Shown piece after piece: positions 1-64,000 of a stretch of 64,000 nucleotides of DNA (its first letter is position 1; every line of letters begins with the position of its first letter). Source of the stretch: Hericium rajendrae (lineage: Eukaryota; Basidiomycota; Agaricomycetes; Russulales; Hericiaceae); assembly GCA_033439255.1 (NCBI GenBank), contig CM065884.1:496001-560000 (forward strand), in the 5' to 3' direction. The position numbers were made by a program, and so were the translations under genes. A model generated the notes under the pieces. The model was not told the origin of the DNA. It searched no databases and worked only from the letters and a program-made list of their open reading frames with translations.

Positions 1-79
1 TTCCCTGAGGCACTAGAAGCAGCTGACCCGTCGTTACGTTGACCTCGCTGTAGGGTAGCGCTTGGTAGCGCGCGAAGAG
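1..79 (-). CDS. possible exon of a gene running off the left edge
   Basis: On the minus strand a ctag acceptor at 80-83 precedes an open stretch reading LFARYQALPYSEVNVTTG and on to the window edge. The amino-acid composition looks coding. Upstream (100-500, minus) there are further open stretches and a plausible donor (gtaag near 168-173), but I could not assemble a convincing chain of exons and recognise no family. This is only a hint that a minus-strand gene continues to the left of the window. Confidence 0.25.
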
Positions 80-83
80 CTAG

Positions 84-1031
84 GAAGAACTGCGTGAAAA
101 CTTCTTGTCCGCGGGCTGTCCTCCTTTGGGTTCGTCCACTACAGAGCTGTGAATATTTGAATAGGATCGCCTTACCCATTCGGTACAAGGAGCCCACGCC
201 GATACGCCTCATTGCAGGCCTAGAACCACATCCGGGGTCGGCATTCCTCCAACAAGCATTGGAGGCTGTTCTGACCGTCAAAGTCCATCATGATCACCTT
301 CCATGCAGTATGCAACATATGTGATGACCGTGGTTCATGATTGCGCAATCGACGATTCAACGTTCTTGCGCTATTTGCGATCATGTTCGTTGTCCACGAA
401 ATGAGCTGGAGAAGAAGAACGTGGAGAATGGGTGACTTCCCGTAGCCATCTGGAATGGTTTGCAGGATAGATTTTGGCCGCATTTGGTTTGCCGAATGAT
501 GGCCGAGAGCCAACCAAGCCTTTGGGTCACAAAACGGCGTTTCCAGATGTCGAGTCTGAAGGAGGGGGGTCCCCCCCCTTCCAGAGCGATATCTGTATCA
601 GTATAGATATTTTACTCTCCGCCAACCCTCCGCTCGCGCATTTGGCCTCTGTGTCAATGCTCAGCTCTTACTCCGCCTCTATCCGCTCTGCACATCTGTA
701 TCTTGGCTCAGACACTGCGACTGCGCACGGGCTGCAACTGCTCTAACAATAAATTCCACTTCTCGTTCGAAGCCCGCACTAGTTATCTGCACGCAATCCA
801 GATCCTGCGGGAAGTCATCCAATAAGCAAACGAGGCAAAAAAAAAACTGTGCTGTTCCTCATGGTGACCATACACGTTGCGACCCTACTTCATCACCGCT
901 GGCCTTAAATTTACAATTACCGCCGGCTTTTGCCGTTTTGATTTCTTCTTCGAATCACGCTTACACCTCTGACCGCAACCACGTTCATTCCGGTACCTCT
1001 TATTGAAAAAACATCAGCTCGACGAACGACG
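84..1031. other. intergenic / unresolved
   Basis: Several short overlapping open frames lie on both strands (for example 220-513 minus), none with recognisable similarity or consistent splice signals. Part may be upstream exons of the edge gene. The last 150 bases are the promoter and 5' leader of the plus-strand gene that starts at 1032. Confidence 0.4.
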
Positions 1032-2963
1032 ATGGCCGCGGTCTCTTCGTTAAGCACGCAGATGGCTCGCATTGGACTGAATGGTGCAGGATTCGGCGGC
1101 GTGGATACGACAGGCAGTCGTACTGCTGACCTTCTCTGCACTATGGCAAGTTATCACCGTTTTTTGCAACATCAAAGTGCGGTGTCCTCGTGGTCCTTAG
1201 AACTAAAAATATACCAATTCAGGATCCTTGCTCAGCGGCGGAAACCTCACTGGCCATCCAGGTCGAGAGGCATCGCGTCGTTGAAGCTGTCGCGGCACGG
1301 GACGTCGTTGTTCAGCATCTATCCACCGCTTGCAAATCCGTCGAGGAGAAAGCTATCATTATCAGTAATCTGCAAAACGAGAAGGCCGAGCTTGAGATAA
1401 GAATAGCGCAAATTCAGAATCGCGCCGTGGCAGCGGCCGTGTCCGACGACCTTAAGTGGCCTTCGTCGACTGAGAAGGGAACCGTTGACCAAGTCTACGA
1501 GCTACAAATTCTCGTACAGCAACTCCAGGATGAGATAAAATCTCTGAAAGGACAGCGAGCTATCGAGAAGATTCCTTCTGACGATCCGCCAACCTACGAA
1601 GAAGGCCAGCAAGATGATCCTGCAGTAGCGATTTTCCTTCATCGTACCCAAAGGCATACATAGTGACCCTTCTGTTGCAGGTTTTCCCGCCTATCTCACG
1701 CAACGACACGCCAGAGAAAGCGGTCCAGCTCGCTCGTCAGGAAGCCCTGCGAGCCCTGCGCGAGGCTCGATCCAACAATCCGTCCAGGAATGCTTCTCCA
1801 GCCATATCAATGGGCAAGGTCCCGGAGCAGCTAAGGCTCATCGTTCAGGATTTGAATGAGCTTGACACATCGGTATAATATTTCATCTGACTGAACTCTA
1901 TGCAAGTCATTATATGCGTCTGCAGATTACTACCCCCCAGCCCGTCCGCGCTGAAGAGCTCATCAAGAGCAGAAATGCAATTTTAGCTGCCCTGCCTCTC
2001 CCAACGGACATACCATCTGATTCGCTCAAGCCGATCATGATTCCTCCGCCTTTCACCCTGCACGAGTTTCTCGCTAATGCCGCAGGGGTAAGATATTCTT
2101 CTTTACATTCCGACGGACGTTTGATTGACGAAGATTCTGTAGCCGCTCAAAAATTCGTATGTACCTCATGGCTTTTTGCGCTGACAGACAACCAAATCTA
2201 TCCATAAAGACTATCAAACTATCGAGTCTTTCAGCAATTGACCACGTCCTGGTGCCCTGAACAAGAAGAACATGGTTATTTGTTAACCCCTCTTTTCAAA
2301 TGCAGCACCAATCCTCGCGTCGCAACTGCTCACCGCTGGTCCTCCGTCGACGTCCTTGGTCGCATGTCTAAGCCTACCGGTGAGAAATGGTATCGTCATA
2401 TTTATAGGCACCTGGTCCTTATATGCGCAGAGTGTTTCTACAATAAAGATGGAAAATGGTACTACGCGGGCATCTACAAAGGAATTAGACTTGACGACCT
2501 CACTGTGACGGAGTGGGAGCATCTTTCTCCTGAGGTGCGTTTCCGAATTCGATCTTCAAGCAACCAGGAGTACGAATATCCCAAATAACAGACTGCACAA
2601 GCTTTGATCAAAGAAACCCTAGCCGGACGCAAGAACACCTCCCCGCAGAACATCTACGAGACAACGCAACTGTACTCCGCCGGCGCTCTGAAACTTGCGT
2701 GTGTCGGATTGCAATGCATCGGTTTCAACAACACGCTGTACAGGACGGTTCTCGAGCAGGCGAGCAAATGTACGCAGAACGGACGCTGGCGCGATCCATT
2801 TGGGCCTGCGGAGACTGCTTCTGGTGCACTCTGGGACTCTGGCTTGGCGACGACAGATGCAACGAACACGGGCTTTTCGACGTTCTCTGGCTCTGAGGCT
2901 TTTGACTCGCAGGACTACAATGATTCATCGGCTGCTGCGCTTGTGGACGCTTTGACAGAGTAG
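1032..2963 (+). CDS. DUF6697-like hypothetical protein with N-terminal coiled coil
   Basis: Multi-exon gene. Exon 1 starts MAAVSSLSTQMARIGL and appears to end at a GC donor (ATG|gcaagt near 1143). Later exons encode a charged coiled-coil stretch (VEEKAIIISNLQNEKAEL, then VDQVYELQILVQQLQDEI), a low-complexity linker, a segment ending FTLHEFLANAAG, and a C-terminal domain with GKWYYAGIYKGIRLDDL and TEWEHLSPE. That last pattern resembles the basidiomycete-specific DUF6697 domain; this is from memory and unchecked. The C-terminus (NTSPQNIYETTQLYSAGALK onward) follows a further intron, and the frame closes with TAG at 2961-2963. Introns are about 50-70 nt with gt..ag ends. Function is unknown; a coiled coil suggests a partner protein. 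Exon borders in the middle (2090-2240, 2390-2410) are the least certain. Confidence 0.7.
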
Positions 2964-3425
2964 CTCTCCAGACAGAGCGATGTGTCTTCTATGGATTTTT
3001 GCTCGGGTTTTCTGGTCGCGTACAGCTCTGGCTCCGTTTTCTGTCTGCTCTCTGGATGAACGTGTCAAGTTAAAGACTCAACTTGTACAAATCCATGTAC
3101 TGTTAATACCCGTAACATGAACATGTAGCATCGTACAGTGTCATCAGGGCCAAATGTACCCAGTGTCATCGATGTCAAAACGTAGAAGTGTACCAGTGGA
3201 TATATACGTTCAATCATAAGATAAAGAAAGCGTCCAGTATAAGCTACCAGAGCTGAAGGTATCGTGAGGTCCGGTGTGAAATCCATACGTACACTAGGTA
3301 TTGTGGTCAATACGGTCCGGGTGGTAACATACAGTAACCACTGTTCATGCTGCCGAGATGCATAGATATATGCGTACACTATAGATGATTAATACTGTTG
3401 TTGAGGCCTGCAGCTTCTGTCTCGT
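2964..3425. other. convergent 3' flanks
   Basis: Short region between two convergent genes (DUF6697-like on plus, PAN1 on minus). It should hold both 3' UTRs. No further coding signal was seen; the 104-aa minus frame at 3065-3379 has no recognisable features. Confidence 0.5.
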
Positions 3426-6400
3426 CATTGTCTTGAATTTCGGTTGGCCCTCTGCGCCGCGTATCTGTCTGCCTCCCTGCACTTGCGGCTCGCGATATCG
3501 ATGTCGGCCATCCACATATGACAGTCACGCGCAGACGGGGCGCGGAGGCCAATTTTGTCGCCGCCGCGGGGGTAGGCCAAGTGCAAAGCGAAAGCTAAGT
3601 CATCTAGATCGACAGACGTGAGTCTATGTCTGATAAAAAGGTGTAAAGAGACGTACCTCTGCCACTATTGGTTTCGCTGACTCGAATTTCCCCCAAAGGT
3701 ATGGGCTAAATGGTTGGTTAGTTAACGGATCAGTCTGCGATGCAGGCGACACATACCATACGATAGAGAGCTTTCGCGTTCTCGTCAGTCAGAACGAGGA
3801 TATCGCTACACAGGAACGCATATAGCTTCTTGCCGCTCTTCAGCTTCGATATAGGACCTTCTCTGATGAGCTTGCGTTCTCCCATCGAACGTGTGGGCGC
3901 AGTCAAGTCCAAACGTCTATAAGCAGTCACAAACCATCAGTCAAGGGTATTGAAGGATGTCATAAGTGAAACGCACCCATGTCCAATCCAAAGGTCCTGA
4001 GATAGGGCCTTCAGTCGTTGATAACCCTCCTGTTCTCGAATGGCCTCGTTGATGTGTCTCAGGATCTTCTCTGCTGTACGCAGAGCACGTTCAACCTCGG
4101 CGCGGTCCTGATCTGGTTCGGTGTAATGAAGAATCTGTCAAAAGTATTATGTTTGAGACATGAAAGGCACAATACTCAGGCTACACACCTGCTTGATAAG
4201 GAGTGGGTATCGCGTTACGCGTTGCACTGCGGACACGATGATTGTCAAGGACAGGGGATGTCGTATCGATCATCACTACTCACTGGGAACTAGAAGGAAA
4301 CTTGACAGGTCGAGGTTGCGAGTGGAGGGATCGTCTCGGAGTCTCTGTCATCCATGTAAATTCGATAGTAGGAGCAGTCCGATAACTAGTCTCACCTGTA
4401 GATGACTAGCGAGGGCTGGGTTTTTCTCTCTCAATGATTGAAGTACAGTACACGCGTTAGCTTGGTTCACGCAATATTCCTATACATATCTGAGTGAAGG
4501 CTATCATCCAAGACACACCAAGAAACGCACCCTGTATATCCGCATCTTCATCATATTTTCGTCAAGGATGTCACCGATATGGTCAACGTAGAGACGACAA
4601 GCTCTCTGACGTTCTTCTAGCACGCTCAAGAAAGTCTGTGATAGCATTTATCGATGTTACTCGTCAGCGTTGAACGTAGAACTTAAACACATACGGTGTT
4701 GGTCAGCAAAAGATCCTCAACATTGGCGAACACCACTGTAATGGCCTTTGGCTCGAGAATATCGAGCATGCTTGAATAAAATACCTAGATCGAAGAGTGA
4801 GAAGGGAAAAAAATAAATGCAAAGACGTCCTCACCCCGACTATAAGCTGCAGATCGCGGACATACGCCGCCTCAGTCGCGATAAGCTCAAAGATCGCCTG
4901 CACAAATGGCTCCTTTAGCATCGTATTTCAAGTCTTACAACCTCGTATCATCATACCTCTTGACGTGACCGTTCACGGGCAGGCATCCCTTCAAGTGCAG
5001 ACTTGTCGACCAAGCTCGCCCAAGACTGAGGAATCGCAGCTTAAGTCAAAATGCGCAGGCAATATTCGGCCGTATAGGAACTCACGGAACCGAAACCGGG
5101 ACCAGTGCTGCTCTCCCGAGATAGCGACGCCTCTCCATTCATGATAGGAGCCGAGATCGTCGGCATCACTTTCTTCTCACCCTCGACGGGTGTCCGACTG
5201 CGCCCAAGGAAATGGTACAGCAAAGTTGAATAACGGCCCTCAGAGCCTTCGTTTCGATCCGTCGATTTGCTCGGCGTTAGCGAGGCCGACGGCGATGACG
5301 GGATCGGGCTCGACTCAAACGAGGACACAGACCATCGATTGTTTTCTACCGATGCCTTCTTGAACTCCTCGTAGCGATCGAACGCATCGTCGAGTCGCAT
5401 GACATCGTCGTTGGACGCCGCTGTAGAGTCTGCAAGAGCTGGAAGTTCTTTCTCCGTACCGTCTGAGGTCCCCGACGACTGCTTCTGTATCGGGATAGCA
5501 GGCGGAGGGCGGTGTTTCTTCTTACCAGCCTTGAAGGCATCATTACGCTTCATAGGCCTAGGAGGCGGTTTGCGTCCATCCTTCTTGAGAACCAGCCCAG
5601 CTGCCTCCAAGACTTTCTGGCGCTCCGCCGCTCGTGCCTCCCGTTCCTGCTTTCGCTGCTCTTCCGTTGGTTGTTCCTCATCTGACTCTTCTGTGTCAGT
5701 ATCAGTGAAAGAATGATACTCAGTTTCCGAGGCATCCTCATCGCTCGAGTCATCCCAACTACTTGCAGACTGAATACTGTCGGGTTTCGGTGACATTGGT
5801 TCCATTGCTGTCAGACGAGGTGAGATCCGCAGAGAATCTGCAAGCGCGGGCATTTCGTCAAGCAACGGAAATCCGTTGAAAGCAAAATTTGTATTGGAGG
5901 TATACATGTAAAAGAAAGAAAAAGTATTTTAGCCTGTATCCAGACAAAAGATATGTAAACAAGAACTCAAGGAAACTGGGGATCGACTAACCCTCGACTT
6001 CTAGGTATGCAGCAGGCACGATGAACACAACGCCCTCCTTCTCTGCTTTCCACCAGTCGCTCTCTGATCGGTCCACGATGGAAAGGATGTCGTCGGGTGC
6101 AAAGGGGAGTTGGTCGCTGCCTTCGCCGGTGTACGCATATAGTGCCTTCGCTTTAACTGAAAAACGTGAGACTTCTTAGACAAGGGGCCACAAGGAGGGA
6201 CATAAATAGAACAAGAGAGCGTACCAGCTTCCAAGTTCTGCACGTAAGTCTTCGGGAAGAAGCCTGACTTGCCATCCCGCACAAGAGTCCCATACCACCA
6301 GTCCGAACCGGACTTCGATGGGTGAGCCGTGAGCACAAGGTTCTCGCCGAATGCTACAAGTCGTGAATATCAAACGCATCAGCAAGATGATCGCACTCAC

Positions 6401-9400
6401 AAAGCTCCTCTGCGCGCTGCCCCTCATACGCATACAGCGATCGCACGCGATGTTCTAATCTCAGATCAGCACCGCATACCAGAACAAGAGATACAGTACT
6501 GACCAATGCTCTTGTCCACATCGTCCAACGGATCGCTCTCCTCTGCGCCCTGGACATGAATATTGGGCACGGCACTAGCTCCCGATCCAGGATCCGCATG
6601 CCCGTTGCCCTCTGTCTCGTCTTCCTCCATCATCGCCGACAACCCACTCGGCTCCCTGCTCGCCCCAAAGTCCGACGCAAGGCCCTCGACCCAGCCTACG
6701 GACTGCCTGTTGAGCGACTTGTTCACATCGCCCATGTCCGGAGCAGGGGGAGGCACAAACGACGACGGAGACGCAACGGGCGCGGATACGAAAGGCTCAT
6801 CTTCTCTTTCACTGGGTGCAGGCGCGGCCGTATTTATGTGGGTAGGGGGCGAGGTATCACCAATCACGCGACCGGACACGGCGGCCTGGCTCCTGTCCTT
6901 CGTTACGGCCTTTCGAAGCCGTGCTCCTCCCTGAATGGCATTAAGCAAGGCACCGCGGTCACCAGTTGGCGCTGGGGCCGCGATGACGGCAGGGGGTGGC
7001 GGCGCGCCGGGTGCAGGGGGCGGTGGCGGTGGCGGGGGAGCGCCACCAGCAGCAGCGACTGGTGCGGCGAATGTAGCTGGGGGTGCAGACGGAGGCGGGG
7101 GCGGAGGGGTAGGCACGGAAGGCACGGAGGGCGACGACGGCTTTGGCGTGCTGATGCCCGCGCCGCCGGCCGCGGCGCTCTGGGGGCGTGCGGGCGGGAG
7201 GATGCTCCCGAACAGCTGTTGCGCGAGCCGATTGCGCGTGTCGCGCGACGAATCGAGCTCGTCCTCACTGGTGTCCTCGTCGTCCTTCTCTTCCACGTCG
7301 GCCCACTCCTCTTCGCTGTCGCCGGGCACCGTATTATACGCTGCCTTGCCGCCCGGACCGGGGCTCTTCGGCGGCGCCGGAGCGGCGGATGGAGATCGGA
7401 AGAAGGGATTCGTGCCGCCATTGGCAGGAGGCGCTGGAGGTGAGACCACAACGCCTGGGCTTGGCGCAGCGCTACCGCTCGTAAAACGGTTGAACGGATT
7501 CGTACTTTTAACCACAGCAGGAGGGGAGACTGCGACTGGGGCCGGAGGAGCAGCTGGCGGCGCCGGTGGGGCAGGGGTCGCCGGTGCCGGAGGAGCAGGG
7601 ATCACAGGTGCCGGAGGAGCAGGGGTCGCAGGTGCTGGACGTGCAGGGGGCGTAGGTGCCGGAGGAGGCAGAGGAGGCGGGGCAGCAGCAGCCAGCGGAG
7701 GGGGCGCAGGAGTCGCAGGACTGGGCGTAGCTGCCCTCCTCATCTCCTTCCTCCGCCGGAACTCCTCCTCAGCCCGACGCGCCTCTTCTTCTTCCTCCTG
7801 CTCCATCTTGCGAATACGTGCCTCGCGCTCTTCCCTCCGCCTTCTCTCCTCCTCGTCCTTCTGTCTGCGCTCCTCCTCCTTTTGTCTGCGCTCCTCGTCC
7901 TTCTGTTTGCGCTGCTCCTCCTCCTTCTGTCTGCGCTCCTCGTCCTTCTGTCTGCGCTGCTCTTCCTCCTGCTGTCTGCGCTGCTCCTCCTCCCCCGCCT
8001 TGCGCGCGGCCTCTTGTTCCTGCAGCCGTTCCTCTTCCTCTTCCTGCTCCATGCGCCGCAGTCGCTCCATTCGTTCCTCGCGTTGCTTCTTCAGTGCTTC
8101 CTCGCGAGCGCGGAACCGTTCTTCCTCAGGATCGACAGCAGGCGCAGCTGGGGCCGGCGGAGGGGGCGGCGCGACCGCAACGGGCGGAGTAGCTGGCGGC
8201 GGAGCAGGTGCACGAGGAGCAACAGGCGCGCGGGCCGTGGCGGCCTTCCTCGGAGGCGGCGGCGCAGGAGCTCGCGGCTTGGGAGGGGGCGGGACCGCCC
8301 TGGCCGTCGACGTCGGCATAGGCGGAGTCGGTGCAGCTGGTGTAGCAGTAGGCGTCGGCGTCTTGCGGCCTTGGGACAGAGCCTTCTCGCCGTCGAGTCT
8401 TTCTCGTCTCGCACGCTCGCGCGCCTCTGCAGCCCGCTCCGCCTCGCGTGCTTTCTCCTCTGCCTCGCGCTTCTCGCGCGCGAGCCGGTCCTCCACGCTC
8501 GTGTCGAGCTTCGCTCCGGCGGCACTCGGCGGCGGTGCGACGCCTAGTGCGGCCATTCGCTCCGCCATGCGGCGTTGCGCCTCGGCCTTGATGAATGCCT
8601 GGCGCTCTTCAGGGGACATGTTCTTCGTCGCGGGGAGAGGCGAGGCAGTGGGCGCCGGAGGCGGCGGTGGTGGTTGCGCGATGGAGTTCGTGGATGCGGC
8701 CGGTGGCGGCGGCGGGGGGGAGCGTGCACGCGAAGCACGGTCGTAGTCCCGGTCGCGGGTGTAGTCGCGGTCCCGAGGGGGCGAGCGATCCCGGTAGGAC
8801 CTGTCACGATCCCGCTCGTACTCGCGACTCTTGTAATCAGTGTCACGATCATGCCTGTCCTCGTTTCGTGAGTAGCTTCTGTCCTCGTTCCGCGAGTAAC
8901 TCCTGTCCTCGTTCCGCGAGTAGTTCCTGTACTCTCTTTCACGGCCCAAGTCCCGATCGCGGTCGCGGTCGTTATCATCGAACCGCCCGAACCTATCGTT
9001 CCTTCGATCCCGCTCTCTCTCCCATTCTCTCTTCTCCCTCTCGCGCTTTTTCTCCCGTTCCTCAATACGCCGCTCGACCTCTGGCACGCGCTCGTGCAAA
9101 AGGCTCAACAGCTCCCTCTCCAAGCGCCTCCTCTCCTCGTCCGCACGCACACCGCGCGGCCCGCTCGGCCGGTTGACATAGTCCAGATCCTCCTGCACGC
9201 GCTTCACGCGGTATCTGAGGTCCTCCATCTCGCGTTCCAGCGCTTCGTCCTCGGCGGTGCGGTGTGCACTATCTGCTGCGGTGCGGTCCAGCATCTTCGC
9301 CGTGTTCTCGAGCTGGCGCTTCATGTCGCTCAGGTCCCCGGTCGGTGACGCGCGCTCACGGTCGGTCATCACTGCTGCGCGGTCGACGTGGCGCGAAGGC

Positions 9401-10638
9401 GGCGTGTAGTATCCGCCTGGCGGCTCCGCATCCAAGTGCTTGTAGACCGTCGCGTCCTGTCGCCCGCCTGCGCCCGGTGCACCCGTGGAGTTAAACGAGC
9501 GCTCCTTGAGTCGCGAGATGGGCACGTCAAGTGCTGATGGCGAGCGTGCACGCACGTCGTTTTTAAGAAGACCCTTAACGAAGTCGACAGAGTTGTCGAG
9601 GTCCTTATGTGAAGGTGGCTTGAGCTCAGGCGGCAGCTCATCGGGAATATCGTTTCCGTTGAGCTCTGCAAGGCATGAGCATGGATGCAGATATATTGTA
9701 GGACATAACAAAACGTACTTCGGTAGATGAGAGCCATCGCGACGTGGAACTCGGCCATATTCAACTTGCCCCGATTATCGCCATCCGCAAGGGTCCTGCA
9801 GGAGCAGATAAACATCCGCCGATAGCATACAGCTGCCAACGTACCAAACTCGCGCCAGATCATTCCGATCAAGCCCACTCTGTCCAAAGACCTCGATCGC
9901 AGTCTTGCCGTCAATGAAGCCGCTCCCACTCGCATCCCACGCGCGGAAGATCTGGTCGTAGCTTTTCTTCTCCGCCTTGCTCAACGTCCACGGTACGCGC
10001 GGTGCCAAAGTGCCCTTGACTTCCTGGTTATGTTGTTGGAAGCTCTGCTGGAGCGAGAGCCCGCCCAGCTGCAGCTGGGGCTGCATCAACTGCGGAGCGC
10101 CTGCGGGGTTGTACGGCGCGGACGGGTTTGCTGGCAGGAACGTATTCGACATCATTGTCAGACGGGGGTCCATGAAACCCGTTGCCTGTGGGACCAGCGG
10201 CTGCATGCCACCCGTCCCAGGAAAGCCTGTCTGCTGGGGTAGGAGCCCGCCGGGCGATGGACTGAGAAAGCGGCTCGGCTGCTGACCGACGCCTAGGAAG
10301 CCTGAATGCTGGGGTGGTGGTGGCGGTGGTGGCGGCGGTTGCTGCTGGAACTGGCTAGGCATGGGCGGTACAGGCGGCACGGGTGGTCTTTGCTGCTGCT
10401 GATTGAACCCTAGCCCACCCGGAAAGCCAGTCTGCTGGGGCATGATGCCGCCTGGTGTGCCTGGGTAGCCCGTTTGCTGAGGTTGTTGGAATCCAGATGG
10501 GCGCTGCTGGCCAGGGAAACCTGTAGGCTGCGGAGCGAAGCCACCTGGGGGGAGCTGTTGAAAGGATGCATTCTGCGGCGCGAAGCCGGTCTGCATGGGA
10601 TATTGGTAGCCGGGCTGGCCCTGCCCCCACTGAGCCAT
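3426..10638 (-). CDS. PAN1: PAN1/intersectin-like endocytic scaffold (EH-WH2-SH3-SH3-RhoGEF-PH)
   Basis: Scaffold linking clathrin endocytosis, Arp2/3 actin assembly and Rho GTPase activation. Start chosen at MAQWGQGQPGYQ. Residues 1-200 are Q/P/G-rich with three [LIVM]xxQxTG motifs (IMPQQTG, LLPQQTG, LVPQATG), the consensus of Ark/Prk kinases that regulate yeast Pan1. One EH domain starts near residue 217 (WTLSKAEKKSYDQIFRAWD). A charged coiled coil, a tandem SYSRNEDR repeat, long polyproline and E/R/Q-rich helices follow. Then comes a WH2-like motif (RGALLNAIQGGARLRKAV), SH3-1 (VRSLYAYEGQRAEE; SDWWYGTL), SH3-2 (AKALYAYTGEGSDQL; SDWWKAEKEG), a linker, a RhoGEF/DH domain (EAAYVRDLQLIV; MQRVTRYPLLIKQ) and a PH domain (MGERKLIREGPISKLKSGKK; final exons 3757-3916, 3657-3705, 3426-3603). 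Stop TGA at 3426-3428. The architecture matches the basidiomycete intersectin Cin1 of Cryptococcus rather than ascomycete Pan1; no C2 domain follows the PH domain. Confidence 0.93.
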
Positions 10639-12434
10639 GGCAATTAGATGATATTTGTTAGTGACGAGGAAAGTAAAGGAAAGGGGAATTAGGTCGTCGC
10701 CGTCGCTGCCTGCGCCGTTGTCGTTGTCGTCGGTGAGCTGGAGCTGCCGATGTCGGGCGCCCATGCGCAGCCTTTGAGCGCCGCTTGAATCGCCCGTTAT
10801 AAGCGCTGGCACGGTCATTCGCTTCGCTGCGTCTCCTCGTTTTTTCTTACCTGCTTTCTTGTCGTCTGAACGGCTCTTGACATCGTCTCTGTGTGATATA
10901 TCTCTTCGCGTGTCCTTTTTCTTTCTGGAAGTCGTCTTTACCGGTCTTCGATCGGCCCCACGTACCAAGTCAAGGCCTTCACTGCCCTTCGGGACATACT
11001 CTCTGAAGGCCTGTTACGGTCGTGGAACAACAACGCGTCCGATAACGCTCCACCGCTGCTCTTCGTTATGAAGTTGCGCGGATTCTGGGGCGCTCGGGTC
11101 GTATCGTCTCCGTAGAGTTGGGGTCAGTGTTCGCGTTTCTTCGCGTTTTGGTTCTGGGCTCGTAGTTTGGGGGCAGACATTTCTTTGCTAGATCTTTGTC
11201 GACAATGATCGTCGTGAAATGCTATTTTGTATATTGTTCAAATTTCCTCAGAGCCAGCTGTGGCCGTGGAATGAATGTCTTGAGTGCGCTAAGCCCTTTT
11301 ACCTCTTCGTTCAGTAGGTACGATGGTTCGGAGTTGGGAGGCCATTGCGGGGAGACTATTGCTTGGCTCTCGACAAATCGTGCATAAGTAACAAAGTTCG
11401 TACGTCTCATCCTGGTGATAGAATATGTTGAACTGACGAACTGGATGGCCTGTCCCTAGCAATTCGTGGCGGTCGACTCGAATCTTCTCATTGCGTTACA
11501 GTAAGTCCCATCGCCATACGTCCTAAATACAGGATGACTATCTTCTGTGCAAGATCGCAATGGAGACTACATACGTCCGTGGCGCGAAAAGTCATACGCT
11601 GCTGTCGTTTCCCTGGTCTACTATCCCACCCCGTTCTTCTGGCGGGGGGTTCTGAGCCTGTTCCCCCATCCAGTACTTCCAAAACGTCGTTCAGCCAGAT
11701 TGACATCAAGCACCCACGATGCATCCTAGTCCGTCGTGAGTCTCCAATCATCCAAATATAGTGAGTTGCGGGACGTCCAGGTTCTGATAGAGGAACGAGG
11801 ACACTCACGTGAGTATGGACTTCTCGTCGCGGTTTCATTAGGTCTAATGACTGTATCGCAGGGAAGCTGGGCCTGATTAGCACCGCTGCTGGAGTTGTCT
11901 CTCGTCAGAACGATTGTCTTCTGTCTGAGGTCAGCTACGGAGACTATCTCTCGTCGTGCCTCATTACTGATGCTTTGATTACTGATGAGGACCTGGTACT
12001 CTAGATCGATATCGAGATTTCCGTTTGGAATGCGCTCGGGATTAAGACGGAATCGTACTCCTTCTCAATCCGAGGACGGTGGCTGTAAGTAGCCTTCGTG
12101 CGATGCAGAATCATGGGAGTGAGAAGTCTGACCGGCGGCACCGGCATACCGCCCAACCACGGCACCCTATCTAACATGGACTACCTACAGTAATCGGATA
12201 ACAATGTTCATACGCGTAGTACTTAGCTCTACGTCACAGTTTGTCGACATGTACGCAAAACGTGATAAGCCAATGTCGCAAAGGAACAATGGCGAAGGAC
12301 AATGGCGAAGGACAATGCCTGACCGCAGGCCACATGTCAACGAGAACGCGTAATTGTGGTGCGTGGCTATATAACTCGCAACGTTATTGAAAACCCGAGT
12401 GCAACTATCTCTCTTCTCGCCCTCGTCATCAAAA
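10639..12434. other. intergenic, PAN1 promoter and unresolved open frames
   Basis: Holds the PAN1 5' region and about 1.3 kb more. The minus frame runs on upstream of the PAN1 start (to about 10968) with basic residues, but this is more likely 5' UTR because family members start MAQWGQ. At 11540-12080 (plus) several open stretches look weakly coding (for example GKLGLISTAAGVVSRQNDCL from about 11872), but they are in different frames without clear splice sites. They could be an eroded gene. I recognise no family. Confidence 0.4.
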
Positions 12435-13538
12435 ATGGAAAAAGGCTGGTATCTCATAAACCTGGATAAACGCCAATACCGCTCGATGTTCAAGCTGGAG
12501 GATCTCTTTGCGTCCGGCTCTTGGGAAGACGACAAGCTATTCTGGCCCGTGCCGTCCGTGCACATCGGGAAGCCACCATCTGCGAAGGATGCAGGAACTG
12601 ATATTCGCACTTCGTAAGCGTCATCGCTGTCTCAGCCCAGAGAGATACTGACCGTTGCCAACAGTTTGAACTCATCCATCTTCTCTCGACTTCCTTTGGA
12701 ACTGTACGACAATATCTTCGAAAGCCTGGACTATTACTTTGATTGTGTTTGCCTTGGCCTTGTGTGCCGGCTCCTCTGGAATGTCGCGCAACGGCATGTC
12801 CGAAAGCGTTACATCGAGGATGCACCGGGATCGTGGGCTGGAGACCGCATCATTTGTGCAGGGGACTACTGCAAGCGGAATGATCCGCTTCCGCCTGGTC
12901 TGCTCACAGAGGAAGAGGAAAAGGAGTGGAATACGCCGCTGCCGACCACAGGATGCGGATGCGAAAATATGCACAAGCCCAACACGCTCTCGCAGTCTCT
13001 GGCCGACTTCGCAGTCTGCCGGTTCACTGATCAGAACAACCCCATGGAGGTTAGACGCAAGACGGACTATCGCGCTACGCGGGATGCAGCTCAGCGACAA
13101 CTCTGCAGGTATGACCGGAGGCTCCTCGACGCTGTGTTGGACAAATCAGGAACGCCTGTCTACGAAGAGGTCGAGATGGAGGCTCCTCGAATTCTCCGCA
13201 ACCTGTCGCGCAAGGAATACGTGCGCGAAGACGCACTCGATCAGTTCATGGAGGACGAAGAGGAGCTAATGGATGAGTATGGGTATGGTGTCTGCTTCGC
13301 CCACGTTATCTTGTTGCGCGTGTGCTGGTCGCCCAGGGGTGGCCCTGCGCTGCGCGATCCAACGGACAAGATGCATGGAGGTCCATGGGCGGGCGATCGA
13401 TTTGACTATATGTCTGCCAAAGATTTTCGGACGGTGGAGAAGGGAGATGATGGCCAGATGGTCGAGTGGAGAGATATCAGCGCCGAAGTCGTGTGGGATA
13501 TAAAGTCGCTATGGGGGGCGGCGCTGTTAGACTGGTGA
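12435..13538 (+). CDS. F-box-like protein, intact member of a three-gene tandem family
   Basis: Two exons: 12435-12613 and 12665-13538, with a 51-nt gt..ag intron inside a Ser codon. The protein is about 350 aa. Exon 1 encodes MEKGWYLINLDKRQYRSMF and a short WPVPSVHIGKPPS segment. Exon 2 opens with an F-box-like helix pair (IFSRLPLELYDNIFESLDYY), then FDCVCLGLVCRLLWNVAQRH. Conserved blocks shared with its two neighbours include EDAPGSWAGDRIICAG, the pattern RNLSRKEYVREDAL and a C-terminal GPWAGDRFDYMSAKDF followed by a hydrophobic tail (DIKSLWGAALLDW). The N-terminal pattern is typical of expanded F-box families in Agaricomycetes, where members may act as substrate receptors of SCF ubiquitin ligases; that role is inferred from family resemblance only. 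It is the only one of the three copies with an uninterrupted frame. Confidence 0.75.
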
Positions 13539-14062
13539 CGAGTCTCTCGTATCTTGTAAACGTGTCTACTCGATGCATGTATCCCAATGTGCATATCGTT
13601 GGCCCGTTCGTGACTCGCTCGGACTGACATGGGATGAAGCTAAGTCAGTAGATGAAGGTCCGTCGATTCCATGAGTCCAATCTCTTCCGATTAATTTACT
13701 ATTCTGTAAGTGCAGACTGGCGACGAGTCTGCAGTGAAAGGGAGGAGATGCATGGTCAGCGAATGAGGCATAAAGGTTCGGGATTTATTGACGTAGCAGG
13801 CGGCCTCATCTTTGAAAACAAAAAATTCCCGTCAAAATGATAATGCGGTAGTGTTACTGTGTACTGTGATCGAGGGTCTTTTTTGTCTGAGATCAGCGAG
13901 CGGTCGGTGGACAGAGACCATAGAACAATGATGAGAAGCGGCCATAAACCGTGACCAACACGAGGCATGATGTGGTCGTCCGCTTATAAGACCCCCTACA
14001 TAGTCTGTCGAGGACTCAGTGCCCTTGAGCCTCCTTTCTCTGCTACTATTCGCTGTCAGAAA

Positions 14063-15139
14063 ATGGACCAACAGTGGATACTGGTCACCTGGACAAGCGG
14101 CAATGGATGCAGACATTCGACACATGGGCCAAAACATTGGTTCGTATCAACGGCCATCACCAAATGTTTACCCCATTCCTGCCAACGCCGACGATCAATA
14201 TTGGAGAAGCACCACCGCGGAAGGACGGACAGGCTATTAGTCGCCATGCATCGTAAGTTTTGATCCTGTCTTCGAGAGAAACTGTGCACTCACTTCGGTT
14301 ATGCAGCCTCACATTCTCCATCCTTCGCCGACTCCCCTGCGAGTTGCTCGACTATGTGTTCCTCAGCATCGAGGATGATTTCCGTTGCATTTGTCTTGGC
14401 CTCACTTGCTATTTCCTCTGGGAAATCGGGCGCCGACATGTCAAAAATCGCTATATGGAAGACGCCCCTGCATCCTGGGTCGGCAACCGCGTCGTCTGTT
14501 CCGGAAGTACCAGCAGCGTTGACGACGAATTTGCTGAGAGCCTCATGGAGAAGAAGGAACCAGAGTGGCCAACGCGTGGAAGACAGAATCTCTTCGAGTT
14601 CGCCAAGAGACACTTCACGCCTGCGCACCTTCGCTCCGAGTTCAATGACGGTTTATTTAAATCAGCACGCTGTTCGAGCTGCCCATGACATCGGCTTTGG
14701 CGCACAGGGCTTGGCGGCCTTGCATGCGGTTCTGTGTCCATCGGCCAAGCCCGTCATCCCAGACATCGAACAGGTGAAGAGCCTGCATCCCCGTATCCTC
14801 CGTAATCTCTCGCGGAAGGAATATGTCCGTCAGGAAGCCCTTAACCGATACTTGTTCAAATATGGGCGCTTCGTAGAAGGCGGCTACCGAAGGCTTGGAT
14901 TCGGCCATGTCATCTGGATGCGGACAGCCTGGCCGACCGTCGACTCCGTTGGCATGCCTCAGGATACGGTCAAGGCTCACAAGGGGCCGTGGGCAGGAGA
15001 CCAATTCGACTTCGTGGAAAACGCGGATTTCACGGAGACCGAGGTGGGAGACGACGCATTGCTTGTTCCGTGGAAGGATGTCAGCGAGAAGATTGTTAAG
15101 GAGTTGAGATCGGTGTTCCAGGCACTAAACAGGGCGTAG
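14063..15139 (+). pseudogene. second F-box-like paralogue, frameshifted
   Basis: Same two-exon layout as the gene at 12435. Exon 1 starts ATG at 14063 (MDQQWILVT) but the conserved continuation LDKRQWMQTFDTWAK lies in another frame. Compared with the intact copy, one base is missing in the codon before the Leu-Asp-Lys-Arg-Gln block (about 14088-14092). Exon 2 (from about 14306) carries the F-box-like helix FSILRRLPCELLDYVFLSI, CICLGLTCYFLW and EDAPASWVGNRVVCSG. A second frame change falls near 14640-14680, after FAKRHFTPAHLRSEF. The remainder reads in the new frame (HAVRAAHDIGFG, RILRNLSRKEYVRQEAL, GPWAGDQFDFVENADF) to the TAG at 15137-15139. Two frame breaks make this a probable pseudogene, although the downstream sequence has stayed open. 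Confidence 0.7.
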
Positions 15140-15650
15140 GGCGAGCAGGCGCACTCGGCCTGTACGCCTTAGAGGAAGACGTCCTGGATGGTGAATGACA
15201 GTGACACAACCAACCCCTGAGTAAGAATTACTCGTCTGTCCTGTAGAATCCAGTAGACGTGAAGAGCGTGCAATCTAACATCGGCTTGAGAGATGCAGTC
15301 GAACCTGTTGAAACCTTTCGTTTAAAGGAAGGACCATGTAAGTATCGCCAACATAGTATTTGCAAGGATCTTGTTTAATCTTTGCGCAGAGTGTATGCCC
15401 GCCTTTGTAGCCGCACACATTGGACAGCAGAGGAGGCCTTGATTGTGATATGTCAACCTAGTACGGTTAGTCAACAATGTCGGATAAAACAGCCGGAGAA
15501 CAATGGTGAGGCAAGTCCACTTCCGCAATTGCCGACACGAGGCCGCCTGTGGTCCTCATGATATAAAAGCTCCTGGAGCCTCTGTCGACGACGCAGCGCT
15601 CCCCGCTATCATAGTCCCCCTTCCCTCCATCTGCCCCGTCATATGGAGAC

Positions 15651-16637
15651 ATGTCTCAGCGATGGATCCTCATCAACCTCGAACCTCGATGAACGTCAAT
15701 GGATCCAACCCCAAGGTTCCTGGGTGGCCACATTGTGTGAGCAAGGGGGCTATTTGGATGCCCGCCAACCCTTCATCCTGCCGCCCACCATCACTGTTCG
15801 GGGTGCGCCACCCGCAAAGAACGGAGGAGCTGCCTGCAGATCCGTCTCGTACGTTTGATTCGATTCTAGAAAATATAAGACACTCACTCTCGTCCGCTAT
15901 GCAGCCTCTCATCGTCCATTCTCTCCCGGCTCGCGAATGAGCTGTTCGACGCCATCTTCGAGAGTGTGCAAGATTATTTCGATTGTATATGCCTTGGATT
16001 GACGTGCGCCTTCCTCTGGGAGGTCGCACGCAGGCACATCCATAAACGCTATGAGGAGGATGCGCCCTCGTCATGGATCGGAGACCGTGTCGTCTGCGCA
16101 GGAAGCTTCAGCAGTGCTGATGATGAATTCGCACAGCTTCTAATGGGAGAGAGAGGATCAGAGTGGACAGCAGGCAGGAGCCAGGATCTCTTCAGCTTCG
16201 CGAGACGGCACTACACGGAAGTTCTTCCCCGCCTCCAGGCCATCGACACGCCGAACGTACGGGCATTGCGATATGCGGAATGTCGTGGCTTCGGATTCCA
16301 AGATCGGAAGAATCTCTACGCAGTCCTGTGTCCGTTCAATAACTGCCAGCCGGTTGTTACAGAAGCGAGGTCCTCGGGAACTGGAGTTATCCGCAATCTC
16401 TCGAAGAAGGTGTACGTTCGCGAAGACGCCATCAGCTGGTTGATATTCGGCCACGAGTGGCACAACCTTGGCAGTATTGGACTCGCCGCCATCGTATGGC
16501 TGCGGACTGTCTGGTCGACAGATGACCGCATGGGCCTGCGTCACAATCCGATCAGCGCTCATCAGGGACCATGGGCCGGTGACCGCCTCGACTTCGTCGC
16601 AAACATGGAGTTCTTGAAGACGGAGGTCAGAGGGTAA
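15651..16637 (+). pseudogene. third F-box-like paralogue, exon 1 disrupted by a 7-bp duplication
   Basis: The expected start at 15651 reads MSQRWILINL and then meets a stop, because the heptamer acctcga is duplicated in tandem (15676-15682 and 15683-15689). After the duplication the family sequence resumes as LDERQWIQPQGSWVA, in the frame of another ATG at 15643. Translation from 15643 would give a changed N-terminus (METCLSDGSSSTSN) joined to the normal remainder, so the gene may still be expressed. The intron is at about 15850-15903. Exon 2 has FDCICLGLTCAFLWEVARRH, EDAPSSWIGDRVVCAG and GPWAGDRLDFVANMEF, but ends early at a TAA (16635-16637), about 30 residues short of the other copies. Type is uncertain: damaged gene or functional variant. 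Confidence 0.6.
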
Positions 16638-18534
16638 GGAAAGAAGCCGAAGAGGATGAAGCCAATTGGGCAGGGCATGCAGGCGATGCCTTTAATACCC
16701 CGGTCAACGTGATAGTCAAGTTCATGATGCCAGGATGATAGAACGGTCACTGCCTGTCTAGCCGGGGGGCGAGCATTGGCTTTTATGACGGAATGTGACA
16801 GAATGTTTCTCTTTCAAGTTTTAAAAGCCTGGGCGATGGATCAGTTTGGAATCAAAGGCCGAATACGATAGTCATGACTCACCCTATAATAGTGTATATG
16901 GTTATTAAATATCTTGAAAACGTGCTGTGGCCCATTCAAGCCACGAACAAAGTCACGAATTCAAGGATATGAACAGGTTTAAAGGTTACAGCGCGAAGAC
17001 GATGCTAGACGAGGCACCGCCGGAGATGTCCGGGCCGCCAGTTCGTCGCAACCTTCACAAACGAAAGTCGTTCTCTTCAACAATGCCATCGACCACTACT
17101 ACAGTAGTGCAGTACTTCCTACTCACGTATTAGAACAGTATGCAGTCAACTTGATTTTTCATATTTCTGTCTTCATACTGCTTTAGTCTACCTTGAACCA
17201 GCCGTGCTCGTCGAACTCCATCACTAGTTGCGCCCACCTGCCTCCTTCCGCGGCCATCAAGTCGCCCCACTCCCTCGATGCGACCCCCACAACACTGCGA
17301 TAGTAGGACAACCATCCGACGATGATCAGCTAGTCCTAGGGCTGTTTGATCGTATGGTAAGAACATCTATCCTTTCGACGGACTTCCGGTCCCGGGTTTA
17401 CATTGACTTTCAATCACAGGCATGATTTGCATTGGCTCCGGCGGAAGAGAAGAGCGGACGAGGGATTTACAGGCGGCTTGAAGCTGTCCCCACGGCCCCG
17501 CCGTTGCCGTTGCCGGAGCAGGGCACCCATGCAGCTGCCTTCATCGGACATAGCGGCGTCGCTACGACCTCGAGGTTCTGACGTTTGAAGGCACTGCTCA
17601 ATGCTCTGTTCACGGGTTGCTGTTTGTCCGGGTGTCGATCGGGTGTCCCTATCGTCCGTACTTCAACCCATATGTCTATAATCTTTGACTTGTTGACGTT
17701 AGTGCCCTTCACAGGAAAAGTCTATTGGGCGGACTTGCCTTAGGCAGAAGGGTACATGCTGCTTGAGGGCCTGTTAAACGGGGCACACGCCGACCCACAC
17801 TGCAACGTGTGTGTCCGTATCCGTATTTTTCGTCCTAGGAAATGTAGGACTGCAGCGATCTCCGTCTAATCTCCGCGACGCCCCGTGTGTGGCCATGACA
17901 CTGATACATATTTGGCAGTAGGCATGCGTCATAGCCCGGCAAGTGCAGACAGCAGCGGGGAGCTGGTAATGTACTTCCCAGGATGAAGTGTATGACTGAT
18001 GTTCCCCACAGGTTCCACTTCTTTTGTGGGCGCGATTCCTGGCCTCCTTTACGAGCCTGTCAAAACGCAAATGCCGTGTCGCCTGGAAGTATCCATTTTC
18101 TTTAATGATTGCACTTGAGCATGAGCGAGGCCTTGTAACTTGTGTTATACGATCTTGTTCTCCATGCGACGATTGGCTCATAGGAACTTCGACATCGCAT
18201 CTCCATTTAAATGTACCTTCATCTCCTGCGGTGACACAGCAGACAGGGCTGGTCGACTCCGATATACTCGGTAAGAGTTCTGGCAATCTTCGTTGGCTCT
18301 AGCACTGCACTTTATGCTGATTGTTGCTGTTATCGTCTTGCAGCAAACGCTTCGACACTTTCAGGTTAACAAGATTGCAGAGACGCGCATTGTCGGTATG
18401 TATATGAGCATTCGACTCTCGTACCATGTTATCTCCGTGTCCGCTCCCACTGGTACTCGGATAGCCCGTTTCGTCCTTCTTCGCGCCCTCGGTGGATATC
18501 ACGGACTGCAGCCCTTAGCATTGCGCTCGTTCAT
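16638..18534. other. intergenic, no confident gene
   Basis: Nearly 2 kb without a recognisable gene. Around 17190-17290 (minus) an open stretch reads REWGDLMAAEGGRWAQLVME followed by FDEHGWFKVD and a stop; it looks like the C-terminal exon of a protein, but no upstream exons could be linked. At 17420-17750 further short coding-like stretches occur in changing frames. These may be remnants of decayed genes. The 170-aa minus frame at 17774-18286 shows no family features. Confidence 0.4.
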
Positions 18535-20052
18535 ATGCCGACAATCACTTTCCCTCACAGATCCGCCTCATCCGATGGACATCACTGGCTCCAACCCCAG
18601 GTATTTGGTTCATTGTACGCTTTGATTATCGCTTGCACTCTTTTTGGTGAGTGTATCATACAAAACATTCAAAATCGACGTGATGAGCAAACTGCATACA
18701 GGTATCTATACAGCGGTTTTTTCTGCATCGATCTACGTCCTCCTGTAAGGGCTGCGCTATGCTTCCGTCGACATATACTCACCAAAAGACTGACTTGTAG
18801 CGGCAAGAAACAGAAGTCAAGGCAGACTTGGATACTATTTGTCACGATTCTGTTCATGTACTTAGTATCGACGATTCATCTAATCGCAACGGCGAAGTAC
18901 AGCAGAGACAGCTTGGTCTCCTCGATCAGGACAGACGAACAGCCAAACTCTGCACCTCAAATTGGCTTCTTCGATCAAATCGTCATGGCCACAGGGCCCT
19001 TTATTACTGTGCGTTGCTCATGTTAGCGCTATGATATTCGTTTCACTAATTTCTGCGTATCCAGACCATCCTGAGCGACTGCATCGTCGTCTGGCGGGCA
19101 TGGGTGCTATGGAGCCGGAAAGGATTTGTGTTGCTCGTTCCTGGCATCCTCCTCCCGTGCAGTCTCGGTACGTGCTTCTGAATCAACACGAATGTATGCC
19201 GTTGCACAATAACATTCGCGTTCAATTCCAGGGTTCACTACCATTTCTGCGATCCAACCCGGAGCCTCGGCACCAGACAATGTCGGACTCCAATTGTTAG
19301 GGTCTTACTCAACGTCAGCCTACTGCTCATGCGTTGCTCTAGTCAACATGTGGTCTACAGGACTCGTCGGGTGGAAAGCCTGGTAAATACGTCTTTTTCT
19401 TCTCTTGTTGGCTATATATTGACTTCGGGGCAGGGAATACCGGCGCAACATAAGGGAACATCTTACGATTGGAAACGGTAGTAATCAGGTCGAGAAAGTG
19501 CTCGTAATGTTGGTTGAGTCTGGGAGCATTTACTGCGCCTTCACGGCAAGTGTTTATCGCTATATTATTGTTCTTGTGTCTGACCTGGAACCAGATCACA
19601 ATCGCATTGATTACTTGGATACCCGCTGCCAGACAGCGTGTGTTCTACATCTTCATTCCCATCTCTGTCCAAATTTCTGTAAGCCCCCGCCTTCAGCTTC
19701 GTACTACTGTCGTGGCATTGAGTAGCTTGCGCCACGACAGGGAATATACCCGACAGTCATCATTGTTCTCGCAGCCTTACAAAAAACACATTGCGACCGT
19801 CAATTTACATATGGGACGCCATTGTCACTGGTATTCGCGGCCACTCCTGGACGAGCTGATGTCCACAGTGTATCCATGAACAACACGGTGCTCGACCCGC
19901 GGCTGACAGTCGATGGAGGCGATTCCGGCTTCTCGGACACCCCTTCCCTAACTACAGGGTCGGACTCGTCAGACTGCGTTTGTATTGATGTGACGGACAT
20001 TTCCAAGCGCAGCGACGAGGAGGCGACAGAAGACGCAGGGCGGCATCTGTAA
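18535..20052 (+). CDS. basidiomycete seven-transmembrane protein
   Basis: Multi-exon membrane protein of a family expanded in Agaricomycetes, usually annotated only as transmembrane or receptor-like; ligand and function are unknown. Exon 1 (start tentative, MPTITFPHRSASSDGHHWLQ) contains the first membrane helix (VFGSLYALIIACTLFG). The next exon gives the family-typical GIYTAVFSASIYVLL, then QTWILFVTILFMYLVSTIHL, a loop with FFDQIVMATGPFI, the hallmark helix DCIVVWRAWVLW, then LLVPGILLPCSL. Later exons carry MWSTGLVGWKAW, VEKVLVMLVESGSIYCAF, LFLCLTWNQITIALI, YIFIPISVQIS and the last helix GIYPTVIIVLAALQKTHCD. A hydrophilic acidic tail (SGFSDTPSLTTGSDSSDCV) ends at TAA 20050-20052. At least eight short exons with gt..ag introns. 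Its last exon has a decayed second copy at about 20290-20510. Confidence 0.7.
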
Positions 20053-20079
20053 CGGAAGAACGTGTCGAATTTTACCTGA

Positions 20080-20225
20080 CCTTCTCCTTTGTCTGCTCGG
20101 GCAGGAACATCTTGCCAACTTGCCGCCGCAGCTGGTCAGCGTCTGCGAGGCGCAGTAGGTCCTCATGATGTTGCTTTGACTTGATGTTCATCTCGCCGCA
20201 AGCATCGCATCGGATGCCGGTTCTG
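20080..20225 (-). pseudogene. fragment of MDR oxidoreductase C-terminal exon
   Basis: Reverse-complement sequence here matches the C-terminal exon end of the oxidoreductase at 20934-22269, at the nucleotide level. Both share a segment coding for HEDLLRF(V)D, then a degenerate copy of the LRPHIDKVFPFEQT region. The fragment has lost its reading frame and its neighbouring exons. It sits immediately downstream of the complete seven-transmembrane gene, just as the full oxidoreductase sits downstream of the seven-transmembrane fragment at 20290. Confidence 0.65.
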
Positions 20226-20289
20226 CGAATAAAAAGCTATTACAATACTCGCCGCAAGATAGCATCAGTCGAGAATACTTAAGTACCGG

Positions 20290-20530
20290 CAAGGTTGAAT
20301 GCGGATTTTGCTTGCCATCGAGGAGGCCGAACCCGACTATTATCTGGCATTGTGCTCGCGGCCCTACAGAAGTCATACGATCGACATTTCACATTCAAAT
20401 CACTTGGATCGACATTGGTAGCTGCCCCCGGCCGTATTGGTGCGCAAACTTCATCAACGAATAACGCGGTGCTCGACCTGCGTTCGACGACGATCCAATT
20501 CGACAGCTTTTGCAAGACGATGCTAGTTCC
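20290..20530 (+). pseudogene. duplicated last exon of the seven-transmembrane gene
   Basis: The plus frame here reads GIVLAALQKSYDRHFTFKS, then LVAAPGRIGAQTSSTNNAVL and DLRST. This lines up with VIIVLAALQKTHCDRQFTYG, LVFAATPGRADVHSVSMNN and TVLDPRLT in the last exon of the gene ending at 20052. No other exon of that gene is present, so this is a partial duplicate, not a gene. It is followed by about 400 bases without coding signal. Confidence 0.75.
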
Positions 20531-20933
20531 ATAACCACTTCGTACCTGGCCGTCAACCTTGGCTCGTCAGAGTACTGCGCCGTGAATACAGCTGACGCTC
20601 TCGAGGTCTGCTTCGGTAGAAATGGAGATCGTCTAGCTAGCCCTACGAAATGCTTACATCCGCCCTGCATCGTGCATCAGGCCCCAAGCCATAAGTTACT
20701 ACGTTCATCGGACTTCTTCGAGACGCACGCCTATTCTCGCTTCCTTTTTGCTGTCATCATCTCGTTCCTCAGTCAAATTATGTATGTATTGGTTCAGCCA
20801 CATCTGACAGCGCTGCTGTAGATCTCCAGCAGATTTGGTTAAATCTATGGAAAGGACACGATCTTATTGCGTTTATAGAAGTACCTTCGAGAACGCCAGG
20901 GTACTGGAACCATGTCTTCATCTATCAGTCAGC

Positions 20934-22269
20934 TTACTGGACAATGCGGACGACGATCTTGCCCGAATGCTGGCCCTTGGACAGATACTCGATCGCCTCC
21001 TTCGTCTGCTCGAACGGGAACACCTTGTCAATGTGCGGCCGCAGCTGATTGGTGTCCACGAAGCGCAGCAGGTCCTCATGCAGTTGCTTCGAGCCGACGT
21101 TGATCCCACTGCGTATCCAGTATCAGAAACAAATCTGGTGGGTGAAAAGGTGCTCTAACGCTTACCGCAAGATGGCTCCGGTGGTGAGAGCAAGCAGCGG
21201 CACGTTGGGGTCCGCCTTTTTCTCCCCGCCAAGGAAGCCGATCGTGGAGATAACGCCGCCTTGCTTAACACTGTTGAAGCACTTCTCGATTTCATTGACG
21301 CCAACGACGTCGAAGACGTGGTCCGCGCCCTCGCCATCTGTAAGCTGCGTGAGAGTTAGTGCCGCTTTTGTTGAGCGAAAGGTGCGGTTGAAATATACCT
21401 CTTTGACTACCTTGTCCCAGTCAGGGTTCTTTTTATAGTTGATGACGTGGGTTGCGCCCATCTTCTTGGCCAGCTGTCCGAACAGAATCGTATCGATCAA
21501 GATCAGCCACTTTAAAGCGACGACAGATATACCTCAAGCTTCTGGTCAGAAGACGAAGTGATGATCGTCTGTGCACAAAAAGGTCTCCATGTTAGCTATC
21601 GACGTCATGTCGAGACCTCTAAGGCTCCCATACCTTGGCTCCCATCGCGTGCGCGAGTTGCAATCCAGTCATGCACACGCCGCCTGTGCCCTGGAATAGA
21701 ACAGTCTGTCCCGGGACGATGGGTACTGAACCGAATAGCGCGTTCCAAGCAGTGACGCCGGTGCATGGCCAGCACGCCGCCTCTTCGTAGGTGAGGTGCT
21801 TGGGGACGTGCAGCAGCCCGATCTCGTGGAATACGCGGTACTGCTGCAGCACCCCATCAATCGGGGCGCCCAGTGCACCTACGAGGCAAGCGCGTCAATC
21901 ATGTCAATCGCACAGATACAGAAGAATATTTGACGCGTGCGTACCATGCCAACTCCTCTGCGGCCCATACCAGTTCGTCTGATCAAAGTTCGCAGTGACC
22001 CGATCGCCGACCTTGAACTCCTCTACGCCCTCGCCAACGCTTACAACCTCGCCTGCCATATCACTTCCTGGAACCACATTTTCCTTGATCGGGAACGGAT
22101 ACAGACCGCTCGGGATAGCGAAGTCGCGGAAGTTGAGCGACACGGCGTGGATGCGGACCAGCACCTCGTGCGCGCGGGGCTGCGGGATGGGCTCCTCGAC
22201 CTTCACGATGCCCTTCGGGCCTGTGAACTCCTTGATGCGGAATGCAATGTTAGTCTGTGCCTTTGCCAT
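20934..22269 (-). CDS. MDR-superfamily NAD(P)-dependent oxidoreductase, copy 1
   Basis: Medium-chain dehydrogenase/reductase of the zinc-less quinone-oxidoreductase type, predicted to use NAD(P)H in the cytosol. Starts MAKAQTNIAFRIKEFTG at 22269. The GroES-like half has NFRDFAIPSGLYPFPIK, PGSDMAGEVVSVGEGVEEFK and VGDRVTANFDQ. The Rossmann half has EEAACWPCTGVTAWNALFG, GQTVLFQGTGGVCMTGLQLA (the nucleotide-binding glycine motif GTGGV), an exon reading TIITSSSDQKL, and GATHVINYKKNPDW. LTDGEGADHVFDVVGVNEIE follows, then GVISTIGFLGG and a C-terminal exon with RFVDTNQLRPHIDKVFPFEQ, ending GKIVVRIVQ and TAA (20934-20936). The catalytic-zinc Cys/His pattern of true alcohol dehydrogenases is not seen. 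Introns are short. A close paralogue lies at 24165-25482, and a C-terminal fragment at 20080-20225. Confidence 0.85.
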
Positions 22270-22984
22270 GGTGCAGTGTTGCAAATCGATGCGAGGGGAT
22301 AAAACGAGGTGTTCCAGGAAAGTGTGACATCATCAGTACTTGAGAGCCTTTATACGCCGTCCCCTACCATGAAGTCAGCATTTCCATCCTCTTCTAGAAT
22401 AGTGATTAGGCCTGCAGACCCAATCTTACACCACACCGGGCCGTCGTAGGCAATCAGGATAAAATGTTCTGTCGAGGTGAGGTCGAGCGCACTACGGCCA
22501 AACCGAAATGATCAACTCATTCGACGTACCGCTTCTTGCGTCTAAAAAGAGAGAAAATAGCCTCGAAATAGTACAGAAGATCAAGAAGCCTTGCAGAAAA
22601 TCGTTAGAGGTCCTATAGTACACGGGTAGGGGACCATGTTGTCCGATGCCAGGTCAAATCCTGATGATCGCCGTGGCATTTGGCGCATCGATCAATCGAT
22701 TGGTTAGTGAACCCTACTAACCCCCACCCCCACGCTTTCCTCATTGCTGGGTATCTATTCATGCGTAACGGCGCGTATTTTTTGTCGAGTTATAATGGTC
22801 TTGTCTAGCTGGGACGTCGTAAAGCGCGGTACAGCCCTTATCGCGCGGGGTGAGCGCCGCCGAGGCTAAGCCATCCGCACGATCGGACCCGCCGGTCTAG
22901 GACCAGCGCGATCGGCGGGGCTGTACGTGCGAGACGGTATATAACGCGGTCGCGAATGCGATGGGAGGGCTGCATAGAGATAGG
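22270..22984. other. divergent promoter region
   Basis: About 700 bases between the divergent oxidoreductase (minus) and DUF985 gene (plus). No coding signal. The stretch near 22600-22690 has a weak tRNA-like B-box (ggtcaaatcc) but no convincing A-box or acceptor stem. Confidence 0.5.
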
Positions 22985-23721
22985 ATGGCTGAGTTCACGT
23001 CGAACGAGGCGCTGATTCACGATCTGGGGATGCAGCGGCATCCGGAGGGCGGTAAGTCGCGTTTTGTTTCTGGTGTGTGGGGCGGGATACTGAGTAGCGT
23101 GCTTTGGTAGGGTTTTTTGTGGAGACGGACAGGCAGGCTGTGCAGATTCCGAGTCCGTTCGCAGGTGTGTCGCGTCCGTTGTGCCAAGGCTGTGCGTCGT
23201 GCTGATACACTGCGTCGGCGCAGATGGCCAGCCGCGCCCGCTCGCGACGTCGATCTTCTACCTCCTCACGCACGAAGAGCCGCGCGGCGTCTTCCACATG
23301 AACAAGTCCGTCGTGCGTGCACTCATTTCTTCTTTCCTGAAACAAGCGTAATCCGCGTCCGCAGACGATGCACATCCTGCACCACGGCCGTGCGGAATAC
23401 ACGCTCCTCCACCCGGGACGCACGCCGCGCGTCGAGCGCATCGTGATGGGGCCGAACGCGCGTGCGGGCGAGCGGCGCCAGCTGCTCGTCGGCACGGGCG
23501 TGTGGAAGATGTCGCGTCTGCTCGACGCGGACGTGCGCGCGGCAACGACGGACGAAGTCCGCGCCCACACGAGGTGTCTGATTACGGAGGTCGTGACGCC
23601 GGGGTTTGTGTGGGAGGACCATGCGTTTTTGACAAGGGAGGAGCTGGGGCGGGTATTTGAGGGCTTGGAGGGGGGCGCGGAGTGGGTGAGGGAGTTGGAG
23701 GGGTTTGTGAAGAAAGGGTGA
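22985..23721 (+). CDS. DUF985 family cupin
   Basis: Small beta-barrel protein of the DUF985/YML079w-like RmlC cupin group; the enzymatic activity of the family is not established. Four exons. Exon 1 reads MAEFTSNEALIHDLGMQRHP (the usual L..HPEGG opening, with EGG spanning the first intron). The second gives GFFVETDRQAVQIPSPFA and the third GQPRPLATSIFYLLTHEEP then RGVFHMNKSV. The fourth begins TMHILHHGRAEYTLLHPGR and contains LVGTGVWKMSRLLD and the family-typical ITEVVTPGFVWEDHAFLT. It ends with a short helical tail and TGA 23719-23721. The barrel His residues (FHMNK..., HILHHG) are in the expected places. Codon use is very GC-rich compared with the surrounding intergenic DNA. It sits between two related oxidoreductase genes in opposite orientation. 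Confidence 0.85.
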
Positions 23722-24164
23722 TGTGTATGCTTCGGCGCTTTCATTGGAGTGGACTTACCGGGGTTGAGGATGTGAACGCCCAGGCAACTGTATATAGCAG
23801 ACGACTGCGAGAAGAGCGAATCATATCGAACACGACTTCTAGCCTTTCGGAATAACGGTGGGTGCATGTTCCTACTGGTGCTTCGTATGAGCAACAGCCT
23901 ACAGCCTACTTATACGTGAAGTACAACTGATCAAGGGTAGTCGCATTGCTTACCTGCGAAGGCGTCAGTGTTGCGCGACGACAATCGCAAACCATGCGCC
24001 AGTTCATCCTCCTCGCAGTCGATTTCTGGACTCTTCGGGATACTTAGTCGAGATATTGCTCATTTCATAAGAATACACGTGAGGCACAGACTTTAATCAG
24101 TAGATATAAGTATAAGTACATTGACAAACACTAGGATGTTGGAACTGCATCTTCTATCAGAAGC
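23722..24164. other. convergent 3' flanks
   Basis: Between the DUF985 gene and the second oxidoreductase, which converge. No coding or structural signal was seen. Confidence 0.5.
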
Positions 24165-25482
24165 TCACGAGGAAACCTTGATGACAATCTTGCCCGTATG
24201 CTGGCCTTTGGACAGATAATCGAGCGCTTCCCTCGTCTGCTCGAACGGGAACACCTTGTCAATATGCGGCCGCAGCTTGTTGGTGTCCACAAATCGCAGC
24301 AGGTCCTCGTGCAGCTGTTTTGAGCCGATATTGATTCCGCTGCAAGACGGTGTCAGGATTATACAGGAAGGCATCCCGAGACACTCACCGCAGAATGGCT
24401 CCAGTGCTGAGAGCGAGCGCCGGCACGTTGGGGTACACCTTAGGTTCACCCCCAAGGAAGCCGATCGTAGAGATGACGCCGCCTTGTTTAACACTACCGA
24501 AGCAGCGCTCGATCTCATTGATGCCAACGACGTCCAAGACGTGGTCCGCGCCGCGGCCGTCAGTAAGCTGCGGAGGGAGACTTAGTGCTGATCCGTTCGG
24601 CGACGATGTGCGATCCAAACGCACCTGTTTGACGACCTTGTCCCAGTCGGGCTGCTTTTTGTAGTTGATGGTATGAGTCGCGCCCATCTCCTTCGCCAGC
24701 TATTCGAACCAAATCATATCGGTCAAGACAGACAACCGAAAGTCACGGATAACGTACCTCAAGCTTTTTGTCAGAAGATGAAGTGATAATCGTCTGTACA
24801 GAGAAGTTTCCATGTTAATGACATCACGCTGACGTTTCGAACCTTCCCGTACCTTGGCTCCCATCGCGTGGGCGAGCTGCAATCCAGTCATGGACACGCC
24901 GCCTGTGCCCTGCAGCAAAACTGTCTGTCCCGGAATAATGGGGATTCCGCCGAACAGCGCATTCCAGGCAGTGACGCCGGTGCACGGCCAACAGGCCGCC
25001 TCTTCGTAGCTGAGATGCTTGGGGAAGTGCAGCAGTCCCATCTCATGGAAGACGCGGTATTTCTGCAGCACGCCATCGATCGGGGCGCCCAGTCCAGCTA
25101 CGATACAAACACATTAGTCGTAAAAGGGCTGCAAAAAACGAAGTGCATGCATACTGGTCCAATCCTTCGACGGCCCGTAGAAGTTCTCTTGGTCGAAGTT
25201 CGCCGTGACACGGTCGCCGACCTTATAAGCATCTACGCCTTCGCCAACGGCCACGACCTCGCCAGCCATATCGCTGCCTGGGACAGCATTGATCTTGATT
25301 GGGAACGGATACAGCTTGCTCAGAACGGCGTAGTCGCGGAAGTTGAGCGATGCAGCATGAATGCGGACGAGCACCTCGTGCGCGCGGGGCTTCGGAATGG
25401 GTTCCTCGACCTGCGTGAGGCCCTCTAGAGGCCCTGCGAACTCCTTGATGCGGTATGCGAGATTGACTTGTGTTTTCGACAT
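24165..25482 (-). CDS. MDR-superfamily NAD(P)-dependent oxidoreductase, copy 2
   Basis: Paralogue of the gene at 20934-22269 with the same exon plan and most motifs: MSKTQVNLAYRIKEFAGPLE, NFRDYAVLSKLYPFPIK, PGSDMAGEVVAVGEGVDAYK, VGDRVTANFDQENFYG, then EEAACWPCTGVTAWNALFG, GQTVLLQGTGGVSMTGLQLA, GATHTINYKKQPDWDKVVKQ, DGRGADHVLDVVGINEIE, GVISTIGFLGGEPKV and the C-terminal LRPHIDKVFPFEQTREALDY ending GKIVIKVSS and TGA (24165-24167). No zinc-ligand pattern. The copies differ throughout the coding sequence, including substitutions in the substrate-side loops, so the duplication is not recent. Both copies run on the minus strand with the cupin gene between them. The substrate cannot be read from the sequence. 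Confidence 0.85.
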
Positions 25483-27021
25483 GGCGGGATGTTGTAAGTT
25501 GATAGAGGGAGACGAGAGGGGTTCACAGGAGTTGTGACATCATACGTCGAACTCGAAAGACTTTATACCCATCGAGCCGCGGACGAAAAATATAGTCTAT
25601 ACCTTCTCCCTTGTTCTGGAATCGTGATATGGAACCCAGCTTGTTCCGAATGGCGCCGGATGGATGATCATGATAAAGTACATTTTCCAGCAAGCGCGTC
25701 GACCGACAATGGTGGAAATGAGCAATGTGCCGAGCTCGGGGGACGGACCATTTCGACATGACGTGAGCTCCTGTATCATCAGTCTCGCTGTGCTCACCAA
25801 GGTCTATGTGTTTCATGTTGACTTGTTGATCTTGCTTCCTGCATCGCAATGGCTTGAAGAATGAACCAAAGTGCATCTCGGGGAGAATCCTGGCTCATAC
25901 ACTGACAACCGACTACTCCCTGGAACCTCACTGGAACCGCTTTGAAATTCAGTTTCAAGAGTTGCATTATCCCGTCAGAGTTCGAGAAGTGAAGAATGAA
26001 GCTATGAGGTGAAAGCCTCCCTTCGTTCAATCGGATCCCTCCATTCGACGAAGCCGGGATCTGCCGAAATCCGCAGGGCAGCAGTGCCAGTAGAGCAGCG
26101 CATAAGTACTCTTGAATCCCTCGGAGGTTTGAAAACGAGGACTGCAGCGCTTACCATTGCCCTCCAGTATGTTCCCACTCTGCACTCGGCCGGGAACCAT
26201 TGATCTCCCGTCACCTAGCCGGACGCGGTCACTTTGCCTGCGGCAAGTCGAGCATGTGCCCAGCTCGTCAGGAAAAAGCTGGCAGACTTCAAGACCCAGA
26301 GATCTGAGGGCAGAGACTGAAAGCGAACGTTGGCCCATATACTTGGTAAATGGGGCCTCAGCGCCGTAGCCATGCCGAATGGTCCTTGAAAGCATGAAAT
26401 GGATGCACATGAAAGTGTTTCTGTATTCAATCCGGTAACCGGTTCCTCGGGCCAAACGCGCCTTCAGATATGCTTCGGCGTACCTTCTAGAGAAACAATG
26501 CTTCTGCAGAGTTCCCTGCATGTACTCAACCTGCTCGTGTCATGCGCAAAGTTAAGGCAGTGTCAGTCCAATGACGAGAAAAGCCAGGTTTGCTCTTATT
26601 TGACTCTATCAAGGTCTCCGAGACGGGTCACGCACTATTACGCAAGGAGGCTTACCTTCATCTCACCATCTACGACCCAATGACTCGACCTATTCACCTG
26701 ATACCAGCATATCGCTGTACAGACCAGACCCGTGCATCGACCACGACAAGTGATCATTCTTGCGAGCCTTGCGTAGCCTATTTTTTCGAGATTATTCAAC
26801 TCGTCTAAGTCAAATCACAGCTGCTGTTCAGGACAAAGGCCGTTGCGAAAACATCGGGAAGACCATTTGTTGGATATTTTCTATCACGTATTCATCTTGG
26901 CGCAGCGGATAGAAATTTGCCTCTTGTGACATCGCATTGTATCAATCCAGTTTTATACCTCAGGAAAGCTTGCACTGTTACAAAATCGAATGAGAAGCGA
27001 TCGCGGTGACACCGCCTCTGG
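25483..27021. other. intergenic, no confident gene
   Basis: About 1.5 kb. A 164-aa minus frame at 26027-26521 overlaps plus frames and shows no family features or splice context. A tRNA-like A-box (tggcgcagcggatag near 26898) is not followed by a good B-box or cloverleaf. I see nothing I can name. Confidence 0.4.
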
Positions 27022-27971
27022 TCAGTCAGTCGGTGCCCTCGCAGCGTCCTTTTCTCCCTTTAGTGTGTTCTCGACGTTGGTTCCGAGGACCTTTCTGGTC
27101 TCCAACGAGATAGGTGGCTTCGTCGAGGAATAACCAAGCTCTGAAGCCAAACATAAGAAGACAAATCGAATTATAGAATCGTAGAATCAGAGGACGTACT
27201 GAGGCTGGGGTACTGCAGGGGCACAGTCTCGCTCTTGACGGGAAGCACTGAAAGATCGAGGGGATACGACGGGCCGATCCAGGCCTTACGCGTGTCGTGA
27301 TCGCTGCGACGGTTTGCGTCAGAGCACCTATCAGCGGAAGCAGGAACCTTACCTTCGCTATTTCACGAGGAGAAGTGCGTAAAAGGAGTATGGAAACCAT
27401 GATTCGGATCGACAGCAGATATGCCTACCTCTTCACGCGTTAGAGGATGAACGAGGACGCTATAATGAAAGACAGCTGAAGTGGTCTCAAACAGAGATAA
27501 AGCCGCTAATTTACCTCAGGTCTCCGCGGTTCATGCAAAGATAAGAGAATAGCGAGGAAAATGACTCGGAAGGGCACCAAATTTCGTACGAACCTTTACG
27601 AGTCGTTAGCAATGCAAGCATAGAGCTCACGGTCTGCGCACGTACCGACGGGATGCGGACCGACGGGCGACAGATTGACTCGGAAGAGCGGTACTGCTAC
27701 GAATGCGCCATCGCGCCGAAGACGCAGGACGGCATCACGCAGCTCTAGAGCGGAATTGTGTTCCTCTGCATTGTTCTGGTGGAAGTAGATGTCTATTGAC
27801 GCGAACCATGAGCGCATTATTCTTGTTAGCAGTTAACCAAAGCGGTGCGCACGGAAGTGCCACTCCCTGGAAGCAACTTTGAAAATGAACAGGATCGCAG
27901 ATACGATGGTCGAATTGCACCTACTTGATCTCGGAATCGACGACTTGCTGTAGATCAGTTTGAGGACTCAT
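27022..27971 (-). CDS. DOPA 4,5-dioxygenase family protein (8 exons, two micro-exons)
   Basis: Extradiol-type ring-cleavage family (Dopa_DOX), the group that includes the Amanita enzyme of betalain biosynthesis; most fungal members have unknown substrates. Reconstructed exons, minus strand: 27925-27971, 27853-27866 (14 nt), 27646-27792, 27515-27593, 27429-27459, 27353-27357 (5 nt), 27200-27303, 27022-27140. The sum is 546 nt, giving 181 aa plus stop with all phases consistent. The protein reads MSPQTDLQQVVDSEIKEWHF, then HIYFHQNNAEEHNSALELRD, AVPLFRVNLSPVGPHPVGSY, EIWCPSESFSSLFSYLCMNR, GDLSVLVHPLTREERSDHD, TRKAWIGPSYPLDLS and QYPSLKLGYSS. The family blocks WHFHIYF, NxxxGPHPxGSYE, LNRGDLSxLVHPLTxEExxDH and WxGxxxPLD are present, with the likely metal-binding His in HFH and GPHPxGS and HPLT. 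All introns are gt..ag. Confidence 0.9.
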
Positions 27972-28460
27972 CTAACAAATGCTTCCGTCTACATAAGCGA
28001 ACCCAGCAGGTGGCGCGGCAAGAACAAATGGATTGTGCGTACCGTTCAAGTGTAGTTCTGCCTCAGAAAGTAAGGCTGCAGCCGTGGTAGTACAACGTCG
28101 ATCAGTTACAAGCTGTAGTCAGATGATAATAGAAGTCGGCCAGAAGTTCTATTGTGATAATCATAAACATGCGGGGAGAAGACGTAAACCGTCTACGTAA
28201 GCGGAGTCGTTGTCAAGATGTTCACTTCCTCGCTAGTCTGTGTCTACATTATCCATGCCTCATGTCGTAGTATGCAACATCCTATTGTTCTCAAATTCGC
28301 GGACATAGCAGCTTTGCGGAACTTCAATTGGAGGCACACTTTTGATGGCAACACAACTCTCCCAGAAACACAACCATCACCTACCCCGCTGCTCTGAGTC
28401 TGCGTCACGGTGTCCGCTCGTGCCATATCCCCGCATCTCCCACATTTCGCACTGTTCCAA
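27972..28460. other. divergent intergenic region
   Basis: Promoter space between the dioxygenase (minus) and the next gene (plus). No coding or structural signal was seen. Confidence 0.5.
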
Positions 28461-29339
28461 ATGCCCATCAGACGTACGCTCTCTGCAGAGGCGACTCTGA
28501 CGCAGGAGATCTTCGAAATCCTGACGGCGCCGAAGCCGAAAGGGTTTATCGAGCCTCTGGACAAGCGCTTCCGTACCGTTCCTGTTCCACTGCATCCTTA
28601 CCCACCAACGGAAGAAGTACGTGACCTCTCTATCCCTTCCATTCAGTCTACTGACGACGCCGTTGCAAAGCTCAAGCGGGCGATCCAAGAGCTCAAACCG
28701 CTGCGCGCGCTCCCCGACGCCTTGCTATTCGATAGCGATTTGACCGCTCCCTACCCGCCCACGATGGAGTATGGATATCCGGTCACTCCGGAACAGATCC
28801 TGCAGTGGGCAGAGCTATGCCCAAAAGTGCATCGCAAGAAGCGCGAGAACGACGAGGAGCCGGCTGCGTGGTTGGCGGCCTGTTGGCTGACGAATATGAT
28901 CGAGTGCACAGTCCATGTGCGGACGGCATTGAACGCGCCATACGGGGTCATCGTGTCATTGGGAAACAACCTTGATCTTCCCAAAAGGTTGGACAAGGGA
29001 AAAGTGACGGACGAGAGCATATGTGAGTGTCTTCTATTGGATGCCTGTTGTGGTTTTGATGTTTGGTTGCAGGCGCTTTGAGGGACATGTTAGAGATTAC
29101 CGATGGTTCGCGTCCGCGGTGGTATGTGTCAGAGAAGGTATGGTGGTGGCGACTACCATGCATATGAATTGGGTGATGTCTTCCTCTATCGCAGTCTTCG
29201 GTCCATCACACAATGTATTGTCATTCGGTCTACAAAGATCATATTTCATTAGTCCAAATTCTAACTGTAATATCCTTGGTCGACGTACTATAATTTGTTC
29301 CAGCCCCAGTTCGAACCGAAAGAAAGGGCGCTGGTCTAA
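28461..29339 (+). CDS. hypothetical protein, conserved-looking
   Basis: Three exons: 28461-29022, 29073-29137 and 29304-29339; the last intron is long for this window (166 nt), so the 3' end is the weak point. About 220 aa. It begins MPIRRTLSAEATLTQEIFEI, has a proline-rich middle (VPVPLHPYPPTEEV), a helical block (DDAVAKLKRAIQELKPL) and YPPTMEYGYPVTPEQILQWA. A more hydrophobic part follows (AAWLAACWLTNMIECTVHVR, then YGVIVSLGNNLDLP), ending SRPRWYVSEK and PQFEPKERALV. No signal peptide and no membrane helix. I do not recognise the family; the even composition and clean splice sites argue that it is a real gene. Confidence 0.6.
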
Positions 29340-29411
29340 GCCCAAATCCCATACCAGGTCAGGGATTCCTTTTAGCATCTTCATCCGAGGGATAATGTAC
29401 CCCGCCCGAAC

Positions 29412-31299
29412 ATGCTTTGCAAAGCCGCCCTCTGCTATGCCGCGTTTCAGATTTCGCCGACGGTCTTTGGAGTTGGCGCGTTCCCCTTGACACTCCATCT
29501 GATGCAAGCCCATTTGCCGTGCAAGATGCGACAAAGACCAGTGTGAGTGCAGACCCCGGGACGGGTACCGTTCCTGCACCATCTTCGAGCTACGTCGTGT
29601 CTAGCACATCGGATAGTTGGTATCTCAGTTCCAGTGTAGGATCGTCGACCGAACCAGCACCGAGCGCGACGACTATCCTCGAGGTCATCACGGTCACCCA
29701 GGCACCCAGCACCATCACCGTCACCGCACCCGCATCCACAGTAACAGAGACGGACTTCATCACCGCCCTACCATCCGATTCCTCCTCCGGACCTGCATCC
29801 CCCACCCCGGATCCGAACACTTCTGGACGGCGACAGACGAAATGGACCATGCCTGCACAGATGTCCGATCTCGTGCCGTTCAATATCACCAAATTCGCCA
29901 GCGGAAAAGACAACCTAGTCCTCGTCAGCAGCGAACCTTCCTCTACATCTGCATCCACATCCGCGTCTCCGAGCGACATCGCAGGCCTGCTGAACGGCAT
30001 ACTCGGGCAAGACCCGGATCCCTCCAACGTCACAGCTTCCAGCACCAAGACTCTGCTTCAGCTCTTCTACCCGAAGGGCTCGATCAACCCGGCCAACACC
30101 GATGCGCCCGTGGGCGGAGCCGAGTTCTACGCCTCGCAGCTTGGGGGAGCGATGGAGACCGCGCGCAACGTGACGCTCGCGTACGACGTGTACTTCCCCG
30201 CCGACTTCGAATGGGTCAAGGGCGGGAAGCTGCCTGGACTGTACGGTGGGCACACGATGTGTTCGGGCGGGGACGATGCGCTGAGCTGCTTCAGCACGCG
30301 CTTGATGTGGAGGGAAAACGGCGCAGGGGAGATGTACTTTGTGCGTTCGCATATTCCGTCCGCTGGCAGCTTTGTGGCTAATAAGCAAGTGCAGTATGCG
30401 CCGAAAAACAAGCAGACGCAGGGGACATGTTCCCTACCGCCGGAGAGCCACTGCGACACGTCGTACGGCCTGTCGCTCGCACGCGGATCGTTCCATTTTG
30501 CGCCTGGCGCATGGACGCACGTGCATCAGACGATATATCTGAATACACCAGGCGTGCAGGACGGTGGGATGTATCTTGAGATAAATGGACGACCAGTGAT
30601 CGACAGGCAGGACATCTATTATCGTGGGGCGACTCCCACTCCGGTCAAAAACGGCGGCTCAGGTGGAACAGATGACGACCTGCCGTCGATTGGAAATGGC
30701 GATCCGGGTGGAACAGATGGCGACCCGCCGACGAACACGACCACAATTGCGCCGACCGCCAGTCCATCGGACGGTGGTGACGACCTGCTCTCGCCATTGC
30801 TTGGAGGCCTATTCGGAGGCGATGACGGATCAAACCAGAGCGCCGTCGGAGTATACGCTCAGACGCTGAGTAACCAGATCGAGATGTTGCCCAGCAGCGA
30901 GATGGCTTCATATTTCGGGCTATTGACGTCCGCCGCAGTCCTGCCGACAAGCGTGGTCACGGCCACGACGACAACGACCGTATTTGCGGAGACGGTGACG
31001 CAAATGGTAGATGTAGGCCCTGGTGGGGTGATGCAAGAGCTCGGGCTGCCGACGATGGATGAGGATGAAGATTCACTCTCAATTGGTATCGAAAGCTATA
31101 ATGCGGCGGACTCAACCGAGGTCATTGGCTTCTCGGGATTATTTTTCAGGTGCGTTTGCTGCTCTGATTGCAAGGGCTTTCGTCTGACAAGGATGATAGC
31201 ACGTTCTTCGGAGGCCATGACGCAGGACACGCTTCCCCCAAGGATCAGTACACCTGGTTCAAGGGCTTTTCCCTGACGATCAACGACCGACAGCGATAG
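29412..31299 (+). CDS. polysaccharide lyase family 14-like secreted protein
   Basis: Secreted lyase of the PL14 type (family activities include alginate, chlorella cell-wall and glucuronan lyases). The only ATG with a signal peptide is at 29412 (MLCKAALCYAAFQISPTVFG), in a different frame from the main body, which reads on from DTPSDASPFAVQDATK at about 29485; no good intron joins them. A Ser/Thr-rich, O-glycosylation-prone linker follows. The lyase domain starts near KTLLQLFYPKGSINPA and has GGAEFYASQLGGAMETARNV, TLAYDVYFPADFEWVKGGKL, PGLYGGHTMCSGGDDALSCF, STRLMWRENGAGEMYFVRSH, then SYGLSLARGSFHFAPGAWTH and YLEINGRPVIDRQDIYYRG. A second low-complexity spacer follows, and after one intron (about 31150-31199) the C-terminal STFFGGHDAGHASPKDQYTW and FKGFSLTINDRQR (TAG 31297-31299). 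The conserved C-terminal TFFGGHD...W block separated by a long insertion is notable. Confidence 0.75.
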
Positions 31300-31470
31300 A
31301 GTATGCGGGCGATGTTCAAAGCGACGAAGTCGTCACATGAGCCTGGTGGGCTATCACAAAGCCAGAGATGCTTATATTCGCGAGGATTGATCAGTTAGCT
31401 CTGACGCGAGGCAATTAATGCACTTACAACTTCGCCGTGCCCGTTCTCCAAGTATACGATTTTGTGTCAC

Positions 31471-32772
31471 TCATGATCCTGTTGGCTCTCCTAGTACGCT
31501 AGGCCCGAGTTCGATCGGTAGTCCATGATGGTCTTCCAAGCGGTATTCGATCTTGGAAAGGTATCTGCGTACGAGCTCTCCTTTCGTGCGACTAAGCCTC
31601 ATCCGAAAATCAGTGCCCAAGTGCGGATTGAGCAGGCGCACGACCTGCAAATGTAGCGGCTGCCCGTCGGTACCGGTCATGTTACAGAGCGAGTAGAAGA
31701 GGTGCGACCAGAGAGCGTCGCGCGCCTGTCCTTTGGAGGAGTAGAGGCCCAAATGCGTAATGGAAGGGGGTAATGGGCGTTGAAGCGGTAACGTCCACAT
31801 ATTCGGACCGATAAAGATGAGATTCGTGAGATGGGGACAGTGCTCTGCGAGTTGCTGCATGCATGGCAGAGTATCCGCATTGATAGCCGCATGCGAATGC
31901 TCCGCCGCGATGTAAATCGTCTTCAGGTATCGACCCTGTACTGACAGGAATTGTTCTCGGTACTTCTTTTCCACGTTGCTATCGTCTGAGATTACCAGGT
32001 ATACCTGCTTCAATCCGGGGTTGGCCGCATCCTTTGGGATATCGCCATGCCACCGCGAGGCCAGATTGAAGAACGTGATATCCGGCAGCTGAAGGAGATC
32101 CACGGGCGAAATTTGCGCCTCTGCACTGGTATTGGTGACGAGCACAGTACGCAGACGATCCCATTTCGTAATGAGCGTCTTCCATTCCGCGTGGGGCAGC
32201 CCGAGACCGTCGCAGTACAGCCTGCGGATTGAGCTGGTAGACGACTGCAATGCTTCCAACCAGGGTGTAGGGATGTACACATACGGTTTCCACGCGATGG
32301 TCAAGATCTCTACGTGCGTTGCCCAGCGTAGAATGTCTGCAATTTGCGCCAGTTCTTCTGATGAAGAAACCTGAATCTCTCCCTCGCTGTCGATACGACT
32401 GTACTCAGGCTGTACATCCAGATGGCGAATCCGGGATGCTAGGGTGAGCCAGTCATTCTCCGTGGTCCCTTTTCGCTGGTCCTCTCTTAGGCTCCTGTGT
32501 AAGACGGCGAGGGATTCTCCGCGACCCGTCCTGACGATCTGGTATAGCAATGAAATCGCAATAGGATGCCAGCGCCTGCAGACCAGGGTAAGGGAATATT
32601 TAAGACCTAAGGAAGCCACGAAATCGCGCCGATCATAGGTTATGATTGGGACGAGAGACGCAGGGTTGTTGAATGGAGAATGAATGTCAACATCTAAAGC
32701 CCCGGGTACATGCGTCGCAAGTTCAAGCACTCTGGCCCATACCTCGAGTGGCAATTTGTTCAACCAATCCAT
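31471..32772 (-). CDS. F-box/LRR-like protein
   Basis: Single-exon gene of 433 aa. Start set at MDWLNKLPLEVWARVLELAT, the first ATG in frame, which opens directly into an F-box-like motif (LPLEVWARVLELATHVPGAL). Next come the second helix and conserved Cys/Arg/Trp (YSLTLVCRRWHPIAISLLYQ), then repeated leucine-rich strands (RIRHLDVQPEY, HVEILTIAW, SIRRLYCDGLGLP, RLRTVLVTNT, HLTNLIFIGPNMWTLPLQRP, SITHLGLYS) and a C-terminal IEYRLEDHHG. The layout is that of agaricomycete F-box proteins with degenerate LRRs, possible substrate adaptors of SCF ubiquitin ligases. It shares its overall plan with the divergent gene at 33492 (PxELW/VWxxxLxLATxVPxALD, then the late WTLP/WQVP block), so the two are old paralogues. 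Confidence 0.8.
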   Translation of the reverse strand: MDWLNKLPLEVWARVLELATHVPGALDVDIHSPFNNPASLVPIITYDRRDFVASLGLKYSLTLVCRRWHPIAISLLYQIVRTGRGESLAVLHRSLREDQRKGTTENDWLTLASRIRHLDVQPEYSRIDSEGEIQVSSSEELAQIADILRWATHVEILTIAWKPYVYIPTPWLEALQSSTSSIRRLYCDGLGLPHAEWKTLITKWDRLRTVLVTNTSAEAQISPVDLLQLPDITFFNLASRWHGDIPKDAANPGLKQVYLVISDDSNVEKKYREQFLSVQGRYLKTIYIAAEHSHAAINADTLPCMQQLAEHCPHLTNLIFIGPNMWTLPLQRPLPPSITHLGLYSSKGQARDALWSHLFYSLCNMTGTDGQPLHLQVVRLLNPHLGTDFRMRLSRTKGELVRRYLSKIEYRLEDHHGLPIELGPSVLGEPTGS

Positions 32773-33491
32773 GGCTAAAACTGGTGGCAAATGCGTCTAA
32801 ACCCTCGCAGAAGCACTTCTGGAAGGGGCGCTAGAGGGGTGGATGCTCTGAGTCGGGGATGTGTATGTCTGAGTACAAGATCTTGGTTAAAGCTGTCGTT
32901 TGTTTGAGGCTTTGATCACTGCAGCAAATGGTTAGCGTAAAAAACATACTAAGACAATGGTCAAGTTAACGACAGTCCTGGCTTACAGGGAAAATGGAGG
33001 TGCCGTTCGAAAATTGAATTCGTCAATGCAAGTCCACAACCCACGACGCGTATCGATAACGGTGGTAGTCAAAAACGCCCTCGATGGTCTGGGGCGGCAG
33101 CACACGAATTATGCCAGTGTACAGTGCCAGGCGACAAAGCAAGGAAAATGAGAGTCCGAATACAAAGCGGCGAACCTGGACGTGGACTAGTAAGGAGGTG
33201 TACGTTACGTCAGCGACTATGAACAATGGCTGCAGGCCACTGCCGCCGCCGCTGCTCGAACAATACTACTTCATCTTGCCGACGACCTCAATTTGCCTCG
33301 TGTTTGTGGACTATGTGGCCTTCGTGATTTATATAAGAGCAAGGTACGAGCAACTCATTGCAGTTGATTTCCTTCCCTGAGTTCGATTGAACACTTCCAG
33401 TGAGTTCATGCTCTTCAGGTTCTTATAGACCGCTACTTACCCTGGTTTGTTCGCATATTCACAGCTCGCAAAACCAGTCAACCCGCACAGA
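32773..33491. other. divergent promoter between the two F-box-like paralogues
   Basis: About 700 bases with no coding signal, holding the start regions of two divergent paralogous genes. No shared palindrome or motif was obvious. Confidence 0.45.
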
Positions 33492-34979
33492 ATGCTCCCC
33501 ATGACGCTAGAAGGCACACCGATGAAGTTACCGCCTGAGCTCTGGAGCGAGATCCTCCGGCTCGCCACCGATGTTCCCTATGCTCTCGATACCAACATCG
33601 CCAACACCCATCCTTTCGCGCACGACGGCGCGTACCTCGTCGACCTTCTTCCCGACTCCAAGTACCATTCGCATCCATTGACGGCCGCCCAAAAGACCAT
33701 GCGCACGCTCGCGCTCACCTGCCGCGCGTTCTGTGGCGAGATCACGCCGCGTCTGTACTCGATCCCGCTGTGCCGCTCACTCGACGCCGTCGCCGCGCTC
33801 CACCGCACGCTCGTCGACGACGGAAAGCAAATGCGCGCTGCCAAAGCACGCGCGACCCGCGCCAAGAAAAAGGGCAAAGCCACCGCCGGCGCCGCAACCA
33901 TCCAGCTCAAAGCGTCCTACATCCGCTGGCTGTACATCCACCCGCACTACAACGCCTTCGGGCGCACGACTGAGCCGGATCCGCAGAAGATCAAGGCGGT
34001 CGCGGAGATGATCAAGCTCGCGTCAGGCCTGCAGAGCCTGACCATCGCGTGGCGCAACGAGCGCTTCGAGACCCTCCCGCCGTCATGGGTGACCGCGATC
34101 TGCGCGAAGGGCGCGTCTCTGCAGAAGCTGCATATCGACGGAATCCCGCCGCGCGAAGACGACACGGCCACGATCCTGGACGCGTGCTCGGAGCTGCGCA
34201 CCTTCTTCCTCACGCGCGCGAACGAGCTCGAGGACCCGGTGCGCTTCCCGGTGGACGAGCTGCTCGACCATGACACGCTCTCATCCTTCAGCGTGCGGCC
34301 ACTGTGGTACCGCGGGAACGCGGCGCCGGAGCAGACGCCGAACCCCGAGGTGACGCAGGTGCACTTCGGCGTGGGCTACGGCCCGGAGCGCGTGGACCGC
34401 GCGCTCGCGAACACGCAGCGCGCGGCGTTCCTGCGCAAGCAGGGCGAGCATATCACGGTCGCGTACGTGGGCATCGAGTTCTCGAGCTTCCGGCCGCTGG
34501 ACACGGAGGCGCAGGACGTGCTGAACCTGCTCGCGCGGTTCTGCCCGAACCTGACGACGCTGGTGTGGCTCGTGCCGTCGGTGTGGCAGGTGCCGCGCGA
34601 GATGAAGCTGCCCGAGACGGTGACGCACATGGGCATCAAGTCGAACTCGCCGTGGTGCAGGTGCTCAAACTGGTTCGGGCTGTACCAGGACCTGGCGGCG
34701 ATGACGCCAGCACTGGCGCCCAAGCTGGAGATCGTGCGCATGCTCGATCCCACGCTGAGCGAGACGTTCGACGATCTGGAGGACGTGGAGCTGGACATTA
34801 TCGTGCAGTATGTGAGAAAGATACGGTTCCGGGTCGAGGACAGCAATGGGGACATATTCCTGGATGAGAGCTGGGGAATGGAGGACGGGCGGGACGAGTG
34901 GGCGAGGGACTGCGTGCGCAACGGTGGTGAGGAAGCACCTGGATCTGGGCAGGAAGCATCTGGATCTGGGCAGCAATGA
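33492..34979 (+). CDS. F-box/LRR-like protein, GC-rich paralogue
   Basis: Single-exon gene of 495 aa starting MLPMTLEGTPMKLPPELWSE. The F-box-like segment is LPPELWSEILRLATDVPYAL, followed by a spacer and LALTCRAFCGEITPRLYSIP. A basic insertion (AKARATRAKKKGKAT) precedes LRR-like strands: YIRWLYIHPHYNAFG, GLQSLTIAW, SLQKLHIDGIPP, ELRTFFLTRANEL, PEVTQVHFGVGYG, NLTTLVWLVPSVWQVPREMK, TVTHMGIKSN. The end is a KIRFRVEDSNG block, then a Gly/Ser/Glu tail with a short repeat (GSGQEA). It is related in layout to the gene on its left (KIEYRLEDHHG there). The third codon position is very GC-rich, much more so than its divergent paralogue, which is why long open frames also appear on the opposite strand. 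Confidence 0.8.
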   Translation: MLPMTLEGTPMKLPPELWSEILRLATDVPYALDTNIANTHPFAHDGAYLVDLLPDSKYHSHPLTAAQKTMRTLALTCRAFCGEITPRLYSIPLCRSLDAVAALHRTLVDDGKQMRAAKARATRAKKKGKATAGAATIQLKASYIRWLYIHPHYNAFGRTTEPDPQKIKAVAEMIKLASGLQSLTIAWRNERFETLPPSWVTAICAKGASLQKLHIDGIPPREDDTATILDACSELRTFFLTRANELEDPVRFPVDELLDHDTLSSFSVRPLWYRGNAAPEQTPNPEVTQVHFGVGYGPERVDRALANTQRAAFLRKQGEHITVAYVGIEFSSFRPLDTEAQDVLNLLARFCPNLTTLVWLVPSVWQVPREMKLPETVTHMGIKSNSPWCRCSNWFGLYQDLAAMTPALAPKLEIVRMLDPTLSETFDDLEDVELDIIVQYVRKIRFRVEDSNGDIFLDESWGMEDGRDEWARDCVRNGGEEAPGSGQEASGSGQQ

Positions 34980-35095
34980 GTGGCTCGTATGGACTTGGTT
35001 ATACCTTCAATAGGCAGGATGATAGAACGCATGGAACCATTTGTTAATACAATTTTCTAATAAAATAATTTCGATTGTCCGGGCGACACGTCACT

Positions 35096-36765
35096 TCATC
35101 GCACAAAATACGCTACAAGCATCACTACCAGAGCCAGCAGAATCCACAGCAACCATGCCCTCCCAACAGGCCCCCTCCCCACGATCTCGCGCAAGTGTCC
35201 TTCCATCGCCCGCGCCATCGTCTCCATCCCAAACATCGCCTTCGCGCGCTCCTTTGCACGCACGCCCATCGCGCGCCGCTCCTCCTCGGGCAGCAGCACG
35301 ACGTCGCGCAGCGCCTCCGCCCACCGGTCCGCGCGCGGCGGGCGGAGGAAGCCCGTGCCGCCGGCGCCGCTGTCAAGCACGCTCTCGGTCGGCCCGCCCG
35401 AGTCCGCGGCGAGCACGAGCAGGCCGCGCGCCATCGCCTCGACGGGGATGATGCCGAAGTGCTCGTTCGCGGGCGTGTAGAGCAGCGCGCGCGTCGAGGG
35501 CGCGGAGAGCAGCGCCGTGCGCTGTGCGGTGCTGAAGTTCGGGAGGAAGAGGATGTCGGTAGCGGGCGGGACGGCGGGGGAGGGCGGGAGGTTGAGCGTT
35601 GTGTGCGTGAGGGCGTGCTTGGAGGCGAGCGCTTTGAGGGAGGCGAGCGTCTGCGTGTTGTCGGCGACGCGCGGGTCGTAGCCGCCTGGTGCGCTGTGAG
35701 GTGTGTGGGAGGCAGTGATGTGGCGGATGGCGTACCTGCGATGACGAGACGGGAGTCTTGGAACCGCGTAGCCAGTCCCTCTTTGTCGAGCTTCTGGCGC
35801 AGCACAGCGAAGGCTTCGATTGCAAGGCCGATGTTTTTCTTCTTCTCGAAGCGGTTGAGTGAGAGTAGGGTCGGCCGGTCACTAGAGGACTGTAAACAAG
35901 TGGCAGATATTGGAGGGATGTACGCACGATGATGCTTGAAGGATGTCAGGGTCGTCGACGCTGCCCGGCAAGGGCTCGTATGCAGCGAGGTTGATACCAG
36001 GGTAGACGACGGTGGGGGTTTGGCGTATAGACGGAAAGTACGCCTGAAATACGCCTGCTGTGAACTTGGAGTTTGCGAGGATGACATCAGCGTTGCCTAG
36101 CAGACAGCATAAGGCACGTAAGGTAAGGATCCTGTAGTGCACGTACGCGTTGTCACCTCTTCGAACCAATCCATGGGCATCCGGTATGCTCGCTTTAGCA
36201 AGCCGCCGCGCTTCCTCATCTTTCCCTCCACAAACTCGCCATTCGCGAGTAGCTTGTCAGGGAAATGACAGTAGAAGAGGACGCGCTTCCCGGCGAGCAA
36301 GCGGAGGAAGGGGACACACGTCGAGAGTTGATCGACGAAGAATACATCATAATGTGAAGCGTCATGTCGGAGTAGGTGCTGCGTGAGGTGTAGCTGGCGG
36401 AGGTGAGCGAGGAGGATGTGGAATTTGCCGTTGATGGAGCGGGGGAAGGGCGGGACGATATGATGAACCTTGAGAGTTCCTGTTCCAGTTATGATTCTTC
36501 ATGAACTAAGCACAAAAGTAATGGCACAAACCGTCGCGAGTCTCGTCGAAGCAATGGTTTGGGTCGTGATGTGAAGTGTATATACACACTTCGTGGCCGA
36601 GTTTCTGCAAGCCTAGTGCTGCATCGACAACAAGTCTTTCTGCTCCACCTATGCACATCTAATATATTGTATCTGGTAATAGACAACAATGATAGACTGA
36701 AGCTGACCTATGCCCAAGTCAGGATGTATGAATGCAATGCGCAATCGCACGGGTCCTGTCGCCAT
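35096..36765 (-). CDS. ALG2: alpha-1,3/alpha-1,6-mannosyltransferase ALG2
   Basis: GDP-mannose-dependent glycosyltransferase (GT4) that adds the second and third mannose to Man1GlcNAc2-PP-dolichol on the cytosolic face of the ER, in N-glycan precursor synthesis. Start at 36765 ([20 protein letters not shown]). The N-terminal Rossmann lobe has [39 protein letters not shown], then [18 protein letters not shown] and the ALG2-specific [17 protein letters not shown]. Next are [18 protein letters not shown] and [12 protein letters not shown]. The C-terminal lobe has [76 protein letters not shown] (the E-x7-E donor-sugar site, EHFGIIPVE), [15 protein letters not shown], and a C-terminal helix ([20 protein letters not shown]) that should anchor it in the membrane. 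Five or more exons with short introns. Stop TGA 35096-35098. Confidence 0.92.
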
Positions 36766-37035
36766 TATGAGAGCTTGAGTGAACCAGAAAGCGTTGAACG
36801 GATCTGTAAAGCGATTAGTTAGTATTAACCCTACCTGTGAACGACTTTCAGATTACGAATGAATGAATGAATGAGAGTGAGATGCAACAGAGACTTGGGA
36901 TGCAGTCGACGTGTTGAAATGACCCTACACCTAGTTTCAGTTTAAGGTTATCTATTACAACATCGTATGTAGACTTCGTAGACTTTCCGGGTCAATTGTA
37001 GACGTTACTACATCCTTGTCGTCTCTACTACTGTC
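36766..37035. promoter_or_regulatory. divergent promoter ALG2 / SnoaL-like gene
   Basis: Short 270-base divergent intergenic region. It includes a tandem gaat repeat near 36857-36872 (atgaatgaatgaatga). No other motif was recognised. Confidence 0.4.
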
Positions 37036-37509
37036 ATGTCGGCATCACGCACACAGCTCTTGAACGCCTTTCAGTCCTTCACTGATGCGCTGGGCACCGG
37101 CCAGGATCTCGACACGCTCGTATCCCACTTCTCGACCTCCACTGAGCCCGAGGTCATTGAACACGGTCTGCCTGTCCTCGCGCCTTTTCTCGGCAGACGC
37201 TTTGTCGGACGCACAGGGGTCAGGCAGTATTTAACGCTCATCACTTCCTTGTTGGCGCTGAAGGAGATGAGCTATTCCGGGCATATCGTCGACCCAACCG
37301 TGCGCAAGGTGTCCGCGATTGGAAAGGGGATGTGGACATGGAAGAACACCGGCCAGACGTGGAGCGAGACCTTCATGGTCATGCTCGACTTCGACGAGGA
37401 GTTGAAGATCACGCGGTACCAAATTTGTGCAGATTCCGGTGCTGCATATCTCGCGTCTAGGGGAGAGCTGAGGGACGAGGAGGTAAGCCGGCGCTTTGTT
37501 CCGTCCTAG
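37036..37509 (+). CDS. SnoaL-like / NTF2-fold protein
   Basis: Single-exon gene of 157 aa. It reads MSASRTQLLNAFQSFTDALG, LVSHFSTSTEPEVIEHGLPV, LAPFLGRRFVGRTGVRQYLT, then KVSAIGKGMWTWKNTGQTWS and ETFMVMLDFDEELKITRYQI. This is the pattern of a small cone-shaped alpha+beta protein (SnoaL/NTF2 superfamily): an N-terminal helix, an F.GR.GVR.YL helix, and beta strands with a W.W..TG..W.E hairpin. In that fold the pocket may bind or turn over small molecules, but most fungal single-domain members have no known function. No signal peptide. The frame ends at TAG 37507-37509. Confidence 0.75.
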   Translation: MSASRTQLLNAFQSFTDALGTGQDLDTLVSHFSTSTEPEVIEHGLPVLAPFLGRRFVGRTGVRQYLTLITSLLALKEMSYSGHIVDPTVRKVSAIGKGMWTWKNTGQTWSETFMVMLDFDEELKITRYQICADSGAAYLASRGELRDEEVSRRFVPS

Positions 37510-38088
37510 TGGCTTCAGGGTGCTGACCGCAACTCGAGACTGTTTGAACGGAAAGTTATTCGTTACGTCATTTGCAATGGGATCCGACTCGAGCAAGTAC
37601 ATGGGGACAGTACGCTGCGACTCGTGAGGAGCAGTGAACTGCGAGCTTCCATCAGCTGCCCGTCGACCAGGTGTTTCGTTCAGGGAGGTGCTAGCGGATC
37701 GCGAGTGTCAAGATTGTTGATTGGGTGTTACACCGAAGCGTTCTTGGACTCATTCATGGTTCCGAGTTGTCAGATTTCTCGGCTATAATTTTACTGATTG
37801 TTGCTCTCTACATATCTTGATGATTGAGAGGCTTTTGGGCAGGTCCCTCAATCGTATGCAGATATCTTCGGAGTCCGAAGCCATATCGCAAGGGAAAATG
37901 GGATTCATAAAGACTACAGAACTAAACAGCGAGCGATATTTCTCTGGCCCCAGACCCTACGAGCATAAGCAGGTCATATACGGATCAAATTCCAGGACCC
38001 CATCGATATTTGGACGCGTCGATGTACCACTTCGGCATTTCGCCCTTCGGAAGGCCGAGTACTTCTCTTAGTTTTGCTGCGAAATACG
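37510..38088. other. intergenic, nothing recognised
   Basis: No convincing coding region; the plus frame at 37721-38071 has no family features. Confidence 0.4.
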
Positions 38089-38862
38089 TCAACTGCAATC
38101 GAGACCTGACGGTACAGCATGAGACGTACCCACTCCATTTACATGGATCCAGCCTCTGTTGAATACTCGGCGGAAGGACTTATTGCTTCCAAGAGCAACA
38201 ACATAGAGGTGTTCGCCGCCATTGGTGACTTGAGCGACCTCTATCGAGATGTCACAGATTTCCGTGAGTCGCGTGGCAGCACCCCGGGGCGTCATGGAAC
38301 CGACGACGCCAATTTCGTCGGGTTTAGGATAGACGCGGCGTTCGACATCTGCGTCATGCTGGCCCCTACTGATATCGATGATGAACTGGCTCGAGATGGG
38401 ATAGCCGAGATACAACGTAGGTGGATTTGAATAGGATCGTACGTTTAAGAGCGAGAGAGGGATGTCGGCCATGGCGATGGGCAATGCCGTCTGCACATAG
38501 TCCCAAAGCTTCAGATTCCATATTAGTTCGGCAGTTTATCAGGACGTCACTATGGGAGGACTCACCGCGTTCATCCCGTCCTCACGTTCTCTTTGTGAGA
38601 CAGGATGCAATTCGGGGGGTACGTCGCCAAGCGCCGGCGATCGCAATGTGCACGCTGTCCGTAAATTCTGCCGCAAAGCCTCTAGAGCCTCTGTGTCAAC
38701 CTTGGTGCTGTCAGTTGAACTAATGGAAGCATTCGAAATGGCCGCCACCGGACTGCCAGAGGATATATTGTGCACTGAGTCGTTGGGAGGATAGGCGGTG
38801 CCAGCGTCAGAGGAACATGCTTTGATGTTGTCAGAAAGATTATTGGGCGTATTGGGCGCCAT
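38089..38862 (-). CDS. hypothetical protein, parent of a decayed duplicate
   Basis: Two exons. Exon 1 starts at 38862 (MAPNTPNNLSDNIKACSSDA), is Ser/Asn-rich, and carries TEALEALRQNLRTACTLRS and VPPELHPVSQREREDGMNA up to a gtgagt donor near 38560. Exon 2 begins LWDYVQTALPIAMADIPLSL and reads on through YLGYPISSQFIIDISRGQHD and MTPRGAATRLTEICDISIEV, then GGEHLYVVALGSNKSFRRVF to a stop near 38089; an extra intron in exon 2 cannot be excluded. I recognise no domain. The exon-1 region has a degenerate copy with a stop near 42580-42740, which supports the idea that this sequence was once a gene and was duplicated with the HMG-box gene next to it. Confidence 0.4.
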
Positions 38863-40694
38863 CTAATGGTTCAAATGAGGTGCAGAGGATATGGGGCATT
38901 GAGGTAGTATCTATAGCTTTGCCGATAAAGAACACACGAAGGCCATCCCGGATGTGGCCGTCCGCATGCGGGAAGACGTTGGGAAGACGTACCTAACCGG
39001 CAGACAGGAACATACCTAGCGGGATGAAATTATGTATTACGAGGCGTGGAGTGCTTATGCACCTGCTCAGATACTATAATAACATGTTTACTGAGTCAAG
39101 TGGCGATTTTAAAGCATGATTCTCAGTGTGAGTCCTCTATTATGTTCGAGAGTTTGCGACTCGTCGTTCACGAATCATGATCGCGACATGTCTCCGAGTC
39201 GACCGGCTATCCTGCTGGAAAAGACACTGAGAACTCCGTTAGTTCATGTTTTACCGCTCGGTCAGTTATAAGATACCTTTATTTATGTCTGAAGTTGACC
39301 GTCCGAGCTTGACTCCCTGATAAGAAGATCATTTCGTCGTCGAAGCCTCATGAAGTTGAGATTCAGAAAGCAGAGTAGGTAGACCTAACCCTAGATCAAG
39401 CATGGAAGCCTCCGTCGACATCGACGACGTGGTCGTTCTGCATCTTCGATGTACTTTTCCTTGTTTATGCTGTGCTATTTCTCTGCCACGATTTGTTCGA
39501 TGCGCTTGATGAGGTACTGTCTGGTCCTGCATTTCGCGAAAGCTTACATTAGGTCTAGTGCGTCTTGGCTCAGCATCTTCGAGTCGTCGAGACGGACACA
39601 AAGTCGGTATGTGACAGACTCGCAAAGTGTTTTTCTTGCTAGTCAAACTTCGCTAATGCACTGAGAAATAGTCCATACAACCACTTCCACCGTTTTTGCG
39701 TGGTTCTGACAGGCTCTTTCCACCGCAGATCAAACGTACGATCTCGGCCTATCCAGTGAAGGGATATCTCTGAGCAGTTTCTCGCTCGTCAGAGGTAGGC
39801 AGAACTCATAACTATAACTCACGTATACCTGACAATCCTGTGGCGGCGAGGTTGAGTTAGGTCTGATGCTAGATGGCAAGTACGTCTTCCACCTAATATC
39901 TTCATCGCTGAGTTATCTCTAACTCAGCGATGTTTTCTGCCTCATAGTTCCAGGTACCTCGTCGCGCTGATCCGCTATTTAGCGCTACCAAGCATGAACC
40001 CAAAATGGAGCTGTATTGACAGGCGCTTTGACTGCCCGTGCCGCATCGGTGCTAACTCCCCACCTTGGTCTTTGTTCTGGCCCCGAGCAGTATAGCGTTC
40101 ACCATCCGGACACAAAGCGAGGCTCGTGCTATGATTTCCGATGCCTGCAAACCCCCTTCTTCCGACCTTACTTCGCTCGGCTGTTCTAGATCTGTGACCA
40201 TCTGCTCGACGTTCCTTCTCGAGATACATATAACTATTATACGTTATCGACGATGGAACGTCGGTCACAATATTATTACTGTTCATGCCTCATCCATGCT
40301 CGACACTCACTTAACTATTGTCAGGTCTTTTTAAACATCGACAAAATAGCACCGCGGCGGGGGCGACAGTCCACGTACCAGCTCGTGGCACTTGCGCGTC
40401 TGGCCGCTTTGTCAAATCGACCACACCTCAAGGCCAGGAACTGTGTGAGGACCACTCCGTACAGCCGCGCTTTTCTTTCAGGATCGTGGACGTCACGCAT
40501 GCATTGTCTCAATATGCCGTCTCTCTGTGGTTAGATGGCTATGCAGCACTCGAATCCTGTTATAAGAACTCTTGTCCTCCCTCATCGTCTCACCCTTCAT
40601 TTCTGCATCCCACTTGCTCCTATCCTTCTTTCTGCGCTTTTCCGTCGCAGACCCTTTTTTCTGTTACCGCCATCGACCCCTCTCATTCCTGAAA
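38863..40694. other. noncoding stretch upstream of the first HMG-box gene
   Basis: About 1.8 kb with no recognisable gene, homologous to 42750-44400. Frames are not conserved between the two copies, so the similarity does not reflect coding constraint. It may hold remnants of a lost gene and the promoter of the HMG-box gene. The last 100 bases before each HMG ATG are pyrimidine-rich. Confidence 0.5.
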
Positions 40695-41894
40695 ATGTCT
40701 TTCAGAGAAAATGATCCTTTCACCGTCATTCCCTTCAACTACAAAACCGCCATACCACCTCCCAGTTGGTACGGTAAACCCGTCCCGCCTGCTAATGAGC
40801 GCGCTCCACGTCAGCGCAATGCGTGGATCATCTTCCTCGCGCACGAATATGCTGAACGCAAGGCCCGCAAGGCCCCAGAGAAGCTTGCAAGTGAACTCTC
40901 CAAGGAAATTAGTATCAAGTGGCACAGTATGTCAGATGAGCAGAGACAGCCGTACAACGAGGCAGCAGCGTGGGAGGATGAGGCGCATCGCCGGCGCTGG
41001 CCTGAATATAAATACCACCCAAATTCGAAGGGAAGGAAGATGCAGGATGCAGGGAGACTGGCTGAGCGTGCGGAGAGACTGGCAGAGAAGCAAGTGAAGA
41101 TGGCTGAGAGGCAGGTAGAGACGGCGCAAATGCAAATGAAGAAGGCGCAAAGGCAAGCGGAGCAGGCGCAAAGGCAGGCAGAGGAAGCGCAAAGGCAAGT
41201 GGAGGAGGTCCGTCGAAGGGGGAATACTGCGAGGAGGGCGCAATCGGGCAACGGCATCGTGGGCCGAAGTTCCCGGGAGCCCACTACTTTAATTCAGCAA
41301 CAGCACGCCAGTTTCGGCCATCCGCAGGCAAGGAGCTCGAGGCGGACGGAGAAGACCAGTCGAAGGGAAGACGGCCATAGGGTGGAGGGTGCGCCGTCGG
41401 GCAACAGCACGGGCCAAGCTTTCTTGGATACTTCTCTTCTGATTCAGCAGCCGACCACTTCTGGCTACTCGCAGGGAAGCAGTTCATACTTTCGCGCAAC
41501 AGATGCAGCACAGGACGTGCGACCGGGCACCATCGTGGGCCAAGATTTCTTTGATCCCGCTTTCCTGTTTCAACAGCCGCCCACCAATTATGGTCACTCG
41601 CAGGGAAGCCGCTTATCGCACTTCTCTACGATGGAGGAGGTGCAGAGGGCACGATCGGGAAACATCACCGGCCAAAGTTTTCCAGAGCTCTCCCTTACGT
41701 TTCAGCAGCAGCCCTCCAATTTCGTCTACTCCCAGGGAAGCAGCTTACACTACCCCATGGCAGAGGAGGCACAAAGTGTGCAGTCGGGCGACATTGCGGG
41801 GCAAAACTTCTTGGATCCTGCTCTTCTGTTCCAGCAGCCACCTCCCAGCTATGGCCACTCGCAAAGAAGCAGCTCATACTTCCGCACAGCCTAG
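40695..41894 (+). CDS. HMG-box protein with coiled coil and C-terminal repeats, copy 1
   Basis: Single-exon gene of 399 aa starting MSFRENDPFTVIPFNYKTAI. Residues 38-108 form an HMG box of the MATA/Sox-like type: PRQRNAWIIFLAHEYAERKA, then LASELSKEISIKWHSMSDEQ, RQPYNEAAAWEDEAHRRRWP and EYKYHPNSKGR. The conserved first-helix RxRNAWIIF, the W of the second helix, and PYxxxAxxxExxHxxxxPxY are all present, so DNA binding is likely. Residues 115-185 are a heptad-rich coiled coil (AERQVETAQMQMKKAQRQ). The rest is a degenerate tandem repeat of about 40 residues (GQ.F.D...L.QQP....YSQGSS..... pattern), Q/S-rich and disordered-looking, like an activation region. The paralogue is at 44409. Probably a nuclear transcription factor; its targets are unknown. 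Confidence 0.8.
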   Translation: MSFRENDPFTVIPFNYKTAIPPPSWYGKPVPPANERAPRQRNAWIIFLAHEYAERKARKAPEKLASELSKEISIKWHSMSDEQRQPYNEAAAWEDEAHRRRWPEYKYHPNSKGRKMQDAGRLAERAERLAEKQVKMAERQVETAQMQMKKAQRQAEQAQRQAEEAQRQVEEVRRRGNTARRAQSGNGIVGRSSREPTTLIQQQHASFGHPQARSSRRTEKTSRREDGHRVEGAPSGNSTGQAFLDTSLLIQQPTTSGYSQGSSSYFRATDAAQDVRPGTIVGQDFFDPAFLFQQPPTNYGHSQGSRLSHFSTMEEVQRARSGNITGQSFPELSLTFQQQPSNFVYSQGSSLHYPMAEEAQSVQSGDIAGQNFLDPALLFQQPPPSYGHSQRSSSYFRTA

Positions 41895-42457
41895 GACGAC
41901 GGTGCTTGTTGCTTGTGCGGGGCTTGGAGACCCGGCGATTCCCCTGTTTCTGGCCAAGCCATGTATCGTGTTGACGTTGTCCTGTGTCTCCGACTCAGCA
42001 GCACTCTCTTGTATATTGTCATGTCTTCTGCCTGATCTACCCTACATTCCTTTACGCTCATGATACCCCCGATTCTGTCTCTACTAAGTCTATTGAATTC
42101 GCGTCTTTCTGGCTGTGATATCAGTTACTTACTTTAAATATTACTACGCGTTCTATACGCCGTCCTGTCCTTCATCGCTTCGCTCGCCAAAGTTTGTGCA
42201 TATAAATGGAGCTAGGTTATGTATGCGCACGGCATAACGTCGAACGATCGCGAAAGGATGGCTTCGCATAAATACAAGCCTATTAGCTTGCTTGCCAGTA
42301 CTTCAAGGATGACATCATCCTCAACTTCGCTCCTTGCCGCTTGTGTTTCCATCCAATCCACAATATTCAAGTTCTGGACCAAATAGAGCTTTGCGCTCGT
42401 GCCTCCCCGAGTCCCTCGACGTGACGCGGTCTCCTTCCACGTAATCAGATTTATCAA
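41895..42457. other. 3' flank of HMG gene with decayed minus-strand sequence
   Basis: 3' UTR of the first HMG-box gene, then a block (42216-42457) homologous to 45690-45900. On the minus strand it reads ITWKETASRRGTRGGTSAKL, but the frame is broken in the other copy, so it is noncoding or a dead gene. Confidence 0.5.
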
Positions 42458-42579
42458 TCGGGGGAAACGCCGCCTTCTAGAAAGGGATATGGACTACAGT
42501 ATGGCGATTGGCTGCGCCGTGCGCGCGTAATACCAAAGCCTTATCTTTCATATGCATTTTAGCATTTTTTTCCAGGACA

Positions 42580-42745
42580 TGGCTGTGAGAAGGCTCACCG
42601 CGCTCTGCTCGTTGTCATATTTCGCTTGTGAGATAGTATGCAATTTGGAGGGTACTGCATCGTCAAATGACGGCGGTCACAGCGTGCGCGCTTTCCGTAA
42701 ATTCTGTCGCAAAGCTTTTAAAGCATGCGCGTCGGCTTTGTGACC
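42580..42745 (-). pseudogene. decayed copy of the exon-1 region of the 38089-38862 gene
   Basis: Reverse-complement sequence matches the ALEALRQNLRTACTLRS, VPPELHPVSQ and donor region of the minus gene at 38089-38862, with a stop in place of an early codon (reading LKALRQNLRKARTL then stop) and no matching second exon. It is a remnant within the second duplication unit. Confidence 0.65.
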
Positions 42746-44408
42746 ATGGATCATACTGACGGAAGCCTTCGAAACGGCCGCCGTCGGAGTACTAGAAGAT
42801 ATGTGGTCCACCGGATCGTTCGCTCAGATATTAGCTCGTCATTCACGATTCACGATCGCGACACGTTTCTGAGCCGGTTGGCTACCCTGCTGGAAAGACA
42901 CTGCAGATAACATCAGTGCATGGTATACCGCTCGGTTAGCTATGTAAATCCTTTTAATTTATCTCTGGTGTTGGTCGTCCGAGATCGACTCACTGAAAAG
43001 GCCATTTCGTTATCGAAGCCTCACGAAGTTGAGAAAGCAAAGTAAGTGGTCAGACAGACGATCCTGAGACACGAAGCGTTGAGTCCTGTCTACTCTGCCT
43101 CTGGGACTCAGTGGGAGACTAATAATAAGTAAGTGCCCCTAACCCTAGACCATGCGGCTCTCTTGAAATTGAATGGACTGTTAATATTGTCGACGTCGAC
43201 GGTCATGACGGATTGTTCTGCATCCTCAGCATTCTTTCTCTGCTTGTGTTAAACACTTTCTCTACCACCTTCTACTCGACATGCATGGTTAGGTGCTGTA
43301 TCTCGCGAAATCTCAGTTGATATCATGATAGGCGCTAACATCTCGCCCAGCATCTTCGAGTCTTCGAGGCGGAAGCCGACACAAGCTCGTAACATGTTTC
43401 TTGTGCTAGTGAAGCTTCGCGATTGCGTTATGAACATTTCCAAACACAACCATTCCCACCAGTTTTTGCATGGTCCTGACAGTCTCTCTCCACCGTAGAG
43501 CAAATGTTACTTGCATCGCAGTGCAGTTTCGCAACGTCAGAGGTAGGCAGAACCCATTATACTTACGATTCACATATACCCGAAGATGCGGTGGCAGCGA
43601 GATTGAATTAGGTGACAAGTCTGATGCTAAATGGCAAGTGCAGTACGTCTTCAATCTAATATCTTCATCTCGGCATGTTTTCTGTTCCAGGTACCTGTTC
43701 GCGCAGATACTCATTCTAGCGCTTTCAAGCATGAGCCCAAGGTGGAGCTATTTCGGCGGGCGCTTCGACCACCCGTGCCGAATCGGTAGTAACTCCCGCC
43801 TTGGTCTAGACCTTTGTTATGGCCCAAGCAATATAACGATCGCCCTTCACACACAAAGCGAGACTCGTGCTATGATTTCAGACATCCGCCAACCCTCTTC
43901 CGGCTGGTCTAGATCTGTGGCCATTCGCTCATTGTTCCTTCTCAATGCGTCTACTGCTATGCCCTATCGACGCTCTGGCGTGGATCACAAGATTGTCTTT
44001 GCTGGGACCTGGGTTTGATTTATTGACTCGTGTGCCTCATCCGTGCTCGATACTCAGTCACGGTCTCAGCAGGTTCTTGTAATACCAACAGCATAGCGCC
44101 GATGCGAGGGCAGTAGTCCACCGTTTCAGCTCGTGGCCCTTGCGCGGCCGAATCGCTTTGACAGACTGCCACATCGTACGCCCAGGGAATGTGCAAGGAC
44201 CACCCTGCGGCACTGCCTTTTTTTTTTCAGGATTTCGCATGGGCCGCACGTGTTGACTCAATGCGCGGACTCGTGTCTATGCGGCACTTGAAATCCGTTA
44301 TAAGAGCTCATGTCCTCCCATCTTACTCGATCTTATCATTCCTCCGCCCTGTCCCTCACCGACAGTGCCCTTCCTCTCTATTACCTCCATATCTGCTTCT
44401 CATTAAAA
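42746..44408. other. noncoding stretch upstream of the second HMG-box gene
   Basis: Homologous to 38863-40694, with no frame shared by both copies. Nothing further recognised. Confidence 0.5.
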
Positions 44409-45341
44409 ATGGATCGGTCCTCCCAGGAAAAGAATCGCTCTTCCCAGGAACAGGATCCTTTCTCCGTCATCCTCTGCGGACGCAAAACCCCCATTCCGCC
44501 TCCTAGTTGGTACCACTATCCCATTTCATCCACCACCGCCAATCAGAAGATTCTGAAGCCGCGCAACAAGTTTATCATCTACCGCTCGCACATGCATGCC
44601 GAGCGCAGGTATGCCGAGTGCATGGATCACGCTGCAGGGAAAAGAGGCGTTCCCGAGCGCGTCCTCTGCGCTCATATTGCTAAAGACTGGGGAGACATGT
44701 CGGAGAGGGAGAAGCAGCCGTACAGCGAAGCGGCAGCATGGGAGGAGAAGATGCATCGATTGCGCTGGCCTGGGTGCAAGCACTCGGAGCGGGAGCCGAA
44801 GCCAATCGAGACGACAGAGATGAGGGTGAAGAGGACGCATCTGCAGGCGGCGCAGTGGAAGGCGGAGGAGGCGCGCCTGAAGCTGGGAGGGGACGTGGCA
44901 GAGAGAGCGCGATCGGGCAACACCGTGGACCAGAACTTCTTGGGCCCCCCTTCTCTGATTTGGCAGCAGCCCACCAGTTTCTGCCACTCGCAGGAAAGCA
45001 CCTCCTATACGACAGCGGAGTACGCGCTGAGGCGGTCGAAGAAGTCCCACCGGAAAGAAGATGGCCACAGGGTGGAGACGACGCGGTCGGGCGACGTCGT
45101 GGACCAAACCCCCTTTGAGTCCATTCCTCTGTTTCAGCAACAGCTCGTCAGTTTCGGCTACGCGCAGGGAAGCAGCTCGCACTTCCTCGCCGCGGAGGTG
45201 GAAAGACAGGCAGGGACGGCTTGTCGGACAGATGACTCGAGAGTGGAGAGTGCGCGATCGGGCAACTTTGGGGGCCAAAGATATCCGGAGCTCTTTCTTC
45301 CGTTTCAGCAGACATCCTCCAGTCTTGGCTACTCACAGTGA
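44409..45341 (+). CDS. HMG-box protein, copy 2 (shorter)
   Basis: Single-exon gene of 310 aa, paralogue of 40695-41894. It begins MDRSSQEKNRSSQEQDPFSV (a short SSQE duplication not in copy 1), then TPIPPPSWYHYPISSTTANQ. The HMG box is LKPRNKFIIYRSHMHAERRY, then VPERVLCAHIAKDWGDMSER, EKQPYSEAAAWEEKMHRLRW and PGCKHSERE. The coiled coil is reduced to one short helix (TEMRVKRTHLQAAQWKAEEA) and the C-terminal repeat to about three units (VDQNFLGPPSLIWQQPTSFC and similar). It ends SSSLGYSQ and TGA (45339-45341). The HMG box is more diverged than the context of the duplication would suggest, so the two proteins may have different targets. Confidence 0.75.
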   Translation: MDRSSQEKNRSSQEQDPFSVILCGRKTPIPPPSWYHYPISSTTANQKILKPRNKFIIYRSHMHAERRYAECMDHAAGKRGVPERVLCAHIAKDWGDMSEREKQPYSEAAAWEEKMHRLRWPGCKHSEREPKPIETTEMRVKRTHLQAAQWKAEEARLKLGGDVAERARSGNTVDQNFLGPPSLIWQQPTSFCHSQESTSYTTAEYALRRSKKSHRKEDGHRVETTRSGDVVDQTPFESIPLFQQQLVSFGYAQGSSSHFLAAEVERQAGTACRTDDSRVESARSGNFGGQRYPELFLPFQQTSSSLGYSQ

Positions 45342-46337
45342 AACAGCTCATATTTCTCCACGGCTGAGGACGACGGAGCTCAAATCGACGATCTCTCCGC
45401 CGCCGGCCAAGCCATGTGTTGCGTCGACGTTGTGCTGTACCTCCGCGTCGACAGCCTCCTCTTGCGTGTCATTGTATCTTTCTGTCTGACCTATCAGGAC
45501 CTACCCTACGTTCCTTAATGCTCACGACACCTCTGATTATGTATCTATTGCATCGTTTTCCGTGTTTCTGACTGTCATATCGGTTATTTACTCTATATCT
45601 ACTACGTTCTCTACACGTCACCCTGTCCTTCGTTGTTATATCTTATCGCTCATGCGAGTTTGCGTAAATTCATAAAACCAGGTCATGTCTGCGGCACGGT
45701 GTGACAAGCGTGAAACGACGGCTTCGCAGACACTGCAAGCCTATTGGCTCGCTTGCCAACGTCCATTCGTGGATGAAACTATCCTCAATTCCGCTCACTG
45801 CTGCTTGCGTTTCCATCCAATCCACAGCACTCTGTGCGAAATGGAGCCTCGCGCTCGCGCCTCCCTCGACACGATACGTTCTGCTTCCACGTGATCGCGT
45901 TTTCTTGGGGGCCTATCGGAGGAACTTGCCTTCTTCTCATTGTACAAAGGCATGGAATCTGTCTCATTTTCCGTGTACGCTCCGCATATGAGGCGCGTTT
46001 AGGCCACTAGAAACATCTACAGCTGGAATATTGTACTTACTGTGCAGTTAGGGTCAGCATGCCGGGCCGAGCGGGCCATATAAGGAGCCGGCATCCCGGC
46101 GACTTCGATTCCAACGCCGGACTTTGCGGCCTCGGAGGACGTTGACTACGCACACTAGCCTAATATTGAGCCTTACTGCGACGTGTTCAATAGAGCTTAT
46201 AGGTGAGCGCCGTTTGATGCAGACAATGATGTTAAATTCAGCCAGTTTCAAGCTCCTGACTATGACACTGGCCATATGGTCCCGCCAACAACCATCCAGG
46301 CTATTCTTCCTTACCTCTACGCTCCGTAGTATCGTCG
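45342..46337. other. 3' flank of the duplication and intergenic
   Basis: 45342-45900 is homologous to 41895-42457; the 45690-45900 block is the decayed minus-strand sequence noted there. After about 45960 the similarity ends. No gene was recognised before 46338. Confidence 0.45.
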
Positions 46338-47474
46338 ATGCAAATGTTCCCCAAAGACGTCAGTTCTCCTCCTCTGCCTCCGCGTTACAAGCTAGACAAG
46401 GCCGAGAAAACGATGCTGAAAGGTGTGATGCTCCTAATCCGAAAGTACGGACCTCATACCGTGGCCTCGAGGAATTTCTTGCACTGATGGCACATATGAT
46501 TTTGAATGCAGGATTCTGCAGTAGACCATGCACATGCTCGCCCGTCAAAAGGCAAACCACTTCGGGTCATCACTACGCTTGACCCTAGGCGTCTTCATCG
46601 AGGATGTTTCATGGATCTTTCGGGTATCGGGCAACCCTTGATCTATACGTTATTCAGAGATGCCAGAGTACCGTCAATCGTACTCCGACTGCACTACAAA
46701 GCGGAGCGAAGCTGCCAAGAGAAGTTTCCTGCTGGAGCACACGGATTTCTCTACTATCGTGCTGATCTGCAGAGCCCACTGGGTTCGCAACTGCGCTTTC
46801 GTGTCACGGAGGACAGCAATCCGGCCAATTTCTCTCGTGGACACGACCTGACGTATGATAAGGGCTATACGTGGCACCTCTCACTCGGGCAATTCGCCTT
46901 CCGACGCGCAAGAGATAACCTGTACCGTCTCCTGCTTCGTGATGGATTAATCGACGAAAAGATCATTGCCGATCTTCACAACATGGACCGCTTGTGCTAC
47001 GGTCGAAGAAAACGGCCCATCACCGGTCTGCGCCAGCCCTTCGTACTCGATTTATCCCTCAAAAACCCGTGCATAGCTGTTCGTGCTGCAGAGCCTACGT
47101 CATTATTTAGACTCGCATCCTTAACTGGCAACATACCTTATGAAGGTAAGATGTGCATTTTCTTCTACATCTACGTAAAGCTGATTCTGTTGTTCTTACC
47201 TGCAGGGATAGTTCTTTGTCATTTAGAGCAATCAACTCTGCCCGAACATGCAGGAAGACGTGTGGTGGTGACGCGCTTGCTGAAGATACTCAAAGCCCCG
47301 AAATTGGCCCCCAACCTCCCTCCGGATATCGATACGACATTCCCGGCTGAGGGCGAACTGATGCTGAAGAACGGTAGTCCATGGTGCAGTAAAGATGTTG
47401 ATTCAGCAAGGGGGAGTAGAGTATTACAAGCACTACTTGACGCTGATGAAGGGCAAGAGCCAGGCCAATCATGA
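46338..47474 (+). CDS. hypothetical protein, basidiomycete family
   Basis: Main exon from 46506 (ATG) or joined to an upstream exon starting 46338 (MQMFPKDVSSPPLPPRYKLD, then KAEKTMLKGVMLLIRKYGPH) by a 51-nt intron with a weak gtggcc donor; the upstream exon looks coding, so I prefer it. The body reads HARPSKGKPLRVITTLDPRR, then GCFMDLSGIGQPLIYTLFRD, PAGAHGFLYYRADLQSPLGS, QLRFRVTEDSNPANFSRGHD and YGRRKRPITGLRQPFVLDLS. After a second intron (about 47147-47205, gtaag...gcag) it continues GIVLCHLEQSTLPEHAGRRV to TGA 47472-47474. The GHGFLYY... and RFRxTxxxxPxxF pattern recurs in uncharacterised agaricomycete proteins (from memory). No signal peptide or membrane helix; function unknown. Confidence 0.6.
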
Positions 47475-48038
47475 ATAACACTTTTCCTGCAATTTCTGCG
47501 ATCTCCACTCCGCACTTTTCACTGGATATACGAGGTCGGCCGGCGCTGACCCGTTCATGGTAGAACTTCAGAAGATGGCGCTTCCGTATGCATTGCGTGG
47601 GTATGCTGAATTGGACATCTCGGTGCATGAGTGTGCTCGAGGCGCCTCTAGTGTCTTCTGTTCATTCAGGATTTAATATTGTCCTCCCAGCAATCGTGTC
47701 GTAAAACCATCGTAACATACGAACGCTTCCCCTTCGAAGCTGTGAAGCATGCAGGATACGCATTGCCTATGCTCGCTCTTCTGGATTTTTCTGTTTGACG
47801 TGGAGACGATAATGTATCGGGATTGATTGAATCGAGTCATTGGTCAATATCTGCATAGCTCGCCAGATGTTTTGCTTTGTTTGGCTCTATTCAAGTCTAC
47901 GAAAATACTTGTACACTTTCGTAGTCAATCTACAAGGTGCGCGCCTTGTTACGATCCTCCAAACCATCAGCGTCATCTCGCGATATATCTTGCAGCATTC
48001 TCGCTTTCGATTGAGCCCGTGCATAAGTCAAGCGAAAA
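47475..48038. other. intergenic
   Basis: 3' region of the preceding gene and promoter of glutamate 5-kinase. No coding signal was recognised. Confidence 0.5.
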
Positions 48039-49867
48039 ATGGCGCGCCCCCGCCATGGCGCACCTTTGACTATCGTCGTCAAGCTAGGTACGATCTACTG
48101 CTAACTTTCGAAAGACCAAAGCATATTCATCTCGATTTGCTATTCGTTCGCGTAGGAACTTCTTCCATAGTCCATGAAAAGACACATCAGCCTCTCCTTT
48201 CCACGCTTTCCTCCATCGTCGAAGTCGTCGTCCATCTCCGATCGCAGGGACACAAGGTAGTCCTCGTCAGTTCAGGGGCCATCGGCGTGGGCCTGCAGCG
48301 CATGTCCATGCCTAGCAAGCCAAAGAACCTGTCGGGGAAGCAGGTGCGCCGCTCTTGTGGGTCCCGGCAGACGGGACGCCTTATACTTACGCGTAGGCTT
48401 TGGCTGCTATTGGGCAAGGAAGGCTCATTGCGCTGTGGGATAATCTGTTTGGACAGCTTGGACAGCCCATCGCGCAGGTGCTCTTGACGAGAGGCGATAT
48501 TTCAGACGTGCGTGCTTTCAATCCATGGGCGCGGTTGAGCGAGATCTGATTCCGTCTTGCGCCGAATAGCGAACGCGTTACCTTAATGCGGTGAACACAC
48601 TGCAAGAACTGCTGTCGATGGGTGTCATCCCAATCGTGAACGAGAACGATACGGTCTCTGTCAGCGTAAGTCAAATTGAGCACCTCTGTTCGTCCAAAAT
48701 TGTGAGAAGCAGTCCAGGAAATCAAATTTGGTGACAACGACACGCTGTCGGCCATCACGTCCTCCATGATTCATGCAGACTACCTCTTTCTACTGACCGA
48801 TGTCGATGGCCTGTACACTGCGAACCCGCGGAAAGATCCCACCGCAAAGCTCGTTGAAATCGTATCATCAGTAGCAGCCGTCCGAGCAGAAGGTACGCGA
48901 CATTCTGAGCAACGTCGCCAGCTGTCTCATAATGCCGTCCAGTGAGCACGGCCACCCTTGGATCGAGTCTCGGCACCGGAGGTATGGAGACCAAACTCAT
49001 CGCAGCGGATATTGCGACCGCTGCAGGCGTCGCGACGATAATTACATCAAGCAAACGTCCCGAGACCATGTACGACATCATCGAATACAACAGTGCGCGG
49101 GAACCGCTTTCTCGTCCGGAGAGCCCGAGTCCATCTGCTCGCGCGAGTCCCGAGCGTACCGTGCTCGCACGCCCGCCACATACGCTGTTTACGCCGTCAG
49201 AGACACCCCTACGAGATGTGAAGGCCTGGACAAGCCATACTCTGAACCCAGCAGGAAGCGTCATCATCGACGCCGGCGCACACAAAATCTTGGCTAAGCG
49301 GGAATCGGGAGGCCGTCTGCTAGCAGCAGGCGTCCTCGGCGTCCGCGGGCACTTCGCGTCCGGACAGGCCGTCAGAATCATGGTTCGACGGCGGCCGGAT
49401 GGCGGGGTCGAAGATGCGGATAGGGAGGTTGCGCACTATTCGATTGGGGCCACGACGACGCAGCCCGGTACGCCGAATCTGATGGCCACCGCGTCGATGT
49501 CGTCGTCTATCTCGTCGCTGGGCACGCTATCGCGCACGGCTTCGGGCACGAATCTAACCAGTCTTGGGGAATCGGGTCCTTTGGGTCCGTTGCCTGAGGA
49601 TGACGCTGCCGTGACTGCCGTGATGGAGGGCGAGGATGAGAGTGAGAAGTGGGAGCTGGAGGAGGTCGGGCGGGGGCTTGCGAATTATAATTGGGCACAG
49701 ATTGCGAAGGTGAAGGGTCTGAATAGGTGCGTAAGGTTGTCGCTCAGTTCAGCGCGGAAGGGTCTTAAATGTATCTTTATCTTTGTAGTTCATATATACC
49801 CCAGCTACTGGGTTATGCTGACACTGAGTACGTCGTGGAAAACATCACTATACGGGTACCGCCTTGA
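48039..49867 (+). CDS. PRO1: glutamate 5-kinase (proline biosynthesis)
   Basis: ATP-dependent phosphorylation of L-glutamate to gamma-glutamyl phosphate, the first and usually feedback-controlled step of proline synthesis in the cytosol. Exon 1: [17 protein letters not shown], the amino-acid-kinase start strand. Then [37 protein letters not shown] (SSGAIGxG, phosphate-binding loop), [62 protein letters not shown] (substrate NENDxV), [31 protein letters not shown], and [20 protein letters not shown] (TGGMxTK). A C-terminal PUA domain follows ([40 protein letters not shown]). Two long low-complexity insertions (Ser/Pro-rich near residue 300, Gly/Ser/Thr-rich after the PUA strand) interrupt the C-terminal part. 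A last short exon gives [20 protein letters not shown] and ends IRVPP (TGA 49865-49867). All splice sites are gt..ag. Confidence 0.92.
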
Positions 49868-50344
49868 TATGCTCTAATTCAACGTGCTGGACCTTTTCAT
49901 CAAAGCACCTGGAGCTATTGGACAATGACGACTGTCTGTCTTTTCAGGTCTCGTGTTCCTTACAGATATGTTGTCTGGTAACTCATTAGCGTAGGTAAGT
50001 ACGCCGGATCTACGGGCTGACCGCAATCCGTCGTCCGCATCTCCCGGCGCGACGAGCAAGCTATTCATGAGTCTGACACCAAACGTTAGATAAATTAAAT
50101 AGCTTCAATATATTGGGTTACACGTCCTGTGACGTGCGTACAAATGAGCGTGGTTATACTATGCGAAGCTACAAGGAGCGTGGGGATATAGGTATCAGTA
50201 ACGATACAGAACATCATAATCGTTAAATAAAGGGAGTGTGATGAGGCTATTGAAGCCAATAATCTCTCGTAACATAAGCGAGCGAAAGTAGCAGTTCTTG
50301 CGGAGGCGATCTTGGGTGTGCTTGAGACGGACGCTTTGACTTGT
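49868..50344. repeat. 3' flank shared with 54190-54639
   Basis: The sequence 50085-50265 downstream of the large minus gene matches 54285-54435 downstream of its paralogue (both contain agcttc(a/g)atatattgggtt, then gcgtacaaatgagcgt and actatgcgaagcta). This shows the duplication includes the 3' UTR and beyond. Otherwise there is no coding signal. Confidence 0.65.
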
Positions 50345-51935
50345 TTAATGGGCGCGCTCTTTGCCCTTCCCAGAGCCTTGCTTTGTCACTCGTTTCTTCG
50401 ACGGACCAGCGGCCGCTTGGTCTTGAGCCGTTGGCGCATCTCCAGACTGGTCCAACTTGCGCTTCCTGGACGGTCCTGCACCTCCAGTCCCAGACTTTGC
50501 AGCCCGACGACGAGGCTTAACAGCAGGCTTGACGGGAGATGTCCATGTGACAACGCGATACCGAAGCGTGTACAGTGTGTCTGTGGACAGACGCGGACGC
50601 GTGATCGTGGCTGCCGGGTCGACGTACTCGGACTGTACGGACTCGGACACGGAGGCCGACACCGTCGCAGAAATGGACTCGGGGGCCTTCTTGTCTTGCT
50701 GCTCTTTCTCGAAGTCCTTGATCGCCTTCTCTGCAACAGCCTGGCGAGGAGGGAAATATCAGAATCAGGAGCAGGGGATACAGTGCACAATGACTTACCA
50801 AGGACAGCATCGAGCTTGCGTCCGGCTCTTGGCCCGAGGGTTGGAAGACGGGATCGGAAGCCCTGACTCCAAGGCCCCGCAGCGCGATCACGAAATGGAG
50901 AGCCTCCAGAAATTCACGCGTAAACTTGGTCCTGTCAGGAGTGATAATGAAGGCCCCGACCCATTTGAGCTGTGGGACGATGAGATCGCCCTCTTCAAAG
51001 ATTGGCTTGGCCTCTTCTTCCTCGGATGCCGGAGGGCCATTGTCAGCGTCAGTCGCCGAAGCGAGAGCCTCCTTGGGGATTGGTGAAGACTCTTTGCGAC
51101 CATCTGCAACGGGTTGCAGGCCTTGAATTGTATCATCATCTTGGTGCCTCTTGCCCGTGGGACGCGCAGCGGTAGGGGCAAGATCAGGCCGATCGCCTGG
51201 AGGGCCTTGCTGCAGGTTTGAAGAGGAAGCCTGCGCCTGCGAAGAAGCTGGACGAGACATGCTGGGCTTGGATGGAGTCCTCTGTTCTGCCCGAGAATTC
51301 GCCTTCGCCGACAACTGTTCTGCGTACTTCTCTGCGAGAGAGTCCCAATTGTCAGGCCGAACGAACAATAAAAGGCTGAAGCAGTTCCCTTCGCTGAGGA
51401 AAGAAGGAATAACGTCATCTTTGAATTCGTAGAACGCAAAGAGAGCCTGTTCGCTGAGTTGAGGGAGGTAAGACTTCAGATGTTTCTGGATGTCGAGGGA
51501 CATTTTTTGGCGCAGCATGGGGTCATCGGGGAACCAGCCAATGCCTCCTAAATCGTAGGCCTTACCCTCCCATATATACAGGAGATGATCGTCTTCGCCA
51601 TCGCCTTCCCCCGCGAGGAAAGAGAAGAAGTCTGGCCTCCGTTCCGTCTTGTCCGGTTTCTTGAGAGAATACTGCGGAACGACGCCAACCACATAGCGAC
51701 CACTGGGGTCCTTGCAGGCATTGGAGAATTCCACGAGTATGTGGTTGATGGGCAAGTATGCTCGCGTTTCTGTCTTGGGAGACTTCTCCGCCCGGCGAAA
51801 AAAGCGATTGATCTTGGTAAAGAATTCTCTTCCCTGTACAGAATTCAGAATGGCCGAAGACAATTGGATACAGAGAAATCTTACGGGGTCACCCTCTTCA
51901 ATAGAAGTAAACACACTAGCGGCGCCAGCGCTCAT
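50345..51935 (-). CDS. large nuclear-type protein with PD...ExK signature, copy 1
   Basis: Two exons joined by a 50-60-nt intron near 50740-50797; about 510 aa. Start MSAGAASVFTSIEEGDPVRF at 51935. The N-terminal 200 residues are a folded domain: LPINHILVEFSNACKDP, VVGVVPQYSLKKPDKTERR, then PDFFSF (Pro101-Asp102) and the strand LLYIWEGKAYDL (Glu123-x-Lys125), with a helix YLPQLSEQALFAFYEFKDD and the block NCFSLLLFVRPDNWDSLAEK. A hydrophilic, disordered middle (NLQQGPPGDRPDLAP etc.) precedes a second folded piece (LIVPQLKWVGAFIITPDRTK, FTREFLEALHFVIALRGLGV). The C-terminus is basic with nuclear-localisation-like clusters (KPRRRAAKSG, GPSRKRKLDQ, GPSKKRVTKQ). The Pro-Asp...Glu-x-Lys pair in strand context resembles PD-(D/E)xK nucleases, but the assignment is hypothetical. 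Divergently paired with 52414-53016. Confidence 0.7.
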
Positions 51936-52413
51936 AATGGGCTCTTCGAGAGGGGCGCGGATGAGAAACAGACGAGGGGAAGGAGAAACCAGGAGCAACG
52001 AAATCAGAGAGAGACACTAGTCTTTTAAATGGCTGCCTCCATCTCTGTGGCCAGCAATGCAAGTCCACGTCGTAAATGAGGGCCAGATGCTGCATTGTCC
52101 TCTGCCGCAAGGCAGGGCTAATGACTCATAGGCGGCTATAATCAAAGCGCAGCTGGAGAATATACTGTACGGATGCCTGAAGACAATGATTTTGATAACA
52201 TGCTGTCCAGTCGCGGAGAAGGAATTTGAGAACAATGGGGAGTCAAGTAAGACCTCAAAGCGTCGCGTCGAGGACTGGGCGCTAACTTGACCTTACAACA
52301 AGAACGTGACCGCGTCACCAAGGACGTGAGGCGCCGAGTGTCCGCGTTGTCTTGAACTCAACCATCGACTTCACTTGTGCTTTCATCCGCCCTCACCCCT
52401 CACCATTATTACC
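51936..52413. promoter_or_regulatory. divergent promoter of gene pair 1
   Basis: 478 bases between two divergent starts. It contains the 11-mer acgtgaccgcg at 52304-52314, about 100 bases upstream of the small gene's ATG. The same 11-mer occurs at 57073-57083 in the equivalent promoter of pair 2 and at 62043-62053 near the array's right end. The core resembles a CACGTG/ACGTGA bHLH- or bZIP-type site. The position upstream of two paralogous genes suggests it is a shared regulatory element. Confidence 0.45.
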
Positions 52414-53016
52414 ATGCCCCGACGGAACTTTAAGAGTCCATATCTCCTTGGATACAAAGTGGACTCCGAAGGAAATCATATCTGCAACTCCCTAGGACCA
52501 GAGCCAACACCTGTCTCTCGAACGTCCAGACGTCATGTAAGTCTCTTCATTTCGTTAGATCCATATACGTTCTGAAGTGCACGGTAGAAAAATGTACTCT
52601 ACAGCAAAGACAACGAAGTGTTCGACCAGATTCCTCCTCATCTTCTCGTTCATCCCAAGAAGCCACACTGCCGTCCACCTATATTTCACTTCGGGTTCGC
52701 CGTGACCTCGGTGCAGCTGTTCGACTATGCTCTGAGGCGGAAGCTTGTACCAGCCGAGTATCGCGGACATGGGAGGCTGTTGGGAGACACGATACTGGTG
52801 GCGATTGCTGAGCTGGACCGTGTCAGTGGCGCCAAGTTGTCTTTCGAGTCCGTCAAGCATGCCGATTACGACTGGGTTCTGACGCGGTACACCAACTACA
52901 ACTACTATTATGAGGAGCTTGAAGATCGGGAGGAGGAGAAAATCACCGACTTCATGCGGCAAGAACTCGACATCCAGGACGCACCGCGATGGTATCGCAG
53001 CACCATTAGTTTCTAA
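52414..53016 (+). CDS. small protein of a three-member tandem family, member 1
   Basis: Two exons, 52414-52536 and 52588-53016 (51-nt gt..ag intron), 183 aa. Starts MPRRNFKSPYLLGYKVDSEG. After the splice: KNVLYSKDNEVFDQIPPHLL, VHPKKPHCRPPIFHFGFAVT, LFDYALRRKLVPAEYRGHGR, ELDRVSGAKLSFESVKHADY, DWVLTRYTNYNYYYEELEDR, EEEKITDFMRQELDIQDAPR, then WYRSTISF and stop. Shared with the members at 57206 and 59485: (E/R)xFDxxPxxLLVxP, HFGxxV, YxxxRxLxP, LxxxxGAKL, D/HxY/WVLxRYxNY and PPRWY (here APRWY). No transmembrane segment or signal peptide. I recognise no known family. It is divergently arranged with the large PD...ExK gene to its left, as in pair 2. Confidence 0.75.
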
Positions 53017-54639
53017 TACGTGAGTTCCAGCGTTCGAGTCATACACTCCTATATTGATATCTGTCGATTCATCTATAGCCAGCCATCGCATTGCCCTGAG
53101 ATTGCTGCGATAGCATGACGGCAACCTTTCCAAGTTGGCTTCCTTATTGTCCCTACCCGTCTCTCCTCTGCACCCATCGTATCGGCAGTTATGGCCAGGG
53201 GGATTCGTTGGCATTCGCTGTGTCGATGGCGTATATTGCTTCCTGCGCAAGGTTCAGATATGGACTCCTATTTTCGACCTCGGCTCTCCATGCTCCCTCT
53301 GAAGCATCGCATCCGCCGCATCACCCACTCCCAGCGTATACATGCCTTTCCTGGGATGCGAAAAGACCAACCGGCTCAACGTATTCAACAGTCGGATCCG
53401 AGCGACGGCCATAGACTGCGTCCTCAACGGCACCAGCGTGCCACTCTGTCCACCGCCAACGAGTCAAATCCCGAGCCCAAAGCCTAGACACTCGTCACTT
53501 GTCCTCTTGGACCGCTTTCTAAATGACAGCGGAAGTGGCTTTGGGGGCCACGATTATGGATACCATGCGCCGGTCAATATTTTGGAACGCATCACGCGCG
53601 TCGCCACGCACGATCTGGGCCATCATCTGCGCGGTATTCAAGCTCGGCGTCTGGCTTACCGCGCCCTTCAGTTCGTCTGCATGGCACCAGCGTCGAGTGG
53701 TCGGTCACCAGGGCGCCGCAGATCCACTCCTGACTATGCGATTTGCATCTCCAGGATTGCTCGGGGATGGATGCTGTCGTTGTGTGTCCAGCGCGATGAG
53801 GCTTCGTGATTGGTTTTGGCGCGCAAGGCCGGCTACAACGAAATACGTCGATAGCTCCGAGCGCATCGCAGGTGCATCTGGACTTTATCGAGAGGTTGCG
53901 TTGGGCTCGGTGGAGGCAATGGGCTTTCAGGTGCTTGAAGGACGGGATTGGATTGGACCAGGCAGCGTTGAGAGCGTGGTGGCATGGAGGGCTTCGACGG
54001 CACAGTACTTGATTTTTCTCGATTAACCGTATCGTCGTGTCCTCGGCGGTTGTTTGACGCTACGTCGCAACTTAGATTAAGATTCTGCATGTCTGCTCTT
54101 GAGTGATCCATCAATATTCTCTGTGAAGGACCAATCGTACGTGGCTAGAAGAGAACGCAAGGTAGGGAGCGACTAGTTGGGTCAGCATATGGTACTGCCA
54201 ACATCAATACCTTTCATAACGTAGAAGGCTTACCACAACGGCATCTCAGTAAGTCTTCGTCCTGCGCGTTCTGACACCATACATAAAAATAAATAAAATA
54301 GCTTCGATATATTGGGTTAGACATCCTGCGTACAAATGAGCGTAATTATACTATGCGAAGCTATAAAGAGCGTGGGGATACATGGTTCAGTAACGATACA
54401 ACATGATCCAATAATTGTAATAAGGAGCGTGAAAAGGCCGCAAGGCCCATACATTTGAGTCCGATACCTGTTTATACAGATCGTAAAAAGAGCGTGATGG
54501 CGTTGCAAGATGGCGTCCAGCGTGAAATAAATTTAGCACAGTGAAGGAGTGGATGCCGCGGCTGTCGATACTTGACTTAGAGTATGCAGATCGGCGGTCT
54601 TGAGACGAGATTCTGGCGTTACGAGGCATGAGCATTCGC
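53017..54639. other. intergenic between gene pairs 1 and 2
   Basis: About 1.6 kb. Plus frames at 53115-54026 look partly coding but change frame and have no recognisable family; the corresponding position after the other small genes is filled by the degenerate repeat described at 57990. The end (54285-54435) is the shared 3' sequence of the large minus gene. No mobile element or RNA gene was seen. Confidence 0.4.
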
Positions 54640-56710
54640 CTACTGGATTTTCTTCTTCCCAGCCTTTTTGCAGATGCGCGTAGGGTTGACCCGTCTCTGC
54701 GTGTTCGACGGGCCAGGTGCATTGTCCGAAGCTTGAGCAGCCGGAGCGACCTTACGCTTCTTCGAGCGTGACGGCGCCGCAGCGGCGATTCCCGCACCTT
54801 GATTATCAGCAGGCTGAGATCGTTTCTTTGAAGTCCGAGTCCGTGCTGCGCTATCAGCTGCGGGCGCATTGAGGCTTTGGCTCTGATTATTGATGCCGGC
54901 TGGCTGGGCCTTGATACGCGAGCTTGAGCGAGTGCCTTTTCCAGCTGGCGCAGCGAGAACCGGAGCTGCATTTGCATTCGATGGCCCAGCGAGCGCAGGT
55001 CCGCCAGCTCCAGAACCAGAGGCCTCATCGGGAGCAGAAGTCTTGGTAGTCTTCTTCCGCTTTGTCCGCGCGGCCAGTGCAGGTCTAGCAGGTTCCGACG
55101 ACTGGCCGTCGTTTGACGGGCCAGCCGTGGCTTGCTCGGTCCCAGGCTGTTCATGTTCCGCCGAGCCGTCGTTCGTAATAGGTTCGCGAGCGTCAGCGGG
55201 AGCTACTGGGTCGTTGGTGGGTGGCAAGGCGTTGACAGGGTCCGTGTTGGGCACGACTGCATCCAGAATTCCAGTCTCGGAAGGTCCTGCAAGGGCAACG
55301 ACTGCCCGACGCACGGGAGCGGGAGCAACCGCCGCCGGTTTTGCGGGAGCAACCGCCGCCGGCTTCGCGGGTGTGCTGAAAGCCTGCGCCTCGTCAGGAT
55401 CAAAGACAAGGCTGGCGTTGAGGGGAAGTCCTGCGTTGGCGTCAAGGTGAAGCTCTGCTTCAGCATTTGGCGTGGCTGGCGCTTCGTTGGCACCGGCGAC
55501 AGATTGTTCTTCAGACTCTTGAGCCGCATCTGCACGCTCTTGCCGAGCAATATGGCGGGCGTCGCGTTCAGCCGAGCCCGCGCCGCCAGTTGTAACCTTG
55601 AAATTCACGACTGAAAGGGTAGGCTCGCTAGCTCCCGTATCACAGGAGCCGGCCGACGTGGCCAAAGACGTCTCTTGAGAACGAAAAGTAAAGTTGGGGT
55701 CTTTGACGGTATCGTCAACTGTACTCGGGTCCACGGGGACAGGTCGCTCAGGCTCCACTTTGCTCAGAGCATCGACAGCCTCTTGAGCCTTATTCTGCAT
55801 CAAATGTTAGCGATGACCCGTAGAGAATAACGATAATAAAGGGACAGACCTTGCCAGGCTGCTTGAGCTCTTCTTCCGTGATGCCAGGGGGAAGTCGAAA
55901 CAGCGGGTTCTGATCGTGCAGGAACCCAAGCGACTCGGTTGAGATCTTGAATGCATTGCGAAAGTAGATGCTCAAGTCGGTCTTGGTTTCGTCAAGCACA
56001 GGTAGGCAAGAATATGGGACGGTTGGGATAGGAAGGTCCTCGTCGTCGAAGACCCATTCTTTCTTGTCCTTATACCGCGCACCATACTTTATTTCCAAGG
56101 CATCCCAGTTGGACATGCGAACCCACTTGAAGAGCATAAAGTTGTCTCTGAAGGTAAGGAATGTATAAAAAACATCCACTTTGTAATTGCAGAAGGCACA
56201 CATCGCCTGCTTCCTCAATTGCGCGAGGTGAGAAGGTATAGCGTCCTCCGCAGCTTGTTTCACCATCTCCCTCTCCTTGCTGACGGGCAATGAAGCATCG
56301 GGAAGAAGGTCTAAGGTCTTGTCTTCCCAGATAAATGCAAGTTGGGGGTCGTCTAGTAGCGCCGCGGTGAGAGCCTTTCTGAACGACGAGCCGTGCCAGT
56401 CCGGATATGTACGAACGGGCTTGCCAAAGTCAGCCTCGAGGCAACCCTGGGGGTTTACACCTAATACGACATCTGGGTCTGTGTGCTTGCTAGTGATGGA
56501 GAACATGACGAGGATAAAATTGATAGCGACATAGTTGAACACTTCCTGAGTGTAGTGCTTCTTGGCGTACTCGAGAAAAGTTGACAGCATCTCGATGACA
56601 ACTTTCCTCTTGATGGTCAACATCTAGAATAGTACGTCAGCCATGTGATACGATGAGTGGGGCACGTTACAGACCAATTCGTTCATATCGGGGGCGGTAC
56701 CAGCGCTCAT
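54640..56710 (-). CDS. large nuclear-type protein with PD...ExK signature, copy 2
   Basis: Three exons: 56675-56710, about 55850-56623, and 54640-55794; both introns begin gtctgt. About 650 aa. Starts MSAGTAPDMNEL, then MLTIKRKVVIEMLSTFLEYA. The N-terminal domain parallels copy 1: FNYVAINFILVMFSITSKHT, VVLGVNPQGCLEADFGKPVR, TYPDWHGSS (Pro86-Asp87), LAFIWEDKTLDL (Glu112-x-Lys114), then HLAQLRKQAMCAFCNYKVDV and FMLFKWVRMSNWDALEIKYG. The sequence is much diverged from copy 1, yet PD, (Y/F)IWExK, the QL..QA..AF helix and the F...VR..NWD(S/A)L block are kept. A long Ala/Pro/Glu-rich disordered region follows, with an imperfect repeat (KPAAVAPAKPAAVAP). The C-terminus has strong basic clusters (RTKRKKTTKTSAPDEA, SRSKKRKVAP, CKKAGKKK), consistent with nuclear import. 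Divergently paired with 57206-57982. Confidence 0.7.
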
Positions 56711-57205
56711 AATGGAAGGAAACCCGAATGAGGGAAAACGGAGAAGGGGGAAAGCCTACAAGGCTATCAGTCCCTGCGCCATGAATTTATACATATTCCT
56801 TGATTCTATTGTTGGTCGTGCTTTGACGATATCGAGACCACAGATACTGTACTTGTGGTTGGTGTGGACGGCGTGTCATTGTCCGCTGAGGACACGCCCG
56901 AATTCGTGACTCACCGACGGACATTGTTCTTGTCAAAGCGGGACCATCAATGGGGAAACGTGGATATGGACAATACATTTTCGAGCTGGTGGGTAGACCG
57001 CAGAGGAAGTATTTGCCACTAGGAGGCCGCACTAGTACTGAGCCGCGTAGCTTTGACTTCAGCTGGCGCAACACGTGACCGCGACGCCCCGAGGCGACCG
57101 TGATGTTGTTGTGAGCCACCGCCGACCCCAACTTGCTCGCAAACGTTGACAACAACGTTCATTACATATCTACCTACATCCTGTCACACGTCTCTGCTGG
57201 CCCCA
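56711..57205. promoter_or_regulatory. divergent promoter of gene pair 2
   Basis: 495 bases between divergent starts, equivalent to 51936-52413. The 11-mer acgtgaccgcg is at 57073-57083, again about 120-130 bases upstream of the small gene. No TATA-like motif was judged reliable. Confidence 0.45.
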
Positions 57206-57982
57206 ATGCCCTCTACATCTTCGTCATCCTCCCGCTCATCCTCCCCCTCATCTTCGTTTTTCTCCAGCTCTTCCTCTCGCTCTTCGTCCGCATCTCCTCC
57301 TCCTCGAGTATCGGAGTCTGAGCAGTACGAGCTCGATTCGGACGGGAATCCTATCAGGACATCGCATGGATACAAGCCGGCAAAGCGTGTTGTTGTTAGG
57401 CAATATCTGGCAAGTCATAGCTTTTCCACATCTACGCTGCTTCTTCGATACTTATTGCTCTCAATCGCAGCACCGCGACATGATCATCGACCCCTTTGAA
57501 CCGAGAGCCTTCGACATGCTCCCTTCTGAGCTATTGGTATACCCCAAGAAGCCTCACAACAACCGGAAGCATTACCATTTCGGCGTTGGCGTATCATACG
57601 AGCGTTTATGGGAGTATTGCATCGCTCGCGACCTAGCACCCAAGCATTTTCGCGAAAATCCACTATGCAGTAGCGCAATGGTGGATGCGGCTTTGCAGGA
57701 GCTTGATCGTCTCTGCGGTGCAAAACTTCAGTTGTGCAGTATAACCCACCTGGAGCATGACTACGTTCTCTCGCGTTACAGCAACTATACATGGTTCAAA
57801 GAAAAACTGAGCGATCGGGATGAAGAAGAGGTGGTCAATATTATTCACAGAGAGCTTGGTATCAGCGAGCCGCCGAGATGGTACCATAAACTTGTCAAAT
57901 CCCGTGAGTCGCTTTGCCTTGCTTTTCTGCCTGTGCGTCCTAACATCTTGATATCATAGCGTCTGGTTATGGTCTCTTCTGA
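57206..57982 (+). CDS. small protein of a three-member tandem family, member 2
   Basis: Three exons: 57206-57409, 57471-57903 and 57960-57982; 219 aa. The first intron uses a GC donor (CTG|gcaagt). Exon 1 is a Ser-rich stretch, MPSTSSSSSRSSSPSSSFFS, then SESEQYELDSDGNPIRTSHG and AKRVVVRQYL. Exon 2: HRDMIIDPFEPRAFDMLPSE, LLVYPKKPHNNRKHYHFGVG, YERLWEYCIARDLAPKHFRE, LQELDRLCGAKLQLCSITHL, EHDYVLSRYSNYTWFKEKLS and DRDEEEVVNIIHRELGISEP. The final exon supplies PSGYGLF. The core aligns with members 1 and 3 throughout exon 2. No recognised domain. It lies head to head with the PD...ExK protein at 54640. Confidence 0.8.
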
Positions 57983-57989
57983 TTTTATC

Positions 57990-59100
57990 CAGGGGCATCG
58001 TCTACCTGACTTTCGATACTCGCCTTTCACTCGAATACTCGGTATCTCGCCCTGCTGCATTGCCTCCTCGCGCTGCCTCGACGTCTCCGACACCCTATTT
58101 GCCTTCGACCAACCATAGCCCGCATTGACCGCCATCGAGTCCACCACTTCAGCGAGATTTCGCACCCAACACCGAAGGACCTTCCCTACCCGCTTCCATA
58201 ACAATGTCAGGCAGTCCGCTGATGAATAAGCGGCCGTCGCGAGAACCTCAAGCGTTATGCCTCGCGATTCTGCTCGAGGGCCTCTTGAAATGTCATTTAG
58301 CTGTAACGGGTTGGTGATCGGAAACTCGATGACTGCAGAGGGCACGGGAAGACACCAGTCTCACTGCCCGCGCTCATGTGGAACCCGTCCTTCGACATCA
58401 GCTGGAACCCGTTGAGCTTCTCTCCGGGTGGCCGTTCGTCTCGCACGACGCTTGCCTGACCTAGCCGGATGCCTGTTTGGAATACCTTCAACACGGCTGG
58501 GGCACGCTCAACCTCTTCCCTCCTCATACGCGAACCATTCACTTCCCCTCGAAATTTACGCCGTAACGCCGCTCCCGAGAACCTATAGCACTCAGCGTAT
58601 GCGTAATATACCCCCGATACCCACAGATCGCTTTGAGATGGCATTTGCCGGCATTGCAGGGGCAGAGATGGGCTACTTTCGCAGGTGGGATCCTTGCGAG
58701 CCGAAGCCACCATGGGCACGCACGGTCGTAATGCCACAGCGGTATCGCGCTCAACGTCCTCGAGGTCCGAGCAACCTGCTGTCAACGCGTTTCGCATATC
58801 AACTTTCGCGCAGACTAGACCGCTTACGCGGCGGATCGTTGGCAGACAGTCACGCTATCTCAATTTCGCATCTCAATCGATTTCGGCATCCTCTACGCAC
58901 CGGAGCTGCTTCTCACTCACGCTTGCGAATACAAATATGCGATCACAAGCCAGAGCGATGGTCGAGGGCCGGGTCTGATGGAGCACGAGCGCAGATTGCG
59001 CCTGTACTTACTTTGGTTGACATGGGTACGGATGGGCGCCGATGATGGGGAAGACCGCGTTGTCGAGATGTATGTACACCGAAAATCGCTAGTTCTCAGC
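57990..59100. repeat. degenerate downstream repeat, copy 1
   Basis: Downstream of small-gene member 2. Blocks such as cgctcatgtggaa...ttctctccgg (58370-58430), cgcagagatgggctac (58660-58680), the tcaacgcgtttc(g)catatcaactttcgcgcagactagaccgc region (58785-58830) and gatggtcgagggccgggt (58960-58980) recur at 60570-60640, 60930-60950, 61490-61500, 61610-61650 and 61800-61820. Reading frames are not conserved between copies, so this looks like noncoding or decayed sequence carried along by tandem duplication. Confidence 0.6.
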
Positions 59101-59484
59101 CTCAACAACGATGGTGGACTGTCGCCGGTAGTTCGTCGATGATTCAACGCATCGTAGAACATTGCGTAGACGTTATATGCTGTATATCCTTTTCGTTCGA
59201 CGAGCATACCTTCGGTCCTTCGCGCATTACAGTAGCATGAGTAGCTGGTAGCTCAATGGCATGGAAAGCCGAGTCCTGGCGCATCCATTTTGAGGGAGAG
59301 ATCCATGGAAGGGCCATACGTGTTCGTCTTTGAATCAACGGGCGCTTATATGTCTGCTGCCCTCGAAGGCGATCAAATGATCCATTGTCTTACATGCATA
59401 TGTCCAACTTCCTCGTGAACGTTGACCGTTCCGACGGGCACTATATACCTCCCCACGTCGTATCGCTAGTCTGCACCAGCTTCA
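59101..59484. other. promoter region of member 3
   Basis: No partner gene is found upstream of member 3, unlike members 1 and 2. The region 59220-59360 matches 61950-62080 at the right end of the array (shared blocks around caat(g/t)gcatgg(a/g)aa and aacgggcgctt). No large minus gene remains. Confidence 0.45.
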
Positions 59485-60236
59485 ATGCTGTCTTTATCTT
59501 CCGAATTCTCATCCTGTCGTTCTTCTTGTCGCTCTTCCTCCGCATCTTTTCCTTCAGTATCGGAGTCTGAGCAGTACGAACTCGATTCGGACGGCAATCC
59601 TGTCAGAACATCGTATGGCTACAAGCCAGCGAAGCACATTGTTGCTCGGCGCTATCTGGCAAGTCATAGCCTTTCCGTGTCTACGTCAGTTCTTCCTTTG
59701 ATAGTGCTCTCATCTCAATTACAGCACTGCGCCACGATAGTCAACCCTTGGGAGCCGAGAGCTTTCGACATGCTTCCTCTCGAGCTCCTGGTATACCCGA
59801 GCGAGCCACACAACAACCGAAGGCTTTACCATTTCGGTATTGGCGTGTCATACGAGCGTTTGTGGAAATATTGCATCGCTCGCGATCTCGTTCCCAAGCA
59901 CTATTACAAAGACCGAGCTTTCAACAGCGCCATGGTCTATGCAGCTGTGAAGGAGCTTGACCTTCTCTGCGGTGCAAAGCTTCAGTTTTACGGTATAATC
60001 AACCTGGAACATCAGTATGTTCTCTCGCGTTACAGCAATTACACGTGGTTCAAAGAAAAACTAAGCGATCGCGACGAGGAGATGGTAGTTGGCATTATTC
60101 ATAGAGAGCTCGGCATCTGCGAGCCACCGAGATGGTATCATAAGCTTGTTCAATCCCGTGAGTCGCTGCGTCTTATTTCTCTGTCTGTGCGCTCTGACGT
60201 TTTGTTACCATAGCATCTGGTTATGGTTTCATCTGA
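59485..60236 (+). CDS. small protein of a three-member tandem family, member 3
   Basis: Three exons: 59485-59658, 59725-60157 and 60214-60236; 209 aa. Intron 1 again starts with a GC donor (CTG|gcaagt). Exon 1: MLSLSSEFSSCRSSCRSSSA, then SESEQYELDSDGNPVRTSYG and AKHIVARRYL. Exon 2: HCATIVNPWEPRAFDMLPLE, LLVYPSEPHNNRRLYHFGIG, YERLWKYCIARDLVPKHYYK, VKELDLLCGAKLQFYGIINL, EHQYVLSRYSNYTWFKEKLS, DRDEEMVVGIIHRELGICEP, then PRWYHKLVQS. The last exon gives PSGYGFI. It is closest to member 2, including intron positions and the 433-nt exon 2 and 23-nt exon 3 lengths. Unlike members 1 and 2 it has no divergent partner gene. Confidence 0.8.
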
Positions 60237-60249
60237 TCAATCCAGGATA

Positions 60250-61930
60250 GCCTTTCATGCTCACCATCCCGCTTGACTACATTGTCCCAACCGGCCCTGC
60301 ATCGACGTCACCCCACCCCGAAACCTGTATTCGCCCTAACTACCCATCCCGCACACTACATTAGCCTCCGTCGACTCTGCCACTGGGGCCATATTCCCTA
60401 CCCAGCACGGAAGGCCCTGCACCGACTCCTAGGACATTTTCGGGCAGCCAGCAGCCGTCTTTGCTCGTAATCTTGTTCGAGGGCCAACGAGAAGTGCCAT
60501 TCTGTCGAACGGATTGGCGGTTGGAGTTCGAAAAGTGCGGTGTACGCGAGAAAACGCTGGCCTCGGTGCCGTCGCTCATGTGGAATACCCGTTTCAACGT
60601 ACCCTGGGGCATGTCGACTTCTCTCCGGGCGACCGCTCGTCTCGCCTCAGCCTAGACAGACATATGCTTGAAATACCCTCAACACGGCCGCCGCATGCGC
60701 ATTCCCGCGCTCGAGACGAGGCATGATGCGCTATACGATGGGCTGTCAACAGCCGTCGGGCAGCATATCCGCGGGTGACGTTCCGACCTTTCCCTGCCCC
60801 ACGCGAACCATTTCGTCCCTACTCGACACCTACATCGCCGGTCCACTCGCCAAGACCTTGCTGCGTTCGGCGTGCATTCAACAGGCACTCGAAACGCAGT
60901 CTGTTTGTCATGCAGATAAGGACCATCCGGACGCAGAGATGGGCACGCACAGATGGAGGATCTTCAAGCTTGTATCCTCGCCATCGCAACGCCATGGCGA
61001 CATCAGCTTCAAGGGACTCCTTAGTTGCCGACGTGATTCGGGCACCCAATCTCGCGAAGGCTCGGCTACTATGCTCCGCAGAGGACCATTGGCAGACAGT
61101 CGCGCTGAACACTCCACTTCGCCCTCAACCCACTCGCACCCTACATTGGGAAAACGTCTACTTTCTCCCCTCTGGGCGAAAGCTCATCTCGTCTGATGGT
61201 AGCTAGACACATGCATGCAATTCAGCTCAACGCAGGCACCAGCATGCTCAACCTCAAGATCGAGACACTAGTCGTGATGCGCCTGCCGATTGACAATAAA
61301 CAGACGGCGGGACGGTATAGCCACAGACGACTGTCCGGCTTCCTGCCCACGCGCGAACCATTCATCCCCATCTCGACTTCTATCCCCCATCCCGCTCGCC
61401 GAGACGTCATTGCGCTCGGCGTACAGTCAGCATGCTCTCGACACCCACACTCTGCTTCGAGATATGACTGCATTACAGGCGCAGAGATGGGCTACCTGCG
61501 CGGATGGGAATAATGGGATCCTTGCCAGCTGGAGCCACCATGGGCTCGCACGGTCGCAACACCACGGCGATATCGCGCTCAACATCGTCGAGGCCCGAGC
61601 AGCCTGCTGTCAACGCGTTTCCATATCAGCTTTCGCGCAGACTAGACCGCTTTACGGCGGATCGTTGGCGGACAGTCACGCTACCCTAACTCGCATCTCA
61701 ATCGATTTTGGCGCCCCGACGGCTCCCTGCGCGTACGGTGCTGCCATGGAACTGCCCCTCGCGGACGTCTGCGATACAGATTTGCGCTGATAAGGCAGAG
61801 CGATGGTCGAGGGCCGGGTCAGATGAAGTACGAGCCACGTATTGCACTTGTACTTGGTGGACATGACCACATGGACGAAGATGAGGGGAACGACGTTTTT
61901 GGGATGTATTTACTATATGTTTGGCCCTTC
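60250..61930. repeat. degenerate downstream repeat, copies 2 and 3
   Basis: After member 3 the repeat of 57990-59100 appears twice in tandem (about 60250-61210 and 61240-61930). Each copy has a gcgaacca(t)tt(c) block, a gcagagatggg(c) block, a (c/g)atggcgacatcag or catggcgatatcg-like block and the (a)gactagaccgc...ggcagacagtc(g/a)cgct region. The plus frames of 140-170 residues in this stretch (60775-61206, 61290-61790) do not keep the same frame between copies. I read it as noncoding or decayed sequence. Confidence 0.6.
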
Positions 61931-62134
61931 GAGAATGTAGCCGCGTGATTCACTGATCAATTGCATGGGAAATCAATCCCTTGCTCATGCGTTTGAAGGG
62001 AGATTCTGGAGGTATTCGAGACAGCAAAAATAGAGAGGATCCACGTGACCGCGTCAAGCGAACGGGCGCTTGTGACGCGCCTCCGACGTCTTGATCGTAG
62101 CGGTGCAAGCACCAGTTCCCGGCTCTGAGTACTT
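61931..62134. repeat. truncated promoter copy at the right end of the array
   Basis: Resembles 59220-59360, upstream of member 3, and includes the acgtgaccgcg 11-mer (62043-62053) and aacgggcgctt (62061-62071). It looks like the promoter end of a further unit whose gene is missing. The similarity ends just before the hairpin at 62135. Confidence 0.5.
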
Positions 62135-62226
62135 AATTCAGAGGTGATGCAATTGCGTAGCAGTCTGGCTACCTTGCTCAAGAGCAAGGTAGCCGGACTG
62201 CTACGCAAATGCATCGCTTCTGAATT
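62135..62226. repeat. 92-nt near-perfect inverted repeat (hairpin)
   Basis: Two 45-nt arms (62135-62179 and 62182-62226) separated by two bases; 41 of 45 positions pair perfectly. Of the four differences, three give G-T wobble pairs and one is a mismatch. The arms centre on accttgctc / gagcaaggt. The structure would form a long stem-loop in DNA or RNA. It may be a MITE-like foldback, a short-RNA precursor, or a rearrangement scar. It lies where the tandem array ends and AT-rich DNA begins. Confidence 0.8.
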
Positions 62227-64000
62227 GAATATTTAGAGCTAAAAATTGGTGTTTGTATCGCTACGATGTATTAAAGACCTTATGATGGCAGGAAGCGTTC
62301 AGAACATAAAATTGCATTATGACGAAGGATTTGGATGGGAGAGAGTATCTACATAGAGAGACAGCTGACATATAGCTGCGATATCTATATATTATCTTAG
62401 TATTCAAGAAGGATTAATTTTTGGATTTCATAATAATGTTCACTACAAGCTGCAGATTCAGCTCAATGTTTCAATTGGAACTACGATAACAGGCAATTTG
62501 CTGTTATTACAAAATATCAGAAGAGGCATAAAGAATCTGTGCCGATCGGAATGCAGACATTTATCAGTCTGGGTTTTTAGTCTGTTCCTCCGTACATCTC
62601 ATTCAATGATGATGCTGATGCCCATGATCTGCGTTAAGCAAGTCTGCACTGAATCATAGTTGTTAGTAATTATATCTACGCAGTATACACAACGTGATGC
62701 ATACGGCAAGTTGACCAGCGTATTTGTTTTTTCAAGACGTAGGGTGACGATTTGGGTTCCCTAAGATGCAATAAGACAACATACATGCATGTATATGCAG
62801 ATATTACTTACATCGGACTGGACAGAAGTAGACTGAACGTGGCCATATTCAACTTCTCCGAACGAACTCCAAAAAAATACCCGAGAATTGTTCTATAAAG
62901 TAATAAAGTAATTATCAGCTTAATAACTATAATAGTCAATATAATAATAAATAATACCGTGAAGTTATTCATGATGGGCTTAGGTGTCAAGATTCGATGA
63001 GGGGGTGATAGAAATGGGTGGTGACAGGCAATACCACTTTGTCGCTCGTTGGCTTGTATTTAAGTCTTCATGAAAAGAGACTATGTAATGTCATTTCGGT
63101 ATGAGAGTGGATCTGCAAAAGTTAAATTGATGGGCACAGCTGGGGTCATCACAAATCATATTTCATACAATTCTATAGCAGAACTGTCAGAATTCACCGT
63201 ATACCATACATGTGTAAATTTAGATGACGTACATATCAATACTTGTACCTAGGCCCGAGATGTTGTGGGTCGGTTTGAATGACTTTATGTAGGCTTGGCA
63301 TAAAAAACTGAAAGAAGCATGTCACTTTAGGATGCGCCACACTCTAATTTGTCTATATCATCGGAGTCAAGAGCATGTAGTGTGAGTAACTGTAAGATGA
63401 TAAGATGACGAAGGTGGCATCAATGTCAAGGCTGGATCAGACTCACAGATCCATCAAGCTCAACATAGAATCAAGTTGACACCCATGCTTGCTGCCTTCT
63501 AGCGACAGAACACAATCAATCCTACGATAGGCGTTCATTGGTTCCTTTTGTAACATTGATAGCATCTATGATAAACATTTGACATGGTTAAAGCCAATAA
63601 TCAGACACAGGATATTTACTATAACTCACAGAGAAGATTTAGCATCGACCGTTATTCGCGCAAAAGAGGAAGTATTAGTATTTATCTTGAGTTTTAACAA
63701 AAATGCGCGTAGTTGTGGCTACTCACACAAAAGTACAGCTCATCAGGATTGGAAATGGTGTCTGCGGGTTCATGCAGATACTCGACTGGAGGGAGTGATT
63801 TCTTAAGTATGTGATTGCCCCTGCTGACTGCCATTATCGATGCAAATATCAGACACATGACAATTCACAGAAAGTGATCATCAAAACGAGACACTGTACC
63901 AGCTTCAATATAGCATGCGACGGGACTCATGATCGTCGAATCATTGAGCATTCAAACCAAAGGTATCATTCCCTGATGATTACAGGTGAGATAGTATGAT
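62227..64000. other. AT-rich region without genes
   Basis: About 1.8 kb clearly richer in A/T than the rest of the window. Only short open frames, most with no similarity and often poor in Gly/Ala codons. Stretches such as 62840-62970 have A/T runs with (ataat)n-like sequence. No gene, repeat family or structural RNA was recognised. Confidence 0.5.

What the first reader, a model, noticed from the sequence alone, without database searches (positions are those of the whole stretch)
50345..57982. Tandemly duplicated divergent gene pair: PD...ExK-like nuclear protein plus small partner
Two head-to-head pairs with the same layout (large minus gene, ~480-495 bp promoter, small plus gene) at 50345/52414 and 54640/57206. 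The large proteins are very diverged but keep a Pro-Asp...(Y/F)IWExK signature, a following Q-rich helix and NLS-like basic C-termini. The small proteins keep a common core and are single-domain. A duplicated two-gene unit with strong sequence divergence and a nuclease-like signature is what one would expect of a paired self/non-self or conflict-type system. This is a hypothesis; neither family is recognised here.
Basis: partly seen in the sequence, partly recalled or inferred. Interest (0 to 1): 0.75.

Follow-up and report, generated by a model that had tools for sequence, protein, structure and literature searches.

The report
Fungal paired nuclease-and-partner gene family
This mushroom-type fungal genome carries about fifteen copies of a probable nuclear DNA- or RNA-cutting enzyme, almost all locked head-to-head with a small partner gene under a shared promoter, while the small gene also exists in many solo copies, a layout that suggests a toxin kept in check by its own antidote but has not been tested.

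Summary
Two divergent pairs lie in the window: L-A/S-A (478 bp between ATGs) and L-B/S-B (495 bp). They belong to a family not recognised by Pfam or PDB sequence search. The 46.8-Mb genome has 15 L and 44 S places; 14 of 15 L have a head-to-head S, on six contigs. L and S co-diverge over 8 pairs (Mantel r 0.81, 22 of 40,320 permutations). The 9 L domains aligned (of 15 places) keep E...D...ExK...QxxxQ invariant, the PD-(D/E)XK signature. The 7 tails read carry basic, NLS-like clusters.

Pair promoters share CATTGTCC and ACGTGACCG boxes; the spaced combination occurs 4 times in the genome, all in pair promoters. A ~155-bp 3' element follows 7 of 10 L with any 3' flank held, 6 of 6 with 2 kb.

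About 30 S places lack an L. S-only copies arose repeatedly and look constrained. I read this as a nuclease with an antidote-like partner (0.4). The fold is unconfirmed (L pLDDT 40) and no other fungal genome was available. The mating-type reading is rejected.

The parts
50345..51935 (-). L-A: probable PD-(D/E)XK nuclease, 3 exons (51935-51885, 51833-50799, 50740-50345)
   Evidence: domain alignment
51318..51812 (-). L-A nuclease-like domain (E15, D61, E82-x-K84, Q118xxxQ122)
51936..52413 (.). Bidirectional promoter A, with CATTGTCC, TGACTCA, TCAAAGCG and ACGTGACCG boxes
52414..53016 (+). S-A: small partner, 2 exons (52414-52536, 52588-53016)
   Evidence: alignment
50072..50247 (-). 3' element of L-A, about 98 bp after the stop
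54640..56710 (-). L-B: probable PD-(D/E)XK nuclease; start MSAGTA, short first exon, tail with KRKK and SKKRKV
56081..56587 (-). L-B nuclease-like domain
56711..57205 (.). Bidirectional promoter B, with CATTGTCC and ACACGTGACCGCG, no mismatch
57206..57982 (+). S-B: small partner, 3 exons (57206-57409, 57471-57903, 57960-57982)
54270..54438 (-). 3' element of L-B
59485..60236 (+). S-C: third, solo small gene, 3 exons; tandem S-only duplicate of S-B (78.8% DNA over 730 bp)

Best explanation
L is a nuclear-targeted PD-(D/E)XK-type nuclease. S is its dedicated cognate partner, most likely an inhibitor (antidote). The two are co-expressed from one bidirectional promoter, so a nucleus that makes the nuclease also makes its brake. 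Extra solo S copies extend protection. Shown: the two-gene unit, its shared promoter boxes and 3' element, co-divergence of L and S, invariant catalytic-type residues, basic tails, and many solo S but almost no solo L. Inferred: the fold, nuclear location, nuclease activity, co-expression, inhibition by S, and the biological use (selfish toxin-antidote, incompatibility, or defence against foreign DNA).
For: 14 of 15 L places have a head-to-head S, including 5 of 5 off C7. L and S distances correlate over 8 pairs, r 0.81, 22 of 40,320 permutations as high. E, D, ExK and QxxxQ are invariant in 9 of 9 L domains aligned, at 26-45% identity to the first. Basic clusters occur in 7 of 7 tails read. 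The spaced CATTGTCC...ACGTGACCG pair occurs 4 times in 46.8 Mb, all at L/S promoters, reversed control 0 (the spacing was set from those four, so the weight lies in its absence elsewhere).

30 of 44 S places lack an L nearby. On a tree of 28 S (9 paired, 19 solo) the labels are interleaved, at least 7 forced changes, so solo S arose repeatedly. S-only sharing is seen directly: C1 and C7:461 kb at 91.7% DNA over 626 bp, and S-B/S-C. Solo S look constrained: NG86 dN/dS 0.15, 0.20, 0.32 and 0.45 in the four solo-solo comparisons. The L at C7:795.9 kb is interrupted over the stretch that holds PD in its relatives, beside an intact S domain.
Against: No confident fold for L (pLDDT 40.4) or S (54.7; 0 of 154 PDB matches at E <= 0.001). 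No test of toxicity or inhibition. dN/dS of 0.14-0.45 in the 11 of 16 comparisons that gave a value shows no sign of an arms race. No strain or species comparison, so presence/absence polymorphism, the hallmark of a selfish system, is unknown. One L (C7:632.4 kb) has no head-to-head S; a convergent S lies about 2.7 kb away. On C13 both L and its S show a stop in the search frame, which may be introns or decay of both. Solo S could equally mean that S has an L-independent job, or has an L too diverged to be found.
Confidence: 0.4

Rival explanations
1. L and S are two subunits of one nuclease complex with an ordinary nuclear job (DNA repair, chromatin or transposon control). S activates or targets L.
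For: Co-divergence, shared promoter boxes and purifying selection all fit an obligate complex.
Against: 30 of 44 S places have no L nearby, and the four solo-solo S comparisons show constraint. A 15/44 copy imbalance is odd for a 1:1 housekeeping complex.
Confidence: 0.25
2. S is the main, L-independent player (for example a DNA-binding or stress protein) and L is an accessory or decaying gene beside it.
For: S is far more numerous. One L place is interrupted (795.9 kb) and another shows a stop in the search frame (C13:1326.7 kb), which may be an intron.
Against: Catalytic-type residues of L are invariant in 9 of 9 aligned. L has its own promoter box, at background level in solo S, and its own 3' element.
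Confidence: 0.15
3. The unit is a mobile or formerly mobile element whose nuclease served transposition.
For: Dispersed pairs on six contigs (C1, C4, C6, C7, C9, C13); PD-(D/E)XK nucleases occur in some transposons (recalled).
Against: No near-identical whole-unit copies seen: for the four L used as queries the closest other L is 63%. Recent copies carry S only. Terminal repeats and target duplications were not searched for systematically.
Confidence: 0.1
4. An A-mating-type-like HD1/HD2 pair, which is also a divergent two-gene unit.
For: Layout only.
Against: No homeodomain match in the window L and S. STE3 matches lie on C2 and Homeobox_KN matches on C3 and C1, not C7.
Confidence: 0.01

Closest known systems
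SPOK spore killers of Podospora (passages read in PMC6660238 and PMC9972908)
   Same: A fungal protein with a predicted PD-(D/E)XK nuclease needed for killing; a QxxxY motif after the catalytic lysine resembles QxxxQ here; several genes in a family.
   Different: SPOK carries killing and resistance (a kinase domain) in one protein. Here the partner is a separate gene with no kinase match, and no killing has been shown.
Neurospora Sk-2/Sk-3 two-gene spore killers (one passage in PMC9972908)
   Same: Separate genes for killing and resistance.
   Different: No sequence comparison was made, and no drive has been shown here.
wtf drivers of fission yeast (start of abstract of PMC7032740 in a listing; one passage in PMC9972908)
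   Same: A family with both drivers and suppressors resembles pairs plus solo S.
   Different: wtf encodes both products from one gene, and they are not PD-(D/E)XK nucleases (the latter recalled).
Wolbachia cifA/cifB, nuclease type (start of abstract of PMC11342252 in a listing; nuclease detail recalled)
   Same: Two-gene toxin/rescue unit with PD-(D/E)XK-type domains.
   Different: Bacterial tandem genes; no sequence test was made.
HD1/HD2 mating-type gene pairs of mushrooms (recalled)
   Same: Divergent paired genes.
   Different: Different proteins, a different locus, and here many copies in one genome.

Membership tests
PD-(D/E)XK nuclease superfamily | Conserved D ... (D/E)xK residues | tested here: met
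   D61, E82, K84 invariant in 9 of 9 aligned L domains; the interrupted tenth L in hand was left out and five L places were not fetched
PD-(D/E)XK nuclease superfamily | Alpha/beta core fold | tested here: inconclusive
   AlphaFold pLDDT 40.4 from one sequence; Uma2 at E 0.025 for 1 of 9, sub-threshold; no meaningful PDB sequence match
PD-(D/E)XK nuclease superfamily | Metal-dependent nucleic-acid cleavage | not testable with these tools
   needs an assay
Two-gene toxin-antidote system | Toxin gene linked to its cognate partner | tested here: met
   14 of 15 L with head-to-head S; Mantel r 0.81 over 8 pairs
Two-gene toxin-antidote system | Coordinated expression | tested here: inconclusive
   shared bidirectional promoter boxes; no RNA data
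Two-gene toxin-antidote system | Toxicity of one product, rescue by the other | not testable with these tools
   needs an assay
Two-gene toxin-antidote system | Presence/absence polymorphism between strains | not testable with these tools
   no other fungal genome held
SPOK spore killers | C-terminal kinase domain for resistance | tested here: not met
   no Pfam kinase match to the window L and S
HD mating-type pair | Homeodomains at the MAT locus | tested here: not met
Transposable element | Near-identical dispersed copies of the whole unit | tested here: not met
   closest other L 63% for four L queried
Transposable element | Terminal repeats and target duplications | not tested
   not searched for systematically

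The most novel reading that the evidence does not exclude
A previously undescribed, genome-wide two-gene toxin-antidote family of a mushroom-type fungus: a nuclear PD-(D/E)XK nuclease and a separate antidote of a fold not recognised here, driven by a dedicated bidirectional promoter. A halo of solo antidotes has been bred by repeated S-only duplication, and the family acts in nuclear conflict such as spore killing or nucleus-nucleus incompatibility in the dikaryon.
Probability: 0.2. Interest if true: 0.88.

Novelty: new variant of a known kind. Interest (0 to 1): 0.62.

Why it matters
If S restrains L, this would be a nuclease-based two-gene toxin-antidote system in a mushroom-type fungus. The listings (15 of 18 shown; 4 of 4) held no paper whose title or abstract start describes one in that group; these searches were few. 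The system would be unusually rich in natural variants: about 15 L, 14 of them paired, plus about 30 solo partners in one genome, ready for specificity and cross-protection tests. Even without toxicity, a promoter module found in this genome only at these gene pairs and a 3' element more conserved than the coding sequence make a clear regulatory puzzle.

Tried and rejected
Pfam on L and S: nothing above cut-off. PDB sequence search with profiles: 3 and 1 matches, all E above 1. AlphaFold of the L-A domain alone: pLDDT 40.4, unusable. AlphaFold of S with the three window sequences: pLDDT 54.7, pTM 0.52; Foldseek against PDB best E 0.41, no meaning. Viral contigs with window S and L: no relative confirmed. 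Mating-type link: rejected. L relic beside solo S-C: best tblastn E 0.019 over 66 residues inside the S-C gene itself, taken as chance. Possible S relative at 38173-38439: E 0.076, not accepted.

Literature: no paper listed was one I recognised as describing this family (15 of 189 shown; 12 of 12; 15 of 18; 15 of 30; 0; 4 of 4; 0; 2 of 2; 8 of 25; listings only, plus passages of PMC9972908, PMC6660238 and PMC9815663). The name PD-(D/E)XK could not be searched as written, and the form tried in its place gave 0 occurrences in every paper shown, so a paper using it could be missed.

Rows dropped: from A1, the interrupted L of L006 and duplicate loci; five L places (C6, C13, C4, C7:807 kb, C7:812 kb) were never fetched. 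From A2, partial hits, duplicates and the weak 38173 hit (28 used). The Mantel test used 8 of 9 pairs in hand. dN/dS used NG86; YN00 failed for several, and 5 of 16 comparisons were saturated. The chance figure for pairs off C7 assumed 14 S places; one search lists 13. Outer bounds of the promoters of pairs 703, 696, 665, 725, C9 and C1 were approximate, and the k-mer control shuffled two-base blocks. The tails are open frames that I chose by resemblance to L-A; other frames there are also basic.
Full report
What is in the window. The two head-to-head pairs exist as described. L-A runs 51935 to 50345 on minus in three exons (start MSAGAA, tail GKERAH) and S-A 52414 to 53016 on plus. L-B runs 56710 to 54640 and S-B 57206 to 57982 (the L-B splice sites were read from printed sequence only). 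ATG-to-ATG spacers are 478 and 495 bp. A third small gene, S-C, lies at 59485-60236, with intron positions matching S-B and a GC-AG first intron. S-C is a tandem copy of S-B (78.8% DNA over 730 bp); similarity resumes further into the 3' flanks, and no L was found with S-C.

The family. The window is C7:496001-560000 of a 46.8-Mb, 19-contig genome. Single-protein searches give 15 L places (combined) and 44 S places (some of them fragments). They concentrate at C7:460-820 kb, with members on C1, C3 (S only), C4, C6, C9, C11 (S only) and C13. 14 of 15 L have an S head-to-head; five of these L are known by coordinates and strand only. From these calls, domain-to-domain gaps are about 0.8-1.05 kb in 13 of the 14 and 1.6 kb on C4. 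On C7, 9 of 10 L are so placed, against a mean of 0.64 and a maximum of 5 in 20,000 random placements with S fixed. The exception, C7:632.4 kb, has a convergent S about 2.7 kb off.

L protein. Nine L domains align with E15, Y19, Q47, D61, E82, K84, Q118, Q122, A123, A126, F145 and R152 invariant at 26-45% identity to the first. The order helix with E, strand, strand with D, strand with ExK, helix with QxxxQ, strand is what PD-(D/E)XK enzymes show; the element assignment is my reading, not a prediction. One of nine matches Pfam Uma2 at E 0.025, below its cut-off. The single-sequence AlphaFold model is unusable. The tails of 7 of 7 L read carry basic clusters, often GPSKKR-like; C9 has KKRGRPAK, an AT-hook-like motif (recalled), and 703 has RGRG repeats. 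These are open frames chosen by resemblance to L-A, not full gene models. A nuclear nuclease is likely but not proven. The L at C7:795.9 kb is interrupted over the stretch that holds PD in its relatives. Its length there nearly matches the uninterrupted relative, so I take it as a lesion rather than an intron; a sequencing error is not excluded.

S protein. 28 full-length S align over about 126 residues with N93 and W125 invariant. No family or fold is recognised.

Coupling of L and S. Over 8 pairs the L and S distance matrices correlate at r 0.81; 22 of all 40,320 permutations reach it. Pairs therefore duplicate and diverge as units. The tree of 28 S (9 paired, 19 solo) interleaves the labels, with 9 changes needed and at least 7 forced by well-supported branches; 500 of 500 label shuffles need as few, so the labels are not clustered at all. 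Solo S thus arose, or lost their L, many times. A fresh example is S on C1 and at C7:461 kb, 91.7% DNA over 626 bp, with no L match at the C7 site; which copy came first is not known. NG86 dN/dS is 0.14-0.45 in the 11 of 16 comparisons that gave a value, including 0.15, 0.20, 0.32 and 0.45 for the four solo-solo ones. That is purifying selection, with no sign of an arms race.

Promoter. Among 8 pair promoters CATTGTCC is in 7 and CGTGACCGC in 6; in 100 shuffles no 8-mer exceeds 4 and no 9-mer exceeds 3. The S-side box has one orientation in all 6, and the two boxes lie about 190-215 bp apart in four. CATTGTCC-N(180-210)-ACGTGACCG, a spacing set from those four, occurs exactly 4 times in the genome: those four pair promoters (A, B, 696, 725) and nowhere else, with 0 in the reversed control. 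Within 750 bp upstream of the S domain, exact CATTGTCC is in 6 of 8 pairs, 1 of 13 solo S on C7 and 36 of 400 random windows. The 13-base S-side box at 2 mismatches or fewer is in 7 of 8 pairs, 6 of 13 solo S (two of them in the other orientation) and 19 of 400 random windows. Pair 703 lacks both exact boxes and pair 665 lacks an exact S-side box. Solo S thus tend to keep the S-side box, while the L-side box falls to background.

3' element. A block of about 155 bp follows L in the same orientation at 7 of the 10 L for which any 3' flank is held: 6 of 6 with 2 kb or more, plus C9 with 1.5 kb. L725 and L795 (1.5 kb held) and C1 (0.64 kb held) show none; in 696 and 665 it lies 1.8-2.0 kb beyond the domain, and those two were found only after the profile was iterated. 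It is found nowhere else in 260 kb of C7 (alignment). Between A and B it is 79% identical although their coding DNA gives no blastn match. It carries a repeated CACGCTCnTTTGTA-like motif. The strict form CACGCTCNTTTGTAC occurs 4 times in the genome, three of them after L and one at C8:64223, unexplained. The RNA fold of the A copy is modestly stable (z -2.47, 2 of 200 shuffles as stable).

Mechanism. The asymmetry (L almost never without S, S often without L, S-only duplication, an interrupted L beside an intact S domain) is what an enzyme plus inhibitor produces. SPOK proteins show that a predicted PD-(D/E)XK domain can be a fungal killer, with its lysine required for killing (passages of PMC6660238, PMC9972908). 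Here the restraining function, if it exists, would sit in a separate gene. I give 0.4 to nuclease plus antidote-like partner, 0.25 to an ordinary two-subunit nuclease, 0.15 to an S-centred function and 0.1 to a mobile-element origin. The mating-type reading fails.

Limits.

Noticed in passing
window 40572-41894 and 44310-45341, +: Two neighbouring HMG-box genes (Pfam HMG_box E 1.8e-9; the second E 1.7e-4, below its cut-off). HMG boxes bind CATTGT-like sites (recalled), which is the L-side promoter box: a possible local regulator.
   Followed up: no
window 62094-62267: A long near-palindrome: the stretch matches its own reverse complement at 80% over 174 bp; a 36-bp piece recurs at C7:670.8 kb. 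Hairpin or small element.
   Followed up: no
window 62044: A lone CGGTCACG box (the S-side promoter box core) about 1.8 kb after S-C, with no family gene found beside it in the window.
   Followed up: no
window 38089-38496, -: ORF with a sub-threshold match to the S profile (E 0.076) keeping the SN of the S motif RYSNYTW; perhaps a remote S relative.
   Followed up: partly
G000:C8:64223: The strict 3'-element motif occurs here away from any L place found; possibly an undetected further L.
   Followed up: no
window 57410-57470 and 59659-59724: GC-AG first introns shared by S-B and S-C.
   Followed up: no
L013:1-959 and L048:7485-8524: S-like ORFs in two neighbouring parts; the main part is 88% identical in amino acids (124 codons) between C7:707 kb and C7:718 kb: a recent S-only duplication with diverged S modules in tandem.
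   Followed up: partly
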